A DNA stretch of 64,000 bases from assembly GCA_030823955.1 (NCBI GenBank), contig JAVBYO010000011.1, forward strand, positions 1 through 64,000, given 5' to 3'. The position numbers were made by a program, and so were the translations under genes. Origin of the DNA: Gallionellaceae bacterium (GTDB lineage Bacteria; Pseudomonadota; Gammaproteobacteria; Burkholderiales; Gallionellaceae). The notes below the pieces were generated by a model. That model did no database searches, had not been told where the DNA came from, and saw nothing but the letters and a program-made list of their open reading frames with translations. Each line of letters begins with the position of its first letter. Within the stretch, counting starts at the first letter, position 1. This document shows, piece by piece, positions 1 to 64,000 of the stretch.

Positions 1-495
1 AGTCGTTGCCGGTTCATCGGCAAAAAAGCCGTAACCTTCTTCTTTGGGAGGTGTCGCAGGCGCAGCAGGGGCGGCGGGAGCGGCTTGTGCCACGGGGGCC
101 GCGGATGGGTTCGCGCTCAATTGCTCCAGGTGGGCGCGCGCGTTCTTGACGACTTCCTGATCGACTTCGCTGTTGTCGCGATGGCCGGCCAATTGCATCG
201 AGATGGCATCACCCGCTTCCAGAAAGGCATTGACCATCTCATTGGTCAGCGCCATCTCTTGTTTGCGCAACTTGTCGAGCAGGGTCTCCAGCACATGGGT
301 GACTTCGATCATGTCGGTGAAGCCGAAGGTGCCTGCTCCGCCTTTGATCGAATGGGCTGCACGGAAGATGGCATTCAGGTCATCCATGCTGGGGTCATTC
401 ACATCCAGCCCCAGCAGCAGACTTTCCATACTGCTCAGATGTTCTGCCGCTTCTTCAAAAAAGACCTGGTAAAACTGGCTAAGATCGAAACTCAT
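1..495 (-). CDS. cheA: Chemotaxis histidine kinase CheA, first copy (N-terminal part only)
   Basis: This is the first 165 codons of a CheA kinase; the gene runs off the left edge. The visible part begins MSFDLSQFYQVFFEEAAEHL and forms the Hpt (P1) domain. The phosphoryl-accepting histidine is His48, in the motif HSIKGGAGTFGF. An Ala/Pro-rich linker begins near residue 130, where a P2 region usually follows. CheA autophosphorylates in receptor arrays and passes phosphate to CheY. It lies downstream of a CheY gene on the same strand, after a 131-bp gap holding a repeat copy. It is a second CheA, distinct from the complete one at 2330-4216, with a different Hpt sequence. The identity is secure; the kinase and CheW-like domains cannot be seen. 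Confidence 0.93.
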   Translation of the reverse strand, partial: MSFDLSQFYQVFFEEAAEHLSSMESLLLGLDVNDPSMDDLNAIFRAAHSIKGGAGTFGFTDMIEVTHVLETLLDKLRKQEMALTNEMVNAFLEAGDAISMQLAGHRDNSEVDQEVVKNARAHLEQLSANPSAAPVAQAAPAAPAAPATPPKEEGYGFFADEPATT

Positions 496-514
496 GGCAG
501 TGGCTTACCCTTTT

Positions 515-614
515 GAACAGAGAAGAGGGAAGGAAACGCCCCTTCGGGGCCCAAGGGAGAAGGGTGCGAAGTGCGGAGGGTTTTACCCTTCCCCCTTCCC
601 TCTTGTCCCTTCCC
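515..614. repeat. Purine/pyrimidine inverted repeat, copy A
   Basis: A purine-rich arm (about 515-567, with GAGAAGAGGGAAGG and AAGGGAGAAGGG) is followed by a pyrimidine-rich arm (581-614, TTTTACCCTTCCCCC then TTCCCTC). The arms are roughly complementary, so the unit can fold as a long imperfect hairpin. It fills the gap between cheY (starts 992) and cheA copy one (starts 495). Related copies lie at 5496-5593 and 7525-7620. Copy A is the most diverged and has an extra small hairpin (CGCCCCTTCGGGGC) inside. Confidence 0.6.
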
Positions 615-626
615 GGTCTTTGTGAA

Positions 627-992
627 TTATCCGATGACTTTTTTGACGACTTCCAATAGTTTTTGCGGATCGAAGGGTTTGACGATCCAGCCCGTCGCGC
701 CGGCCGCTTTGCCCTGGGCTTTCATGGCATCACTTGATTCGGTGGTTAGCATCAGGATAGGGACGCTCTTGTAGGCGGGCATACCGCGCAGATTTTTGAT
801 GAGAGTCAGCCCATCCATGCGCGGCATGTTTTGATCGGTCAACACCAGATCGACGGTCTTCATCTTGGCTTTGTCCAAGCCTTCCTGTCCGTCCACCGCT
901 TCGATGATGTCGTAACCTGCGCTCTTCAAAGTGAAGGCGACCATCTGTCGAATGGAACTGGAGTCGTCCACGCTCAATATCGTCTTTGCCAT
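627..992 (-). CDS. CheY-like single-domain response regulator
   Basis: A 121-aa stand-alone receiver domain. The acidic pair Asp9-Asp10, the phosphorylation site Asp53 (in LTDQNMPRMDG), the Thr of MLTTES and the Lys of VKPFDP are all present. There is no output domain. A good ribosome site (GAGGAAG) precedes the ATG. It lies between the chemoreceptor-like gene at 1031-2242 and the partial cheA, so it probably serves that second CheA. It is more like the CheY partners of CheA modules with Tar-type SSSIRQM receivers than the E. coli-type CheY at 5088-5480. Whether it drives the motor or acts as a phosphate sink cannot be told from sequence. Confidence 0.92.
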   Translation of the reverse strand: MAKTILSVDDSSSIRQMVAFTLKSAGYDIIEAVDGQEGLDKAKMKTVDLVLTDQNMPRMDGLTLIKNLRGMPAYKSVPILMLTTESSDAMKAQGKAAGATGWIVKPFDPQKLLEVVKKVIG

Positions 993-1030
993 TACTTCCT
1001 CGCTACTGAAATTTTCGGATAGTTATTGTG

Positions 1031-2242
1031 TCAGAACAGCTCGATGTCGCTTGATTCCAGCTTGTCCTGGCGCACCGGAGAGCGTGCGCTTAATTGTTCC
1101 GCCTGGGCGAATATATCATTTATTTCCTGGCGCATTCGTGAAATTTGTTCGAGTGTTTCGGGTTGGCCTTTTTGCGCCTCGTCCGCCCATTCCCCCATGC
1201 GCAGCCACGCGCTCTCCATGCCTGTTATACGCGTGTGCGCATGCTGAATCAACTGTCTTACCATGTCCTGGAATTGCAGCGAAGTGATGGCGCGGCCAAC
1301 GACCTCATCCACTTTGTTGGTGACGCCGCTCTGGTCTTCGATGACTCTCATCATGTTCTCATTGATGGCTTTCACATGGACCAGAGTGCCGTCGATCTTG
1401 TTCTTTGATTCCAGCGCAAAATTCATGTCCAGCGAGGCCATGCGGCTGATCGATTCTTCCGCGTCCACGATCGCATGATGTACTTCGCTGACGTTGTTGC
1501 GGATCTGGCGGCTGAATTGCTCGGATCTGGCGGAGAGTTTCCTGACCTCGTCGGCCACTACGGCAAAGCCCCGCCCGGATTCGCCTGCGCGGGCCGCTTC
1601 AATGGCGGCATTCAGTGCCAGCAGATTGGTCTGTTTGGAGATGCCGTCGATCTCGCCCAATACATCAAGGATGCCCGAGACTTGGCTTTTGACGGAATCC
1701 ATCTTGTCGACCAGTTCCATGGCGATCTTGCTGTTGTTGATGATGCTGCCCACCATGTCTTTGAGAGTCTGGGTGGTCTCGACGATGAACTCTTCCATGT
1801 TCTCGGAGTGGTGGCCATCCGAATTCTTGCCGGTGACGATGGAGATCGACATCTCGCGCTGGCTGTGGATCAGTTTCTGCATGCCGTCGAAACTTTCCAG
1901 CAGTTTGGTGATGGCATCACTGAGCAGATCCTGTACCTGATTCAGGTCTCCGCTGGCTCCCGAAAACTGGGCCGCGAACTGGGGATGGGTCTGGGTCAGC
2001 ACGTTTTCGACCGCGCTCGGCACCGTGTTGCTTTTTTCGGCTTCCTCAATCTTGTCCTGTTTGTTCCCCTGATAGATCACAAACAGGTAGATCGCGCCGA
2101 TCACAAGGAGATGGAGTGCGATCTCGACGGCGGCAGAAGTATTGCCCGCCAGTGTCCATTGTATGAACACCGAGATCGCCGAGATCACGACGATAAATGC
2201 GAGTAGTTTGTTGTTATGGTTCTTTCTCTGATCGCTTTGCAT
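1031..2242 (-). CDS. Methyl-accepting chemotaxis-like protein, no periplasmic domain, CheZ-like DxxxQ motif
   Basis: A 403-aa receptor-like protein. Two hydrophobic segments (about residues 13-31 and 40-58) are joined by only a few residues, so there is no periplasmic sensor. Next comes a coiled-coil signalling domain with the receptor hairpin tip ([20 protein letters not shown], near residue 210). Past the tip, the descending helix carries [10 protein letters not shown] (residues 323-332), whose Asp326 and Gln330 match the DxxxQ catalytic spacing of CheZ. The acidic C-terminus ends in DIELF. A strong ribosome site (GAGGTAAT) precedes the ATG. It is cotranscribed with cheA and cheY. Signal sensing would have to be cytoplasmic or membrane-based; the phosphatase idea is inference. 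Confidence 0.85.
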
Positions 2243-2329
2243 GATTACCTCACTACTTCTATGGTCGCCGGGACGGATGTCCGGCCCCGATCCGGCTCGC
2301 CCGCTTTGGTGCGGGCGAGAGGGCGGGGC

Positions 2330-4216
2330 TTAATGTCCGTTTTCGCCGAGCAACTCTTTGATATCCAGAATCAATACGATCTCGCCTTCACTCGACATGG
2401 TGACACCCGCAACGCCTTTGGGACGGAAGGTATCCAGCGATTTGATCACCACATCGTCGTGGCCGGCGAAGCCGTCTGCCGAAAGGATGAAGCTCTGGTT
2501 GCCGACTTGCATCAGCACGCCGACCTCGGATTTGCCGGATTCCTCCCAGCCGATCAATTTTGCCAGTGACTTCACGGGCAACACTTCGCCGCGCACCACC
2601 ATGGTCGGACGGCCGGAGATGAGCTGCTGTTCTTCCGGGGTGACCGACATGATCTCGCGCACCATCGACAGCGGCACGGCGAACGGCTGGTCGCTGAGGC
2701 GCAACAGCAGTACCGGCAAGATGGCCAGTGTCAGTGGCAGCGAGATGGTGAAGGTGGAACCTTTGCCCGGTTCGGAATCGATGGTGATGGTGCCGTTCAG
2801 CTTGGAGATGTTGGTCTTCACCACATCCATGCCGACGCCGCGCCCCGAGACGCTGGAGATCTCGTCCTTGGTGGAGAAGCCCGGCAGGAAGATGAGGTTC
2901 AGGCTGGCGGATTCGTCCAGAGCGCTTGCAGCCTCCAGCGTGATCAGGCCTTTCTCGATGGCTTTGCTGCGGATCACTTCCGGACGCATACCCTTGCCGT
3001 CATCCGAGATGCTGATGAGGATATGGTCACCTTCCTGACGCGCGCCGAGATACACCATGCTCTTGACTGGTTTGCCAGCGGCGGAACGTTGCTCGGCGGT
3101 TTCCACGCCGTGGTCGACCGCGTTGCGCACCAAGTGCACCAGCGGGTCGTTCAAGTCCTCGATCATGGTCTTGTCGATCTCGGTCTCTTCGCCGGACAGA
3201 ACCAGCTCGACATCTTTGCCGAGTTGACGGGCCAGATCGCGAGCCAGACGGGGGTATTTCTTGAACAGGCGGCCGATGGGCTGCATGCGTGTGTTCATCA
3301 CCGCGTTCTGCAGGCTGACCACCAGCATGTCGAGCTGACTGACCGATTCGTCCAATGATTTCAGTATGTCGGCATTCACGCGACCTTGCAGGATGTCGCT
3401 GCGCAGATGGGTCAGGCGGTTCTTGGTCAGGCCGATCTCGCCGGACAGATTGAGCACTTGGTCGAGACGGTCGGTATCGACGCGGATGGTATTGTCTTTG
3501 GCTACGGGTTCGGCTTCGCGCCGGCTGGCGGACGGTACGCTGCGACCGGGGACATCGTCGCCCCGGCGACCGAAGGCGCTTTGTTTGAGCTTCTCTTCAT
3601 CGATCTGCGCCGCAGTGAGCTCGGGTGCAGGGGCGGCAGAAGCGACCGGTGCGACTGTTGTGGTCGGCGTAGTCGGTGCGGCAGCGCCGCCCACGATGGT
3701 TTGGTACAGCGCATTCCAATCCGGGCCGTTCTGCGCGGCAGTTTGTAATGCTGCGGAGACTGCCGGAGCGGCTGCTGCTGCGGCAGGCTCCGCCGTTTTG
3801 GTCGGGCCGTTCAGCGAGACCGCTTTGCCTTCCAGTGCGGCGGCCAGTGCATCCAGTATCGGTTGCGGCGCGCGCTGTGGTTGCGCGCTTCTGCTCAGGT
3901 CGTTGAACATCAGGCGAACTTCACCGGTCGCCGCGAGAATGACGTCCAGCAAGCCGGGATTGAGCTGCAACTGCTCGTTGCGCAACTTGTCGAACAGATT
4001 CTCGGTCAGGTGGCACAGAGTCACCAGTTCCGTCGCGTTCAGAAAGCCCGCACCACCTTTGATGGTGTGGAAGCCGCGAAAGATCACGTTGAGAGTGTTC
4101 TTGTCGTTCGGTGTTTTCTCCAGCTCCATCAGCTTGCTGTCCACATCGGCCAGCAGGTCGGATGCCTCCAGAAGAAAATCCTGCAACAATTCTTCCATGC
4201 CTGTGAAGTCGTTCAT
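2330..4216 (-). CDS. cheA: Chemotaxis histidine kinase CheA, complete copy
   Basis: A full-length CheA of 628 aa. The N-terminal Hpt domain has the phosphoryl-accepting His50 in FHTIKGGAGFLN. A long Ala/Pro/Thr-rich linker (about 130-215) follows, with no clear CheY-binding P2 domain. Then come the dimerisation helices, the ATPase domain with the N-box VHLVRNAVDHGVE and the G-box DDGKGMRP, and a C-terminal CheW-like domain ending at LLGENGH. It phosphorylates CheY and CheV when coupled to receptors through CheW. A GGAG ribosome site precedes the ATG. It lies directly after cheZ, with a 134-bp gap containing a small GC hairpin (around 4248-4268). With the partial gene at 1-495 the cluster carries two cheA genes. 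Confidence 0.96.
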   Translation of the reverse strand: MNDFTGMEELLQDFLLEASDLLADVDSKLMELEKTPNDKNTLNVIFRGFHTIKGGAGFLNATELVTLCHLTENLFDKLRNEQLQLNPGLLDVILAATGEVRLMFNDLSRSAQPQRAPQPILDALAAALEGKAVSLNGPTKTAEPAAAAAAPAVSAALQTAAQNGPDWNALYQTIVGGAAAPTTPTTTVAPVASAAPAPELTAAQIDEEKLKQSAFGRRGDDVPGRSVPSASRREAEPVAKDNTIRVDTDRLDQVLNLSGEIGLTKNRLTHLRSDILQGRVNADILKSLDESVSQLDMLVVSLQNAVMNTRMQPIGRLFKKYPRLARDLARQLGKDVELVLSGEETEIDKTMIEDLNDPLVHLVRNAVDHGVETAEQRSAAGKPVKSMVYLGARQEGDHILISISDDGKGMRPEVIRSKAIEKGLITLEAASALDESASLNLIFLPGFSTKDEISSVSGRGVGMDVVKTNISKLNGTITIDSEPGKGSTFTISLPLTLAILPVLLLRLSDQPFAVPLSMVREIMSVTPEEQQLISGRPTMVVRGEVLPVKSLAKLIGWEESGKSEVGVLMQVGNQSFILSADGFAGHDDVVIKSLDTFRPKGVAGVTMSSEGEIVLILDIKELLGENGH

Positions 4217-4350
4217 TTTAGAACTCCAATATTTCTAGCGATCCGACATCCCGCACCCTTGCGGGAGATGCTACAGAACCGCTGTTGCAACTACATTAAA
4301 ACAATCGATCCGCCACTGTCGCCGTACGCCGTGTGCGGGTTCGCCATCCG

Positions 4351-5079
4351 TCAGAAACCCAGACTTTCCAATAGGTCGTCGACTTGCTTCTGGCTGGTCA
4401 CCACGTCGGTGCGCCCTTGGCTGTTGATGACCGGGCCGTTCAGCAGGCCGGAATCGATCTTCACCGAAGGCGGCGCGTTCTCGATCAGCAGGGATACCAG
4501 TTGCTGTTCCATGTTCTGCGTAACCTCGATGATCTTCTTGATGACTTGACCAGTCAGATCCTGGAAGTCCTGCGCCATCATGATCTCGGTCAGTTGGGCA
4601 TTGGTCGCTTTGGTCTGTTTCGGCACTTCCACCAGATAGGCGTGGGTGCGTGTCGCCAGTTGTTTGAACTGCTCGGCATCCAGTTTCTGATCGAACAGTT
4701 TCTGCCATTCGCCGGAAAGATATTTGGCCTCGCTTTCGATCTTTTCGACCACGGGCTGGGCGGCTTCCGTGGCGTTCAATACGCGCTCGGCCGCCTGTTG
4801 CGTCATGGTCGCGATGTAGTTAAGGCGATCACGCGCGTCCGGAATGGCGTTCGCCGCTTTTTCCAGGTTCTTGTCATAGCCGAGTTCACGCAGACTGTCG
4901 TGCAAGGCACGTGTCATGTGGCCGATCTTGTTGATCACTTCTGTCGGGGCGGCCGGTGTGTCGCCTGTGGCCGCAACGGGAGTGGCGGATTTTGCGGACG
5001 GGATCTCGGTGTCGCTGGCGGAGACTATGCTGTCGAACAGCGCTTCCAGATCGTCAGAATCATTATTGGCTTGTGTCAT
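4351..5079 (-). CDS. cheZ: Protein phosphatase CheZ
   Basis: A 242-aa CheZ that dephosphorylates CheY-P. It has the long helical hairpin of the family and the catalytic motif DFQDLTGQ; Asp174 and Gln178 (counted from the chosen ATG) correspond to Asp143 and Gln147 of E. coli CheZ. The C-terminal tail VDDLLESLGF is the CheY-binding amphipathic helix. I chose ATG 5079, with GAGAG about seven bases upstream. A GTG at 5091 that overlaps the cheY stop is possible but has no spaced ribosome site. It lies immediately downstream of the E. coli-type cheY, the usual cheY-cheZ pairing. Confidence 0.95.
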   Translation of the reverse strand: MTQANNDSDDLEALFDSIVSASDTEIPSAKSATPVAATGDTPAAPTEVINKIGHMTRALHDSLRELGYDKNLEKAANAIPDARDRLNYIATMTQQAAERVLNATEAAQPVVEKIESEAKYLSGEWQKLFDQKLDAEQFKQLATRTHAYLVEVPKQTKATNAQLTEIMMAQDFQDLTGQVIKKIIEVTQNMEQQLVSLLIENAPPSVKIDSGLLNGPVINSQGRTDVVTSQKQVDDLLESLGF

Positions 5080-5087
5080 GGCATCTC

Positions 5088-5480
5088 TCACTTCTGCATA
5101 GTTAGAAATATTTTCTTCAGCTTCTCATCCAGTGTGGCCGCCGTGAACGGCTTGACCACGTAGCCGGAAGCACCTGCTTGAGCGGCCTCGATGATGTTCT
5201 CGCGCTTGGCTTCCGCCGTGACCATCAACACCGGCAGATGTTTGAGGGCGGCATCACCACGGATGTTGCGCAACAGGTCTATGCCGGTCATGTTCGGCAT
5301 GTTCCAGTCCGAGACCACGAACTCAAAGTTGCCTTCGCCGCGCAATTTGTTAAGTGCATCCACACCGTCTTCGGCCTCGTGTACATTGGCGAAGCCCAGC
5401 TCCTTGAGCAGGTTGCGCACGATCCTCCGCATCGTCGAGAAGTCGTCCACCACCAGAATCTTCATGTTTGGGTCAGCCAC
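5088..5480 (-). CDS. cheY: Chemotaxis response regulator CheY
   Basis: A 130-aa receiver very close in sequence to enterobacterial CheY, with the run [16 protein letters not shown]. Asp12 and Asp13, the phospho-acceptor Asp58 ([11 protein letters not shown]), the Thr of MVTAEA and the Lys of YVVKPF are all present. Phospho-CheY binds FliM to change motor rotation. The start is a GTG with a strong AGGAGG site five to six bases upstream; an internal ATG at 5465 is less likely because the N-terminus MADPNMK matches the family. cheZ follows directly, and cheV lies upstream beyond repeat copy B. Confidence 0.97.
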
Positions 5481-5495
5481 AATGTCCTCCTAATT

Positions 5496-5593
5496 GGAGA
5501 AGGGGGAAGAGGGAAGGGAGAAGAGTAAAGCCTTCAGTCCCATTGTTCGGGGAGTCGGTTTTACCCTTCTCCCTGCTCCCTTTTTCCCTTCCC
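5496..5593. repeat. Purine/pyrimidine inverted repeat, copy B
   Basis: The left arm (5496-5529) is a run of GGGAAG/GGAGAAG purine units ending in GTAAA. The right arm (5559-5593) starts TTTTACCCTTCTCCC and ends CCCTTCCC. The arms are near-complementary across a loop of about 29 bases. The unit sits between cheV (5601-6548) and the ribosome site of cheY. It shares both arms with copy C, including the flanking TAATTGGAG. Confidence 0.7.
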
Positions 5594-5600
5594 ATATCCT

Positions 5601-6548
5601 TTACAACAGCGGCCTCAATGTTTCGGCCAGCATGATTCCGTCGAATTTGGGTACGTAATAATCCACGCCCACCCGTTTGCCCATGGACCGGTTCGCTTCC
5701 GACGACAGCGATGAGTGCATCACCACCGGAATGTTGTCGAAACGCCGGTCAGACTTGATGTGCTGGGTGAGTACATAACCGTCCATCTCCGGCATCTCCG
5801 CATCCACCAGGATCACCTGGATCTGATGGTGCAGATCGAGTCCCGAATTGCCGGCCGATTCGGCCAAGCCTTGCAGCCGTTGCCAGCCTTCGAGTCCGTT
5901 ATGCGCCTGCACATGTTTCACGCCCATCTTGTCTAACAGTTCCGCTATTTTCTTACGGGCGACCGCGGAGTCATCCACGAAAAAGACGGACTTTTCATGG
6001 CCTCCTTCGACTTTCTCCACCGAGCCGACCACATCTTCACCGAAGGCGCTGGCCATGATCTGCTCGACATCGAGAATGGAAACGAGACTGCCATTGGCGA
6101 GTTCGGTGATGGCGGTGATCAGGTGCGAGTTCCCGCTCACCATGCCTTCGGCGGCGCGGACCTTGTTCCAATCCACACGGATGATGCGATCCACATCGCG
6201 CACCAGAAAGCCCAGCACATGGCGGCTGTATTCCGCCACCATCATCACGTGTTGTTCGTCCGGATTGCCCAGTCCCATGAATCGGGACAGGTTCAGAACC
6301 GGCATCACGTGGCCGCGCAGGCTGACTATGCCGTCCACGCCGTGTGGCATGTTCGGGGTCTTGGTGATGCGCACGCCACGGGTGACTTCTTTTACCTTGA
6401 ACACATTGATGCCGAACACTTCGTTCGAGCCGATGGAGAACAACAGGATCTCCATCTTGTTGGAGCCGGCCAGATTGGTGCGCGCATCGACCGAGTCGAG
6501 CAAGCCACCATCTTCATTGTGGTTCGATGTTAATTCTGTGAATGACAT
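5601..6548 (-). CDS. cheV: Chemotaxis coupling protein CheV (CheW domain plus receiver)
   Basis: A 315-aa CheV. A CheW-like domain (about 25-170, beginning MEILLFSIGSNEVFGINVFK, with the IVSLRGHVMPVLNLS core) is fused to a receiver domain (about 185-315). The receiver has FFVDDSAVAR, the phospho-acceptor Asp in LVDAEMPEMDG, and a Lys near the end (YVPKFDG). CheV couples receptors to CheA and may adapt signalling through its own phosphorylation. An AGGAG ribosome site precedes the ATG. It lies just 13 bp downstream of a second, related cheV, pointing to a tandem duplication followed by divergence. Confidence 0.94.
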   Translation of the reverse strand: MSFTELTSNHNEDGGLLDSVDARTNLAGSNKMEILLFSIGSNEVFGINVFKVKEVTRGVRITKTPNMPHGVDGIVSLRGHVMPVLNLSRFMGLGNPDEQHVMMVAEYSRHVLGFLVRDVDRIIRVDWNKVRAAEGMVSGNSHLITAITELANGSLVSILDVEQIMASAFGEDVVGSVEKVEGGHEKSVFFVDDSAVARKKIAELLDKMGVKHVQAHNGLEGWQRLQGLAESAGNSGLDLHHQIQVILVDAEMPEMDGYVLTQHIKSDRRFDNIPVVMHSSLSSEANRSMGKRVGVDYYVPKFDGIMLAETLRPLL

Positions 6549-6561
6549 GATCGGCTCCTAA

Positions 6562-7506
6562 TCAAGTAAGCAGACGGGCAAGTGTCTGCGCCAGTTTCTG
6601 TGGTTCGAACTTCGGTACGTATTCGTCGACGCCGACCGCTTTGCCGAGTTGCATGTTCGAATCGCTGGACAAAGAGGAGTGCATCAGTACTGGGATCTTG
6701 GAGAAACGCTTGTCTTCCTTGATCTTGCGGGTCAGCATGTAACCGTCCATCTCCGGCATCTCCACATCGGTGAGGATGACCTGGATCATGTCGGTGACCG
6801 GGATGTGCGAAGCGTCGGCATAGTCGGCGATCTTCTTCAGTTCCATCCAGGCGCGGCTGCCGTTGACGGCAGAAATGTATTTCACATTCATCGCATCCAG
6901 TGTCTTTTCGATCTGTTTGCGTGCCACGGACGAGTCGTCGGCGAAGAACACGGTGCGATTGGCGATATTGAGCGGCTGTACACTCTTGGCGATCAGGTCG
7001 TCGTCGCCGAAATGGCCGGTCTCGGACAATACTTTTTCCACGTCCATCATCATCACCAGGCGCTTGTCCGGCAGCTCGGTGACAGCCGTGACCAGACCGC
7101 CGGTCTGGGAGTTGAGCATCTCCGGCGGGACACGCATCGAGGACCAGTCCAGGCGCAGGATGGTGTCGACCGCTTCGACCAGAAAGCCCTGGGTATGGCC
7201 GTTATATTCGGTCACGATCATGATGCTGGGCTTCAGGTCGGTCTGTACGCCGACATATTTGGCAAGGTCGATGACCGGCACCAGTGCGCCGCGCAGGCTC
7301 ACCATGCCTTCCACCGCGTTGGGCATGTCGGGTGACTGGGTGATCTCCGGCACCCGCATCACTTCGCGCACCTTGAACACGTTGATGCCATAGGTCTCGC
7401 GCCGCTTGCTGCGCAGATCCAGGCCCAGCGTGAACATCAGAATCTCAAGCTTGTTGTTCCCCGCCAGCTTGGTACGCGCATCGATATTTCTCAATAAATC
7501 GGACAT
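6562..7506 (-). CDS. cheV: Chemotaxis coupling protein CheV, second copy
   Basis: A 314-aa CheV paralogue with the same CheW-receiver layout as its neighbour at 5601-6548. It has KLEILMFTLG in the CheW domain, MVSLRGALVPVIDLAKYVG, FFADDSSVARKQIE at the receiver start, the phospho-acceptor Asp in LTDVEMPEMDG and YVPKFEP near the end. It carries a short insertion (DLRSKRRETYG) in the first CheW strand region that the neighbour lacks. Of two adjacent ATGs I chose 7506, because AAGGAGG is only two bases from the ATG at 7509 but five from this one. Confidence 0.93.
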   Translation of the reverse strand: MSDLLRNIDARTKLAGNNKLEILMFTLGLDLRSKRRETYGINVFKVREVMRVPEITQSPDMPNAVEGMVSLRGALVPVIDLAKYVGVQTDLKPSIMIVTEYNGHTQGFLVEAVDTILRLDWSSMRVPPEMLNSQTGGLVTAVTELPDKRLVMMMDVEKVLSETGHFGDDDLIAKSVQPLNIANRTVFFADDSSVARKQIEKTLDAMNVKYISAVNGSRAWMELKKIADYADASHIPVTDMIQVILTDVEMPEMDGYMLTRKIKEDKRFSKIPVLMHSSLSSDSNMQLGKAVGVDEYVPKFEPQKLAQTLARLLT

Positions 7507-7524
7507 CATGCCCTCCTTCTAATT

Positions 7525-7620
7525 GGAGTAGGGGGAAGAGGGAAGGGGGAAGAGCAAAAGCCCTGCGTCCCGAAATCGAAGAGAGGTTTTACCCTTCTCC
7601 CTTCTCCCTTTACCCTTCTC
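7525..7620. repeat. Purine/pyrimidine inverted repeat, copy C
   Basis: The left arm (7525-7560) is GGAGTAGGGGGAAGAGGGAA and onward. The right arm (7587-7620) starts TTTTACCCTTCTCCC, the same 15 bases as copy B. The unit fills the gap between the stop of aer (7627) and the ribosome site of cheV copy two. It has the same orientation as copy B relative to the genes. Confidence 0.7.
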
Positions 7621-7626
7621 ATTTCA

Positions 7627-9750
7627 TCAAATCTTGAAGCGTTCAGAAGACAGTCTCAATTGGTGAGACAGTGCTTCCAGCATCACGATACTTTCACGGG
7701 TGTTCGCCACCGCGGCATAGTTTTTTTCCGCCATCTGGGCGATACCCTCGATGTGGTTGGCGATCATGTCGGTCGCCACTTTTTGCTCCTGCACGGCATG
7801 GACGATGTCGCCCACACCCGTGGTAGCACGCTCCACCGCGTCGCCAGCCTGCAACATCAGGCTGGACACCTGCTGTACGTTCTTCTGCGTCGCCTGGATG
7901 GAATGCACGCCTTGCTCGATGGTTTTCTCCACTTGGCCGGACTGGGTGTCCAGTTCGCGCGTGATGCGGTCGATCTCGTTGGCCGATTGTGCGGACTTTT
8001 CCGCCAATTTACGCACCTCATCCGCCACCACGGCAAAGCCGCGTCCCTGTTCGCCGGCGCGTGCCGCTTCGATGGCCGCGTTCAGGGCCAGCAGGTTGGT
8101 CTGGTCGGCGATGTCCTTGACCTGTTGCGTCATGCCGGTGATGGTGTGGGCGCGCTCGATGAACTCATGCACCGACTGTTCCACCTGGCGCATCACTTGC
8201 TCGATACTGTTGATTTCGGCCACCATGGCATCGGCATTACGGTTGCCTTCGCGTGTCAGGTCGGCACTTTCTTTGGCCTGACGTCCCACCTCGGCGGCAT
8301 TGTCCGCCACCATACCGATACTGACGGTGACTTCCTCGACTGCCGCTGCGGTCGAAGCAGCCGACTCGTTCTGCGCTTGCGAACTCTGGTTCACTTCGTC
8401 GGCCGAGCCGGCCAGCATCTTGGCGGCAGTCTGCATCTCGATCGAGCCGTGTTTGACATCGTATATGCTGGCACCGACGTTGATCATCAACTGGTCGAAC
8501 GCTTTGGATATCTCGGCGATCTCGTCGCGGCCTTTTGTCGCGGGTGCGCGCAGTGTCAGATCGCCGTTCGCCACTGCTTGGGCCATGACATCACGCAGAT
8601 CGCGAGCGGTCCTGGTTACATTGCGGATCAGACGCTGGCTGTAGACCAGCATGATGGCCATGCTGGCGATGATGGAGATGAACAGCAGCAGTGTCGAATG
8701 TTCGGTCTCCTCCGAGATCTGTTTGGAGGCATTCTGGATGCTCATATATTCATGTTCTGCCAGTGCCTGAGTCTTTGCTGTCAGCTCATCCATCAGCGGA
8801 TTCACTTTCTTCAACAGCAGTCGTTCGGCTTCCTCATAACGGCCATCACCCAAGGCGGCACGAGTCGGCAGCGCGGCTTCGTCGCGATAGGTCGCGATGG
8901 CGGTCTGTAATGCGGCAAGGCGTTGTTTGCCCGCCTCGGAACGTACACCTTTGCTGTAATCATCGAGATGATCCTGCACGTCGCCTAGATTGCGATCGAT
9001 CGCTTCCAGATGTCTGCTGATGCCATGGTCGTGCATCGCGGCCACGCGTCCTTCCGGGTCATGCTGCAACGCCAACAGGATCTGGGTGCGGGTGTTGCTG
9101 GCGTGTTCACTGATCTTGTAGACATCCACGGCCAGTGGGACGCGCCGGGTGGCGACATCGGCGAATGCCTCGTCGGCATGTTTCAATGCCAGATAACCTT
9201 GTCCGCCATCGAATACCAGTGCCGTCAACAACACACCGAAGGCCAGCCATAGGCGCGGCCCCAGACGTTCCGGAATAAATCTTGTCCACCAGCGGCGGGG
9301 TTTACGCGCCTGGCCTTTATGGATCTCAAGATTGCCCTGGCGGCCTTCGCGGAATTTGCGGTACAAGGCTTCGGCGGCCTCGACGGCAGCCCGAGCCGGT
9401 TTGGTGCGTACCGAGACATAGCCTACGCATTGGCCGTTTTCCATAATCGGGCTGGCATCCGCCACGACCCAATAATAACTGCCGTCCTTGCGGCGGTTCT
9501 TGACCAGGCCGTGCCAGGGTTCCCCGCCCTTCAGTGTGGCCCACAGGTCGGCGAAGGCTTCCACCGGCATATCGGGATGGCGCAGGATGTTGTGCGGCTG
9601 CCCCATGATCTCCTCCAGCGAAAAACCGCTGGCGGTGATGAAGTCTTTGTTGCAGAACGTGATGATGCCGCGTGTATCGGTGCGTGACACGATGAACACG
9701 CCATCCGGCAACTGGTACTCGACGTTGCTTACGGGTTGATTGTTTCTCAC
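7627..9750 (-). CDS. aer: Aer-type aerotaxis receptor with PAS, periplasmic 4HB-like, HAMP and signalling domains
   Basis: A 707-aa chemoreceptor. The N-terminal PAS domain (about 10-120) is strikingly like E. coli Aer, with [13 protein letters not shown] and [19 protein letters not shown]; these include the Arg, His, Asp and Trp positions implicated in FAD binding there. Unlike E. coli Aer, two membrane segments (about 170-190 and 353-371) enclose a four-helix-bundle-type periplasmic domain. A HAMP domain and a signalling domain with [20 protein letters not shown] follow. The start is a GTG with AGGAG eight bases upstream. It should sense redox or energy state through flavin and possibly a periplasmic ligand as well. 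The FAD assignment is by homology. Confidence 0.9.
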
Positions 9751-9800
9751 GATGCGCTCTCCTAATGATGCCTGTTATTTTTATTTGTTCCTGCTGCAAG

Positions 9801-11423
9801 CTACACTTTGAACTTGCTCACCGCAGCCTGCAGGTCGCGTGCCAATTCGCCCAGCTGTACGATGCCCTGTTCCGACTGGGCGATGGCGGCATGGTTCTCT
9901 TCGGCCATCTGCGCGATGCTTTCGACGTGGCGGGCGATCTCGTTGCTGGCGAGACTCTGCTCGGCCACCGAGGAGGCGATATCACTCACTCCGGCGCTGG
10001 ATCTTTCCACGGCATTGCCGGCTTCTTCCAATACGGAGGAGACTTCATCCACATGACGCTGGGTCGATTGCAGGGAACGCAGGCCGTCCTGTACCGATTT
10101 CTCGACCGAGGTCGATTGCTGTTCCAGCGATTGGGTGATGCGGTCGATCTCGCCCGCGGACTGGGCGGATTTTTCGGCCAGTTTGCGCACTTCATCCGCC
10201 ACCACGGCAAAGCCGCGTCCCTGTTCGCCGGCACGTGCCGCTTCGATGGCCGCGTTCAGGGCCAGCAGGTTGGTCTGGTCGGCAATGTCTTTGACCTGTT
10301 GCGTCATACTGGCGATAGTGCGTGCGCTGGTGATGAACTCGTTGACCGAGCTGGCGATCTGGTTGACGGTGGTCTCGACTTGGCTCACATCTTTGATCAT
10401 CTCGCCGGTGCTTTGATTGCCGGCACGGGTCTTTTCCAGACTTTGGTCGGAGAGCTTGCGCACTTCATTCGTGTTCGAGGATACCGAGGTGATGCTGACG
10501 GTCATTTCTTCCACGGCTGCCGCGGTCGATGCGGCCGCTTCACTTTGTGCCTGTGAGCCCTGGGTGATCTGGGTGGAGGAGGTTGATAGCTGGGTGGCCG
10601 TATCGATCACACTGTCCGCGCTGCGGTGGACATGGTCAATGACCTTGCGGAAACTATCCAGCAGCGAGTTGTAAGCGAGTGCAGACTGGGCGATCTCATC
10701 CGTGCCGTGTACCGGGACGCGGCGGGTAAGGTCGCCATCGCTTGCGGTACGGGTCATCGCTTCGCGCATGTCGCCGGTGGAGCGCGATATACCGGCAATG
10801 ATGGAATAACCCAGAGCGCCACCCAGTGCCGCTCCGGCCAACATCAGCGTGATCGAGATCATACGCATACTTTTATAGCTGGCATCTGCCTCATCGTGGG
10901 TTTCCTTGGCCTCGGTCGTCTGCATCTCGATCAGGGCGTCCAGGGCTTCTTTCATCGGACCGTACAGCGGGCGGAGATGTTGCACTTGGATGCGTTTGAC
11001 TTCGTCGAGATTGCCGGCCTGCATCGCGGCTTCTGCGGGTTTCAGGCCCTCTTCCACGAAGCGCTTGCGCGCGGCGGCGAATTTATCCACCAGGATCTTG
11101 TCGTTCTCGGTCAGCGGTGTGCTCAGATAGCTGTCCCATATTTTCTGGATGGCGGCTCGATTCTCTTCGATCTCCTTGAGGTCCTCGGCGATGTGTTCCG
11201 GCTGTATCACCGCATTGGCTACGGCAAGACGGTTGCGCAGATTTTTGCTGGCGATGTCGCCCAACTGTGCCGTCGGAATCAGGTTGTGTTCATACATGTC
11301 GGCCATCCCGGCGTCGGCGTGGCTGGTGGCATACATGCCCAAGCCGCCGATCAGGATGGATAGCGCCAGCAGCAACACGACCAGCATGATCAGGCGCATT
11401 TTGATTGTCAGATTACCCAGCAT
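9801..11423 (-). CDS. Methyl-accepting chemotaxis protein with four-helix-bundle sensor
   Basis: A 540-aa receptor. The first membrane segment is near residues 8-28. The periplasmic part (about 30-185) is helical, with the [14 protein letters not shown] signature seen in 4HB_MCP sensors. The second membrane segment is near 188-210. Next are a HAMP domain ([13 protein letters not shown]) and a signalling domain with the highly conserved [20 protein letters not shown] tip. I chose ATG 11423 because AGGAG lies seven bases upstream; the ATG two codons earlier is only one base from it. No CheR/CheB-tethering pentapeptide is seen at the C-terminus, which ends SKFKV. The ligand is unknown. Confidence 0.93.
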
Positions 11424-11645
11424 CGTCATTCTCCTATTCTTTATTTGGATGAGGTATGGAGCTCCTTACCTCATGCCTTGCCACAGTTACTTCACTATCC
11501 GTCACCGGCTTTGGGGCCGGAGATGTATCCGTTGTCGCTACTCGGCGTTTGTCCTGTATCGACTTTAATCCAGTCGAGTCGTTGTTTATCAGTCAAACAA
11601 CTGCCGCTTTCTCCATCATTTCATTTTGCGGCACGACTGGCCGGG

Positions 11646-13268
11646 TCAGACCTTAAAGCGCCCGACGCTTTCTTTTAATGCCGCCGCCAGTTGTTCCATC
11701 TCTTGTACGGATTGCACGGTCTGTTGCACGGCGGCATTGTTGCCTTCGGCCATGCTGGCGATATTCTCCACGTTGCGGGCGATCTCCTGACTGGCCAGTT
11801 TTTGTTCGTTCACCGAGGTGGTGATGTTGTCCACACCGGCATTGACTCCGGTCACGGATGCGTTGGCCTGTACCAATACACTGGCGACACTGTCGATGTG
11901 GACCTGGCTGGAGCGCAGGGATTGCAGGCCGCTCTGGACGCTACGTTCGACCTGTTCGCTCTGTTCTTCCAGTGCCTTGGTCACCACGTCGATCTGGCTG
12001 GCCGATTGCGCCGATTTTTCCGCCAATTTGCGCACTTCGTCCGCGACCACGGCAAAGCCGCGACCCTGTTCACCGGCACGGGCCGCTTCGATGGCGGCGT
12101 TCAAGGCCAGCAGGTTGGTCTGCTCGGCGATGTCGCGCACCTGTTGCGTCATGCTGGTGATGCTTTGCGAACTCTTGACGAATGCTTCTACCGACTCGGC
12201 CATCTGGGTGACTGCCGTCTCCACGCGGTTGATCTCGCCTATCATCTGTTGCAAGTTCTGCTGTCCGCTGTTGGCGCGGGCCAGGCTGTCCTGCGAAAGA
12301 TGGGCCACTTCATTGGTGGCGTCGGCGACCGAGGCGATACTGACGCTCATTTCTTCGACCGCACTGGCGGTACTGGCTGCTGCGTCACTTTGATGTTGTG
12401 AATTGTCGGCGACCTGACGGGCATTGGCGGAAAGTTGTCCTGCCGAATTGCCGACCCGGTCGGCATGGGCATGCACTTCGCGTACGATCTGCTGAAAGTT
12501 ATCCACCAGCGCATTGAATGCACCGGCGATACGCCCGATCTCGTCGCCGCTGCTCACGGGGGCGCGCTTGGAAAGATCGCCATGCGCCTTGATGAGTAGT
12601 ATGGTTTGCTCCAGTTGGTGGGCCGGCTCAGTGACGTTGCGTATCAATGCACCGATGAAGAAGAACAGCAGCACTTGCAGGCCGAGTTGCCCGCCCCATA
12701 AAACGGCATTCAGTTTGTCGAGGGCCTGTTTTTCCTGTTCCAGATTGACGGTCAGGCTGACCGCGCCGGTTACGGTGCCTTCGGGCACCACGTGGCATTG
12801 CAGGCAGTTGGTGCCGTGGAAGTTTTGTCCTGCGGGAATGGGGACAACGACACGCACACTGTGGCTATCGTCATTGCGGAAGCGCGTCTGTACCGTATTG
12901 CTGCTGATGGCAGCCTGATCCAGTTCGTCACTTTTGTTTTCTTCCTCCAAGCCTGCACCAAAAGACTCGATGGTCGATTTGGAGCGGACCAGATGAAAAT
13001 CCTGCACGCCGTCCTGGGTGTTCATTTTTTTCAGGAAAGTGGCGCGCGTCGCCGCATCACTGATACTGCCGTTCAGCATCATGCCGTTGAGTGCCAGGAA
13101 CGATTGCATGGCGCTGCTCTGGGCATTCTGCGCCGCGCTAAGTACCATACGCTGCTCGAACTGCGCCATCACCCACATCTGCGCGCAGGTGAGCACCGCC
13201 AGCAACGCCAGTTGCGTGGGGATTTGCAGTTTGTTGCGTAACGCGAGTCCGTGCCACCATGTCTTCAT
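11646..13268 (-). CDS. Methyl-accepting chemotaxis protein with periplasmic c-type haem site (copy 1)
   Basis: A 540-aa receptor. Membrane segment one lies at about 15-35, and a periplasmic sensor of about 160 residues follows. The sensor contains [11 protein letters not shown]: Cys155, Cys158 and His159 form a CxxCH c-type haem attachment site, in a domain resembling the DUF3365/Tll0287-like haem sensor family. Membrane segment two is at about 190-210, then HAMP and a signalling domain with [21 protein letters not shown] clear AAGGAG site precedes the ATG. It is a tandem paralogue of the receptor at 13343-14968. By family analogy it senses periplasmic redox state or a haem ligand. Cytochrome c maturation proteins would be needed and are not in this window. 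Confidence 0.9.
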
Positions 13269-13342
13269 TTTGTTGCTCCTTTCGGGTTCCCGATCAGGCC
13301 GGACGGTTCTCCCGCCCGACTCCGTCAGCCCGGATCGATTGC

Positions 13343-14968
13343 TTACACCTTGAAGTGTTCGACGCTCTTTTTCAGTTGTTCCGCCACCTGTTCCATCATG
13401 CTCACGGCCTGTACTGCCCCCTGTACCGAGGTGTAGTTCGCTTCGGCCATATGGGCGATGTTTTCGACGTTGCGCGAGATGTCCTGACTGGCGCGTTTCT
13501 GTTCGTTGACGGATACGGTGATGTCATCCACGCCGGCGTTGACACTGGTGACAGCCTGATTGGCCTGTACCAGGACGATGGCGACTTCTTCCATGTGTTT
13601 CTGGCTGCTTTGCAACGATTGCAGGCCGCTTTGCACATTGCGCTCTACCTGTTCGCTCTGGTCGCCCAGTGTCTTGGTGACCACGTCGATCTGACTGGCG
13701 GACTGGGCCGATTTTTCGGCCAGTTTGCGCACTTCATCCGCTACCACGGCAAAACCGCGCCCCTGTTCGCCGGCACGGGCCGCTTCGATGGCGGCGTTCA
13801 AAGCCAGCAGGTTGGTCTGTTCGGCGATGTCGCGTACCTGTTGCGTCATGCTGGTGATGGTTTGGGTGCTCTTGACGAAGGCGCTCACCGACTCGGCCAT
13901 CATGCGTACGGCGGTCTCCACTTGTGCGATTTCGCCCATCATCTCATTCAGGCTGGTTTGTCCCTTGTTGGCGCGCTCCATGCTTTCGGTGGAAAGGCTG
14001 GCGACCTGAGTGGCATTGTCGGCGACGGAAGCGATGCTGACGCTCATTTCTTCGACCGCGCTGGCAGTATTGGCTGCCGCATCACTTTGACGCTGGGAGC
14101 CGCTGACGATGTCAGCCGTGTCGGAAGCCAATGCGTGGGCGGAAGTGACTACCTGCTCGGCATAACCATGCATCTGTCCGACGATAGTCTGAAAATTCTT
14201 TGCCAGTTCATTGAAAGCCATGCCGGTCTGTCCGATCTCATCCGAGCTGCGGATCGGCACACGTTTGGTCAGGTCGCCATCGGCATGCATCTTGAGCATG
14301 GTCTGTTGCAGCTCTTTGGTGGGATAGGTGACGCGATCAATGATCCACCCGATCATGAAGAACAGGAAGATCTGTAGCAGTATCTGCCCGCCCCATAGCC
14401 AGAGACTGGCCTGGCTCATCAGGGCATATTCTTCCTGCAGGTTAAGTGTGACGCTGGCCGCGCCGTTGACGGTGCCTTCCGGCACGATATGGCATTGCAG
14501 ACAGTCGGTGCCGCGAAAATCCTTCTTGGCGATGAACGGAACGACGACACGCAAAACGTCTTTGCCGTCTTCATGGCTGAGTCGGCTTTGCTCCGTTCCG
14601 GAGTTGAGGGCGGCTTTGTCCAGTTCGTCGGTGGGCTGCTCTTCGGGTAAACCCGGGCCGAACTGATCCTGCACGGCTTTGCCGCGGATGACGCGCAATT
14701 CGACCACCTTTTCGGTAGAGCCCATTTTTTTGACGTAGAGCTTGCGTTGATCGACGTCACTGATGAGTCCATTGAGCATCAGCATGTTCAAGCCGTTGAC
14801 CACCCCGTCAGCCGTGACTTTGGCCTTTTGTTGCGCCTCAAGCAGGATGCGGTTCTCGAACTGGTCGAATGCCCAGCGTTGGGTAGACACCATGATGATT
14901 ACCAGAACGAGCTGGATGGGGATCTGCAGCTTGTTTTTTAGAGACAGTGAACGCCACCAGTTATTCAT
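13343..14968 (-). CDS. Methyl-accepting chemotaxis protein with periplasmic c-type haem site (copy 2)
   Basis: A 541-aa receptor with the same architecture as its neighbour: membrane segments near 15-33 and 192-212 around a periplasmic sensor with [11 protein letters not shown]. Cys156, Cys159 and His160 are the CxxCH haem site. HAMP ([13 protein letters not shown]) and a signalling domain follow. The two paralogues align over the whole sensor (MLNGLISD versus [15 protein letters not shown] versus DELDQAA), showing duplication. The start is ATG 14968 with AAAGGGG upstream; a TTG five codons earlier is unlikely. It is the first gene after the sigma-28 promoter at 15023-15049 and heads the receptor run. 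Confidence 0.9.
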
Positions 14969-15022
14969 GTTTACCCCTTTCAAATACGATGATTGTTGAT
15001 GCTTCTTTCTCGCTTAGTCCTG

Positions 15023-15049
15023 ATAACGGCAAGGTCAAACAAATCTTTA
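15023..15049 (-). promoter_or_regulatory. Sigma-28 (FliA) promoter for the chemoreceptor run
   Basis: Read on the minus strand: TAAA (15049-15046), a spacer of exactly 15 bases, then GCCGTTAT (15030-15023). The flagellar sigma-28 consensus is TAAA-N15-GCCGATAA, so the -35 core and 6 of 8 bases of the -10 match. The -10 lies 55 bases upstream of the haem receptor start at 14968. FliA itself is encoded in this window (53965-54696). No experimental start site is known to me. Confidence 0.7.
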
Positions 15050-15174
15050 GCCTGTTTTGCTCAAGTGATATGGCACATACTGAACTTTAGCGCGTTCCCA
15101 CTGTCCCCGATCCGGGGAATAGAAGGCTTTTTTGGCGGGATACCGGTATTTCGAGTGGGGGAGGGAGTCTGGGT

Positions 15175-16179
15175 CTAGTGTGCGGCGGGGACGGCGAGCG
15201 GTGCTGCGGTATCCGGTGTGGCGGACGCGGCTGTGGCGGATACTCCGCTTGCCCCCGGTATCTTTTGCCCGATTTCGGTCTCGGCATCCAGCTCCACCTG
15301 GCCTCCGTCATGTTGTGCCGCCAATTCGGCTTCTTTGTTCATCACGATGATGCTGATGCGGCGATTGATCGGATTGAACGGGTCGGTCTTGTCGAATAAC
15401 ACCGCAGAGGACATGCCGACTACGCGCACGACCTTGCTTTCATCCATGCCGCCAGCAATCAATTCGCGCCGCGAGGAGTTCGCCCGATCAGACGAAAGAT
15501 CCCAGTTGCTGAGGCCTCTTCTGTCCGAGGAATAGGGCCGCGCATCGGTGTGTCCGCTCAGGCTGACTTTGTTGGGCATCTCATTCATGGTCTTGCCGAT
15601 CTCATGCAGGATGTCCTTGGTATAAGGCTCGAGTTCAGAGCGGCCGATCTTGAACATGGGGCGGTTTTTTTCGTCCACGATCTGGATGCGCAGGCCTTCG
15701 GTGGTGATGTCCAGCAGGATCTGGTTCTTGAACGGCTTGAGTTTCTCGTTGTTGTCGATGGCTTTTTCGATGTTCTTCTTCAGCTCTTTGAGCTTGTCCA
15801 GCTCCTTCATTCGTTCCAAGCGCACCAACTCTTCAGTCGCCGCTTTGAGCGTGATCATTTTCTTTTCAGCGGGGATTTCGCCGTTTTTTACCTGGCCGGC
15901 GGATTTGCTGAGGTCGTTGCCGCCCCCCTTGATGATACTGGAAGCATCCCCGCTGCCGTCCCCGCCCATCATGGCGACTTTGAGCGGGGTCTTGAAGTAT
16001 TCCGAGATGCCGTTCAGGTCACCTTTGGTGGTGGAACCCAGCAGCCACATCAGCAGGAAGAAGGCCATCATCGCGGTGACGAAGTCGGCATAGGCGATCT
16101 TCCATGCGCCGCCGTGTGCCCCTCCGGTCACCTTCTTGATGCGCTTGATGACGATCGGTCGTTTTTCTTCAGTCGACAT
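15175..16179 (-). CDS. motB: Flagellar stator protein MotB
   Basis: A 334-aa stator subunit. A single membrane segment carries the proton-binding Asp in AYADFVTAMMAFFLLMWLLG. A periplasmic plug/linker and a C-terminal OmpA-like peptidoglycan-binding domain follow, with LSGHTDARPY and NWDLSSDRANSSRREL. The tail is Ala/Thr-rich. With MotA it forms the ion channel that turns the rotor. MotA is immediately upstream (stop at 16215). It is a distinct stator from the MotC/MotD pair at 54696-56329. The 206-bp gap downstream of it holds the sigma-28 promoter of the next gene and a short hairpin (15104-15118). Confidence 0.96.
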   Translation of the reverse strand: MSTEEKRPIVIKRIKKVTGGAHGGAWKIAYADFVTAMMAFFLLMWLLGSTTKGDLNGISEYFKTPLKVAMMGGDGSGDASSIIKGGGNDLSKSAGQVKNGEIPAEKKMITLKAATEELVRLERMKELDKLKELKKNIEKAIDNNEKLKPFKNQILLDITTEGLRIQIVDEKNRPMFKIGRSELEPYTKDILHEIGKTMNEMPNKVSLSGHTDARPYSSDRRGLSNWDLSSDRANSSRRELIAGGMDESKVVRVVGMSSAVLFDKTDPFNPINRRISIIVMNKEAELAAQHDGGQVELDAETEIGQKIPGASGVSATAASATPDTAAPLAVPAAH

Positions 16180-16214
16180 GACTACATTCCGCGGTTCGCT
16201 TGATCACGCTAGGA

Positions 16215-17069
16215 TCAGCGTTTTTGTTTGACGTGATCTTCCAATTCGGTGAAGCCCGGGCGCTCGGCCGAGGTCAGCACCTTGCGACCGAATTCGACTG
16301 CCATCGCCGGTGCATAGCCATTCAGATTGGCGAGCAACGTCACTTTGATGGTCTGGAACATCTTGGTGGATTCTTCGGCTTTTTGTTCGAGCAGGGTTCC
16401 CAGTGGCCCAACGAAACCGTAGGCCAGCAAGATACCCAGGAAGGTACCCACCAGTGCGTGGGCGATCAAGATGCCCAGCTCTGCGGGCGGGAGGCCGACC
16501 GATTCCATGGTGTGCACCACCCCCATAACTGCTGCGACGATACCGAATGCGGGCATGCCGTCGCCGAGTTTTGCGACGATGTGCGCCGGCATCAGGGCTT
16601 CGTGATGATGGGTTTCGATCTCAACGTCCATCAGGTTCTCGATCTCCATGGCGTTGAGGTTACCGCTCACCATGATGCGCAGGTAGTCTGTAATGAACTC
16701 CACCACATGGTGGTCGGAGAGTATCTTGGGGTATTTGGCGAAGATCGGGCTTTCTTCCGGTCTCTCAACATCGCCCTCGATGGACATGAGGCCTTCTTTG
16801 CGCACTTTGCCCAGTAATTCGTAGAGCAGCGCCATCAGTTCCATGTAGCTGTCTTTACTGTATTTGGAGCCTTTGAGGACGGTGGGCAGGGCCTTTAACG
16901 TGGCTTTGATGGCCTTGCCGCTATTGCCGACCAAGAACGCGCCGACGGCGGCACCACCGATCATGAGCAGTTCTACCGGCTGGAATAACGCTGCCATGTG
17001 TCCACCGGCCAAGGCAAAGCCGCCAAAGACGCTGGCGGACACAATGATGTATCCAAGAATCACGAACAT
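16215..17069 (-). CDS. motA: Flagellar motor stator protein MotA
   Basis: A 284-aa polytopic membrane protein of the proton-type MotA family, with four membrane segments. The large cytoplasmic loop (about 60-160) has the family signatures ERPEESPIFAKYP and the GDGMPAFGIVAAVMGVVHTM block. The last two segments carry the conserved channel residues (LVGTFLGILLAYGFVGPLG). It forms the stator ring with MotB, just downstream. The start ATG has GGAG about ten bases upstream. Upstream is a 405-bp gap before pabB. Confidence 0.96.
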   Translation of the reverse strand: MFVILGYIIVSASVFGGFALAGGHMAALFQPVELLMIGGAAVGAFLVGNSGKAIKATLKALPTVLKGSKYSKDSYMELMALLYELLGKVRKEGLMSIEGDVERPEESPIFAKYPKILSDHHVVEFITDYLRIMVSGNLNAMEIENLMDVEIETHHHEALMPAHIVAKLGDGMPAFGIVAAVMGVVHTMESVGLPPAELGILIAHALVGTFLGILLAYGFVGPLGTLLEQKAEESTKMFQTIKVTLLANLNGYAPAMAVEFGRKVLTSAERPGFTELEDHVKQKR

Positions 17070-17474
17070 AACTCAGGCTCCATTTTCAAGACGGCTTACT
17101 TGGGAATCAATCGCATCGTAGCAAGTCGTGAGATTTACTCATAAGGCAAATAGCGCGGCAATCCAGCGGCTTTTATCCTTTTTCGAGTTCGCTCAAGACG
17201 ATCAAGTTCACGCTGCGTCAGTGGCGATAGGCGGAATATACACTTTGGACGATGGCGGCGGATAGCTTGCGGCGTCTTTTTTTGCACAATGTGCCGCGCC
17301 TCCTCTATGCAAAACCGGGCGGCAGTATGGCTGGAATCGCTAGTTTTTGATCTAATGGACTGATACTGCGTGGTTTATTTTGTCGCAATCGTGCTACTCG
17401 CAAAGTGCGGGATATCTGTGCTGTAAGTAGGGTGGTGGGTTTGATTCGATCAAGAATGGGTAATGTGCTGCTTT
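17070..17474. other. Intergenic region between pabB and motA
   Basis: About 405 bases without a credible gene. It should hold the motA promoter and the end of the pabB transcript. I looked for a sigma-28 (TAAA-N15-GCCGATAA) and a sigma-54 (GG-N10-GC) pattern reading toward motA and found no convincing match. No clear intrinsic terminator with a U-run was seen either. Confidence 0.5.
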
Positions 17475-18839
17475 CTAGGTCTTGTTCTGGAAGAGGGCAA
17501 GCGTCTTGAAGATGCCGGCGGCTTTGTCCAGCGTCTCCTGATATTCTTGCTCGACGTTTGAGTCTGCCACGATGCCGCCCCCGACCGAGAAGTGAATCTC
17601 ACCATTGGCGTGGATCAGGGTGCGGATGGCGATATTGCTATCCATGTCGCCGTCCCATCCGATATAACCGATAGCACCGCAATAGAGGCCCCGTCTTTGT
17701 GGTTCAAGCTGGGCTATGATCTCCATCGCGCGTTGTTTGGGGGCGCCGGTGATGGAGCCCCCGGGGAAGCAGTTTCGTAGCAAGGCCAAGGCATCTTTAT
17801 CTGCTGCCAACTCGCCGGATATGGTGCTGACCAGATGGTGCACATTGGCATAACTTTCGACCTCGAACAATTTTTGTACCTGTACCGAGCCTAATGCGCA
17901 GCTTCGGCTCAAGTCGTTGCGCAACAGGTCGACAATCATCAAATTCTCCGCACGATCCTTGCTGTTGTTGCGCAGGTCCTGTTTCAGGCATGCGTCATGC
18001 TGGGCATCTGTTCCGCGTTGACGGGTGCCCTTGATCGGTTTGGTCTCGACTTTGCCGCTGCGCACAGACAGGAATCGTTCCGGGGAAGCGCTGAGGATCT
18101 GCGCATACGGGAGGTTCAGGAACGCGGCGTAGGGGGAAGGGGTGAGTGTGCGCAGTGCCAGATATGCGGAAAGTGCATCGCCTGTGGCGTCGGCGGTAAA
18201 ACGCTGAGCCAGGTTGACTTGATAACAGTCTCCGGCATTCAGATAGTCTTGTATCTTGGCGAAAGCGAGGCGGTATTCGTCATGCGAGAGATTGGAATGG
18301 AGCGGGCTGGTGATCCGGAGGTCGTCCTGGCGGGGGGGAGGAGGGGTGTGCAGACGTGCCAGTATCGTCGGCAAGATGTCGGCGGTCTCGGGGGCAAGTA
18401 ACCTCGAGACCAAGCGCGCTTCCTGCTCATGATGATCGATCACGATTGCCCAGTCGAAGATACCGACCGCCATGTCAGGCACTGTCTGCTCTGTCTGCCG
18501 GGATCGCACGGGTAGCTTGGTCCAACGGCGGGCAAGGTCATAACCCCAATAGCCCAGCGCTCCCCCGCAAAACGGGATATCACGGATGTTTGGGATGGGC
18601 GCACCCAGCTGTCTGCGTAACAGTGTGAACGGGTCATCAGCGGAGAGGTGGCGACCGGCGCGATCGTTGATCTCGGTAAGTTCGGCGCGCGTAGTGAGTG
18701 TGGCGACGGGTTGCGCGACCAGGATGTCATAACGCCCCATGCCGCCGCTGTCGAGCCACGTGGCCCAGGGCAATTGGGCGATAGCCGCGTAGTATCCGCC
18801 GGCATGGGCGACGTAGGGGAGAGGGGTGCTGTACAGCAT
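17475..18839 (-). CDS. pabB: Aminodeoxychorismate synthase component I (PabB)
   Basis: A 454-aa chorismate-utilising enzyme. Its C-terminal catalytic domain has KPIKGTRQRG, where Lys in PIKGT marks PabB (anthranilate synthases have PIAGT). It also has FPGGSITGAPKQRAMEII and the final IRTLIHANGEIHFSVGGGIVADS block. With a PabA glutaminase it makes 4-amino-4-deoxychorismate for folate. No fused PabC lyase domain is present at the C-terminus. The ATG lacks a strong ribosome site. It is divergent from the BPH-like gene, only 36 bp away, so the two promoters must overlap or lie within each other's 5' ends. Confidence 0.92.
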   Translation of the reverse strand: MLYSTPLPYVAHAGGYYAAIAQLPWATWLDSGGMGRYDILVAQPVATLTTRAELTEINDRAGRHLSADDPFTLLRRQLGAPIPNIRDIPFCGGALGYWGYDLARRWTKLPVRSRQTEQTVPDMAVGIFDWAIVIDHHEQEARLVSRLLAPETADILPTILARLHTPPPPRQDDLRITSPLHSNLSHDEYRLAFAKIQDYLNAGDCYQVNLAQRFTADATGDALSAYLALRTLTPSPYAAFLNLPYAQILSASPERFLSVRSGKVETKPIKGTRQRGTDAQHDACLKQDLRNNSKDRAENLMIVDLLRNDLSRSCALGSVQVQKLFEVESYANVHHLVSTISGELAADKDALALLRNCFPGGSITGAPKQRAMEIIAQLEPQRRGLYCGAIGYIGWDGDMDSNIAIRTLIHANGEIHFSVGGGIVADSNVEQEYQETLDKAAGIFKTLALFQNKT

Positions 18840-18875
18840 CAGTGGTAAAATGCCGGAAAAATATCGGGAGCCTTC

Positions 18876-19445
18876 ATGACGACTATCGTTGCGGTCAGAA
18901 AAAATGGGGTCGTCGCTATCGCGGCAGACACTTTAACTACTTTCGGTAATACCCGGTTGCATGCATCCCAAGACGCTTCTCACGACAAGATATTGAAAAT
19001 CGGAGACAGTTACGTCGGTGTTTGTGGCAGCGCTGCGCACCACTTGGTCCTTGCCAATCTGCTTGCCAAAGCCTCAGAAGTGCAGCTTAACAGCAAGGCA
19101 GCCATCTTTGAAACCTTTCGCAAACTGCATCCCATCCTGAAGGAGGAGTGTTTCCTGAATCCCAAGGAGGATGAAGACGATCCGTACGAATCCAGCCAAA
19201 TTACAGCATTGATCGCGAATAGTTCGGGAATATACGGGATTTACTCCATGCGCGAGGTGTTCGAATATACCCAATATTGGGCCATCGGCTCGGGCCATGA
19301 GTTCTCGCTGGGGGCCATGTATCACGCTTATCCGCTTGATGCGGACGCAGTCAGTATCGCCAGAGCGGGCGTGGAGGCGGGTATCGCATATGACAAGAAC
19401 AGTGCTTCGCCCGTTACCCAATACAGTCTTCGTCTCGCCGAGTAA
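18876..19445 (+). CDS. HslV/proteasome-like N-terminal-threonine peptidase, probably BPH
   Basis: A 189-aa protein of the proteasome (Ntn-hydrolase) fold, starting MTTIVAVRKNGVVAIAADTL. After removal of Met, Thr1 would be the nucleophile. The Asp of AADT is Asp17 in mature numbering, and Lys37 (in HDKILKIGDSYVG) aligns with Lys33 of HslV. It is longer than HslV (about 175 aa), with a four-residue insertion before the lysine and an acidic loop (PKEDEDDPYE). There is no hslU next to it. This fits the betaproteobacteria proteasome homologue (BPH) family, a self-standing double-ring peptidase of unclear role. The ribosome site is GGGAG. An intrinsic terminator follows, so it is transcribed alone. 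Confidence 0.82.
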   Translation: MTTIVAVRKNGVVAIAADTLTTFGNTRLHASQDASHDKILKIGDSYVGVCGSAAHHLVLANLLAKASEVQLNSKAAIFETFRKLHPILKEECFLNPKEDEDDPYESSQITALIANSSGIYGIYSMREVFEYTQYWAIGSGHEFSLGAMYHAYPLDADAVSIARAGVEAGIAYDKNSASPVTQYSLRLAE

Positions 19446-19452
19446 GCCTCGG

Positions 19453-19482
19453 AACAGGGAATGTGGCTCGCCCTGTTTTTTG
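19453..19482 (+). terminator. Intrinsic terminator of the BPH-like gene
   Basis: AACAGGG, an 11-base loop, CCCTGTT, continuing into a run of T. It starts eight bases after the stop codon at 19445, on the coding strand of the peptidase gene. Confidence 0.8.
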
Positions 19483-19658
19483 CGCGAACAAATTCCCGAT
19501 ATTGCTAACTACAAATATATGAAGCAAACCTGACCGAATCGGAACTCGGCTGGGTAGCTTTTTTGTAGGGGACTCGCTTATCAACCCGCGGCATGATCAT
19601 TTGGCGGGCAATTTAAAGATGCGCACCCTAAAAAATCGAGAAAAATACAGCGTGAATC

Positions 19659-19680
19659 AGCCCCTAATGGATTAGGGGCT
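19659..19680. terminator. Perfect hairpin after the histone-like gene
   Basis: A 10-bp perfect stem, AGCCCCTAAT / ATTAGGGGCT, with a two-base loop, 17 bases past the stop of the minus-strand histone-like gene. There is no immediate U-run on that strand, only a later TATTTTT, so termination is plausible but not certain. Confidence 0.45.
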
Positions 19681-19696
19681 GTCTCACGACCTTCCA

Positions 19697-20083
19697 TCAA
19701 TTCGGCTTGCTGATGCCGGGTGTAGGAAAGGGCCAAGTCGCAGCTGGACGTACTGGCGCTGGTGCAGATGGTGCTGGTGTGGCGGCTACAACAGGCTTTG
19801 CCACCGGCGCGGGCTTCTTTGCTGCTACAGCTTTTTTAGCTACTGGCTTTTTGGCCGCAACTTTTTTGGCTGCTGGTTTCTTTGCTGCTACAGCTTTTTT
19901 AGCTACTGGCTTTTTGGCCGCAACTTTTTTGGCCGCAACTTTTTTAGCTGCTGGTTTCTTTGCTGCTACAGCTTTTTTAGCTACTGGCTTTTTGGCCGCA
20001 ACTTTTTTAGCTGCTGGTTTCTTTGCTGCTACAGCTTTTTTAGCTGTAGGTTTCTTTGCTGCGGTTTTTTTAGCTGCTGCCAT
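19697..20083 (-). CDS. Lys/Ala/Pro-repeat histone H1-like DNA-binding protein
   Basis: A 128-aa, highly basic protein made almost wholly of [21 protein letters not shown]-type units (residues 1-95), then an Ala/Pro-rich tail ending GISKPN. Proteins of this sort (AlgP and Hc1/Bph1-like in betaproteobacteria) bind DNA nonspecifically through Lys-rich tails. The start is fixed by a perfect AAAGGAGG site ahead of MAAAKK; an upstream in-frame start is unlikely. The coding DNA contains nearly identical tandem units of 63 or 78 bp (see the repeat entry), so copy number may vary between strains. The low complexity makes a precise family assignment unsafe. Confidence 0.8.
19815..20081. repeat. Coding tandem repeat in the histone-like gene
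   Basis: Four units begin with the same TTCTTTGCTGC phase at 19815, 19878, 19956 and 20019, giving periods of 63, 78 and 63 bases. The longer unit carries one extra five-codon KVAAK-type block. All periods are multiples of three, so the reading frame is kept whatever the copy number. Confidence 0.8.
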
Positions 20084-21007
20084 TTCAACCTCCTTTAAAG
20101 TTAACAAAGTACAACACAATCACCACTACACCTTCTGTATACCGCAAAGCGGCATAACTGAAGCTCTCGAAACAGAGGCTGCCGAAGCAGCCCCTAAGAC
20201 CGAAAAAAATCCATCACCTGCGGCGCGCGACGCTTTGCTGACGGTCGTTGTTGTTCTTGGCCAATGCCAAGCTGTGCGCATATGACTTTGACAAATCGCG
20301 TTGCTTCAGCGCTGAGTCGCATCAGTGAAGTGCCGAGACTAATAAGAATCGGAGAGACGGGTCGATTTGGGCGTGGGCGATTGTTGCTGTTGCTTTGACC
20401 GAATGAGGAGCCAATCAACGATAACTGCTTGGATTGATAGCTGGAAGTGTTTGGGAAATGCGTTGCTTTATTGAGGAGTCGGCTAGCCATTTGCATTCTA
20501 GTAATGCTGAAAATAAGCGCAAATTTTCTTTGCGTTATTGACATCAGACGGTGCAAGCGGCTCCCCTTTATACGGTTACTACAGTTAGTCAAATTAGGCA
20601 AAATTCACACTGCATTTAGTGGTTGCGACTATATCTTATTTATGCTTGCTGTCAATAATCTTTATGCATTTTTCGCAATTTTTTTTGCGAATACAAAACA
20701 TTTTTTATTCTGGCATCGAAAAATTCTTGTCGCCCCGTTTTCTCTCGGTCTTGCATCGGGAGTTGCGGCGCGGCGCGTGAGATTTTATCTGTGCATCACC
20801 ATTGCGATGGCGCGAATTCCTTGTGGTTGTAGGCGATGCGGGGTAAAGGGGCGGGGATTTTTGACTGCGGGTTATGGACGGATGCTTGATTGGTGCGAGC
20901 TCGCAGGGATCAAAATCTGATGAGAAGGGGGCCTATATATAGGCCTATATATTCAGACGGGTTTTATGGAGGCGTGTATTTGTCCGGCGTTTTTCGGGTG
21001 GTGAATA
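20084..21007. other. AT-rich intergenic region without a credible gene
   Basis: About 920 bases between the histone-like gene and the nrdB terminator. The part at 20600-20720 is markedly AT-rich and contains TTCGCAA-T6-TTGCGAA (20672-20691), a perfect hairpin with a T-rich loop. A 16-bp perfect palindrome lies at 20930-20945. Two open frames (20194-20601 minus, 20447-20920 plus) have no recognisable domain or good ribosome site and are probably chance. The region probably holds the histone-like gene's promoter. Confidence 0.5.
20930..20945. repeat. 16-bp perfect palindrome GGCCTATATATAGGCC
   Basis: GGCCTATATATAGGCC is perfectly self-complementary. The motif GGCCTATATAT is then repeated directly (20930-20940 and 20942-20952). 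It lies about 60 bases beyond the nrdB terminator, so it does not belong to that transcript. It could be a protein-binding site or a cruciform-prone sequence. Confidence 0.5.
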
Positions 21008-21038
21008 AAAACGGCCTCCCGGGAAGAGAGGCCGTTTT
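21008..21038. terminator. Bidirectional intrinsic terminator downstream of nrdB
   Basis: The stem AAAACGGCCTC / GAGGCCGTTTT is 11 bp with a nine-base loop. With A on one side and T on the other it can work in both directions. It lies 69 bases beyond the nrdB stop. Confidence 0.8.
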
Positions 21039-21106
21039 GCATTGGCATTTACTTGTTGCGTCGATCGGGGTGCCGATGCGGCATGCCAGTCACCGCGGGG
21101 TTTATG

Positions 21107-22255
21107 CTAGTCCCACGACAAGGCTCCGCCCGTTTGGTATTCGGTGACGCGTGTCTCAAAGAAGTTCTTTTCTTTCTTGAGGTCGATCATTTCAGCCATC
21201 CAGGGGAATGGGTTCGTTGCTCCCTGGTACAGGATGTCGATACCGATCTGTTGGCAGCGACGGTTGGCGATGAAACGCAGATATTCTTTGAACATCCCGG
21301 CATTCAGGCCCAAGACGCCGCGCGGCATGGTGTCTTCGGCATAGCGGTATTCCAGCTCGACCCCTTTCTGAATCAGCCCGCGAATCTCTTCGCGGAACGC
21401 CGGAGTCCACAGATGGGGGTTTTCCAGCTTGATCTGGTTGATCACATCCACCCCGAAATTCAGGTGCATGGACTCATCGCGCAGGATGTACTGATACTGT
21501 TCCGCAGCGCCGGTCATCTTGTTCTGGCGTCCCAGTGCCAGGATCTGCACAAAACCGACATAGAAGAACAGGCCTTCCATGATGCAGGCGAACACGATCA
21601 GGCTGCGCAGCAGCTTCTGGTCGTTTTCCGGTGTGCCCGTTTTGAATTCGGGATTGGTCAGAACATCGATGAACGGCAGCAGGAATTCATCTTTGTCACG
21701 GATACTTTGAACCTCGTGGTACATGTTAAACACTTCGCCTTCATCCAAGCCGAGGCTTTCCACGATGTACTGATAGGCGTGGGTATGGATCGCTTCCTCA
21801 AAGGCCTGACGCAGCAGGAACTGGCGGCACTCCGGATTGGTGATGTGGCGATAGGTGCCAAGGGCGATGTTGTTCGCGGCCAGGCTGTCTGCCGTGGTGA
21901 AGAAGCCGAGATTGCGTTTGACCAGGCGACGCTCGTCATCAGTCAGGCCATTGGGGTTCTTCCACAAGGCGATGTCGGCGGACATGTTGATCTCTTGCGG
22001 CATCCAGTGGTTGGCGCAACCGGCCAGATATTTCTCCCATGCCCACTTGTATTTGAACGGAACCAGCTGATTCACATCGGCGCTGCTGTTGATGATGCGC
22101 TTGTCTTCCACGCGGATACGCCCGGTGGAGACGGATGCGATAGTGTAAGTATGTTCGTTCACGTTGTTTTCCAAGGGGGATGTATTCCCCATCAATGCCA
22201 CGTGCGCACCAGCCGGTGCCGGTGCGGATGTCATGTCGTCTTCAAAATTTAGCAT
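21107..22255 (-). CDS. nrdB: Ribonucleotide reductase beta subunit (class Ia)
   Basis: A 382-aa radical-generating subunit. The di-iron ligands lie in the helical bundle, with the second helix [14 protein letters not shown] supplying Glu and His. The Tyr four residues after that His matches the radical tyrosine (Tyr122 of E. coli NrdB), so this is a tyrosyl-radical enzyme. [14 protein letters not shown] and [19 protein letters not shown] carry the second ligand set. The start is ATG 22255, with AAAGGA six bases upstream. It lies downstream of nrdA in one operon, with a GC-rich imperfect stem-loop (22316-22349) in the 105-bp gap. Confidence 0.96.
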
Positions 22256-22360
22256 ATTCATTCCTTTGCTGCCGCTGTTCAACACAAGATGTGATGAACC
22301 TTGTAGATGGGATCGCGCGGGGCTAGCCGCTCAAACGGCTGAGCCCGCGTATTTCAGTCG

Positions 22361-25243
22361 TTACTGACAGGCCTCGCATTCCGGATTGTCGATCGAGCAG
22401 AATTTCGCCTCTTCGACCACCGGTGATGCGGAAACCTCGCCACCGCTTCCACTTGATACGGCATTCAGGGACCCCGCTTTCGATGTGGATTTCTCGGCCG
22501 AGGTGGCTCCCATGGTGCGCAGATAATAGGTGGTCTTCAATCCGCGCAACCATGCCAGCTTATAGGTCTCGTCGAGCTTGCGGCCGGATACGCCGGACAT
22601 GTAAATGTTCAGGGATTGCGCCTGATCTATCCACTTCTGGCGCCGCGCAGCAGCCTCGATCAGCCATTTTGGCTCGACTTCGAAAGCCGTTGCATAGAGG
22701 CTGCGCAATTCCGCCGGGATGCGGTCTATCTTGGCCAGGCTACCGTCGAAATATTTGAGGTCGGCGATCATCACCTCATCCCATAAGCCCAGTGCCTTCA
22801 AGTCTCTCACCAGATGTTCATTGATGATGGTGAATTCGCCGGACAGATTCGATTTGACGAAGATGTTCTGGTAGGTCGGCTCGATACTGGCGGACACCCC
22901 GACGATATTGGAGATCGTGGCAGTTGGTGCGATTGCCACACAATTCGAGTTGCGCATTCCGTGTTGTTTGATGCGGGCGCGCAAAACATTCCAGTCCAGC
23001 GTGGCGGAATCGTCCAGTTCGACGTATCCGCCGCGCGATGTGCGCAACAGTTCGACGGTGTCCTGGGGGAGCAAGCCCTTGTCCCACAGGCTGCCGCGAT
23101 AACTTGCATAACGGCCGCGCTCTTCAGCCAGCTCGGTGGAGGCGAGGTAGGCGTAATAACACACCGCTTCCATCGAGCGGTCAGCGAATTCGACCGCGAC
23201 ATCGGAGGCATACGGTACGCGCAACTCATGCAGTGCATCCTGGAAGCCCATGATGCCCATGCCGACCGGACGATGCTTGAGGTTGGCATCGCGCGCTTTT
23301 TTGACCGCGTAATAGTTGATGTCGATCACGTTATCCAACATGCGCATCGCGGTGGTGATGGTGCGTTTCAGCTTGTCATGGTCGAGCTGACCGAATTTCT
23401 CATGTCCTTGCGGATAGAGATGGGCGGCCAGGTTGACCGAGCCCAAATTGCAGACCGCGATCTCCGTGTCCGAGGTGTTCAGCGTGATTTCCGTGCACAG
23501 ATTGGAGCTGTGTACCACGCCCACATGCTGTTGCGGGCTACGCACGTTGCACGGATCCTTGAAGGTGATCCAGGGGTGTCCGGTCTCGAACAGCATAGTC
23601 AACATCTTGCGCCACAATCCGGCTGCCGCCACCTTGCGGAACAGCTTCAGCTCGCCTCTGGCGGCCTTTTCTTCGTAGGCCAGATAAGTCTGTTCGAAAT
23701 CGGCGCCAAATTTATCATGCAGATCCGGGCAATTGGACGGGCTGAACAATGTCCACTCGCCGCCTTCCATCACGCGTTTCATGAACAGGTCGGGTATCCA
23801 GTTGGAAGTGTTCATGTCGTGTGTGCGGCGACGGTCATCCCCGGTGTTCTTGCGCAGTTCGAGGAATTCCTCGATATCCAGATGCCATGTTTCCAGATAG
23901 GCGCATACCGCGCCTTTGCGCTTGCCGCCCTGATTGACCGCGACGGCGGTATCGTTGACGACTTTAAGGAAAGGCACCACGCCTTGTGACTTGCCGTTGG
24001 TACCTTTGATGTGGCTGCCCAGCGCGCGTACATTGGTCCAGTCATTACCCAGACCACCGGCGAACTTCGACAGCAGGGCATTCTCCTTGAGCGCCTCATA
24101 GATGCCGTCGAGATCGTCGGCGACGGTGGTCAGGTAGCAGGAAGACAGTTGTGAGCGGCGTGTCCCGGAGTTGAACAGGGTGGGCGTCGAGCTCATGAAG
24201 TTGAAGCTGGACAGCAGACGATAGAATTCGATGGCGCGACCTTCGCGATCAACCTCGTTCAACGCCAGCCCCATCGCGACACGCATAAAGAACGCTTGCG
24301 GCAATTCGATGCGTTCGTCCTCGATGTGCAGGAAGTAGCGGTCGTACAGGGTTTGCAGGCCGAGATAATCGAATTGCAGGTCGCGGCCCGGATCAAGTTC
24401 GTTAGCCAGACGAGCCAAGTCGAATTGGGCCAGCTTCTCGTCCAGCAATTCCGCGGCGATCCCTCGCTTGATGAATTTGGGGAAATATTCGGCATAACGT
24501 GCTGCTATCTCGGCTTGAGGCACTTCTTCGCCAAAGATCTCGCAACGGATATTGTTCAGCAAAAGGCGCGATGTCACAAAGCCATAGGCCGGATCCTGTT
24601 CGATCAGGGCGCGCGCCGACAGAATGGCGCATTTGCGTACTTCCTCGATGGGAACGCCGTCATACAAATCTTTCAGCGTGTGCTTGAGGATCTTTTCGGC
24701 ATCGACCGCGTCGCCCAAGCCGACACAAGCAGCCTGGATCTGGGTGGATAGCCCGGCGATGTCGAGTGGCCGCAAGACGCCATCTTCCTTGACCTGCATC
24801 ACGGGCTGCGCCGATTCGCTTTCCTTCTTTGCTTTGGCGCGTTCACGTGTGCGCTGTTCGCGATAAAGTACATAAGAGCGGGCAACGTCATGCTCGCCAG
24901 AGCGCATCAACGAGAGCTCGACCTGGTCCTGGATGTCCTCGATATGGAAGGTGCCGCCGTGCGGCTGGCGCCGCATCAGGGCATTGACGACACCGGCGGT
25001 CAATTGTTCGACCAGCTCGCGAACACGTGCGGATGCCGCCCCCTGCCCGCCATTGACGGCAAGAAAGGCCTTGGTCATCGCGATCGAAATCTTGCTCGGC
25101 TCGAATGAAACAACCGAGCCGTTACGGCGGATGATCTTGTATTGATCAAGAGGCAGACTGCTGCTGGATGAGACGGAAGAATCGGAATCTTGGCGCGGAG
25201 GCATGGAGAACGACGGCGAAATACTCTCTGAAGCTAGCAACAT
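22361..25243 (-). CDS. nrdA: Ribonucleotide reductase alpha subunit (class Ia)
   Basis: A 960-aa catalytic subunit that makes deoxyribonucleotides with NrdB. An N-terminal ATP-cone allosteric domain (about 35-130, YKIIRRNGSVVSFEPSKISI) is present, and the added length over E. coli NrdA (761 aa) leaves room for a further regulatory region. Active-site Cys occur in LSSCYLTT, SSNLCTEI and AVCNLGSVNL. The radical-transfer Tyr pair is in KTTYYLRTMGA, and the C-terminal shuttle cysteines are in the final ECEACQ. A GGGGAG ribosome site precedes the ATG. Two NrdR boxes lie 65-111 bases upstream. Confidence 0.97.
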   Translation of the reverse strand: MLLASESISPSFSMPPRQDSDSSVSSSSSLPLDQYKIIRRNGSVVSFEPSKISIAMTKAFLAVNGGQGAASARVRELVEQLTAGVVNALMRRQPHGGTFHIEDIQDQVELSLMRSGEHDVARSYVLYREQRTRERAKAKKESESAQPVMQVKEDGVLRPLDIAGLSTQIQAACVGLGDAVDAEKILKHTLKDLYDGVPIEEVRKCAILSARALIEQDPAYGFVTSRLLLNNIRCEIFGEEVPQAEIAARYAEYFPKFIKRGIAAELLDEKLAQFDLARLANELDPGRDLQFDYLGLQTLYDRYFLHIEDERIELPQAFFMRVAMGLALNEVDREGRAIEFYRLLSSFNFMSSTPTLFNSGTRRSQLSSCYLTTVADDLDGIYEALKENALLSKFAGGLGNDWTNVRALGSHIKGTNGKSQGVVPFLKVVNDTAVAVNQGGKRKGAVCAYLETWHLDIEEFLELRKNTGDDRRRTHDMNTSNWIPDLFMKRVMEGGEWTLFSPSNCPDLHDKFGADFEQTYLAYEEKAARGELKLFRKVAAAGLWRKMLTMLFETGHPWITFKDPCNVRSPQQHVGVVHSSNLCTEITLNTSDTEIAVCNLGSVNLAAHLYPQGHEKFGQLDHDKLKRTITTAMRMLDNVIDINYYAVKKARDANLKHRPVGMGIMGFQDALHELRVPYASDVAVEFADRSMEAVCYYAYLASTELAEERGRYASYRGSLWDKGLLPQDTVELLRTSRGGYVELDDSATLDWNVLRARIKQHGMRNSNCVAIAPTATISNIVGVSASIEPTYQNIFVKSNLSGEFTIINEHLVRDLKALGLWDEVMIADLKYFDGSLAKIDRIPAELRSLYATAFEVEPKWLIEAAARRQKWIDQAQSLNIYMSGVSGRKLDETYKLAWLRGLKTTYYLRTMGATSAEKSTSKAGSLNAVSSGSGGEVSASPVVEEAKFCSIDNPECEACQ

Positions 25244-25307
25244 ACAACTCCCCTTTAAATACCCGTGCTTTTGAGTGTATTACCCAAAAGCGTTTTTTAA
25301 CTAAAAA

Positions 25308-25323
25308 CCACTACATCTAGTGG
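25308..25323 (-). promoter_or_regulatory. NrdR box, nrdA-proximal
   Basis: CCACTACATCTAGTGG is a 16-bp near-palindrome, 12 of 16 matching the NrdR box consensus ACACWATATATWGTGT. It is 65 bases upstream of the nrdA start and paired with a second box whose start is exactly 31 bases away, the spacing typical of NrdR sites. Confidence 0.75.
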
Positions 25324-25338
25324 TCCACCCTTAAATTT

Positions 25339-25354
25339 TCGCTAATTCTAGTGC
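25339..25354 (-). promoter_or_regulatory. NrdR box, nrdA-distal
   Basis: TCGCTAATTCTAGTGC keeps the CTA and TAGTG half-sites of the NrdR consensus and lies 31 bases (three helical turns) from the proximal box. On its own it would be weak; the spacing makes it convincing. Confidence 0.65.
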
Positions 25355-25427
25355 ATGGCCGGATTTATGCAAGCGGAATTTTGGCCTAGATAATCGCCGT
25401 GCCGGAGCATGCTTGCACGGGGGGATT

Positions 25428-25961
25428 TCAGAGTGAATCCAGGTATCGTTGCCAGTCGAAATGGGGGCCCGGATCGGTCTTTCTTTGCGGGGCGATGTCG
25501 GCATGCCCGGCTATCCCGCGGATGGGAAAGGCGTTCTTCAAGCGTCTGCTCAGATAGGACAGGCGACGGTACTGGAGTTCGGTGAACGGGATAAAGTCAC
25601 TTCCTTCGAGCTCGATGCCGATCGAGAAATCGTTACAGCGTTCGCGCCCCTGCCAAACTGACACGCCTGCATGCCAGGCCCGCTGGTGGCAGGAGACATA
25701 TTGCACGATCTCCCCGGTGCGGCGGATGAGGAAGTGGGCCGATACCCGGACTCCGCGCAATTGTTCGTAATAGGGATGGGCATCGTGAGGCAGGGTATTG
25801 GTGAACAACTGGTCGATGCCCGGTCCGCCGAATTCATCCGGCGGCAAACTGATGTTGTGGATGACCAACAGACTGATTCGGGTATGTGCAGGACGGACAT
25901 CTGAATTTGGGGAGGGGGTGCGGCGGACGCCGCTGAACCAGCCCTGAGTATCAAGTTTCAC
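25428..25961 (-). CDS. ampD: 1,6-anhydro-N-acetylmuramyl-L-alanine amidase AmpD
   Basis: A 177-aa zinc amidase of peptidoglycan recycling. Zinc ligands are the His of LLVIHNISLPP, the His of IAGHADIAPQRKTDPGP and the Asp that follows; VSAHFLIRRTGEIVQ and SIGIELEGSDF are family blocks. It has no signal peptide, as expected for cytoplasmic AmpD. The start is a GTG that overlaps the pilR stop (GTGA), with AAGGAG nine bases upstream, so the two are translationally coupled. Loss of AmpD often alters beta-lactamase induction, but no ampC or ampR is seen here. Confidence 0.95.
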   Translation of the reverse strand: MKLDTQGWFSGVRRTPSPNSDVRPAHTRISLLVIHNISLPPDEFGGPGIDQLFTNTLPHDAHPYYEQLRGVRVSAHFLIRRTGEIVQYVSCHQRAWHAGVSVWQGRERCNDFSIGIELEGSDFIPFTELQYRRLSYLSRRLKNAFPIRGIAGHADIAPQRKTDPGPHFDWQRYLDSL

Positions 25962-27337
25962 TCGGCATTCTCCTTGTCAGTGATCGATAGGCGCTCCATG
26001 CGATAACGCAATGCGCGGAAGGTCACGCCGAGTATCTTGGCGGCCGCAGTGCGATTGAAGCCGGTCTGTCCAAGTGCCTCCAGTATCGCGGAGCGTTCGA
26101 CCCGATCAAGATAATCGGTGAGCGGATATTTGCCGGATGTTATGGTTTCCTGCGAGCCCTTTGCCGGTTCCTCGGGAAGCAGTTGCAGATCGTCCGGCGT
26201 GATGATGTCCCCGGCATGTAAGGCAATCGCCCGCTCGATGATGTTTTCCAATTCACGCACGTTGCCGGGAAAGTCGTATTGGATGAGCGCCTGCAGAGCG
26301 TCGGCGGAGAACTTGATTGCGCCGCCATCAGCGCTCAACCGGGCCAGCAGTTGTTGGGCAATCGTGCCGATGTCGTCACGCATGTCGCGCAACGAGGGCA
26401 TCTGTAACGAGATCACGTTCAGCCGGTAATACAGGTCTTGGCGGAAATTTCCCTGGCGCACCCGCTCCGCCAGATTGTGATGTGTCGCGCTGATGATGCG
26501 GACATCGACGGCTTCTTCTTCGGTGGCGCCTACTTTGCGCACTTTCTTTTCCTGTATCGCGCGCAACAGCTTGACTTGCATGTTCAGCGGCAGATCGGCC
26601 ACTTCATCCAGCAGCAGGGTACCGCCGTTGGCGGCCTGGAAGAAGCCGTCCCGGTCCTTGTCTGCGCCGGTGAATGCACCTTTGCGATAACCGAAGAACT
26701 CGCTTTCCATCAGTGTTTCCGGGATGGCCCCGCAATTCACCGCGATCAAGGGGCGGTCATGCCGTGAACTCTTTTCCACGATCAGGCGCGCCGCCAGCTC
26801 TTTGCCGCTGCCGGACTCGCCGCTGATATGGATGGGCGCTTGGCTGCGTGCCACGCGATCGATCAGGTCGCGCGCCCGCTGCATCGCGGAGGATTTCCCG
26901 AGTAGTGACCGTTCCGAGGTTTCTTTTGCATCAAAAGATTGCGGAAGTCTGAGTGCGGATTTGACCAGAGTGCGCAACTGATCCAGTGCGACCGGTTTGG
27001 ATAGATAGTCGAATGCTCCGGCCTTGAGTGCGGTCACCGCGTTTTCCGTGTTGCCGTGGGCGGTGATTACTGCAACCGGCACATCGAGATTATGTTCGGC
27101 GATGTGATGCAACAGGCTCAAGCCGTCGCCGTCGGGCATGCGCATATCAGTCAGGCAAAGGTCGAAACGAGTCGCGTCCAGATGTTTGCGGGCGTCGCTG
27201 ACATTGCTGGCGCGTTCGACCTCCAGCCCCATGCGTACCAGTGCCAGTTCGAGTAACTCAAGGATATCCGGCTCGTCGTCGACCAAGAGCACACGAGGAA
27301 GGCGGCTTGTTTTGCTGCGGCTGTCAGGCGACTGCAT
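25958..27337 (-). CDS. pilR: Sigma-54-dependent response regulator PilR
   Basis: A 459-aa NtrC-family activator. The receiver (15-130) has LLVDDEPD, the phospho-acceptor Asp in LCLTDMRMPDGDG and the Lys in YLSKPV. The AAA+ domain (about 160-390) has Walker A GESGSGKE and the sigma-54 contact loop GAFTGAD. The C-terminal Fis-type helix-turn-helix is in NRTAAAKILGVTFRALRYRM. Assignment as PilR rests on the adjacent PilS-type kinase; in Pseudomonas PilR activates pilA. A GGAG site precedes the ATG. It overlaps pilS by 14 bp and ampD by 4 bp. Confidence 0.93.
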   Translation of the reverse strand: MQSPDSRSKTSRLPRVLLVDDEPDILELLELALVRMGLEVERASNVSDARKHLDATRFDLCLTDMRMPDGDGLSLLHHIAEHNLDVPVAVITAHGNTENAVTALKAGAFDYLSKPVALDQLRTLVKSALRLPQSFDAKETSERSLLGKSSAMQRARDLIDRVARSQAPIHISGESGSGKELAARLIVEKSSRHDRPLIAVNCGAIPETLMESEFFGYRKGAFTGADKDRDGFFQAANGGTLLLDEVADLPLNMQVKLLRAIQEKKVRKVGATEEEAVDVRIISATHHNLAERVRQGNFRQDLYYRLNVISLQMPSLRDMRDDIGTIAQQLLARLSADGGAIKFSADALQALIQYDFPGNVRELENIIERAIALHAGDIITPDDLQLLPEEPAKGSQETITSGKYPLTDYLDRVERSAILEALGQTGFNRTAAAKILGVTFRALRYRMERLSITDKENAE

Positions 27338-28919
27338 GATTCACTCCGAAGGTGATGCGGAAACAGGCGCCTGTTGCCACTTCCGGGCGGAGTTCCAGAA
27401 TCGCGCCGTTGGCATCACATAGTTCACGCGCAATATAAAGTCCCAATCCTGTCCCTCCTGCGGCGGTGGTGAAAAATGGTTCGAATAGTTTTTGTGCCGT
27501 TTCGACATCGATCCCGGGGCCGTCATCCCGTATCTCAAGGCTCACCCGATCGTCGGCAATCCGGGCTTCCAGTTCGATGCTGCCGGGCCTGTTCTGGCTG
27601 TAACGCAGCGCGTTGTGGCACAGGTTCCACAATATCTGGTCTAGATGTCCCCGGTCAAAATTTACCAAGCATTTCGCAGGCAGGGAGATATTTATCGTTG
27701 CGGGTGGCAAGCGTTTTGTCTGGCACAACTCATCAATGAACCTCGGAAGATATTGTGCCAGATCGAGCACTTCGGATTTTGCCCGGTCACGCCGGTTCAG
27801 CTGCATCACATCCTGCACGATGCGGTTCAAGCGGGCGGTATTGTCGAGAATGATCTGGGAGAGCCGTTGTTGTGCGGGGTCTTGCAGATTTTCCTGTAGT
27901 AATTCAGTGGCATAGCTAATCGAAGACAATGGGTTGCGCACCTCATGGGCGATGTTGGCGGTCAGCCGCCCGAGCGCGGCCAGTTTGACCTGCTGAGCCT
28001 GTTCCTGCACTCGTTGCAGATCTTCAAGCACAATGACTGCGCCCCAGAAACCTTCTCGCTGTACCGGCAGGAAGCGGACGCGCACCGGGCGGTTGGTCCC
28101 GGGCAGACGCAGAACCTCCTGTCCCAATGCCTTGTTTTGCCGCCACGCGGCGAATAATGCGCTCAGCAAGGGTGAACAATCCTCCAGCATGTTCACGCCG
28201 CCGTGCGAGAAAGGATGGCCTAATAGCCTTTCCGCGCTGGGATTGGATTGTCTGACTGCGCCGCGTTCGTCCACCACCAGTACGCCATCGGGCATGTCCT
28301 GAATCATCAGCCGGTTGGCCTCGGCCATATTCGATAGGTCAACGCCGCGGCTAAAAGCCAGTTTCTCGCTGGCAATGGCATATTTTGACAGGGTGTGGGA
28401 CAGCCAAGCCACTGCAAAATAAGAGGCACTCAGTATCCCGGCCTGCAGGAACTGTGCGATCACCGCCTCGTGTGTCAGGACGGAATAGGCGTGTTCCAGC
28501 AGTATGGCAATACTGGCGAGTGCAGCGTAGAACAGAGTGATACGCCCGCGGCTGATCAGGCCTGCCGCAGCCAGTGAGACCAGCAACAACATGCCGAGGT
28601 TGCTTTGGATCCCGCCGCTGAAATAGCTCAACGTCGCGATCACCACGATGTCTGTGCCGACTTGGAACGCCAGTTGCAGCGGGAAATCGGGAGATTTTCT
28701 CCTGATGCCGATCAGAGAGGCCAGCGCGAGCAGGATGTAGGCGAGACAGATGCGGAAAATCCAGGTCTGCTCGAAGGAATTGAGTGACAACGCCTCGCCG
28801 AATGTCACGGCAAGAACGGTCAGCAGTCCGCCAAGGATCAGACGATAGAAGCCGAAGAAGTTCAGCGACCTCCACAAGTCTTCTTCGGCCAAGGGGGTTG
28901 CAGTCTGCCGCTTGTTCAA
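27324..28919 (-). CDS. pilS: Sensor histidine kinase PilS
   Basis: A 531-aa kinase. About six membrane segments (about 25-185) are followed by a PAS domain (about 200-310, MPDGVLVVDERGAVRQSN). The HisKA helix carries the phosphorylated His in ANIAHEVRNPLSSISYA. The ATPase domain has LCHNALRYSQ, DDGPGID and GGTGLGLYIARELC. This is the PilS layout known from Pseudomonas type IV pilus regulation, paired with PilR just downstream. The only start covering the usual N-terminus is a TTG with no clear ribosome site, so the exact start is uncertain; weak translation or coupling to the upstream small gene is possible. Confidence 0.92.
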   Translation of the reverse strand: MNKRQTATPLAEEDLWRSLNFFGFYRLILGGLLTVLAVTFGEALSLNSFEQTWIFRICLAYILLALASLIGIRRKSPDFPLQLAFQVGTDIVVIATLSYFSGGIQSNLGMLLLVSLAAAGLISRGRITLFYAALASIAILLEHAYSVLTHEAVIAQFLQAGILSASYFAVAWLSHTLSKYAIASEKLAFSRGVDLSNMAEANRLMIQDMPDGVLVVDERGAVRQSNPSAERLLGHPFSHGGVNMLEDCSPLLSALFAAWRQNKALGQEVLRLPGTNRPVRVRFLPVQREGFWGAVIVLEDLQRVQEQAQQVKLAALGRLTANIAHEVRNPLSSISYATELLQENLQDPAQQRLSQIILDNTARLNRIVQDVMQLNRRDRAKSEVLDLAQYLPRFIDELCQTKRLPPATINISLPAKCLVNFDRGHLDQILWNLCHNALRYSQNRPGSIELEARIADDRVSLEIRDDGPGIDVETAQKLFEPFFTTAAGGTGLGLYIARELCDANGAILELRPEVATGACFRITFGVNHAVA

Positions 28920-28953
28920 AGGATTAAGGGGAGATGGCTAGCCGCTACGGGGA

Positions 28954-29175
28954 TCATTCGCGGTGTTCGGCATATTCGCGCCGATGCGCCTCGCAGCAGA
29001 AGTGTTTCCCGTCGGCCAGAATGGCTCCGCTTTGGGGCAGGTGTACACCGCAGCGGGCGCATTGCACCATCGCTTCGGAGGATGGCTGCTCCTCTTTGGG
29101 CGCTTGTTTAAGGTAGGACCTCAGCAGCCAATAGGCCACAGCGATCACGATCACTAAAAGGATCAAACGACTCAT
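28954..29175 (-). CDS. Small membrane-anchored PP0621-type protein with Cys pairs
   Basis: A 73-aa protein. An N-terminal membrane segment (MSRLILLVIVIAVAYWLL) is followed by a soluble part with CARCGVHLP and FCCEAHRREY. The two cysteine pairs, plus His residues, suggest a small metal-binding ribbon. This matches the PP0621-type conserved proteins often found just upstream of pilS in betaproteobacteria; their function is not known. I chose ATG 29175 over an in-frame TTG six codons earlier. It is 34 bp upstream of pilS on the same strand. Confidence 0.8.
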   Translation of the reverse strand: MSRLILLVIVIAVAYWLLRSYLKQAPKEEQPSSEAMVQCARCGVHLPQSGAILADGKHFCCEAHRREYAEHRE

Positions 29176-29508
29176 CGCACTATAACTCCGCAACGCCCGT
29201 GGGCGATCAATAACAACTCAGACAGCAGGAAGTCCCTGTTCCGCGACATTGTAGGTTGCTTTGCCATTGGTGTCATGGGACATCCTCCTTCTTGCTTAAG
29301 GGCGGGGTCGGCAGGGCTAGTTTGTGAGCGAACGGTCTAGATATGCCGCAGAATATATAGACCATTTGGCATATATGCAGCTGTCAAACGGCTCCGTACA
29401 ATTCGCTCCGAGTGTCAGAGCTCCGAGTTTTCATAACTCGTTCTTTCTTACTCTCCTCCTATTCTGGGCGATCGCAAGGTCGCCCGTTTTTTTTGGGGAG
29501 GAGGAGAT
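29176..29508. other. Intergenic region with a possible small RNA
   Basis: 333 bases without a protein gene. It lies between two minus-strand genes, yet has a strong plus-strand intrinsic terminator at 29466-29494. A -10-like TACAAT (29397-29402) lies 64 bases before the terminator, without a good -35. The stretch 29335-29380 is AT-rich and contains ATATATAG and GGCATATATGC. A short plus-strand transcript is possible. Confidence 0.4.
29466..29494 (+). terminator. Orphan plus-strand intrinsic terminator
   Basis: GGGCGA, an eight-base loop, TCGCCC, one G, then eight T. On the plus strand this is a textbook intrinsic terminator. No plus-strand gene precedes it; argH and the PP0621-type gene are both on the minus strand. 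Confidence 0.75.
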
Positions 29509-30888
29509 TCAGGCCAGGGATTTACGTGCCCGCGCGATTGCCGCCGCGACTTGCTGCGGCGCGGTGCCGCCGGTGTGGTCGCGGGCGGCCAGTGAACCTT
29601 CCAGGGTGAGGGCGGCGTAGATATCATCCGAGATAAGGTCGGAGAACTGTTGCAGCTCCTCCAGCTTAAGTTCGCTCAGGTCGCGTTCGCGCTCGACGGC
29701 GAAACGTACGGCCAGGGCGACGGCCTCGTGTGCATCGCGGAACGGTAATCCCTTCTTCACCAGATAGTCGGCCAGATCGGTCGCTGTGGCATAGCCCTGA
29801 AAGGCGGCCTGACGCATCGCTTCGGGTTTGACCGTGATGCCGCCCATCATGTCGGCGTAGATGCGCAAGGTTTGGGTCAGCGTATCCACCGTGTCGAACA
29901 GCGGTTCTTTGTCTTCTTGATTGTCCTTGTTGTAGGCCAGTGGCTGGCCTTTCATCAGGGTCAACAGGGCAACCAGATTGCCGTTCACGCGCCCGGTCTT
30001 GCCACGCACCAGTTCGGGCACGTCGGGATTCTTTTTCTGCGGCATGATGGAAGAGCCGGTGCAAAAACGGTCGGCGATGTCGATGAAGCCGAAGCGCGGG
30101 CTCATCCACAGGATCAGCTCTTCCGACAAGCGCGACAGGTGAGTCATGATGAGCGCGCCGGCCGCAGAAAATTCAATCGCAAAATCGCGGTCGGACACCG
30201 CATCGAGCGAGTTCTCGCACACGCCGTCGAAACCCAGCAACTCGGCCACGTACTCGCGTTTGATGGGATAGCTGGTGCCCGCCAGTGCCGCCGCCCCCAG
30301 AGGCAGGCGGTTCACCCGTTTGCGGCAATCGGCCAAGCGCTCCGCATCGCGCTTGAGCATTTCGAAATACGCCATGAGATGATGGGCGAAACTCACCGGT
30401 TGGGCCACCTGCAAATGGGTGAAGCCGGGCATGATGGTGTGTGTGTGATGTTGTGCAAGATCGAGCAGCGCGGTCTGTAATGCCCGTACCAGCATGATCA
30501 GTTCGTCGATGGCATGGCGCAGATACAGGCGTACATCGGTCGCCACCTGGTCGTTGCGGGAACGGCCAGTGTGCAGGCGCTTACCCGCGTCGCCCACCAG
30601 CGCGGTCAGGCGCTTCTCGATATTGAGATGAACGTCTTCGAGGTCGAGCCGCCATTCGAAATCTCCGCACAGCACCTCGTTCTCGATCTGAGCCATGCCG
30701 CGCTGGATGTCTTTGAGATCCTGCATGCTGATGATGGCACAGGATGCAAGCATCTGGGCGTGTGCGAGCGAGCCCTGAATATCGAACAAGGCCAAGCGCT
30801 TATCGAAGTCCACCGAAGCGGTATAACGTTTCACCAATTCGGCCACGGGTTCATTGAATCTGCCCGACCAGGCTTGTTTGTCTTGCAT
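29509..30888 (-). CDS. argH: Argininosuccinate lyase
   Basis: A 459-aa enzyme that cleaves argininosuccinate to arginine and fumarate, the last step of arginine synthesis. It belongs to the fumarase/aspartase superfamily: [12 protein letters not shown] is the signature loop with the catalytic Ser, [11 protein letters not shown] binds substrate, and [18 protein letters not shown] holds the catalytic His. I chose ATG 30888 because AAGAGA is eight bases away; the ATG at 30894 is too close to it. It is divergent from algZ across about 45 bp, so the promoters face away from each other in a very short space. Confidence 0.97.
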
Positions 30889-30932
30889 CGTCATCGTCTC
30901 TTGTCCAAAATGTTCGGCACAGAGGAGTCCCC

Positions 30933-31958
30933 ATGCCAGAGTCGCGAAGTATAAATCAAAACCCTATGCCGGACGTGTTGCCGAACTTCCGCAATCTCGG
31001 CGTCGTGCTGCGCATCATGCTGATCGCAAACGGTTTCGGCGTGCTCATTGCACTTGCTCTGGCCGATTCTCTGGCGGATATCTGGCAGCGCATGCTGCAC
31101 GGCTCGGCGTTCCTGCAACCGGTACTGTTGTCCAATCTGCTGTTTCTGTATGCGGCCAGCGGGCGGCTTGCCAGCATGGCCTATTCCCGCGGTGTGGGCA
31201 CGGTTCTGGTGATAGTGGCTGTGTTGGCATGGATCGCGGCGAAGTTCGGCGGTGAGTTGCTCGGACTCGCGGACGAGTTCGATCTGTGGCGGCGCATCGT
31301 GTTAAGTGTGTTTGTCGCGATGTTCGTGCTCGCTTATTTTCGTTTGCGCGCGCAGTCGCTTTCCCCGGCGATATCCGGTGCCCGTTTGCAGGCCTTGCAA
31401 ACACGTATCCGCCCCCATTTTCTGTTCAACAGTATCAATGCCGTACTCGGTATCGTGCGCAGTGAGCCGAAGCGGGCCGAAGCCGCCCTTGAAGATATGG
31501 CCGACCTGTTTCGTATGGCGATGAGTGACAATCGCGAACTGGTCGCGTTGCAACAGGAGGTCGAACTGTCGCGCCGTTATCTGGCATTGGAACAATTGCG
31601 CCTGGGAGAGCGGATCAAAGTGGATTGGCAGATACAGGATATGCCCGGTGATGCACTCATCCCGCCTTTGATGCTGCAACCCCTGCTGGAAAACGCGGTT
31701 TATCACGGCATCGAGCCCATGCAAGAGGGCGGCGAGATCGTTATCCGCGTCTACCGTAACGGCAAGGAGTTGCATCTGGATGTGTACAATCCACGCCCGA
31801 CGCAGGGCTTACATCACAACGGGAACAAGATGGCGCTATTGAATATCCGTGAACGTCTTGCATTGCAGTTCGATCTTGAGGCCAAATATAGCGTTGAGAC
31901 CGGCGCGGGGTATTATCGTGTCCATATCATGATCCCCTACATCAAGGAGTCCGCATGA
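30933..31958 (+). CDS. algZ: AlgZ/FimS-type (LytS family) sensor histidine kinase
   Basis: A 341-aa kinase. Four membrane segments lie in the first 140 residues. The His_kinase domain has the phosphoryl-acceptor His in [17 protein letters not shown] and the N-box [16 protein letters not shown] GxG ATP-lid is weak, as in other AlgZ/LytS proteins. In Pseudomonas FimS/AlgZ with AlgR controls the fimU-pilVWXY1Y2E minor pilin operon, and here that operon follows directly, supporting the same role. GGAG six bases before the ATG sets the start. The stop overlaps the algR start by four bases. Confidence 0.93.
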
Positions 31959-32719
31959 CCGTTGTTGAACTGCCCTTGGCGGTATTCATCGTGGATGATG
32001 AGCCGCCCGCCAGGAACCGTCTAAAAGACCTGCTTGCCGATTGTGCGGAACAACTGCCTCTGACCTTGGTGGGTGAGTCCGGCAGCGGGGTGGAGGCGCT
32101 GGATAAATTGTCCGAAGTACATGCCGATGTGGTGTTGGTCGATATCCGTATGCCGCAGATGGACGGTATCGAACTGGCGCAACACCTCAACAAGTTGCAC
32201 AAGCCGCCGGTCATCATCTTTACCACGGCCTACGACAGTTATGCGGTGAATGCCTTCGAGCAGCGGGCCATCGATTATCTGCTCAAGCCTGTCCGGCTGG
32301 GACGCCTGTTCGAAGCGCTCACCCGTGCGCGTGCCGCTGTTCCGGTGCGCAGCGAAATCTTGCAGGAACTCACGCCGGAGCCGCGCAAACATCTTTCCAT
32401 TCACGAGCGTGGCAAGATCGTGCTGATACCGATTGAGCAAGTGTTATACCTGCGTGCCGAGATGAAATACATCACGGTGCGTACAGTCGAGCATGAATAT
32501 CTGCTGGAAGAGTCTCTGATTGCGCTGGAAAAGGAATTCGCCCTGAGTTTCGTTCGTGTGCACCGCAATTGTCTGGTAGCCAAAGCGGAGATCGAGGGGT
32601 TCGAGAAGATCGCCGAAACGGATACAAGTGAAGCACATTGGGCGGTGAAGCTGAAAGGGCTGGACGAGTTATTGCCCATCAGCCGGCGGCAGCAGGCCAT
32701 CATCAAGGAATTTACCTGA
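31955..32719 (+). CDS. algR: LytTR-type response regulator AlgR
   Basis: A 254-aa regulator. The receiver (8-125) has FIVDDEPPAR, the phospho-acceptor Asp in VVLVDIRMPQMDG and the Lys in YLLKPV. The C-terminal LytTR DNA-binding domain (about 145-250) has KIVLIPIEQVLYLRAEMKYI and FVRVHRNCLVAKAEIEGFE. It is translationally coupled to algZ (ATGA). By position and homology it activates the minor pilin operon that starts 150 bp downstream; AlgR boxes could not be picked out with confidence. Confidence 0.94.
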   Translation: MTVVELPLAVFIVDDEPPARNRLKDLLADCAEQLPLTLVGESGSGVEALDKLSEVHADVVLVDIRMPQMDGIELAQHLNKLHKPPVIIFTTAYDSYAVNAFEQRAIDYLLKPVRLGRLFEALTRARAAVPVRSEILQELTPEPRKHLSIHERGKIVLIPIEQVLYLRAEMKYITVRTVEHEYLLEESLIALEKEFALSFVRVHRNCLVAKAEIEGFEKIAETDTSEAHWAVKLKGLDELLPISRRQQAIIKEFT

Positions 32720-32869
32720 TTGCCGCTCATCGGCTGCCTTCGGCCTGTTGTCCGTCCATTCTTCACCTGAACATACCGCCTGTTCCCGTAACTCCCCCGA
32801 CCATCGGTTGCCGCTTTACACATAAGTACACGGTTGAATAGAGTGGCGTCCAATTCAATGGGAGCGGCA

Positions 32870-33385
32870 ATGCAATTCAAACGACAAGCAGGGTTGACGA
32901 TGGTGGAGCTGATGATCGTGGTGGTGATCGCGGGTATCCTCGCGGCGGTCGCGGCGCCGTCGTTCTCCAGCCTGATCAACAGCATGCGTCAGACCTCGGC
33001 CATGACACAGATCACCGGTGATCTGAACCGGGCGCGCGGTGAGGCGATCAAGCGCAACCAGCGCATGCTGATGTGTGTGCGCGGCAACGATACCACCTGC
33101 GGCGCAGGCACCGACTGGCGGAACGGCTGGCTGGTGTGTTACGACGAGGATCAGGACGGGACGTGTGATGCCACTTCAGCGGCCAATCCCAACCCTATCG
33201 TCGTCCGTCCGGCCATCAATAGTAGCCTCACGCTGACCGGTAGTGCCGCTTTCATCCGCTTTAACCCCAGCGGGACCCAGGGAGCCGGCGGAGCCGCGAC
33301 GCTACAACTCGGCGGGACATGGTCGGGGGCGACCACGATCACCGCCAGTGTCGCCGCGACCGGCAATATCTCCAAGACACCATAG
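32870..33385 (+). CDS. fimT: GspH/FimT-type minor pilin (pseudopilin)
   Basis: A 171-aa prepilin-like protein. The type III leader ends in FKRQAG, with the cleavage site before LTMVELMIVVVIAGILAAVA and Glu at position +5 of the mature protein. A GspH-domain follows, with two Cys pairs (MLMCVRGNDTTC and LVCYDEDQDGTC). It begins the operon and should be part of the pilus tip complex. I chose ATG 32870, with GGGAG six bases upstream; the longer frame starts at a TTG. FimT versus FimU naming is not decided by sequence. Confidence 0.9.
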   Translation: MQFKRQAGLTMVELMIVVVIAGILAAVAAPSFSSLINSMRQTSAMTQITGDLNRARGEAIKRNQRMLMCVRGNDTTCGAGTDWRNGWLVCYDEDQDGTCDATSAANPNPIVVRPAINSSLTLTGSAAFIRFNPSGTQGAGGAATLQLGGTWSGATTITASVAATGNISKTP

Positions 33386-33393
33386 GTATTGTG

Positions 33394-33912
33394 ATGATTG
33401 CTAATTTAACCAATCGAAATGTCGTTTCACACGGTGAGCAGAAAGGTTTCTCCATGCTGGAGATACTGATCACGCTGGTCATCATCGCCATCGCTATGCT
33501 GGGCACGGCAGGTTTGCAGCTCAATGCCATGCGTTTGAACAAGGGTAGCCAGTTCCGCACCCAGGCGATCTTTCTGGCTTCCGATCTGGCCGAGCGCATG
33601 GAGGCGAATAAATCCGCCGCAGTGCAGGGGAACTACGAGATCGCGCTTGCCAGTGCAGTGGCGGTGGCGGGAACCGATTGTGCCGCAGCATCATGCAACG
33701 CGGCCACCCTTGCGGTATGGGACATCGCACAATGGGGGCAGTCCATCAGCAATCTGCTGCCTCAGGCGAGTTGGTCGATCACCCAGACCACGCCCGGCAA
33801 TCCCAGCACCTACAGCATCGTCATCAACTGGATAGACCGCAGCGATACCAAGACGGTGAGCAGCGGCGGTATTGTGGATACCTATACCGCCACGAGAACC
33901 ATAGGGGAATGA
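33394..33912 (+). CDS. pilV: Type IV pilus modification protein / minor pilin PilV
   Basis: A 172-aa minor pilin. The class III signal EQKGFSMLEILITLVIIAIA is preceded by a 20-residue leader, and Glu is at +5 after the predicted Gly-Phe cleavage. GLQLNAMRLNKGSQFRTQA and ASDLAERMEANK are PilV family blocks. Cys78-Cys83-type pairing (TDCAAASCNA) could form a disulfide. It lies 8 bp after the fimT stop and 4 bp before pilW, within one operon. Confidence 0.9.
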   Translation: MIANLTNRNVVSHGEQKGFSMLEILITLVIIAIAMLGTAGLQLNAMRLNKGSQFRTQAIFLASDLAERMEANKSAAVQGNYEIALASAVAVAGTDCAAASCNAATLAVWDIAQWGQSISNLLPQASWSITQTTPGNPSTYSIVINWIDRSDTKTVSSGGIVDTYTATRTIGE

Positions 33913-33916
33913 GGTC

Positions 33917-34912
33917 ATGAGGTCTTGCACACAGCGCTATCGGCAACAGGCCATCCGTCCCGCGATGTCCGGTTTCAGCATGGTCGAAATGATGATCTCC
34001 ATCACCATCGGTCTGGTGATCGTGGCAGCGTTGGTTGGTGTGCTGACTGGCTCGTCGGGAAATACCAAGACCAATGACCGGACTTCCGAACTGCAAAGCA
34101 ACGGGCGTTATGCACTGGACCATCTCAAGCGCGAATTGCGTCAGGCCGGTTACCGGGGCTATACATGGGCGGAGCCCAATACGCCGACGACTACACTCAC
34201 GCCGATCACCAATGAATGCCTGGGCAGTGGGGCGGCAGCATCGGCTTTTGTGGCGAATGTCCGGCAGGGAGTATGGGGGGCGAACGACAGCAATCCCTAT
34301 ACGACCAGTTGTCTGCCCACACAGCGCTTGCGCGGTGACATTCTGGTGGTGCGGCGTGTGGCCAGTACGCCGTTGAGTGGAAACTCGGTCAACAACACCT
34401 TCTATTTCCGCTCCAGTTATGCCATCGGAGAGATATTCAAGGCAAGCGGTGCGGCGGCACTTGCCGGAGCCCCCGTGCTGACGGGAGCGCCAACACCGCA
34501 GGCGGATTTCGCCGTACAGGAATATGTCTATTACATCGGCAGTGATGATAGTGATGCGACCGTACCCGCCCTGCGCCGGGTATCCCTGTCCGGCAGCGCG
34601 ATGGTGGACGAGATGGTGGTGAGCGGCATCGAACACTTGCAGGTGCAATACGGGCGCCTCGACACCGCATCCAATACCCAGTATTACAACGCGGACAGCA
34701 TCTCCGGCTCGTCGGCGGATTCTCCCACGACGCTCACCACCTACGCATGGGACGAGGTGAATGCGGTGCGTGTCTGGTTGTTGGCACGCACTTCCAAGAC
34801 CGAGACCGGGTACACCAATACCACCAGTTATGCCATGGGCGATCTGACCTATACGGTGAACGATAACTTCCGCCGCCAGTTGTTCACGGCGGTCGTGCAA
34901 CTGCGCAATTGA
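33917..34912 (+). CDS. pilW: Minor pilin PilW
   Basis: A 331-aa prepilin-like protein. A class III leader (AIRPAMSG) precedes FSMVEMMISITIGLVIVAAL, with Glu at +5. The family block NGRYALDHLKRELRQAGYRGY follows. The rest is a beta-rich pilin head with several short Thr/Ser/Gly stretches. Its length is usual for PilW. It is directly downstream of pilV with GAGG just ahead of the ATG. PilW is a tip minor pilin needed with PilV, PilX and PilY1 to prime pilus assembly. Confidence 0.91.
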   Translation: MRSCTQRYRQQAIRPAMSGFSMVEMMISITIGLVIVAALVGVLTGSSGNTKTNDRTSELQSNGRYALDHLKRELRQAGYRGYTWAEPNTPTTTLTPITNECLGSGAAASAFVANVRQGVWGANDSNPYTTSCLPTQRLRGDILVVRRVASTPLSGNSVNNTFYFRSSYAIGEIFKASGAAALAGAPVLTGAPTPQADFAVQEYVYYIGSDDSDATVPALRRVSLSGSAMVDEMVVSGIEHLQVQYGRLDTASNTQYYNADSISGSSADSPTTLTTYAWDEVNAVRVWLLARTSKTETGYTNTTSYAMGDLTYTVNDNFRRQLFTAVVQLRN

Positions 34913-34920
34913 GGATGACC

Positions 34921-35487
34921 ATGCGATCCAATCACGCTTCCGGGGCAGCCCGGCGACAAACCGGCTCCACGCTCATCATCAGTCTGATCATCCTGATCCT
35001 GTTGATGTTGCTGGGCGTGACCGCGATGACCACCTCCGACACACAGTACAAGCTGACCGGGAACCTGCAATTCGAAGATTCCGCCATGAACAATGCCGAA
35101 ACGGCCATCAATGCCGCCGAGACCGCGTTGGGCAACGGTACCATCGCACTCCTGAATATCGGTTTCACCACGGCTTATGTCAGTGCCAACGGCCCGGTCA
35201 CGGCGGGGCTATATCCGCTGAATTCCGGCATCGACCCTTTCACCCTCAGCTGGACGGGGAGTGGCGGCAACGGCAACAGTTATGCGGTGCAAGTCGCTTC
35301 CGGACAACACTATATCGTTGAGCTGATGTCCACCAATAGCCGTCTGGTCGGTTCCAGTCAGGTCACGGGCGGGCGCTCCAGTTCCGGCTGTAACCAAGTC
35401 AATACCTATCGCATCACGGCGCGTGGTACCAGCGCGCGCGGGGCGACCAAATTCATCCAGTCTTTCTACAGCGTCTTAAGCTGCTAA
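34921..35487 (+). CDS. pilX: Minor pilin PilX
   Basis: A 188-aa PilX-family protein. An N-terminal leader (to RRQTGS) is followed by the hydrophobic helix TLIISLIILILLMLLGVTAM; it lacks the Glu at +5, as is common in PilX/GspK-type pilins that sit at the tip. MTTSDTQYKLTGNLQF and AMNNAETAINAAETAL are family features. I chose ATG 34921 with AGGA five bases upstream; the longest frame begins with a TTG. A C-terminal single Cys ends the protein (SVLSC). Confidence 0.9.
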   Translation: MRSNHASGAARRQTGSTLIISLIILILLMLLGVTAMTTSDTQYKLTGNLQFEDSAMNNAETAINAAETALGNGTIALLNIGFTTAYVSANGPVTAGLYPLNSGIDPFTLSWTGSGGNGNSYAVQVASGQHYIVELMSTNSRLVGSSQVTGGRSSSGCNQVNTYRITARGTSARGATKFIQSFYSVLSC

Positions 35488-35501
35488 TCGGGGGAGTCAC
35501 C

Positions 35502-38500
35502 ATGTCCAACTTGCCTATCAAATTGCAAAAATCACATATCTTCGGTGTGGTCGCCTTGCTCGGTATTTCGATCGTCATCGTGCAATTATCGATCGCCATC
35601 ACTGCCTTTACGCCGCAAAACCAGCCCATCGGTTATGTGGCCCAAGACGAAGTGACCAACTACGATCTGACCGGCGGAAGCGAAACGTTGTTCCGTACCG
35701 AATACAAACGCGACTACTGGGGCGGCAATCTGTTCGCTTATCCCGTGGATGCGGCCGGCACGGTGCAGGCTGGCGGCGGTGACCGCTGGACCAACGGTGC
35801 CAAAGACCATATCGATGGACAGAACTACGATACCGGACGTTTCATCGCCACCATGAAAGACGACGGGACCAAGGTGGCATTTCGTTCCACCAATCTTTCC
35901 GCCACACAACAGACTGCATTGGTAGCCACTATCAACAGCACCACCTATACCGCCGCCAATATCGTCAACTTCCTGCGTGGTGACCGCAGTAATGAAGGGG
36001 CGAGTGCCTTGCGGCAGCGCAGCACAGTGCTGGGCGACATCGTCCACTCGCGCCCTTATTATGTGGCGGATGCCACCAATCCCACGGTCTTCGTCGGTGC
36101 CAACGACGGTATGTTGCACGCGATCAATGTCGCCGACGGTACCGAGCGCTGGGCCTACGTGCCTTCGATGCTGATCAGCAAACTCAAGACCTTGGCTTAT
36201 AGTCCGGCAGATGCCGCATTGCCATTCAGTCATGATTATTTCGTGGACGGTCAAATCAATATCGGTAATGTCACTATCTCCGGGAGCGCTCACCGTATTC
36301 TGGTAGGCGGCCTGGGTTCGGGGGGCAAAGGTTTGTATGCTCTGGACATCACCGGGAGTGCGGCGCTGACCGCTGCGAACGAGACCGATGTTGCGGGCAA
36401 AATACTGTGGGAGATCACGCCGACCAAAGTCAATTACGCCACGCCGACGGTGCATAGCACGGCTGCATCAACCGCAGCGAGTGCTACGGCCTACAGTAAA
36501 CTCGGCTACACCTATGGGATACCCACGCTGGCCAAGATCAATCACGGCGGAACATCCATGGATGTGGTCATCATCGGCAACGGCTATGACGAAGCCGCCA
36601 CCGGGGAAAGTTATCTGTTCGTTATCAATGCGGCGACCGGCGCGCTGGTCAAAGCTATCCAAGCCGGTACCGCAGGTGCGGCCAATCCCAATGGCCTGTC
36701 CAATCCCGTCGCACTGGATACCAATGCCGACGGTTACGTCGACAAAGTGTATGCGGGAGACTTGAACGGCACCCTGTGGAAGTTCGATCTTTCCAGCACC
36801 ACGGTCTCTTCCTGGAGTGCCAGCGCCTTGCTAGTCACTTCGCCCGCTCAGCCTATCACCAGTACACCGGGGGTGGCGGCACATCCCAATGGCGGATATA
36901 TGGTCAGCTTCGGTACCGGCAAAATCCTTACCGGCGCTTACGGAACCTACAATCACGGAACCTCGACTTGGACCACTGCTGCGACCGGTGATCTGGGAGA
37001 TTCCAGCGTCCATTATGTCTATGGTGTATGGGACGGAGCGCCAGTCGCCAATGCCGTGCTGCTGACCCAGACACTGACCGAGCGCTCATATACCTATGGC
37101 GGAGTCACTACCCGGGTGCGGCGTGCTACGGCGAATGCGCCGAACTGGAGCAGTGGTGCAAGCAATCACAAGGGGTGGAAGGTGGCTTTACCGGCGGGTG
37201 AGCGTGTGGTCGGTGAAGGCAGCTTCACCGAGAACGGGCGCTTCTATTTCATCAGTTATAACCCGACCGTGGCGCCTTATGCGGTACCCGGTACCTCGAC
37301 CGATATCTACGGCGAGAACTGGCTGATGGAATTGAACTACCTCACCGGCGGTAGCAGTACTTCGCCCTTCCTGGATATGGACAGTAACCTGCTGCTGAAC
37401 GATTCTGATCGCATCACTTATATCGCCAGCGATACCATCCCGTCCGGCAAGGTGGTCGGGGATCGTATCCTCAGCCCCAGCCAGGACGGTATCCCGGTCG
37501 GCAAGTGGTTATCCAATGGCGTGCAATCGCAGCCCATTTTGGTGCAGTTACAGACGCTGAACACCACGCTGTTCAACCAGAACCCGGATGTCATCTTCCC
37601 GCCCACCACCACAGTGTCGCGCGGTGTCGCGGGTGGCCACTTCGACGTGGACAACTTCTATGGTACTGACAATAACTGTACCGGGGTTGGTGGTGCTGGT
37701 ACCAAGGCGATTGGATATATCGACTTCACTTATAGCAATAACAAGGATCTTTCCAGCTTTTCGATCACTATTGGCGGGGTCAGTGTGCTGAGTAGTAACA
37801 ATCCGCCCAGCAAGAGCAAATCCGGTTTGGAGGATTGGGTCGAATCGAGTTTCAGTTCGACAGACTACACGGCGAGAGTCAGCAATAACAAAATCAAGAT
37901 CACCAAGAAGGTCGCGGGAGTCGCCACTCCGGCTATTGTGGTCAGTGCCACCGGATTGAGTTCATCGGACTATACGATCACTGCGTTCTCGGGCGGGACG
38001 GCAGCCAGCACGCCGAGTTCGATTTCGGGAACCAACTGCGATTACGTCAAACACGAACACGAATACGACGACAAATATGACAAGACTGGTGTGAACATGC
38101 TCAACGCGAGCCAGTCGGCATTTAATCTTTCCAATGCCATCACCGATACTTCGACCAATTTCAAGGTGCTGATGATGAACCAGTATCTGAGTCCGGCGAT
38201 GAGTCTGCACATCGGCAACAGTTCGTACAGCCCGTCCAGCACTGCGGGATATGTCTCGGTCAAGAACTATCAGACCACCGCCAATCTCGACATCACGGCG
38301 GTGCCGACCTATAACCGCAGCAATATTGGCAGCTTGGCGGTCAATATGCCGGTGGATGCTTTTGCGGTGAAAGATTGGTGGGGGACGGGTGATCTGCGCG
38401 TCGGGTTGCACTCCGTGTCGCCGGGCTGTACCTGGAGTGGCAATGACGAAGGTGCTGATATGTACCAGCCGGTCACGCCGCCTGCCAATGGTACGGATGG

Positions 38501-39164
38501 GCCGGGGACGGCAGGCACTACCACGGGGGCGCGTCACAACGGCGTGCTGACCGTGCAGATCATCAAAGACACCACACCGGCAAGCGCGATCGAGGAGAAT
38601 GTGGCTGGTCATCCGGAATATGGTTACCGCGTCAAACATGCCAACTTCTACGATTACGTGCTGGTTGAATACATCTTCTATTGGCACCATCCGCGTAACA
38701 TGTGTTACAGCACTTCCGGCACCGCGTGGAAAAAGACTAACAACGGTGGTGATGCATGGAATACCGATGCGCTGATGACGGGTAGCGGATGGACCAAAGC
38801 ACCGCCGGAGGACAATGCCGTATCGACTGCCAACGGCACACCGGCAAGTGGTTCCACTGACCCCAAGATCGGTGCATTGGGCAGCACGGGAGCGGGCTGT
38901 ACTTCCACCACCACGGTGTCGGGCAATGTGACCACCACCCGCAGCACATGTACTGATGGCACTAGTACCACCACGGAACAGACTGCCAATAGCAACGGTA
39001 CCGTGACCATTGTGGTCACCAATTACGGGGCGGATGGTGTATCTCTGGGTAGCACCACCAGTGTGGTGGCCAATGCGTCCGGCTCGGTGAAGACCGGCGG
39101 TGACGAACGCGGTTTGCAGGCACGCACTGGGCGTGTCTCGTGGCATGAGCTGGTCAGGGAATGA
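35502..39164 (+). CDS. pilY1: Type IV pilus tip-associated protein PilY1, without vWA domain
   Basis: A 1220-aa protein. An N-terminal hydrophobic segment (about 12-35) is a signal or anchor. The PilC/PilY1 beta-propeller (about 175-560) has VLGDIVHSRPYYV, VFVGANDGMLHAINVADGTE and the calcium-binding loop DTNADGYVDKVYAGDLNGTL near residues 405-425. The usual N-terminal von Willebrand A region is absent; only about 170 residues precede the propeller. In place of it there is a Ser/Thr/Gly/Asn-rich extension of some 650 residues at the C-terminus. No frameshift is seen. PilY1 binds calcium to control pilus extension and retraction; here surface adhesion may use the extension. Confidence 0.88.
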   Translation: MSNLPIKLQKSHIFGVVALLGISIVIVQLSIAITAFTPQNQPIGYVAQDEVTNYDLTGGSETLFRTEYKRDYWGGNLFAYPVDAAGTVQAGGGDRWTNGAKDHIDGQNYDTGRFIATMKDDGTKVAFRSTNLSATQQTALVATINSTTYTAANIVNFLRGDRSNEGASALRQRSTVLGDIVHSRPYYVADATNPTVFVGANDGMLHAINVADGTERWAYVPSMLISKLKTLAYSPADAALPFSHDYFVDGQINIGNVTISGSAHRILVGGLGSGGKGLYALDITGSAALTAANETDVAGKILWEITPTKVNYATPTVHSTAASTAASATAYSKLGYTYGIPTLAKINHGGTSMDVVIIGNGYDEAATGESYLFVINAATGALVKAIQAGTAGAANPNGLSNPVALDTNADGYVDKVYAGDLNGTLWKFDLSSTTVSSWSASALLVTSPAQPITSTPGVAAHPNGGYMVSFGTGKILTGAYGTYNHGTSTWTTAATGDLGDSSVHYVYGVWDGAPVANAVLLTQTLTERSYTYGGVTTRVRRATANAPNWSSGASNHKGWKVALPAGERVVGEGSFTENGRFYFISYNPTVAPYAVPGTSTDIYGENWLMELNYLTGGSSTSPFLDMDSNLLLNDSDRITYIASDTIPSGKVVGDRILSPSQDGIPVGKWLSNGVQSQPILVQLQTLNTTLFNQNPDVIFPPTTTVSRGVAGGHFDVDNFYGTDNNCTGVGGAGTKAIGYIDFTYSNNKDLSSFSITIGGVSVLSSNNPPSKSKSGLEDWVESSFSSTDYTARVSNNKIKITKKVAGVATPAIVVSATGLSSSDYTITAFSGGTAASTPSSISGTNCDYVKHEHEYDDKYDKTGVNMLNASQSAFNLSNAITDTSTNFKVLMMNQYLSPAMSLHIGNSSYSPSSTAGYVSVKNYQTTANLDITAVPTYNRSNIGSLAVNMPVDAFAVKDWWGTGDLRVGLHSVSPGCTWSGNDEGADMYQPVTPPANGTDGPGTAGTTTGARHNGVLTVQIIKDTTPASAIEENVAGHPEYGYRVKHANFYDYVLVEYIFYWHHPRNMCYSTSGTAWKKTNNGGDAWNTDALMTGSGWTKAPPEDNAVSTANGTPASGSTDPKIGALGSTGAGCTSTTTVSGNVTTTRSTCTDGTSTTTEQTANSNGTVTIVVTNYGADGVSLGSTTSVVANASGSVKTGGDERGLQARTGRVSWHELVRE

Positions 39165-39207
39165 CGGGTGTACGGACAGATGAATGACAGCACAGGGAGA
39201 ATAGACG

Positions 39208-39615
39208 ATGAATGTTGAGCGTGGTTTCAGTTTGATCGAATTGATGGCGGCGGTGGCAATCGTGGGAATATTGGCGGCCATCGCAGTGCCGAATTACAGC
39301 AACTATGTAACTCGGGGTTCGCGTGCGGCAGCACAGACCGAGTTGCTGGAATTGGCCAGTCTGCAGGAGAAGATATATCTCAATTCGAATGCCTATACCG
39401 CCAATATGACGACGGCTTACAACGGTACATCAACTGGCGGATTGGGTAAGACTACCGGGCAGACAGCGGACGGGAAGTACACACTTTCCGTTGTTGCACC
39501 GGGACAGACCTTTACCATCACCGCGACACCGGTCGCCGGTAAATCGCAGGTGGGTGACGGCAATCTGACCATCAGCGAGAACGGTCAGCGTTTGTGGGGT
39601 ACGGCAAGCTGGTAG
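39208..39615 (+). CDS. pilE: Type IV minor pilin PilE
   Basis: A 135-aa pilin-like protein. A very short leader (MNVERG) is cut before FSLIELMAAVAIVGILAAIA, with Glu at +5. LASLQEKIYLNSNAYTANM and the C-terminal ISENGQRLWG are shared with PilE minor pilins. GGGAG lies ahead of the ATG. It closes the operon; the strong terminator at 39658-39692 follows. The protein has no Cys, unlike major pilins with a C-terminal disulfide. Confidence 0.9.
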   Translation: MNVERGFSLIELMAAVAIVGILAAIAVPNYSNYVTRGSRAAAQTELLELASLQEKIYLNSNAYTANMTTAYNGTSTGGLGKTTGQTADGKYTLSVVAPGQTFTITATPVAGKSQVGDGNLTISENGQRLWGTASW

Positions 39616-39657
39616 AAGTAGAGAGTGGAAGCACGGCTGGTCGTGCCGAGGTCGCCA

Positions 39658-39692
39658 AACGAACAAGCCCGCAGCGCGGGCTTGTTCGTTTT
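39658..39692. terminator. Shared bidirectional terminator between pilE and ppc
   Basis: The stem AACGAACAAGCCCGC / GCGGGCTTGTTCGTT is a perfect 15 bp with a three-base loop. T-runs flank it on both strands. It sits between convergent genes and ends at the ppc stop codon. Confidence 0.9.
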
Positions 39693-42453
39693 AGCCGCTG
39701 TTCCTTAACCCCGCGGCGATACCGTTGATGGTGAGGTGGATCGCGCGTTTCACTTTCTCGTTGTCATCCCCCGCGCGGTGGCGGTGTAACAAGGCCACTT
39801 GCAGGTGATTGAGCGGGTCGATATAGGGCGTGCGCGTGGTGAGGCTGCGCGCCAGTGTGGGGTTGTCCTCCAGCAGCGATGATGCGCCGGTGATGAGGAA
39901 CAACATGTCCACGGTGCGCTGCCATTCGGCCTCGATCTCGCCGAATATCCTGGTGCGCAAAGTCTCGTCCGGAACCAGCTCGGCGTAGCGCGAGGCGATG
40001 CCCATGTCGGACTTGGAGAGCACCATGTCCATGTTGGAGAGTAGGCCGCGGAAGAACGCCCAGTTCTGATTCATCGCCTGCAACTGTTTGAGTCCGGCGT
40101 CCCCTTCGCGCGCGATGAATTGCTGTATGGCGCTGCCGAAGCCATACCAGCCCGGCAATAGGGCCCGGTTCAAACTCCAGCTGAACACCCATGGGATGGC
40201 GCGCAGGTCTTCGATATTGTTGGTCGCACGCCGGGCCGAAGGACGGCTGCCTATGTTCAGTTCGGCGATCTCGCGGATCGGCGTCGCGGCAAAGAAATAT
40301 TCGGTGAAGCCCGGGGTCTCGTAGACCAGTTTGCGGTAGGCCGCGAATGCATCCAGGCTCATCGCCTCCATGATGCGGTGGAACTCCGGCATGGTGGAGT
40401 CATCGCCGTGATGGTGTACCAGTGTCGCTTCCATGGTGGCCGCCACAAGGATCTCCAGATTGCGCCGCCCGATCTCCGGGTCGGAATATTTGCTGGAGAT
40501 GACCTCGCCCTGTTCGGTGATGCGGATCTGTGCGTTCACGCTGCCCGGCGGTTGCGCGAGGATAGCCTGATAGCTGGGGCCGCCGCCGCGTCCGACTGTG
40601 CCGCCGCGCCCGTGGAACAGACGCAACTCGATGCCGTGTTTCTCGAACACCTGCACCAGTTCGACCTCGGCCTTGTACAGCTCCCAGTTGGCCGTGAGGT
40701 AACCGCCGTCCTTGTTGCTGTCGGAATACCCCAGCATCACTTCCTGCGTGTTGCCACGGCTCTTCAGCAGGGTGCGATAGAACGGGATGGAGAACAGTTC
40801 ATCCATGATGACACCGCAGCCGCGCAAGTCACCGATGGTCTCGAACAGCGGGATGATATTGAGATGCAGCGTGTCGCCTTGCAGCAGACCGCTCTGCTGC
40901 ACCATCAGCGCCACCTCCAGCAAGTCGCTTACCGCATCGGTCTTGGAGATGATGTAGTTGGGCAATGCGTCACGTCCGAAGCGGTGATGGATCTCGGCGG
41001 CAGCGCGCATGAGATGTAGTTCGCCCTTGGCGACGGGGGTGAAACTCTCCGGCTCGGAAGCCAGCAGTTTTTCCGCTTGCAGCGCGCTGAGCAGAACCTG
41101 GCGGCGGTCGTTTTCGTTCAGGCTTGCATAATCGGCCACACCGGCGCGGGCCAGCAATTCGCTCACTGTCTGCTCGTGGATGCCGCTGTGCTGGCGCATA
41201 TCCAGCGGAGCCAGGTGGAAGCCGAACACTTCCACGGCACGGCGCAGGTCGGCCATGCGGCCACGCGACAGATAGAGCGCGCCGTGGTGCTCCAGCGAAT
41301 GGATGATGATGTCGAGTTCGCTCAGCAGTTCAGCCGCATTGGCATAGGGCTTCACTTCTTTGCTGACGGGATGCAGGTGATGGACGCGATGCCCCAGATG
41401 TTCGGTAGTGGCGACCAGACGCGCGTAAACGGCGAGCAGGGCGCGGCGGTAAGGTTCGTCTTCACGGCTTTCGGCACGGTCCGGCGATTCGTCGGCGAAC
41501 ATCGCAAGTTCCGGGCTGATGTCCACCAGGCGGCTGGACAGGCTCAGGCGCGAACTGAGCAGGCTGGTTTCCGCCAGGTAATAGTCCAGCGCGGTGGCGG
41601 AATGGCGCTGTGCCGCATCCAGCATCACGTCATGGGTGACGAACGGGTTGCCGTCGCGGTCACCACCGATCCAGCTGCCCACACGCAGGAAAGGCGGTAG
41701 TTCGATGCGTTGGCCGAAGCGGGATTCCAGTTGTTTCTCCAGACCGGAATAGAGTTTGGGGAGTTCGCGCAGAAAGGTGTAATCGTAGAACGACAGACCG
41801 TTGTTCACCTCGTCCTGCACCGATAGCTTGCTGGTGCGCAACATGCGGGTGCTCCACAGGATGAGCACGAAGCGATGCAGAGCCTCCTCGTTGTATTCCA
41901 GCTCCTCCGGGGTCATGTCCAGACGGTCACGGTCGGCCAGCAGTTTGGAGATGATGAGTTGGCAATTGAGGATGCTCTTGCGCTGCACTTCGGTGGGGTG
42001 TGCGGTCAGCACCGGGGAGATCAGTGCCTTGTCGAAGAACGCCTGCACTTCGGCCAAGCCCAGTTTTTTCTCCTGGATATGCTCCAGCACCAGTTGCACG
42101 CTGCCTTCCTGCGGCGGCGAACCGGCCTTTAGATGGGCGCGGCGGCGGCGGTTGTGGTGCAGGTCTTCGGCGATGTTGGACAACTGTGAAAAATAGCTGA
42201 ACGCGCGCACCACCAGCAGAGTCTCTTCCGGGCTCAGTGCATCCAGCACCTGTTCCAGCTGGTCGCGGTCGCGGTCATCCTGCGACTTGCGGAAGCGCAC
42301 GGCGGAGCGGCGCACGTTCTCGATCAGCGCGTAGGTCTCTTCACCTTCCTGCTCGCGCAGTGTGTCGCCGAGGATGCGGCCAAGCAAACGGATGTCGTCG
42401 CGCAACGGCACGTCTTTGCTCGAGATATCGGCGGGTACGGCAAGCAGGTTCAT
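39691..42453 (-). CDS. ppc: Phosphoenolpyruvate carboxylase
   Basis: A 920-aa enzyme that adds bicarbonate to phosphoenolpyruvate, giving oxaloacetate to refill the citric acid cycle. Catalytic blocks are present: VLTAHPTEVQRKS (catalytic His), VMLGYSDSNKDGGYLTANW and LFHGRGGTVGRGGGPSY. The C-terminus ends in the expected NGIAAGLRNSG. I start at ATG 42453 (MNLLAV), with AGAAG six bases upstream; a further ATG at 42471 is possible. It is convergent with the pilus operon and divergent from hemC. Confidence 0.96.
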   Translation of the reverse strand: MNLLAVPADISSKDVPLRDDIRLLGRILGDTLREQEGEETYALIENVRRSAVRFRKSQDDRDRDQLEQVLDALSPEETLLVVRAFSYFSQLSNIAEDLHHNRRRRAHLKAGSPPQEGSVQLVLEHIQEKKLGLAEVQAFFDKALISPVLTAHPTEVQRKSILNCQLIISKLLADRDRLDMTPEELEYNEEALHRFVLILWSTRMLRTSKLSVQDEVNNGLSFYDYTFLRELPKLYSGLEKQLESRFGQRIELPPFLRVGSWIGGDRDGNPFVTHDVMLDAAQRHSATALDYYLAETSLLSSRLSLSSRLVDISPELAMFADESPDRAESREDEPYRRALLAVYARLVATTEHLGHRVHHLHPVSKEVKPYANAAELLSELDIIIHSLEHHGALYLSRGRMADLRRAVEVFGFHLAPLDMRQHSGIHEQTVSELLARAGVADYASLNENDRRQVLLSALQAEKLLASEPESFTPVAKGELHLMRAAAEIHHRFGRDALPNYIISKTDAVSDLLEVALMVQQSGLLQGDTLHLNIIPLFETIGDLRGCGVIMDELFSIPFYRTLLKSRGNTQEVMLGYSDSNKDGGYLTANWELYKAEVELVQVFEKHGIELRLFHGRGGTVGRGGGPSYQAILAQPPGSVNAQIRITEQGEVISSKYSDPEIGRRNLEILVAATMEATLVHHHGDDSTMPEFHRIMEAMSLDAFAAYRKLVYETPGFTEYFFAATPIREIAELNIGSRPSARRATNNIEDLRAIPWVFSWSLNRALLPGWYGFGSAIQQFIAREGDAGLKQLQAMNQNWAFFRGLLSNMDMVLSKSDMGIASRYAELVPDETLRTRIFGEIEAEWQRTVDMLFLITGASSLLEDNPTLARSLTTRTPYIDPLNHLQVALLHRHRAGDDNEKVKRAIHLTINGIAAGLRNSG

Positions 42454-42579
42454 GGCATTCTTCTTCAGCATAGGGTCAACGCGCGCAGTCTAACGGGGAT
42501 GGCATTGCTGCCATGTCCGTTCGTGGCTCATGTTAGAATGCGCCGCAAATAATCAACAAATAAACACTCAGGAAAAGCA

Positions 42580-43530
42580 ATGAATCAGGCATCCCAGAAG
42601 ACACCGGCCCCCAAAAAACTGGTCATCGCATCGCGCGAGAGCGCACTGGCGATGTGGCAGGCAGAACACATCCGGGATCGATTGCGTGCATTATATCCGC
42701 AAACCGAGGTGAGTATATTGGGCATGACGACCCAGGGTGACCAGATCCTCGATGTGACCCTGTCCAAGATCGGCGGCAAGGGATTGTTCGTCAAGGAATT
42801 GGAGACCGCACTGGAAAACGGCAGTGCCGACATCGCGGTGCATTCCCTGAAAGACGTGCCCATGCATCTGCCGGAAGGTTTTGCGCTGGCCTGCATCGGT
42901 GAACGCGAAGACCCGCGCGACGCTTTTGTTTCCAACAAATTCGACAACCTGGCGGCATTGCCTGCAGGCAGTGTGGTCGGCACCTCCAGCCTGCGCCGTG
43001 AGAGCCAGTTGCGCGCCCGTTTCCCGCATCTCGATATCCAGCCGCTGCGCGGCAACGTGCAGACCCGTTTGCGCAAACTGGATGAAGGCCAATATGCCGC
43101 CATCATCCTTGCCGCCGCCGGATTGAAACGGCTGGGGCTGGGCGAGCGTATCCGTGCGGTCATCTCCAGCGAGGATAGTCTGCCCGCCGTCGGCCAGGGC
43201 GCGCTCGGCATCGAGACCCGTGCCGACCGGCCCGATCTGAAAGCCTTACTCGCCCCGCTGCACCATGCCGACACCGCCGCCTGTGTGCTGGCCGAACGCG
43301 CCATGAGCCGCGCACTCGCGGGCAGTTGCCAAGTGCCGCTGGGTGGTTTTGCGGAAGTGCAGGGCGACAAATTGCGTATGCGCGGCTTCGTCGCCAGTCC
43401 GGATGGCAAGAAGATGCTGCGCGCCGAACAGACCGGTAGTATCACCGCGCCGGAAGCACTGGGTGACGCGGTCGCCGCAGCACTGCTCAAACAAGGCGCG
43501 GGCGAGATATTGGCGGCACTGTCTCTTTGA
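42580..43530 (+). CDS. hemC: Hydroxymethylbilane synthase (porphobilinogen deaminase)
   Basis: A 316-aa haem-pathway enzyme that polymerises four porphobilinogens to hydroxymethylbilane. The dipyrromethane cofactor is attached to Cys250 in [10 protein letters not shown]. The catalytic Asp is in VHSLKDVPM, and [12 protein letters not shown] binds the substrate acids. Its length is standard. AGGA ahead of ATG fixes the start. It leads the hemCDXY cluster, with an inverted repeat between it and hemD. Confidence 0.97.
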
Positions 43531-43611
43531 GAGAAATGAAAAGCATTCACCGCATAACCAGCGACTTGGCGGGCGCTTTTGCCAGCCTTAGTCGAATGGC
43601 TAGTGGTTTCA

Positions 43612-43746
43612 TCAGAGACACAGAGACACAGAGAAGGGCAAAACAGATACGACTTCCTCGTGTGAACGACCTTGCCGATTGTTGCAGTAGCTTGGTGTCT
43701 CGTTGTGGGTTGCATGGGTTTTCTCTGTGTCTCTGTGTCTCGGTGG
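43612..43746. repeat. CACAGAGA-type inverted repeat between hemC and hemD
   Basis: Left arm AGAGACACAGAGACACAGAG (about 43614-43633) followed by AAGGGCAAAAC. Right arm TTTTCTCTGTGTCTCTGTGT, ending about 43739. The arms are complementary over some 20 bases, with a spacer of about 85 bases. A different family from the purine repeats of the chemotaxis block. It occupies most of the 226-bp gap. Confidence 0.75.
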
Positions 43747-43756
43747 TGGATTTTTA

Positions 43757-44539
43757 ATGGGCATCTTGCCGCTTGCCGGACTCAATATCGTGGTCACCCG
43801 TCCGCGTGAACAGGCGGTGTCGTTACAACAGCGGATAACGCAGTTGGGCGGCAAGGTGCTCCTGTTCCCGTTGCTGGAAATATCCCCCGCGCCCGACCAG
43901 CAAGCCTTGCAGGACGCCATTCAACGCTTGCCCGGTTGCGATCTGCTCATCTTCATCAGTCCCAATGCGGTGCGTTACGGCATGGCTGCGATCCGCGCCC
44001 ACGGCGACCTGCCGCCCGGCCTGCGCTGCGCCGCAGTGGGACAAGGTAGTGCGCAGGCGTTACGCGATGCCGGAGTGAGTGAGATCATCGCGCCGCACGG
44101 CCAAAGTGACAGCGAAGCGCTGCTGGCCCTGCCGCAATTACAGGCCGTGTCCGGCTGGAAGATCGCCATCTTGCGTGGCGACGGCGGGCGCGAATTGTTG
44201 CGCGACACCCTCCGCGCGCGTGGTGCGGAAGTGGAATACATCACCTGTTACCAGCGCAGCAAACCGCAACAGGATATGACAACGCTGCTCGACGCGCAGC
44301 CCCATGCCATCACACTGAGCAGCAGCGAGGCGTTGGGATATCTGGGCGAGTTGCTGGATAACGCTGCCAGAGAGCGGCTGGCCGCCGTGCCATTGTTTGT
44401 GCCGCATGCCCGTATCGCCGCTGCCGCGCATGCACAAGGCTGGTCCACGGTCATCCAGACCGAAGGCGGAGATGACGGAATCGTGTCCGGTTTGGTAGCA
44501 TGGTCACAAACCCAATCAAATATCGGAACCCATCCATGA
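43757..44539 (+). CDS. hemD: Uroporphyrinogen-III synthase
   Basis: A 260-aa enzyme that cyclises hydroxymethylbilane with inversion of ring D. The HemD family is poorly conserved; here the N-terminal NIVVTRPREQAVSLQQRI, the LIFISPNAVRYGM block and the AITLSSSEALGYLGELL region support it. I chose ATG 43757 rather than the longer open frame because the extra N-terminal part is encoded by the inverted repeat. The stop overlaps the hemX start (ATGA). Confidence 0.93.
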   Translation: MGILPLAGLNIVVTRPREQAVSLQQRITQLGGKVLLFPLLEISPAPDQQALQDAIQRLPGCDLLIFISPNAVRYGMAAIRAHGDLPPGLRCAAVGQGSAQALRDAGVSEIIAPHGQSDSEALLALPQLQAVSGWKIAILRGDGGRELLRDTLRARGAEVEYITCYQRSKPQQDMTTLLDAQPHAITLSSSEALGYLGELLDNAARERLAAVPLFVPHARIAAAAHAQGWSTVIQTEGGDDGIVSGLVAWSQTQSNIGTHP

Positions 44540-45633
44540 GTGAGCAAGCCCAACCGCAGCAGCACGACGCGAACACTCCCGGCACCAGGAGCGGGCGTTT
44601 CCGCGCCATGCTGCACACGCCCGGCCATAATCCGCTGGTCAATCTGATCTCCCATCTCAACCTGACCCAGCTGACGCTGGTCGTGCTGACGGTCATCTTC
44701 GTGTGGCAGTGGTTCGATGCGCAACAGCAGATCAACCAGGTGCAACAGGAGCTGGCCAAACGTCTGGCGGAGATGGACGGCAGCAACAAGGCCAACCAGA
44801 CCCTGGTCACGCAGAGTCAGGAAGTGGTGCGCGAACTGGGCGGCAAACTGAGCCTGCTGGAAAGCAAATATGCGGAATCGCAGAACCAGCGTGCCGCGCT
44901 GGAAGTGTTGTATCAGGAGATGTCGAGCAGCCGAGACCAGACCGCCTTGGCCGAAGTCGAGCAGATGCTGATGATCGCCGGTCAGCAGTTGCAGCTTTCC
45001 GCCAACGTAAAAGCCGCATTGATCGCCATGCAACACGCCGATTATCGCTTGCAGCATCTGGATCGTCCCACCTTGGGAGTGTTGCGCAACTCCATCAATC
45101 GGGACATCGAGAAATTGCGCGCCTTGCCCAATATCGACCTCGCCGGCATCAATATGCGTATCGACAGCTTGATCGCCGCCGTCGATCAGTTGCCGTTGGC
45201 GCAAGATGTGCGCGTGCATGAGACACAAGCCTTGCCGCTCCCGCTCGTCGCGGAGAATGCGTGGGAGCGTTTCTGGCGCGAGTTATGGCACGAGGCGAAA
45301 CAACTGGTGCGTATCGAAAACACGGAAAAACGTGAACTGCCGCTGTTGTCCCCGACACAGAGCTTCTTCCTCAAAGAGAATCTCAAGATACGTTTGTTGT
45401 CCGCCCGTCTGGCACTGCTGTCGCATGACGAGAGCAGCTTCAAGCGCGACCTGAAGACCGCGCAAGACTGGATCAAACAATATTTCGACACAAAATCGAA
45501 AGAGGGTGGCCAGACCTTGGCCACACTGCAAAACCTGATCGCATCCGATATCGATGTGGATATGCCCGACATCAGCGCCAGTCTGGAAGCGGTGCGTAAC
45601 TACCGCATCGCACATGAAAAGGGTGGGCGATGA
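44536..45633 (+). CDS. hemX: HemX membrane protein
   Basis: A 365-aa protein with a cytoplasmic N-terminus, one membrane segment (about residues 40-60, LTLVVLTVIFVWQWF) and a long periplasmic coiled-coil stretch (QQQINQVQQELAKRLAEMDG). The C-terminal half matches the HemX family, sometimes annotated uroporphyrin-III methyltransferase although the catalytic site is lacking. The role is unproven; it is linked to haem synthesis by position between hemD and hemY. The start is translationally coupled to hemD. Confidence 0.9.
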   Translation: MSEQAQPQQHDANTPGTRSGRFRAMLHTPGHNPLVNLISHLNLTQLTLVVLTVIFVWQWFDAQQQINQVQQELAKRLAEMDGSNKANQTLVTQSQEVVRELGGKLSLLESKYAESQNQRAALEVLYQEMSSSRDQTALAEVEQMLMIAGQQLQLSANVKAALIAMQHADYRLQHLDRPTLGVLRNSINRDIEKLRALPNIDLAGINMRIDSLIAAVDQLPLAQDVRVHETQALPLPLVAENAWERFWRELWHEAKQLVRIENTEKRELPLLSPTQSFFLKENLKIRLLSARLALLSHDESSFKRDLKTAQDWIKQYFDTKSKEGGQTLATLQNLIASDIDVDMPDISASLEAVRNYRIAHEKGGR

Positions 45634-46808
45634 AATTCCTGGTCTGGTTATTGGCCCTGTTCGCCGCCGCCGTGGCGTTGACCCTTGCCGCCCGCAATCC
45701 GGGTTACGTGCAACTGGTCTATCCGCCCTACCGCATGGAGATGTCGCTCACCTTCTTCGTGCTGGCGCTGCTGGCCCTGTTCGTTGCGGGTTATATGGCG
45801 GTTCGCTTGCTGAGTGCCGCCGTGCGACTGCCTGCCTACGTGCGCGCTTTCCGCATCGAGCGTTCGCGCAGCAAAGGCCGTGCTGCCATGATGGAAGCGC
45901 TGACTGCTTTCTTTGAAGGCCGTTATGCGGCGGCGGAAAAGGCTGCCGTGCGCGCCATGGAGCTGGGCGAACAGTCCGGCCTCAACCCCATCGTCGCCGC
46001 CCGTGCCGCGCATGAGTTGCGCGAGTTCGACAAACGCGATGCTTATCTGGCCGATGCCGAGAGCAAGACCGTGGGTGAGGCGACCATGCGCCTGATGGCC
46101 AAGACCGAATTCCAGCTTGACCAGAAACAACCGCAGTCCGCGCTGAGTTCACTGAAAGAACTCGACACCGCCGGAGTGCGCCGCCATGTTGGTGCACTGA
46201 CATTGGAACTCAAGGCACAGCAACAGGCGAAGAACTGGGATGCCGTGCTGGAGGTGGCGACTCAACTGGAAAAACGCAACGCCATCGACGCGACACTGGT
46301 GATGCAACTACGCCAGCAAGCCTGGCTGGAAAAACTGCGCACCCAGGCACGCGACATCGCCTCGTTGCGCGCATTGTGGAAGACTGTGCCGGGTGAATTC
46401 AAACGCCGCCCCAAGATCGCCACTGTCGCGGTGCAGGGGTTCCTGAAGTTCCAGGATGCCGTCAGCGCCAGCAGATTGCTGGCGGAATGTCTCAACGCGC
46501 AATGGGATACCGGCCTGGTCGCCTTGTACGGCGACTGTTATTCCGACGACATCGTCGCCCAGATCGACCAAGCCGAACGCTGGCTCAAGATTCACACCGA
46601 CGATGCCGGGCTGCTGCTGGCGCTGGGGAAACTCTGCCTGCAACAGGGGTTATGGGGCAAGGCACAGAGTTATCTGGATGCCAGCCTCAGCCTCAATCCC
46701 AGCCGCGAAGCCTACACCGCGCTGGGACGGCTGGCTGAAAAGCTGGACAAGAAAGAAGACGCTTTTAATTACTACCATCTGGCGATGGAGCTGGAGGGCG
46801 GAAAGTAG
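45630..46808 (+). CDS. hemY: HemY protein (HemX/HemY membrane pair)
   Basis: A 392-aa protein. Two N-terminal membrane segments (about 1-22 and 38-62) are followed by a long TPR-like helical region (about 100-390), with SYLDASLSLNPSREAYTALG near the end. This is the HemY_N family, not protoporphyrinogen oxidase despite the shared symbol. It is coupled to hemX (ATGA). Its function in porphyrin metabolism is unclear. The hem operon ends here; the next 1.2 kb is an integron cassette remnant. Confidence 0.92.
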   Translation: MKFLVWLLALFAAAVALTLAARNPGYVQLVYPPYRMEMSLTFFVLALLALFVAGYMAVRLLSAAVRLPAYVRAFRIERSRSKGRAAMMEALTAFFEGRYAAAEKAAVRAMELGEQSGLNPIVAARAAHELREFDKRDAYLADAESKTVGEATMRLMAKTEFQLDQKQPQSALSSLKELDTAGVRRHVGALTLELKAQQQAKNWDAVLEVATQLEKRNAIDATLVMQLRQQAWLEKLRTQARDIASLRALWKTVPGEFKRRPKIATVAVQGFLKFQDAVSASRLLAECLNAQWDTGLVALYGDCYSDDIVAQIDQAERWLKIHTDDAGLLLALGKLCLQQGLWGKAQSYLDASLSLNPSREAYTALGRLAEKLDKKEDAFNYYHLAMELEGGK

Positions 46809-46975
46809 AGGGTGTATTTGTTCGCGCAACTAGGGGGTGTTTGAAATTGGGCGCCCAATTAAAACAGGGCATTCCATTAAGAGCCGCCAGATTAGGCACC
46901 TTGCTGGTGATTTTTAGGGTATCTACTTTACGTTAGGCATGACAGAACCCGCTCATCAGTCCTCGAAGGATCGCC
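46809..46975. other. Junction of the hem operon and the integron cassettes
   Basis: It contains a 16-bp perfect palindrome AATTGGGCGCCCAATT (46846-46861). It ends with the recombination core GTTAGGC at 46932-46938, just before the first cassette gene. No full attC partner (GCCTAAC) is visible upstream, so the core may be the remnant of an attI or a degraded attC. Confidence 0.55.
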
Positions 46976-47398
46976 ATGACACACCACATCACGATATTTC
47001 TCCTCCTTGCTCTTCTACCACTCGCCGCCAGTGCTCAGGGCAACTGTGACACCCAGGCCGAAGCAGAGCAAAATCGAATCATTCGTGAGTTTTCTAGCCA
47101 GCCTCCATCAAAACATGACCAGGAAGCGTACCTCTCTTGGGCCAAGAACATGAATGCTGCCCTTGCTGCTGTTGGGCAGCGTCATGAGGATTGTCGTCGA
47201 TCCAGCAGGACGGCGATCCCGCCGGCCACTGTCGCAAAGGAAGAGGAGTGCATTGCAGGGAGCAACCGCCGCGCAGAAGAATTCGAAAAGAGATATCGAG
47301 GGCGAACCCTAACCGCGCAAGAACAAACAATCAGGCGCGCCGAGGAGCAGCGCTTAATCGAAGAGCGCATGTCATGCACAAGCCGCGCAAATCGGTAG
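46976..47398 (+). CDS. Cassette-encoded secreted protein of unknown function
   Basis: A 140-aa protein that I do not recognise. The N-terminus (MTHHITIFLLLALLPLAASA) is a clear signal peptide with a cleavage site near AQG. The mature part is helical, charged and rich in Arg/Glu, with four cysteines (NCDT, EDCRR, EECIAG, MSCTS) that could form two disulfides. GAAGGA five bases before the ATG is a good ribosome site. It is the first cassette gene; its attC begins 16 bases after the stop. Codon use looks less GC-biased at third positions than in neighbouring flagellar genes. Confidence 0.7.
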   Translation: MTHHITIFLLLALLPLAASAQGNCDTQAEAEQNRIIREFSSQPPSKHDQEAYLSWAKNMNAALAAVGQRHEDCRRSSRTAIPPATVAKEEECIAGSNRRAEEFEKRYRGRTLTAQEQTIRRAEEQRLIEERMSCTSRANR

Positions 47399-47413
47399 GG
47401 ATGCGGCTACAAC

Positions 47414-47483
47414 GCCCAACCCGGCAGTCCACACGGACGCTGCGCGATAAAGCCGCGCAGCGCCGGTTAGCTCTACGTTGGGT
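47414..47483 (+). other. attC site of cassette 1
   Basis: A 70-bp site from R'' GCCCAAC (47414-47420) to R' GTTGGGT (47477-47483), both matching RYYYAAC and GTTRRRY. Inner arms CCGGC / GCCGG pair, and a central GCTGCGCG / CGCGCAGC stem completes the attC hairpin. It lies 16 bases after the stop of the first cassette gene. Confidence 0.85.
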
Positions 47484-47511
47484 GGCGTGTTAAGGCTTAG
47501 ATCGAGATCAA

Positions 47512-47856
47512 ATGGAACCTGAATCGAAGCTGCGTGCCATCAAAGCGATCCACACCCTAGTGTGGGCGGTCTTTGCGGGCGCCATAGTCGCGATCCCGTT
47601 CTATGCTGCGGCCGGAAGCGTGCAGGTGGCGTGGGCTCTAATCGGCTTCGTCTTCCTTGAGGTCGCCGTCCTTCTTGCCAACCGGATGATGTGTCCTCTA
47701 ACCGCCGTGGCGGGGCGCTATACATCCGAGCGCCAGGACAACTTCGATATCTATTTGCCGCTCTGGCTTGCCCGCCATAACAAGGAGGTCTTTGGTGGGC
47801 TCTACGTTGCAGGTATCGTCTACACCATATGGGTGTCGGTACAGGCCGCCACCTAA
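47512..47856 (+). CDS. Cassette-encoded small membrane protein of unknown function
   Basis: A 114-aa protein with three hydrophobic segments (about 15-36, 39-58 and 93-112). Between the second and third lies a conserved-looking loop, MMCPLTAVAGRYTSERQDNF. I do not recognise the family with certainty; the CPLT loop is reminiscent of DUF2784-like small membrane proteins. The stop codon TAA is part of the R'' core of the following attC, typical of integron cassettes. The ribosome site GAGA is weak. Confidence 0.7.
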   Translation: MEPESKLRAIKAIHTLVWAVFAGAIVAIPFYAAAGSVQVAWALIGFVFLEVAVLLANRMMCPLTAVAGRYTSERQDNFDIYLPLWLARHNKEVFGGLYVAGIVYTIWVSVQAAT

Positions 47857-47914
47857 CCATTCGCTGCAGGCGCGACTGCCCTGACGGGCAGCGGCCTGAG
47901 CTCAAACGTTGTGG
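47851..47914 (+). other. attC site of cassette 2 (degenerate right end)
   Basis: A 64-bp site. R'' is ACCTAAC (47851-47857), followed by CATTCGCTGCAGGC. The left half is like common attC sites (TAACAATTCG-type). The middle GCTGCCC / GGGCAGC-type stem and GGCCTGAGCTCAAAC precede GTTGTGG (47908-47914), which only partly matches GTTRRRY. The mismatch suggests decay at the array end. Confidence 0.65.
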
Positions 47915-48058
47915 TCGGGTCTTGCAACCAAGCAAAATCCTGATGCCTGATTTCAGTAACACACTCTTCCGAGAAAAACACCACAAACCCCGCCCTGTTC
48001 CTCGGATCGTTTTGACGCGACATCCGGATAATCGCCATGACTAATGGAGTAATCAGTT

Positions 48059-49219
48059 ATGGCAGCGGAAGACAGCGATCTAGAAAAAACGGAACAGCCC
48101 TCACAGCGGCGCCTAGACCAGGCGCGTGAGGAGGGGCAGGTCGCGCGTTCGCGCGAACTTTCCACGTTTGCTGTGGTGATGGCGGGCGGGGCGGGGCTGT
48201 GGTTGATGGGGTCTTCGTTGTCGCAGGCGCTCATCAAGCTGTTGCGCGAGGGACTGACGCTGAACCCCGATCTGGTGTTCAAATCCGAAGTGTTGATGCC
48301 GCATCTGCATTCTTTATCCATGGCCACGTTGCTGGCCTTTTTGCCGTTTCTGCTGTTGCTGCTGGGGGTGGCCACCTTTTCGCCGTTGTTGCTGAACGGC
48401 TGGCTGTTCACCATGAAGCCGCTGGTTCCCAATTTCTCCAAGCTCAATCCGGCCACCGGTATCGGGCGGATGTTCTCCGTGCATAGTCTGGTCGAGTTGC
48501 TCAAGGCCATTGCCAAGTCGGTGGTGGTTGGCGGTGTCGGTGCCTGGGTGATCTGGCATAACCGCGACACTGTGCTGTTGCTGGTGAGTGAGCCGGTGAT
48601 CATGTCTATCCCGCATCTGGGCAGTGTGATGTGGTCGTGTTTCGCCGCCATCATGGGCGGGATGCTGCTGATCGTGGCGGTGGATGTGCCGTTCCAGTTG
48701 TGGGAGCACAACAAGAAGCTGAAGATGACCAAGGAAGAAGTGCGCAAAGAGGCCAAAGAGACCGAGGGCGATCCGCAGGTCAAGGGCAAGATCCGCAGCT
48801 TGCAGCGCGAGATGGCTCGCCGCCGCATGATGTCGGAGATCCCGACCGCCGATGTGGTGGTGACCAACCCGACCCACTTCTCGGTGGCGTTGAAATACAG
48901 CGAAGACGGTATGCGTGCGCCGGTGGTGGTGGCCAAAGGTACCCACCTGATGGCGGCCAAGATCAAGGAGATCGCCAAACTGAACAATGTGCCTATCCTG
49001 GAAGCGCCGCCTTTGGCGCGTGCCTTGTATAAACACACCGACCTCGGTCAGGCGATCCCGGAAGCGTTGTATACCGCTGTCGCCGAAGTGCTGGCCTATG
49101 TCTACCAGTTGAAACGTTACAAGGCGGTCGGCGGTATGTATCCGCAAGAGCCGGGTGAATTGCCGGTGCCGAAGGAGCTCGATCCCTATACCACCAACCC
49201 TGAGTTGGCGGCGGATTAG
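48059..49219 (+). CDS. flhB: Flagellar export switch protein FlhB
   Basis: A 386-aa inner-membrane protein of the type III flagellar export gate. Four membrane segments (about 35-215) are followed by the cytoplasmic domain with the autocleavage motif NPTH at residues 270-273 (VVVTNPTHFSVALKY), the switch that changes export from rod/hook to filament. The N-terminus EKTEQPSQRRLDQAREEGQV is typical. GGAG lies nine bases ahead of the ATG. The nearest upstream gene is an integron cassette, so flhB needs its own promoter in 47915-48058; none was recognised. Confidence 0.96.
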   Translation: MAAEDSDLEKTEQPSQRRLDQAREEGQVARSRELSTFAVVMAGGAGLWLMGSSLSQALIKLLREGLTLNPDLVFKSEVLMPHLHSLSMATLLAFLPFLLLLLGVATFSPLLLNGWLFTMKPLVPNFSKLNPATGIGRMFSVHSLVELLKAIAKSVVVGGVGAWVIWHNRDTVLLLVSEPVIMSIPHLGSVMWSCFAAIMGGMLLIVAVDVPFQLWEHNKKLKMTKEEVRKEAKETEGDPQVKGKIRSLQREMARRRMMSEIPTADVVVTNPTHFSVALKYSEDGMRAPVVVAKGTHLMAAKIKEIAKLNNVPILEAPPLARALYKHTDLGQAIPEALYTAVAEVLAYVYQLKRYKAVGGMYPQEPGELPVPKELDPYTTNPELAAD

Positions 49220-49705
49220 AGCGTGCCAAGCACCGTGAGATAAACAAAAAGGAGCAGAACCAGCCGAGAAATATCCATCGTTTTTTTCAATAGACGCGGG
49301 TCAGTCCCTGGGCTGGCCGCGTCCGTGTGTACCCAGCGGGCACGCCGGTTATCTCTTAGGGACGGTCTGATTAAGCCCGTTCGTGGTGAGTGTTTTCCGT
49401 TCGCTCCCTCGATACACCGCACAAGCGCGGTACTCGGGACGAACGGAAAACGTATCGAACCATAGTGTTCGGACTTAATCAGACCGTCCTTAGGATAGCC
49501 CGCGTCGTGCCTGTTGCCGCAACCTTTCCCTGCGCCTCTGCGCGCGGAGAGTGGCGGCTGCCCGGCTTCATCCGCCGGCTCATCGCTATAAATAGCCGCA
49601 GAAAACCCCTTCTATTCGCCCGCTCGTTTTTTTGGGAAGTTCCGATAATGGAGCCTACTAACGGATTGTTTCAGCGGTACGAACCCAGAAGGAAGGATGC
49701 GGCAA
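49220..49705. other. flhB-flhA intergenic region
   Basis: 486 bases, unusually long for adjacent flhB and flhA. It holds the MITE-like element at 49355-49494. Outside it, 49220-49354 and 49495-49680 have no gene or clear promoter motif. Confidence 0.6.
49355..49494. mobile_element. MITE-like element with terminal inverted repeats and target duplication
   Basis: The 128-bp element (49361-49488) has perfect 15-bp terminal inverted repeats GACGGTCTGATTAAG / CTTAATCAGACCGTC. It is flanked on both sides by the direct repeat CTTAGG (49355-49360 and 49489-49494), a likely 6-bp target-site duplication. A second internal pair, GTTTTCCGTTC / GAACGGAAAAC (49392-49402 and 49441-49451), makes the whole unit fold as one long imperfect hairpin. 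It encodes no protein, so it would need a transposase in trans. Confidence 0.8.
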
Positions 49706-51787
49706 ATGAATTTCTTACTCATACTTCAGGATAGCTTCAAGCGCTCGGGCTTGCGCAGCATGGCCGGCCCCATCCTGATCGTGTTGATCCTGGCGATGAT
49801 GGTGCTGCCGCTGCCGCCGTTCCTGCTGGATATCCTGTTCACGTTCAACATCGCCATGGCGATCATGGTGTTGCTGGTCAGCATGAACACCCTGAAGCCG
49901 CTCGATTTCGCCTCTTTCCCCACTGTGTTGCTGATCTCCACCTTGCTGCGCCTGTCGCTCAATGTGGCCTCGACCCGCGTGGTGCTGATGGAAGGCCACA
50001 CCGGCCCGGACGCGGCAGGTAAGGTGATCGAGTCGTTCGGCCACTTCCTGGTCGGCGGCAACTACGCGGTCGGTATCGTGGTGTTTGCGATCCTGGTGGT
50101 CATCAACTTCATGGTCATCACCAAAGGTGCCGGACGTATCGCCGAAGTGGGCGCACGTTTCACCTTGGATGCGATGCCGGGCAAACAGATGGCGATCGAC
50201 GCGGATCTGAACGCGGGTCTGATCGGTGAAGACGAAGCACGCCGCCGCCGTGCCGAAGTGGCGCAGGAAGCCGACTTCTACGGGGCGATGGACGGTGCGA
50301 GTAAATTCGTGCGCGGCGATGCGGTCGCGGGCATCATCATTCTGGCGATCAACCTGATCGGCGGTTTCGTGGTCGGCGTGTTGCAACACAATCTGGACAT
50401 GGGCACTGCGGCCAAGACTTACACGCTGTTGGCCATCGGTGACGGTCTGGTGGCACAGGTGCCCGCGCTGGTGATCTCCACCGCCGCCGGTCTGGTGGTG
50501 AGCCGTGTGACCAGCAACGAGAACATCGGTCAGCAACTGGTGAAACAGTTGTTCACCAGCCCGCAAGTATTGCTGTTGACCGCCGCCATCATCGGCATGA
50601 TGGGCATGATCCCCGGTATGCCGCATTTCGCTTTCCTGCTGCTGGCCGGTGCGATGGCATGGCTGGCTTACTTTATGTTGAATCGCGCCAAGAAGGCTGC
50701 TGAACAGCCGGTGGTCGAGACTGTGGCTGCGCCTCCTTCAGAAGCCCCCGAAGCCAGCTGGGAAGATGTGGCACAGGTGGATGTGCTGGGTCTGGAAGTG
50801 GGCTACCGCATCATCTCGCTGGTGGACAAGGCGCAGGATGGTGATCTGTTGCGCCGCATCAAAGGCATCCGCAAGAAATTCACTCAGGAGATGGGCTTCC
50901 TGCCTCCGCCGGTGCATATCCGCGACAACTTGGACCTGCGTCCGAATGCTTACCGCATCACTCTGAAGGGAGCCGAGATCGGTGTTGGCGAAGCGTATGC
51001 CAATATGTTCCTGGCCATCAATCCGGGCAGCGCCAACGGCGTGATCCCCGGCATACAAACTACCGATCCCGCATTCGGCTTGCCAGCGATCTGGATCGAA
51101 GGCGAGATGCGCGAGAACGCACAAGCCATGGGTTACACCGTGGTCGATGCCGGTACCGTGGTGGCAACACACATGAGTCATCTCATTCATACCCATGCAG
51201 CCGAGTTGCTCGGTCGCCAGGAGTTGCAACAACTGCTCGACCACGTCGGCAAGATCGCGCCGAAACTCACCGAAGACCTCGTGCCGAAACTGTTGCCGTT
51301 GTCGACTGTGCAGAAGGTCATGCAGAACCTGTTGGACGAAGGCATGCATATCCGCGATATGCGCACCATTCTGGAGACGCTGGCGGAACATGCGCCACGC
51401 ACCCAGGACGCGATGGTGCTGACCGGTCTGGTGCGTGTCGCCCTTGGCCCGGCCATCGTGCAGCAGTTCTACCCTTCAGTACAGGAGCTGCAAGTCATCG
51501 GTATGGACAAAGAATTGGAGCATGTGTTGTCGCAGGCGATCCAAGCGGGCGGCGGTTCCGCTATCGAGCCGGGTCTGGCCAGCACGCTGCTGCGCGAGGC
51601 ACGCTCTGCCGCCGAGACACAGGAACAAATGGGGTTGCCGACGGTGTTGCTGGTGCCGGGGCAGATACGTGATCTGCTGGCGCGTTTCCTGAAGCGCTCG
51701 TTGCCGCAGCTCAAAGTCATTTCGCATGAGGAAGTACCGGGATTCAAAACGGTTAGGGTTACATCTTTGGTAGGGGGTAGAGCATGA
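49706..51787 (+). CDS. flhA: Flagellar export gate protein FlhA
   Basis: A 693-aa export-gate protein. About eight membrane segments (about 15-325) are present, with the FHIPEP-type loop region MVITKGAGRIAEVGARFTLD and DAMPGKQMAIDADLNAG. The large cytoplasmic domain (about 360-693) docks chaperone-substrate complexes. I chose ATG 49706 with AAGGA eight bases upstream; ATG 49697 is only three bases past it. Its stop overlaps the flhF start (ATGA), so flhA-flhF-flhG-fliA form one coupled operon. Confidence 0.97.
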   Translation: MNFLLILQDSFKRSGLRSMAGPILIVLILAMMVLPLPPFLLDILFTFNIAMAIMVLLVSMNTLKPLDFASFPTVLLISTLLRLSLNVASTRVVLMEGHTGPDAAGKVIESFGHFLVGGNYAVGIVVFAILVVINFMVITKGAGRIAEVGARFTLDAMPGKQMAIDADLNAGLIGEDEARRRRAEVAQEADFYGAMDGASKFVRGDAVAGIIILAINLIGGFVVGVLQHNLDMGTAAKTYTLLAIGDGLVAQVPALVISTAAGLVVSRVTSNENIGQQLVKQLFTSPQVLLLTAAIIGMMGMIPGMPHFAFLLLAGAMAWLAYFMLNRAKKAAEQPVVETVAAPPSEAPEASWEDVAQVDVLGLEVGYRIISLVDKAQDGDLLRRIKGIRKKFTQEMGFLPPPVHIRDNLDLRPNAYRITLKGAEIGVGEAYANMFLAINPGSANGVIPGIQTTDPAFGLPAIWIEGEMRENAQAMGYTVVDAGTVVATHMSHLIHTHAAELLGRQELQQLLDHVGKIAPKLTEDLVPKLLPLSTVQKVMQNLLDEGMHIRDMRTILETLAEHAPRTQDAMVLTGLVRVALGPAIVQQFYPSVQELQVIGMDKELEHVLSQAIQAGGGSAIEPGLASTLLREARSAAETQEQMGLPTVLLVPGQIRDLLARFLKRSLPQLKVISHEEVPGFKTVRVTSLVGGRA

Positions 51788-53064
51788 ACGCAAAGAAATT
51801 TATCGCACTCAATTCACGCGAGGCATTGAGAATGGTGCGTGTCGAACTGGGAGACGATGCCGTTATTCTGTCCAACCGCAAGGTGGCGGACGGTGTTGAG
51901 ATCGTGGCGATGGGTAGTGCTGAGCTGTCGCGTCTGAGCGAGACGCGTGCCCCCGAAGTCAAGCCGGCGGCTCCCGTGAAGGCCTCCCCGACACTACAGG
52001 ATAAGGTGCTGAATCAGGCGGCGGCATTGGGTGCCAAGGTTCTGGATGCGAACACCAAACGCGAAGTCGCGGCGGCCAAGAAAGAAGAAGCGGTCGTGGC
52101 TAAGGTCGCAGTGTCGAGCGCCGAGCAGAGCGGCATCCTGAGCGAGATCAAAACCATGCACACGATGTTGCAAGAGCAGTTGGCCAGCATGGCCTGGAGC
52201 GATATGCAGCAGCGCAACCCGAAACGCAGCACTTTGCTGCGCGAGATGATCAACGTCGGATTCAGCCCGGCCCTGTCCAAACAGTTGCTCGACAAGATGC
52301 CGGCCAACGGCGACAGCACCTGGGTGCGCCGTATCCTGGGACACAACATCCGTGTCGCTTCGGCGCAGGAGGATGTGGTGGCACGCGGCGGCGTCTACGC
52401 GCTGGTCGGCCCCACCGGTGTGGGCAAGACCACCACCACCGCCAAACTGGCGGCGCGTGCGGTGGTGCGTTACGGTGCGGACAAGGTGGCACTCATCACC
52501 ACCGACAGTTATCGTATCGGTGCACACGAACAACTCAAGATCTACGGCAAGATCCTCGGGGTGACCGTACATGCCGTGCGCGATACGGAAGACCTCAAGC
52601 TGACCCTGTCCGGCCTGAAACACAAACATCTGGTGCTGATCGATACCATGGGTGTGGGACAGCGCGACAGCCGCGTGGCGTCACAGGCGGAGATGTTCGA
52701 CGCAGCCGGTGTGCAGCGTCTGCTGTTGCTGAATGCGACCAGTGCCGGCGGCACGCTGGACGACGTGGTGCGTATGTATCACGGTAGCGGCGTGGTGGGT
52801 TGCATCGCGACCAAACTGGACGAGGCCGTCACATTGGGTACGGTGCTGGATGTGGTGATCCGCCACAAACTGTCCCTGCACTACATCGCCAGCGGCCAGC
52901 GTGTTCCCGAGGATCTGCACGAAGTGAATCTGGATTATCTGTTGCACCGCGCTTTCAAGGCGAGTGCGCAGCCCAGCGCATTCGAGGTGAAAGAATTGGA
53001 GTTCCCCGCTTTTATGGCCGCTGCCGCTGTTGCACCTATGATGCGAGCCGAACATGCGATATGA
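51784..53064 (+). CDS. flhF: Flagellar biosynthesis GTPase FlhF (SRP family)
   Basis: A 426-aa SRP-type GTPase that sets the number and place of polar flagella. The N-terminal basic region (about 1-130, starting MNAKKFIALNSREALRMVR) is followed by the N/G domains. The P-loop GPTGVGKTTTTAKLA is at about 209-223, then TTDSYRIGAHEQL and the G-motif LIDTMGVGQRD, with ATKLDEA near the end. It overlaps flhA by four and flhG by eleven bases. With FlhG it implies few, polar flagella. Confidence 0.95.
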   Translation: MNAKKFIALNSREALRMVRVELGDDAVILSNRKVADGVEIVAMGSAELSRLSETRAPEVKPAAPVKASPTLQDKVLNQAAALGAKVLDANTKREVAAAKKEEAVVAKVAVSSAEQSGILSEIKTMHTMLQEQLASMAWSDMQQRNPKRSTLLREMINVGFSPALSKQLLDKMPANGDSTWVRRILGHNIRVASAQEDVVARGGVYALVGPTGVGKTTTTAKLAARAVVRYGADKVALITTDSYRIGAHEQLKIYGKILGVTVHAVRDTEDLKLTLSGLKHKHLVLIDTMGVGQRDSRVASQAEMFDAAGVQRLLLLNATSAGGTLDDVVRMYHGSGVVGCIATKLDEAVTLGTVLDVVIRHKLSLHYIASGQRVPEDLHEVNLDYLLHRAFKASAQPSAFEVKELEFPAFMAAAAVAPMMRAEHAI

Positions 53065-53968
53065 CAATCTGACAGGCGTTTCCTCTCCATTCGGGGATCA
53101 GGCCGAAGGACTGCGCCGCTTGTTGGCCAGGACTGCGGCACATGTGGTCACCGTGGTCGGTGCGCGCAGCGGACTGGGCGCGACCAGTGTGGTGGTCAAT
53201 CTGGCAGCGGCGTGGGGTGCGGCTGGCAAAGACGTCCTGATCCTGGACGAACATCTGTCCACCAATAACGTGGCCAATACTCTGGCGCTGAAGCCCCGCT
53301 ACGATCTGTTGAATGTGATTCGCGGAGACAAAACGCTGCGCGAAGTTATGTTGCACGGCGGTGACGGTGTGCAGGTGTTGCCCGTGGCGCGCGCCATGCA
53401 GGCGCTGCCGAGGCTGGACGAGGCCGAACGTGACCGGCTGCTGGATATTCTGAATCAGGCCTCCAGAGGTATGGATGTGGTGCTGGTCGATGCCGCTGCG
53501 CGTGAAGGACATTCGGTCTGTGCCAGTTTGTCGGGCGACGAGCCGCTGATGCTGGTGTTGAATGCCACCGCCAGCGGTATCACGGAAAGTTACGCGATGC
53601 TCAAGCAGATGGCGCTGGACAATGGCAGACTCGCCTTTGACATCGTGGTGAACAAGGTCAAGAATGCGTCCGAAGCCAAGGCTATCTTCGACAATATGGC
53701 GCAACTGGCCAGACGCAATTTAGATGTGCGGCTGGAATATATGGGATATATTCCGGTTGATGAGAAGCTCAAACGTGCGACACAATTATGCCGTCCGGTC
53801 ATCGCGGCCTTTCCCGGCGCGGAATGCACCGGTGCATTCGGTGAGCTGGCACGCAATCTCGGCGAAGCGCGCAGCGATGCCGATGCGGATACGAGTGGTC
53901 TGACTAGAGTGATGCAACGACTGATCCGCCAGGCGCGACCCATGAATGTGGTGTCCGCTATCACATGA
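53054..53968 (+). CDS. flhG: FlhG/FleN-type MinD-like ATPase with degenerate Walker A
   Basis: A 304-aa ParA/MinD-family protein that limits flagellar number together with FlhF. The fold is clear (VVTVVGARSGLGATSVVVNL), but the deviant Walker A lacks both lysines: GARSGLGATS replaces the KGGVGKT-type loop. The usual switch I Asp is also changed (LILDEHLSTNN), although a Walker B-like VVLVDAAAREG remains. FlhG proteins of some other betaproteobacteria also deviate here. ATP hydrolysis is therefore doubtful. The start ATG overlaps the end of flhF by eleven bases. Confidence 0.88.
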   Translation: MRYDNLTGVSSPFGDQAEGLRRLLARTAAHVVTVVGARSGLGATSVVVNLAAAWGAAGKDVLILDEHLSTNNVANTLALKPRYDLLNVIRGDKTLREVMLHGGDGVQVLPVARAMQALPRLDEAERDRLLDILNQASRGMDVVLVDAAAREGHSVCASLSGDEPLMLVLNATASGITESYAMLKQMALDNGRLAFDIVVNKVKNASEAKAIFDNMAQLARRNLDVRLEYMGYIPVDEKLKRATQLCRPVIAAFPGAECTGAFGELARNLGEARSDADADTSGLTRVMQRLIRQARPMNVVSAIT

Positions 53969-54696
53969 GAAGTAATGTTAACGCTATGTACACGGCAAAC
54001 GGCTTAAGCGACAAGGAACAATGCCTGAAAGAATATGCGCCTCTGGTGAAGCGCATCGCCCACCATATGATGGTGAAGCTGCCGAGTAGCGTGGAAGTCG
54101 ATGACATCATCCAGGCCGGCATGATGGGGCTGCTGGATGCGGCGGGGCGTTACGATGAGTTGCGCGGCGCGCAGTTCGAGACCTATGCCGCGCAGCGTAT
54201 CCGCGGTGCCATGCTGGACGAATTGCGCGGGGCGGACTGGTTGCCCAGAAGTCTGCGCCGCGATATGCGCCGTATCGAAGCGGCGATCCATCGCCTGCAG
54301 CAGACTTTCGGGCGCGCGCCCGCCGAATCCGAGATCGCCAAAGAATTGGGTGTGTCGCTGCCCGAATACCAGCAGATGCTGCTGGAGGCGCGCGGTGCAC
54401 AACTGGTCTATTACGAGGATTTCCACGGCGAAGACGACGAGGATTTCTTTGATCGCCACGAAACGGGGGATAATTCCAATCCTCTGGCGCTGTTGCAGGA
54501 TGAACGTTTCCGCGGCGCGCTGATCAAGGCCATCGACGGGCTGCCCGAGCGGGAGCGCTTGATGATGGCGCTGCATTATGAGCAGGATCTGAACCTGCGC
54601 GAGATCGGTGAAGTGATGGGCGTGACCGAGTCGCGCGTGTGCCAGTTGCATAGTCAGGCAGTCGCACGCTTGCGCGGCTGGTTGAAAGGACATTGA
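53965..54696 (+). CDS. fliA: Flagellar sigma factor FliA (sigma-28)
   Basis: A 243-aa sigma factor. Region 2 (about 25-100) has VEVDDIIQAGMMGLLDAAGRYD and FETYAAQRIRGAMLDELRG, region 3 follows, and region 4 (about 190-240) has the helix-turn-helix NLREIGEVMGVTESRVCQLH. It transcribes late flagellar and chemotaxis genes and is held by FlgM, also in this window. Two such promoters were found here (15023-15049 and 57145-57171). I list the ATG overlapping flhG; ATG 53986 (MYTANG) matches the usual family N-terminus and may be the real start. Confidence 0.96.
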   Translation: MRSNVNAMYTANGLSDKEQCLKEYAPLVKRIAHHMMVKLPSSVEVDDIIQAGMMGLLDAAGRYDELRGAQFETYAAQRIRGAMLDELRGADWLPRSLRRDMRRIEAAIHRLQQTFGRAPAESEIAKELGVSLPEYQQMLLEARGAQLVYYEDFHGEDDEDFFDRHETGDNSNPLALLQDERFRGALIKAIDGLPERERLMMALHYEQDLNLREIGEVMGVTESRVCQLHSQAVARLRGWLKGH

Positions 54697-55436
54697 TGGA
54701 TAAACTCAGCCTATTCGGAATACTGGTCGCTTTCTCGGGCATCATCGGCGGGCAATTGCTCGAAGGTGGGGCCGTTTCCGCGTTGTTGCAGACAGCGGCT
54801 TTTTTCATCGTGTTCGGCGGGACGCTGGGGGCGGTCATGTTGCAGACCCCGGCCAAGGTATTCGTCGCCGGATTGAAGATGGGGGGCTGGGCATTCTTCA
54901 CCCCCAAGATGGACTTGCAGGGATTGGCCTATCAGTTGACGGCCTGGAGCAGTCTGGCGCGCAAGGAAGGCTTGCTGATGCTGGAGAGCCAAGTCAAGAA
55001 TATCCAGGATCCCTTCCTGGTGAAGGGGTTGCAGTTGCTGGTGGACGGCAATGGCGCTGAAAAGATCCGCGAGGTGCTCGAAGTCGATGTGAGTGTCTAT
55101 GAGGAATCCTGTTGGCAGGGCGCGCGGGTGTGGGAATCCGCCGCGGGTTATTCGCCGACCATCGGTATCATGGGCGCGGTACTGGGTCTGATCCACGTCA
55201 TGCAGAGTCTGGGTGATCCCACCAAGCTGGGTGAAGGCATTGCTGTTGCATTCATCGCGACGATATACGGTGTGGGATTCGCCAATCTGGTGTTCCTGCC
55301 CATCGCCGGGAAGCTGAAGATGATCGTCATGCAGCAACTGGTGATGCGCGAGATGGCCATCGACGGTCTGGTCATGATCGCCAATCTGGAAAGCCCGCGT
55401 TTCATCGAGAACAAGCTCAGGGGTTATATCTCTTAA
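54696..55436 (+). CDS. motC: Second flagellar stator subunit, MotA-like (MotC)
   Basis: A 246-aa protein of the MotA/ExbB family with four membrane segments. PTIGIMGAVLGLIHVMQSL and IATIYGVGFANLVFLPIAGKL contain the conserved channel helices. It is shorter than and distinct from the MotA at 16215-17069 and resembles MotC of Pseudomonas and other organisms with dual stators. AAAGGA six bases ahead of ATG 54696 fixes the start; it overlaps the fliA stop by one base. MotD lies 128 bp downstream, with a repeat hairpin in between. Confidence 0.93.
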   Translation: MDKLSLFGILVAFSGIIGGQLLEGGAVSALLQTAAFFIVFGGTLGAVMLQTPAKVFVAGLKMGGWAFFTPKMDLQGLAYQLTAWSSLARKEGLLMLESQVKNIQDPFLVKGLQLLVDGNGAEKIREVLEVDVSVYEESCWQGARVWESAAGYSPTIGIMGAVLGLIHVMQSLGDPTKLGEGIAVAFIATIYGVGFANLVFLPIAGKLKMIVMQQLVMREMAIDGLVMIANLESPRFIENKLRGYIS

Positions 55437-55510
55437 CGGACACGATGATGAATCTGTTATGTCCGTTTTCCTCACCTCAGTCCGCTCCCGGGATTGCCCT
55501 CTCCCCGATC

Positions 55511-55530
55511 CTCTCCCGTAAACGGGCGAG
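55511..55530. repeat. Small hairpin repeat between motC and motD
   Basis: CTCTCCCGTAAACGGGCGAG, a nine-base imperfect stem, sits in a pyrimidine-rich stretch (55481-55522, CCCTCTCCCCGATCCTCTCC). This kind of CTCTCCC...GGGCGAG unit looks like a dispersed intergenic repeat rather than part of the operon. Confidence 0.45.
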
Positions 55531-55564
55531 GACACAAACGAATTTTTTCCAAGTTTGAATTTCC

Positions 55565-56329
55565 GTGGCGCTGCGCAGAAAAAGAGTTGATCGCGACAAC
55601 CATGAGCGCTGGTTGATCTCCTATGCGGACTTCATCACGTTGCTGTTCGCTTTTTTTGTCGTCATGTATGCCATCTCTTCGGTGAACGAGGGCAAATACA
55701 AGGTGCTGGGCACCTCGCTGGGCAGCGCGTTCGGAGCCAAACCCACCAAGGCGACCGAATCCGGCACCATCCGCCTGACCGAGGAAGAGATCTATTTCAA
55801 ATCCATCGTCGACCGGCGCAACGCCAAGCTGGCCGAGCAGCAGATCAAACAGAACGAACGTATGCAAAGTCTGGTGAATGCGCTCAATCAGGCGATGGGG
55901 CGTTTCGTCAAGAACGGCACTATGACAGTCTCACAGACCCGCCGCGGGGTGATGCTGGATATCAGTGCCAGCGCCTTGTTCGCGCCCGGTGATGCGGTGC
56001 TGGCCGATGTGGCGCAAAAGACTCTGGCCGATGTGGCCCAAGTGCTGGTCGACGGAGACCAGCCCATCGAAGTCGAGGGACATACCGACAGCTTGCCTAT
56101 CAGTACACCGGTCTATCCTTCCAATTGGGAACTCTCTTCGGCGCGGGCGAGCAGTGTGGTGCGGTTGTTTATCGAACAAGGGGTCGCGGCAAAGCGTCTG
56201 ACGGCCATCGGTTCGGCGGATAATCAGCCGGTGCTGAGCAACGATACGGCAGAGGGCCGGGCGCGTAACCGGCGGGTGACCATCACGGTGTTGACGCCTG
56301 ATTCGGAGCGCGGCAAAACTGCCCAGTGA
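55565..56329 (+). CDS. motD: Second flagellar stator subunit, MotB-like (MotD)
   Basis: A 254-aa protein. One membrane segment with the proton-binding Asp (SYADFITLLFAFFVVMYAI) is followed by a periplasmic linker and an OmpA-like domain with VEGHTDSLPIST and NWELSSARASSVVR. It pairs with MotC as a second stator. The start is a GTG (MALRRKRVD). In Pseudomonas MotCD stator supports swarming and high-load motility, a likely use here too. It converges with flgN across eight bases. Confidence 0.93.
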   Translation: MALRRKRVDRDNHERWLISYADFITLLFAFFVVMYAISSVNEGKYKVLGTSLGSAFGAKPTKATESGTIRLTEEEIYFKSIVDRRNAKLAEQQIKQNERMQSLVNALNQAMGRFVKNGTMTVSQTRRGVMLDISASALFAPGDAVLADVAQKTLADVAQVLVDGDQPIEVEGHTDSLPISTPVYPSNWELSSARASSVVRLFIEQGVAAKRLTAIGSADNQPVLSNDTAEGRARNRRVTITVLTPDSERGKTAQ

Positions 56330-56337
56330 GCGAGTGT

Positions 56338-56805
56338 TCAGCCGCTGCCCAGCGTGCGGCCGGAGACGGCGATACTGGGCTGGCCGTCGCGGCCGTAAAG
56401 GCCTGCGGCACTTTTGGCGGCACCGAGCAAAGCCGCCAGTGCCTGCTGGTTACTGCGTAATTTGAGCTGGATGACTTCCCCGTTGGTCTGATTCAGGTGG
56501 TGCGCACGCGCTGCCAGTGTCCTGATCTCTTCCCATGTTGTGCGACTGGACGGAACACGTTGTGTGATCCAGGCGGCGGTATCGGCAGTTCCCACCTGTT
56601 GGCGGCGCACATTGGCCATCTCGGTAATTTTGTTGGCGGCTTGGGTCTTGGCTTCGGCGAGGGGGAGCAGTTGTTCGGCGTCTTGACCGAGCAGGGCCTG
56701 TTGCTCTTTTTCAAGTAGCGCGACGAACGCGCGCATGGCGTCGCGCTCGAGGTTCAAGCGGGCGGAGAAATCGGGGGCGGGGGATGGGACGGGGTTACCG
56801 GTCAA
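56338..56805 (-). CDS. flgN: Flagellar export chaperone FlgN
   Basis: A 155-aa helical protein. FlgN is the chaperone for the hook-filament junction proteins FlgK and FlgL. The family is weakly conserved, but the coiled helices (MRAFVALLEKEQQALLGQD), the C-terminal YGRDGQPS-type tail and its position after flgM support it. The start is TTG overlapping the flgM stop (TTGA), with a weak ribosome site; an internal ATG at residue 24 (MRAFVA) is possible. Confidence 0.85.
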   Translation of the reverse strand: MTGNPVPSPAPDFSARLNLERDAMRAFVALLEKEQQALLGQDAEQLLPLAEAKTQAANKITEMANVRRQQVGTADTAAWITQRVPSSRTTWEEIRTLAARAHHLNQTNGEVIQLKLRSNQQALAALLGAAKSAAGLYGRDGQPSIAVSGRTLGSG

Positions 56806-57110
56806 CTTTGGCTCGCGTTGATCAATTCTTCGACGTCGCTGATCAGGCCGTCGGCGATCGCCGCGGAGTTGATCTGGAAACGCCCTTCACTGATGGCTTG
56901 TTTGATTTCGGCCACCTTTTTCGCATCTACTGCCGGTGCATTGGCCACTTCGACCTCCATACTACGCAGTTGGCTGCTGGCGGAACCCAAGCTCACACTC
57001 ACGCCGTCCGGTGAAGCCGGGGTGGTGGACGGTTTGGGTGTGCTCGCGCGCGCCGGTGATTCGCTCAGGGAAGACGGCGGTAACGAATTGATGCTTTTAT
57101 CGATTTTCAT
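56802..57110 (-). CDS. flgM: Anti-sigma-28 factor FlgM
   Basis: A 102-aa anti-sigma factor that binds FliA until the hook is complete. The N-terminus MKIDKSINSLPPSS is disordered; the C-terminal half (EVEVANAPAVDAKKVAEIKQ, then RFQINSAAIADGLISDVEEL) is the FliA-binding part. I chose ATG 57110, with AAAGGTG upstream. It has its own sigma-28 promoter at 57145-57171, as in Salmonella, so FliA activates its own inhibitor. Confidence 0.94.
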   Translation of the reverse strand: MKIDKSINSLPPSSLSESPARASTPKPSTTPASPDGVSVSLGSASSQLRSMEVEVANAPAVDAKKVAEIKQAISEGRFQINSAAIADGLISDVEELINASQS

Positions 57111-57144
57111 TTGGATCACCTTTCAACTGTCCTAGTCATATGCT

Positions 57145-57171
57145 TCATCGGCAACTTGTTGAGAAACTTTA
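57145..57171 (-). promoter_or_regulatory. Sigma-28 (FliA) promoter of flgM
   Basis: Read on the minus strand: TAAAGTTT, 11 bases, GCCGATGA. The consensus is TAAAGTTT-N11-GCCGATAA; the extended -35 is perfect and the -10 has one mismatch. It lies 35 bases upstream of the flgM start, within the flgA-flgM gap. Confidence 0.85.
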
Positions 57172-57245
57172 GGGTGAAGCCGTAATTTTTTTGAAAAATC
57201 CCAAGGCCGCACAATAACGCACTGTTGTATCAGAGTAAATGGCCG

Positions 57246-57932
57246 TCATGGCCGAACTTCTACGATGCCGTTGCCTTTTGCGATGCCGCTGATCACCTGT
57301 CCCGAGGCGACCTTCACCTGGGCAGATTGTCCCTCGGCGGCATTGTTCAGTGCCTGTCCCTCGGTGCGTAACTGGATGCCATTCCCGTTCGAGTAGAGTT
57401 GTACCGTCTGGCCCTGGGTCACGACATAGGGCAGCCGCAGCATATCCTGCTTCAGTACCTGCCCGGCCCCGATGCTGAATTTGAGCACCTTGCCCAGAGC
57501 TTGGGCTTCATCGGTGATGGTGCCGGGATGGGTCAGTTCCCCGGCTTGCAGGTTGAAATCCCCGTTACCGATCACCAGTCCCTGTTGCAGTGGACGGCTC
57601 GAAACCAGCATATTCATAGTGGTGGTGATGCTGGCCGGGACGATCAGCGACCAGCCGTTCGTTTCATTGCAACGGACGCCGATACTGGTTCTGCCGCGTA
57701 ATTGGGCACCCGTCGGCAAATAAGCCTCAAGCTGCAAACAAGGCGGGAAAGACAGGCGGGGATCCAGTGCCTCGACCTTATAACTCACTTTGCCGGGCAT
57801 GTTGCGCGTCTGTTCGCGGATGAATTCCGTCGCCACCTTGAGTATCTCGCTATGGCTCTGTTTCTCGAGCGACCAAGCGCTGTCCAGCGGCAGGAGCAGC
57901 AGACAGAGAAGTGTGATGACCTGTTTTTTCAT
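57246..57932 (-). CDS. flgA: P-ring assembly chaperone FlgA
   Basis: A 228-aa periplasmic protein. A signal peptide (MKKQVITLLCLLLLPLDSAW) is followed by the FlgA SAF-like domain; the C-terminal third has LPYVVTQGQTVQLYSNGNG and GQVISGIAKGNGIVEVRP. It helps FlgI form the P ring; flgI lies at the right edge. I chose ATG 57932; an earlier TTG start would destroy the signal peptide. It is divergent from flgB over about 138 bp, where both promoters must lie. Confidence 0.94.
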   Translation of the reverse strand: MKKQVITLLCLLLLPLDSAWSLEKQSHSEILKVATEFIREQTRNMPGKVSYKVEALDPRLSFPPCLQLEAYLPTGAQLRGRTSIGVRCNETNGWSLIVPASITTTMNMLVSSRPLQQGLVIGNGDFNLQAGELTHPGTITDEAQALGKVLKFSIGAGQVLKQDMLRLPYVVTQGQTVQLYSNGNGIQLRTEGQALNNAAEGQSAQVKVASGQVISGIAKGNGIVEVRP

Positions 57933-58070
57933 GGTGATATTGTCGCCCCGTGGCAGATTTTCCAAAAAGGAGAAATAACGCGTTTTTCCATCTCTAATCG
58001 GGTGATGCCCGGATACATGCTGAGTTTAGTATGCAGGTCATGGAAATGGCGAGTATGAAGGAGGGCCGAA

Positions 58071-58475
58071 ATGAGCAGCAGAATCGATAATATGTTCCAG
58101 TTTCACCAGGCGGCGCTGAATCTACGCGCAGCCCGGCAGGAATTGATCGCCTCCAACATCGCCAATGCCGATACACCTAACTACAAGGCGAAGGATATTG
58201 ACTTTGCCAGTGCCTTGCAAGGCGCCATCTCGGGCGGCGGGGCGAAATTACCGATGGCCGCTTCTGCCGGTACCAATTTGAACGGCCCCAGCGGTGATAC
58301 CGTGATGGGGGCTCCGGTGTTGTACCGTAACGTGCTACAGCCCAGTGCCGACGGTAACACGGTGGATATGGATGTGGAACGGGCGCAGTTCGCCGATAAC
58401 GCGCTACGTTACGAGGCCAGTGTCAGGTTTGTGAGTGACAAGGCCAAAGACGTGCTGGCGGCTTTACAAGGATAA
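58071..58475 (+). CDS. flgB: Flagellar proximal rod protein FlgB
   Basis: A 134-aa rod protein. The N-terminal rod block [20 protein letters not shown] is typical, and the C-terminal [18 protein letters not shown] helix pairs with it. AAGGAGG before the ATG is a strong ribosome site. It begins the flgBCDEFGHI operon. The divergent promoter with flgA must lie in the 138 bp upstream, but no sigma-54 or sigma-28 motif is clear. Confidence 0.96.
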
Positions 58476-58480
58476 TCATC

Positions 58481-58885
58481 ATGTCATTGTTCAATATATT
58501 CAATATATCCGGTTCGGCGATGACCGCGCAGTCGCAGCGGCTGAACGTGGTGGCCAGTAACCTGGCCAACGTGGAAAGTACCACGGGGCCGGATGGCAAA
58601 CCTTATCAGGCCAAACAAGTCGTGTTCAGTGCCACCACCTTCGAGGGGCAGCCCGGTCAGGGAGTCAGGGTCGAAGCGGTGGTGGAAGACAAAGCACCCA
58701 TGAAGATGGTGTACGACCCGAAACATCCCATGGCTGACAAGCAGGGTTATGTCACCATGCCCAATGTGAATCCGGTCGACGAGATGGTGAACATGATCTC
58801 GGCCTCGCGCTCTTACCAGAATAACGTGGATGTGATGAACACATCCAAAGCGTTGCTGCTCAAAACGCTCAGTATCGGACAATAA
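58481..58885 (+). CDS. flgC: Flagellar proximal rod protein FlgC
   Basis: A 134-aa rod protein. [20 protein letters not shown] is the N-terminal rod motif, with the typical [15 protein letters not shown] following. The C-terminus [20 protein letters not shown] is conserved. It is five bases after the flgB stop, with AAGGA upstream. Confidence 0.96.
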
Positions 58886-58896
58886 GGAGAATAGTC

Positions 58897-59661
58897 ATGG
58901 TCAATAACGTCACAGGCCCGAACCCGCTAGCTGCCGCGCAACCGATGCCGGGTAATGCGCAAGCGATGAACAAGCCGACCCCCGCCGCCGCTGGTGCTGC
59001 CAACACCGCACAAGGAGCGAACAAAACTGCCGCAGGGCAAGCGGCAGCGGCGGCGGATGCCGCCGGTGCGGGAGCGAACACGCAGGACCGTTTTCTCAAG
59101 CTACTGGTTACGCAGATGAAGAATCAGGATCCGCTCAATCCCATGGATAACGCCCAGGTCACTTCGCAGATGGCCCAGTTAAGCACTGTGAGTGGTATCG
59201 ATAAATTAAATTCAACCTTGAAGGCACTGAGCGATAGCGTGACCTCGGGACAGGCGATGTCGGCTACCGGCATGATCGGGCACGGCGCATTGGTGCCGGG
59301 TTCGAGCATGGAATTGCGCAAAGGCCAGGCGGTCGGCGGACTCGAACTGAGTCAGGGTGCCGACTCGGTCAAGGTGTTGATCAAAGACGGTGCCAATAAC
59401 GTGGTACGCACACTGCAACTCGGTGCGCAGAAGCCCGGTGTCGTGCCATTGGCCTGGGACGGTCTGAATGACGCAGGCGATGAGTTGCCTGACGGCAAAT
59501 ACAAGTTTGCTGCCGAAGGGGCCGCGGGAGAACAGACCTTCCCCGCCACGACGTTGTCGTTCGGCATGGTGAACGGGGTGGCACCCGGGTCGGGCGGCGC
59601 CAAGCTGGATGTGGAAAAACTGGGCATCTTCAATCTGTCGGACGTTAAACAAGTTATGTAA
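58897..59661 (+). CDS. flgD: Flagellar hook cap / hook assembly protein FlgD
   Basis: A 254-aa scaffold that caps the growing hook. The N-terminal region is Ala/Asn-rich (about 1-60) and then has DRFLKLLVTQMKNQDPLNPM, the family hallmark. The C-terminal half is an Ig/Tudor-like domain with the LAWDGLNDAGDELPDGKYKF motif. It begins 12 bases after flgC with GGAG ahead of the ATG. Confidence 0.95.
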   Translation: MVNNVTGPNPLAAAQPMPGNAQAMNKPTPAAAGAANTAQGANKTAAGQAAAAADAAGAGANTQDRFLKLLVTQMKNQDPLNPMDNAQVTSQMAQLSTVSGIDKLNSTLKALSDSVTSGQAMSATGMIGHGALVPGSSMELRKGQAVGGLELSQGADSVKVLIKDGANNVVRTLQLGAQKPGVVPLAWDGLNDAGDELPDGKYKFAAEGAAGEQTFPATTLSFGMVNGVAPGSGGAKLDVEKLGIFNLSDVKQVM

Positions 59662-59717
59662 ACCGGCTATTCCGTCACCTGATGGGGCGGAGTGCATGTC
59701 AACCTAAGGAGAACATC

Positions 59718-61064
59718 ATGGGCTTTCAACAAGGACTAAGTGGACTGAACGCGGCAGCCAAGAATCTGGACGTCATCGGCAATAACGTCGCCAACGCGAA
59801 TACCGTGGGCTTCAAGATGTCGCAGGCGCAGTTCGCCGACGTCTATGCCAGTTCAGTGGGCGGTTCCGCCGGGACATCAGCCGGTATCGGTACCAAATTG
59901 GCGACCGTGGCGCAGCAGTTCTCACAGGGGAACATCACATCCAGCAACAACTCGCTGGATACCGCGATCAGCGGCCAGGGTTTCTTCCAGTTGGGTACGA
60001 CGACCAGTACTGCGCCGCAGTTCTATACCCGCAACGGCCAGTTCCAGACCGACAGTCAGGGTTATATCGTGACCAGCGAAGGCATGCGCCTGTTCGGAGT
60101 CAACAAGGATGGCGTGCCCGGACCGTTACAGATCCCGACCGAGCAGATTCCGGCGCGGGCGACCGGCACCTCTCCCAAACCCAACATCATGGCGGGTTTG
60201 AACGTGGATGCGCGCGGTGCGATCACTGCATTGCCCGCCGATGTGGGTGAAGGCGCTACCGTGCCACCCGGCCCGGCGGGTTCTTTCCGTTTTGATCCGG
60301 CCGATCCGACCACATTCAACAACTCGACCTCAACGACTATCTATGACAGTCTGGGCAACCCGCATGTGGCGACGCTATATTTCCAGAAGGCGACACCGAC
60401 CGCCGGGGTCAACCCGTGGAACGTCTATCTGTCGATTGACAATGAGATGCAACCGCCCAATGCCGTTGCCACGGTGCCGCCGAGTGCGACTCCCATGGGT
60501 GCCGGTTTGCCGTTTGACACCACGGGTAAGTTGCCGCCGGGTTCTTTGCTGACCATGGCTGCGGCTTATACACCGCCGTTGGCCGCACCGGCTGGTGGTG
60601 GTATCGCAGCGGCTGCGAATCCGATGCAATTGACCTTCGATTTCTCCAATACCACTCAATACGGCTCGGCCTTCGGCGTGAGTTCGATGGTGCAGGACGG
60701 TTATACCACCGGTATGCCGAGCGGCTTCAACATCAGCCCTGATGGCACCATATTGGGCCGTTATACCAACGGACAGTCGCAGAAGCTGGGGCAGGTGACT
60801 ATCGCCAACTTCGCCAATCCGCAAGGTTTGCAGCCTTTGGGCAACAACCGCTGGGCGCCGACTTCCACGGCTGGTACGCCGTTGCCGGGAACGCCGGGCA
60901 CCGCCAGTCTGGGGGTATTGCAGTCCGGTGCGGTGGAGGATGCCAACGTGGACTTGACCGGTGAACTGGTGAATATGATCGTGGCACAACGGGTCTATCA
61001 GGCCAATGCGCAGTCGATCAAGACTCAGGATGCGGTACTGCAGACCATCACGCAGCTGCGTTAA
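59718..61064 (+). CDS. flgE: Flagellar hook protein FlgE
   Basis: A 448-aa hook subunit. It begins MGFQQGLSGLNAAAKNLDVI, followed by the rod-family motif NNVANANTVGFK. A beta-rich middle domain holds the hook-specific loops, and the C-terminus DLTGELVNMIVAQRVYQANA is the family end motif. I start at ATG 59718 after AAGGAG; a longer open frame begins upstream but lacks family similarity. Confidence 0.96.
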   Translation: MGFQQGLSGLNAAAKNLDVIGNNVANANTVGFKMSQAQFADVYASSVGGSAGTSAGIGTKLATVAQQFSQGNITSSNNSLDTAISGQGFFQLGTTTSTAPQFYTRNGQFQTDSQGYIVTSEGMRLFGVNKDGVPGPLQIPTEQIPARATGTSPKPNIMAGLNVDARGAITALPADVGEGATVPPGPAGSFRFDPADPTTFNNSTSTTIYDSLGNPHVATLYFQKATPTAGVNPWNVYLSIDNEMQPPNAVATVPPSATPMGAGLPFDTTGKLPPGSLLTMAAAYTPPLAAPAGGGIAAAANPMQLTFDFSNTTQYGSAFGVSSMVQDGYTTGMPSGFNISPDGTILGRYTNGQSQKLGQVTIANFANPQGLQPLGNNRWAPTSTAGTPLPGTPGTASLGVLQSGAVEDANVDLTGELVNMIVAQRVYQANAQSIKTQDAVLQTITQLR

Positions 61065-61089
61065 GTCTGACTGAGTCGGGAGAATAACC

Positions 61090-61833
61090 ATGGATAGATT
61101 GATCTACACAGCGATGACGGGGGCTTCGCATATCCTGCAGCAACAGGCTGCGGTGTCGGAGAATCTGGCCAACAACAACACGCCGGGCTTCCGTGCGACG
61201 ATCAATACGTTCCGTGCCGTGCCGCTGGTCGGAGAGGGATTGCCGACACGGGTCATGGTGGTGGACTCGGTGGCGGGAGCGGACTTCACTCCCGGCACGA
61301 TGGAGCCGACCGGGCGCGAGCTCGATGTCGCCATCGATGGCAAAGGCTGGATCGCCGTGCAAGGGGCGGACGGCAAAGAGGCATACACCCGCAACGGTAG
61401 TTTTCAGGTCACCACCAACGGTATCCTGCAGACGCGTAGCGGTCTGAACGTGTTGGGCGACGCCGGCCCGATCACGTTGCCGCCGAACACTGAAGTCAGT
61501 ATCGCCAAAGACGGCACCCTCTCTACCGTTCCGACCGGAACTACACCTGCCGAAGTGACGCGGATAGGGCGGCTCAAATTGGCCAATCCGCCGGAGAGCG
61601 AGATGGCGCGCGGCGACGACGGGCTGTTTCGTATGCGTAGCGGTGGTACGGCAGATGCCGATGGCAAAGTCACGGTGGTATCCGGCAATCTGGAGAGCAG
61701 TAACGTGAATGCCGTGGAAGCCATGGTGAGCATGATCACGCTGGCACGCCAGTTCGACACCCAGATGAAGATGCTGCAAACAGCCGACAACAACGCCAAG
61801 GCGGCAAGCCAGTTGCTCAATATCAATGCCTGA
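61090..61833 (+). CDS. flgF: Flagellar proximal rod protein FlgF
   Basis: A 247-aa rod protein. MDRLIYTAMTGASHILQQQA, then SENLANNNTPGFRATINTF, are typical of FlgF; the C-terminus AVEAMVSMITLARQFDTQMK closes the fold. A GGGAGAA site precedes the ATG. It is followed by a 242-bp gap before flgG, longer than the other gaps in this operon and with a possible promoter. Confidence 0.95.
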   Translation: MDRLIYTAMTGASHILQQQAAVSENLANNNTPGFRATINTFRAVPLVGEGLPTRVMVVDSVAGADFTPGTMEPTGRELDVAIDGKGWIAVQGADGKEAYTRNGSFQVTTNGILQTRSGLNVLGDAGPITLPPNTEVSIAKDGTLSTVPTGTTPAEVTRIGRLKLANPPESEMARGDDGLFRMRSGGTADADGKVTVVSGNLESSNVNAVEAMVSMITLARQFDTQMKMLQTADNNAKAASQLLNINA

Positions 61834-62075
61834 TCATTTGACCGGATCGACTGATTAAAACAACGCAGCAAGCCTGCGTCGTACCGTCGCTGTCCCGCTC
61901 CACGGGCCGCGACTGCTGCTGTATCTCCCCGTTTTTCCGCATCAAGCGCGAATAAGCGCCTTTTTCTGCCTCTCATCACCCGTTTGATTTTTGCGCTTCC
62001 CAGTAGGATAGGCTCATGTGTAATGGCCTGATGCCTGATTTTGAAGAAGCGCCGACAAATTAAAGGGGTACCGAC

Positions 62076-62858
62076 ATGATTCGTTCCTTGTGGATTTCCA
62101 AGACCGGGCTGGATGCCCAGCAGACCCAGATGGATGTGGTTGCCAACAACCTAGCGAACGTGAGCACCAACGGCTTCAAACGGTCGCGCGCAGTGTTCGA
62201 AGACCTGCTGTACCAGAACATCCGCCAACCGGGGGCGCAGTCTTCGCAGCAGACCCAGTTGCCATCGGGATTGCAGATCGGTACCGGGGTGCGACCGGTG
62301 GCTGCCGAACGTATCCATACCCAGGGCAACTTGCAGCAATCCGGCAGCAAATTGGATATCGCTATTCAGGGCAGCGGCTTCTTCCCGGTGTTGATGCCGG
62401 ACGGCACCACCGGATATACCCGTGATGGCTCGTTCCAGACTGACGGACAGGGGCAACTGGTCACCGCCAGCGGTTTTGTGGTGCAGCCTGCCATGACTAT
62501 CCCGGCGGATGCGACCAGTGTCACCATCGCGCAGGATGGCGTGGTATCGGTGACCCAGGCGGGCAGTGTCACGCCGGTTCAGATCGGCCAGATGCAACTG
62601 GCGACGTTCATCAATCCGGCCGGCCTGCAAAGCAACGGCCAGAACCTGTATCTGGAGACGGCCTCTTCCGGCGCGCCCGGCACCGGCGCACCCGGTGCGA
62701 ACGGTACGGGGACACTGGTACAGGGTTTTCTGGAGACATCGAACGTCAACGTCGTGGAAGAGCTGGTGAATATGATCCAGACACAGCGTGCCTACGAGAT
62801 CAATTCGAAGGCCATCACGACTTCCGACCAGATGTTGCAGAAACTGGCTCAGATATAA
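62076..62858 (+). CDS. flgG: Flagellar distal rod protein FlgG
   Basis: A 260-aa distal rod protein. [20 protein letters not shown] and [20 protein letters not shown] are family signatures, with the C-terminus [27 protein letters not shown] precedes the ATG. The 242-bp gap before it shares the 15-mer CCTGATGCCTGATTT (62027-62041) with the region upstream of flhB (47939-47953), perhaps by chance. Confidence 0.97.
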
Positions 62859-62879
62859 TTCGGATCAAGGAGAGGCAAT

Positions 62880-63503
62880 ATGTTTAATCTAACCCGTTGG
62901 ATCATCCTGGTGGCGGCGCTAACGATGGCGGTAGGCTGCACGCCGGTGCGGACCAAGACCCCGTTGACTTCCTGCCCGCTGGTGCAAAAGGCTCCGGCGC
63001 TGGATAACGGCGCAATTTTCCAGGCGACTGCCAGCCGTCCGCTGTTTGAGGATCGTCACGCGCGCAATGTCGGCGACGAGTTGACCATCACTTTGGGTGA
63101 AGTGACTGCCCAGACAAAGAAATCGAGCAAGAACGCGGGCAAGTCCGAGGCCAAAGCGGACCTGCCAAGCAAAGGTGAAAAAGACGGCGGCTCGGAGAGT
63201 AGCAGTGCATTCTCCGGCGAGATCATCGCCACGGTGATCGTGGTGATGGACAGCGGCAAACTGCTGGTCTGCGGCGACAAACTGGTGAAGTACGCCAATG
63301 GGGAAACGAATTTCGAATACATCCGTTTCTCCGGTACGGTGAACCCGGACACCATCTCCGAACGGAATACGGTGTTGTCCACACAGGTGGCGGATGTGCA
63401 GATCGAATACCGCAACGCCAGCAACATCGATTCGCCGAACGCACCACCGACGCTGTTTAGCCGTCTCAGCCGCTTCTTCGCGCCGAAGAAACTGTATTTC
63501 TAG
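62880..63503 (+). CDS. flgH: Flagellar L-ring lipoprotein FlgH
   Basis: A 207-aa outer-membrane lipoprotein. The signal sequence ends in the lipobox AVGC (about residues 17-20). The body has [20 protein letters not shown], then a Lys/Ser-rich stretch and [20 protein letters not shown], typical of FlgH. It forms the L ring that holds the rod in the outer membrane. AAGGAG precedes the ATG. Confidence 0.95.
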
Positions 63504-63514
63504 GAAGGTTAACC

Positions 63515-64000
63515 ATGAAAACGATATTGCAGTGGCTGTTGATCGGAGCGATGACGCTGATGTCGTTGGATGTTTCCGCCGAGCGTATCAAGAATCTGGC
63601 CAGTATCCAGGGCGTGCGTGAGAACCAGTTGTTGGGCTACGGACTGGTGGTCGGTCTGGACGGTACTGGCGACCAGACCACTCAGGCACCGTTTACCGTG
63701 AACAGCACATTGACCATGCTGGCACAGATGGGTGTCAAGTTCCCGCCCGGTACCAATCTACAGTTGAAGAACGTCGCGGCGGTTACTGTGACCGCTTCAT
63801 TGCCGGCCTTCGCACGTCCCGGCCAGACCATCGATATCACGGTCTCTTCGTTCGGTAACGCCAAGAGTCTGCGCGGCGGTACGCTGCTGATGACACCACT
63901 CAAGGGCGCGGACGGTCAGGTCTACGCCATGGGGCAGGGCAATCTGCTGGTCGCGGCGGCGGGGACATCGAAGAACGATGTCAATCATCTGATCGTCGGG
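63515..64000 (+). CDS. flgI: Flagellar P-ring protein FlgI (N-terminal part)
   Basis: The first 162 codons of FlgI; the rest lies beyond the right edge. A signal peptide ([19 protein letters not shown]) is followed by [20 protein letters not shown] and [12 protein letters not shown], then [19 protein letters not shown]. FlgI forms the P ring with help from FlgA. AAGG lies ahead of the ATG, 12 bases after flgH. Confidence 0.95.

Follow-up and report, generated by a model that had tools for sequence, protein, structure and literature searches.

Tandem chemoreceptors with predicted periplasmic haem-c Cache sensors beside the motor genes of a Gallionellaceae iron oxidiser

The stretch of DNA analysed here (the window) comprises 64,000 nucleotides of a contig from a Gallionellaceae bacterium, and all of the window features described below are on its minus strand. 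As read along that strand, motA (16215..17069; Pfam MotA_N and MotA_ExbB) and motB (15175..16179; Pfam MotB_plug and OmpA) precede two receptor genes, P0002 (13343..14968; 541 aa) and P0001 (11646..13268; 540 aa), which we describe as haem-c Cache chemoreceptors 1 and 2, respectively; motB is 206 bp upstream of P0002. These are followed by a third MCP of the array with a 4-helix-bundle sensor (9801..11429) and a fourth MCP with a cytoplasmic PAS domain and a 4-helix-bundle sensor (7627..9750), both of which have no haem motif, and then by two CheV-like genes with CheW and receiver domains (5601..7509), cheZ (4351..5091), cheA (2330..4216), and a further MCP-domain protein. The open reading frames and tandem order of the two MCPs reported in the initial annotation were reproduced at these coordinates. 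Its betaproteobacterial host is a Gallionellaceae iron oxidiser, and this family consists mostly of iron-oxidising betaproteobacteria (PMC10734462). The gap between P0002 and P0001 is 74 bp, and a promoter and terminator scan near the pair returned nothing above shuffled sequences, so it is the gap by itself that points to co-transcription.

The two receptors have the same architecture, in which a membrane segment, the sensor domain, a second membrane segment, a HAMP domain, and an MCP signalling domain follow one another; the HAMP and MCPsignal domains of both proteins were matched by Pfam. The membrane segments are located by hydropathy at approximately residues 9-34 and 187-215 of P0002 and 16-38 and 186-213 of P0001. 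The sensor domains span residues 36-186 of P0002 (14411..14863) and 36-181 of P0001 (12726..13163), and each contains one CLQCH sequence, the predicted haem-c attachment motif, at residues 156-160 (14489..14503) and 155-159 (12792..12806), respectively. The residues named previously, i.e., Cys156/Cys159/His160 of P0002 and Cys155/Cys158/His159 of P0001, are as found here, and hydropathy agrees that the motif lies in a periplasmic domain, in the loop between the two membrane segments. In both proteins, a periplasmic CxxCH between two transmembrane helices is therefore followed by HAMP and MCP domains. With the local amino-acid composition, approximately 3e-5 CxxCH motifs would be expected by chance per 155-aa domain.

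The description of the two genes as tandem paralogues holds in that they are adjacent and share 45.5% identity in the sensors and 71.7% in the signalling halves. A simple recent tandem duplication was considered and rejected: although the signalling halves of P0001 and P0002 fall together in their tree (support 81), the sensor tree does not pair them, and the P0001 sensors group with the sensor of the SpoIIE protein described below (SH-aLRT 93). Judged from these sequences, the pair looks mosaic in its history, and with many forks weak we claim no firm order of events. The signalling halves of the second-position haem MCPs of other genera are found in a different clade, so the tandem arrangement may have arisen repeatedly. 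Among 38 loci of the family, which were picked by similarity to P0002 and are therefore not an unbiased sample, a P0002 orthologue follows motAB in 31, and a second haem-motif MCP is directly next in 15. In many relatives, a PAS/haem-c Cache MCP with a CTxCH motif occupies the place that matches the PAS/4-helix-bundle MCP at 7627-9750 (minus strand) of the window, apparently through a swap of the sensor.

The AlphaFold models of the sensor domains have pLDDT values of 88.6 (P0002) and 84.9 (P0001), and the top Foldseek match of both is 3b42, the sensor of GSU0935 from Geobacter sulfurreducens (E = 2.3e-8 and 1.9e-6, respectively). Identity with the Geobacter domains in the structural alignment is low (16-24%), and the global RMSD of the models to 3b42 is large (13.7-16.7 Å), probably because the GSU crystals are domain-swapped dimers (PMC3460858). 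In VIA-align, the P0002 model aligned with Tll0287 (5b82) with a Z-score of 9.7 (122 residues, 3.9 Å), below WalK (Z-score = 13.1), as would be expected for a Cache fold. In the P0002 model, a strand at model positions 101-111, a short CLQC-bearing helix at 121-124, and a strand at 132-141 correspond to strand 3, the motif helix, and strand 4; the P0001 model has the same order of elements, with a helix of only about three residues. A short CxxCH helix between strands 3 and 4 is the defining element of sCache_heme (PMC12889525) and is present in both models. On this basis, the modelled sensor fold is the recently described sCache_heme (Cache) fold rather than PAS. The kinship with Geobacter haem-PAS sensors that had been suggested is thus retained through 3b42, whereas the assignment to PAS is not. 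The profile search proposed earlier was similarly divided. The DUF3365/Tll0287 profile PF11845 was not matched (P0002, 14.5 bits against a cut-off of 24.1; P0001, no match), and the Geobacter GSU0582-type profile PF21563 (Mcp40H-20_sensor) recognises P0002 only, barely over the cut-off (27.4 against 27.0 bits, with 13.0 bits for P0001). Two designed repeat proteins that outscored 3b47 in a sensor-profile search of the PDB were discarded, as they match residues 73-109 only, with repeat units of 1-8 bits.

Conservation was assessed across Gallionellaceae and further families of the class, in a set of 154 distinct homologous domains. The two cysteines and the histidine of CxxCH are intact in all 140 distinct domains that cover the site; the loss of the motif in homologues, which the initial annotation had named as an argument against haem, was thus looked for and not seen. 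The proposed distal haem ligand, Met64 (14777..14779 in P0002 and 13077..13079 in P0001), has an equivalent Met in 139 of the 139 distinct domains that cover both the CxxCH and the Met site. Across the nine sensor domains of this type in the own genome, the invariant columns are N, M, G, R, R, G, G, R, P, CxxCH, and G. In the alignment of P0002 with 3b47, Met64 falls on chain position 26, which, with the published haem ligand His143 at chain position 109, identifies it with Met60 of GSU0582. GSU0935 also has, by alignment, a Met at the position matching Met64 of P0002, and Met60/His144 is the low-spin haem ligation observed in that protein (PMC8396549).

The maturation genes, for which a check had been advised, are present: ccmA, B, C, E, F, G, and I were recognised by NCBIfam in the own genome as a ccm operon (System I). 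Between ccmG and ccmI lies a gene whose match to an NrfF/CcmH-type family is below the cut-off, and ResB (System II) was searched for in the same genome and not found. A third haem-c MCP (PAS-Cache-MCP, CLSCH; G000:C36, L136:4011-6137, minus strand) begins 56 bp past ccmI (L136:6194-7444, minus strand), on the same strand at the end of the ccm operon. The order of ccmI and this MCP is kept in all four testable genomes of the genus (the own genome, G114, G116, and G117), a count that leaves out a further orthologue located at a contig start, where adjacency is not visible. This gene order connects the receptor family with the attachment of haem c, and the chemoreceptor is possibly co-transcribed with the cytochrome c maturation genes. 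The earlier interpretation of CxxCH as a covalent c-haem site is supported by the unbroken motif, the conserved Met, the 3b42 match, and the ccm operon, and we infer that haem is very probably attached covalently to P0001 and P0002 in vivo.

In the reading that we favour, with a probability of roughly 60%, P0001 and P0002 are membrane chemoreceptors with a periplasmic haem-c Cache domain, which steer the cell by redox (or NO) through a switch at Met64. One covalent c-type haem would be attached to CLQCH in each periplasmic Cache domain by Ccm System I, with the motif His as one iron ligand and Met64, on the first helix, as the other in the reduced state. Met64 would be displaced when the iron is oxidised or when it binds NO or a similar diatomic, and its release would shift the first helix against the rest of the domain, which would be transmitted through TM2 to HAMP and on to the CheA, CheV, CheZ, and MotAB proteins encoded alongside, so that cells would steer along redox (or NO) gradients. 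The two diverged sensors may provide a wider span of potentials. Since the same Met is conserved, a switch of the GSU type is the most economical mechanism here; in GSU0582 and GSU0935, the ligand change is linked to redox, with Met bound when reduced and released when oxidised (PMC8396549).

Redox is probably the main stimulus of such a switch. The same haem-c Cache receptor could instead respond to NO, or another diatomic, and not to the ambient redox potential, which we consider rather unlikely. GSU0582 and GSU0935 bind NO and CO (PMC8396549), and a signalling-linked sCache_heme protein of P. azotoformans was described in a 2026 study as an NO sensor with slow NO release and no stable O2 complex (PMC12889525). 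NO reductases and nirK/nirS have a scattered distribution in Gallionellaceae (PMC10734462), although NirS (Cytochrom_D1) was not found in the own genome at 85% completeness, which is weak evidence against self-made NO. A redox-switch mechanism was proposed for the GSU proteins, and their reported potentials (-156 and -251 mV for GSU0582 and GSU0935, approximately 95 mV apart; PMC8396549) also speak against NO as the stimulus. Direct O2 sensing, in which the haem would bind O2 and the receptors would mediate aerotaxis as such, would suit a microaerophilic family and has a parallel in DcrA, a haem-c MCP that is described in citing papers as a proposed sensor of O2 or redox; it is nevertheless improbable, as a stable oxy complex is formed by neither of the sCache_heme proteins studied (PMC12889525) and O2 would face competition from the proposed Met ligand. 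The match of the general Cache fold to many ligand-binding domains (WalK, CitA, and DcuS) might suggest that the sensors are ordinary domains of that kind, with CLQCH as a disulfide or as the site of a different metal, but this is hardly tenable given the invariant C, C, and H (140/140), the conserved distal Met, the crystallised haem-c domain as top match, Ccm System I, and the ccmI-adjacent paralogue.

P0001 and P0002 are two of about ten haem-c sensors in the own genome (2.25 Mb, 85% complete), and most of these are missed by PF11845. The P0001/P0002-type domain occurs in nine copies, linked to MCP (five), PAS-GGDEF (two), PAS-GGDEF-EAL (one), and SpoIIE plus ATPase domain (one) outputs; a PF11845-type domain is found in a tenth sensor (GGDEF-EAL) and in one stand-alone protein. 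At E 0.001, none of 105 relatives match PF11845 (0/81 in the family and 0/24 others), and PF21563 matches 27 of the 81 family relatives and none of the 24 others. As PF11845 misses a whole subfamily, surveys that use it alone probably underestimate how widely periplasmic haem sensors occur.

Three proteins of the genome are described further here. A SpoIIE-type phosphatase with an ATPase domain and a haem-c Cache sensor (L060:1357-3453, plus strand; G000:C25) represents a non-taxis output. The stand-alone Tll0287-like protein (PF11845; L001:1501-1938, plus strand; G000:C24:62717-63154) carries CVSCH, and another frame of the same stretch also has a small protein with CVSCH. Among the haem-c Cache MCPs of the genome, the most diverged (L063:1324-3027, plus strand; G000:C7) has a CMQCH motif and a very long branch.

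The domain was matched in 65 of 94 good Gallionellaceae genomes with the single P0002 sequence as the query and in 60 of 363 genomes of a class-wide sample, mostly in one or two copies each, with a profile, and the two counts are to be read with this difference of query in mind. In genus g12 (19 genomes, G095-G113), the profile found the domain in no good genome, though most of them have MCPs. Most g12 genomes encode one to three copies of a Nitrotoga-NxrA-like protein, and the genus is probably Candidatus Nitrotoga (an inferred name), a motile, nitrite-oxidising sister genus. The domain was also not found in genomes G001-G003 of genus g2, which have 12-22 MCPs, so its absence is not unique to g12.

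Sideroxydans ES-1 and Gallionella ES-2 are microaerophilic iron oxidisers of this family that form bands in opposed O2/Fe(II) gradients, and specific chemotaxis assays had not yet been done for these two strains when they were compared in 2013 (PMC3770913). We suggest tentatively that an expanded network of some ten haem-c Cache sensors, in which the Met switch is conserved, serves the iron oxidisers of Gallionellaceae as a redox sense that would hold cells at the Fe(II)/O2 interface. Its outputs would be the flagella (beside motAB/che), c-di-GMP turnover, and a SpoIIE-type phosphatase. The suggestion draws on the retention of the network by iron oxidisers and its likely absence from the probable nitrite oxidisers of genus g12. 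P0001 and P0002, which adjoin the motor genes, are concrete candidates for this gradient-positioning sense, and Met64 makes the proposal testable.

Haem-c chemoreceptors were already known from Geobacter and Desulfovibrio. GSU0582 and GSU0935 (3b47 and 3b42; PF21563), which include the first Foldseek match, resemble P0001 and P0002 in their MCP architecture, the single CxxCH in a periplasmic PAS/Cache-like domain, the conserved distal Met, and the occurrence of two paralogues in one genome, whereas identity is 16-24%, P0001 and most relatives are under the PF21563 cut-off or threshold, and the present receptors form a tandem pair beside motAB in a Gallionellaceae iron oxidiser. The sCache_heme/DUF3365/Tll0287-like group (PF11845) shares the Cache fold, the short CxxCH helix between strands 3 and 4, and fusion to signalling outputs, but its profile does not detect the 105 relatives, and Tll0287 has an axial Cys, whereas Met occupies the GSU distal-ligand position in the P0001/P0002 group. 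DcrA of Desulfovibrio vulgaris is alike in being a haem-c MCP, as far as descriptions in citations allow the comparison. Haem MCPs of Gallionellaceae were tabulated in a 2023 pangenome study, which listed the monohaem sensory clusters 152, 40, and 400 without analysis and found one-CxxCH MCPs, PAS-MCPs, and diguanylate cyclases in 54, 43, and 36 of 87 iron-oxidiser genomes, respectively (PMC10734462); matched by description and not by sequence, these clusters are probably the same proteins as the set described here. This study adds how large the set is and how varied its outputs are, the conservation of the distal Met, the motAB and ccmI neighbourhoods, the failure of PF11845 to detect the set, and the observation that one sister genus probably lacks it.
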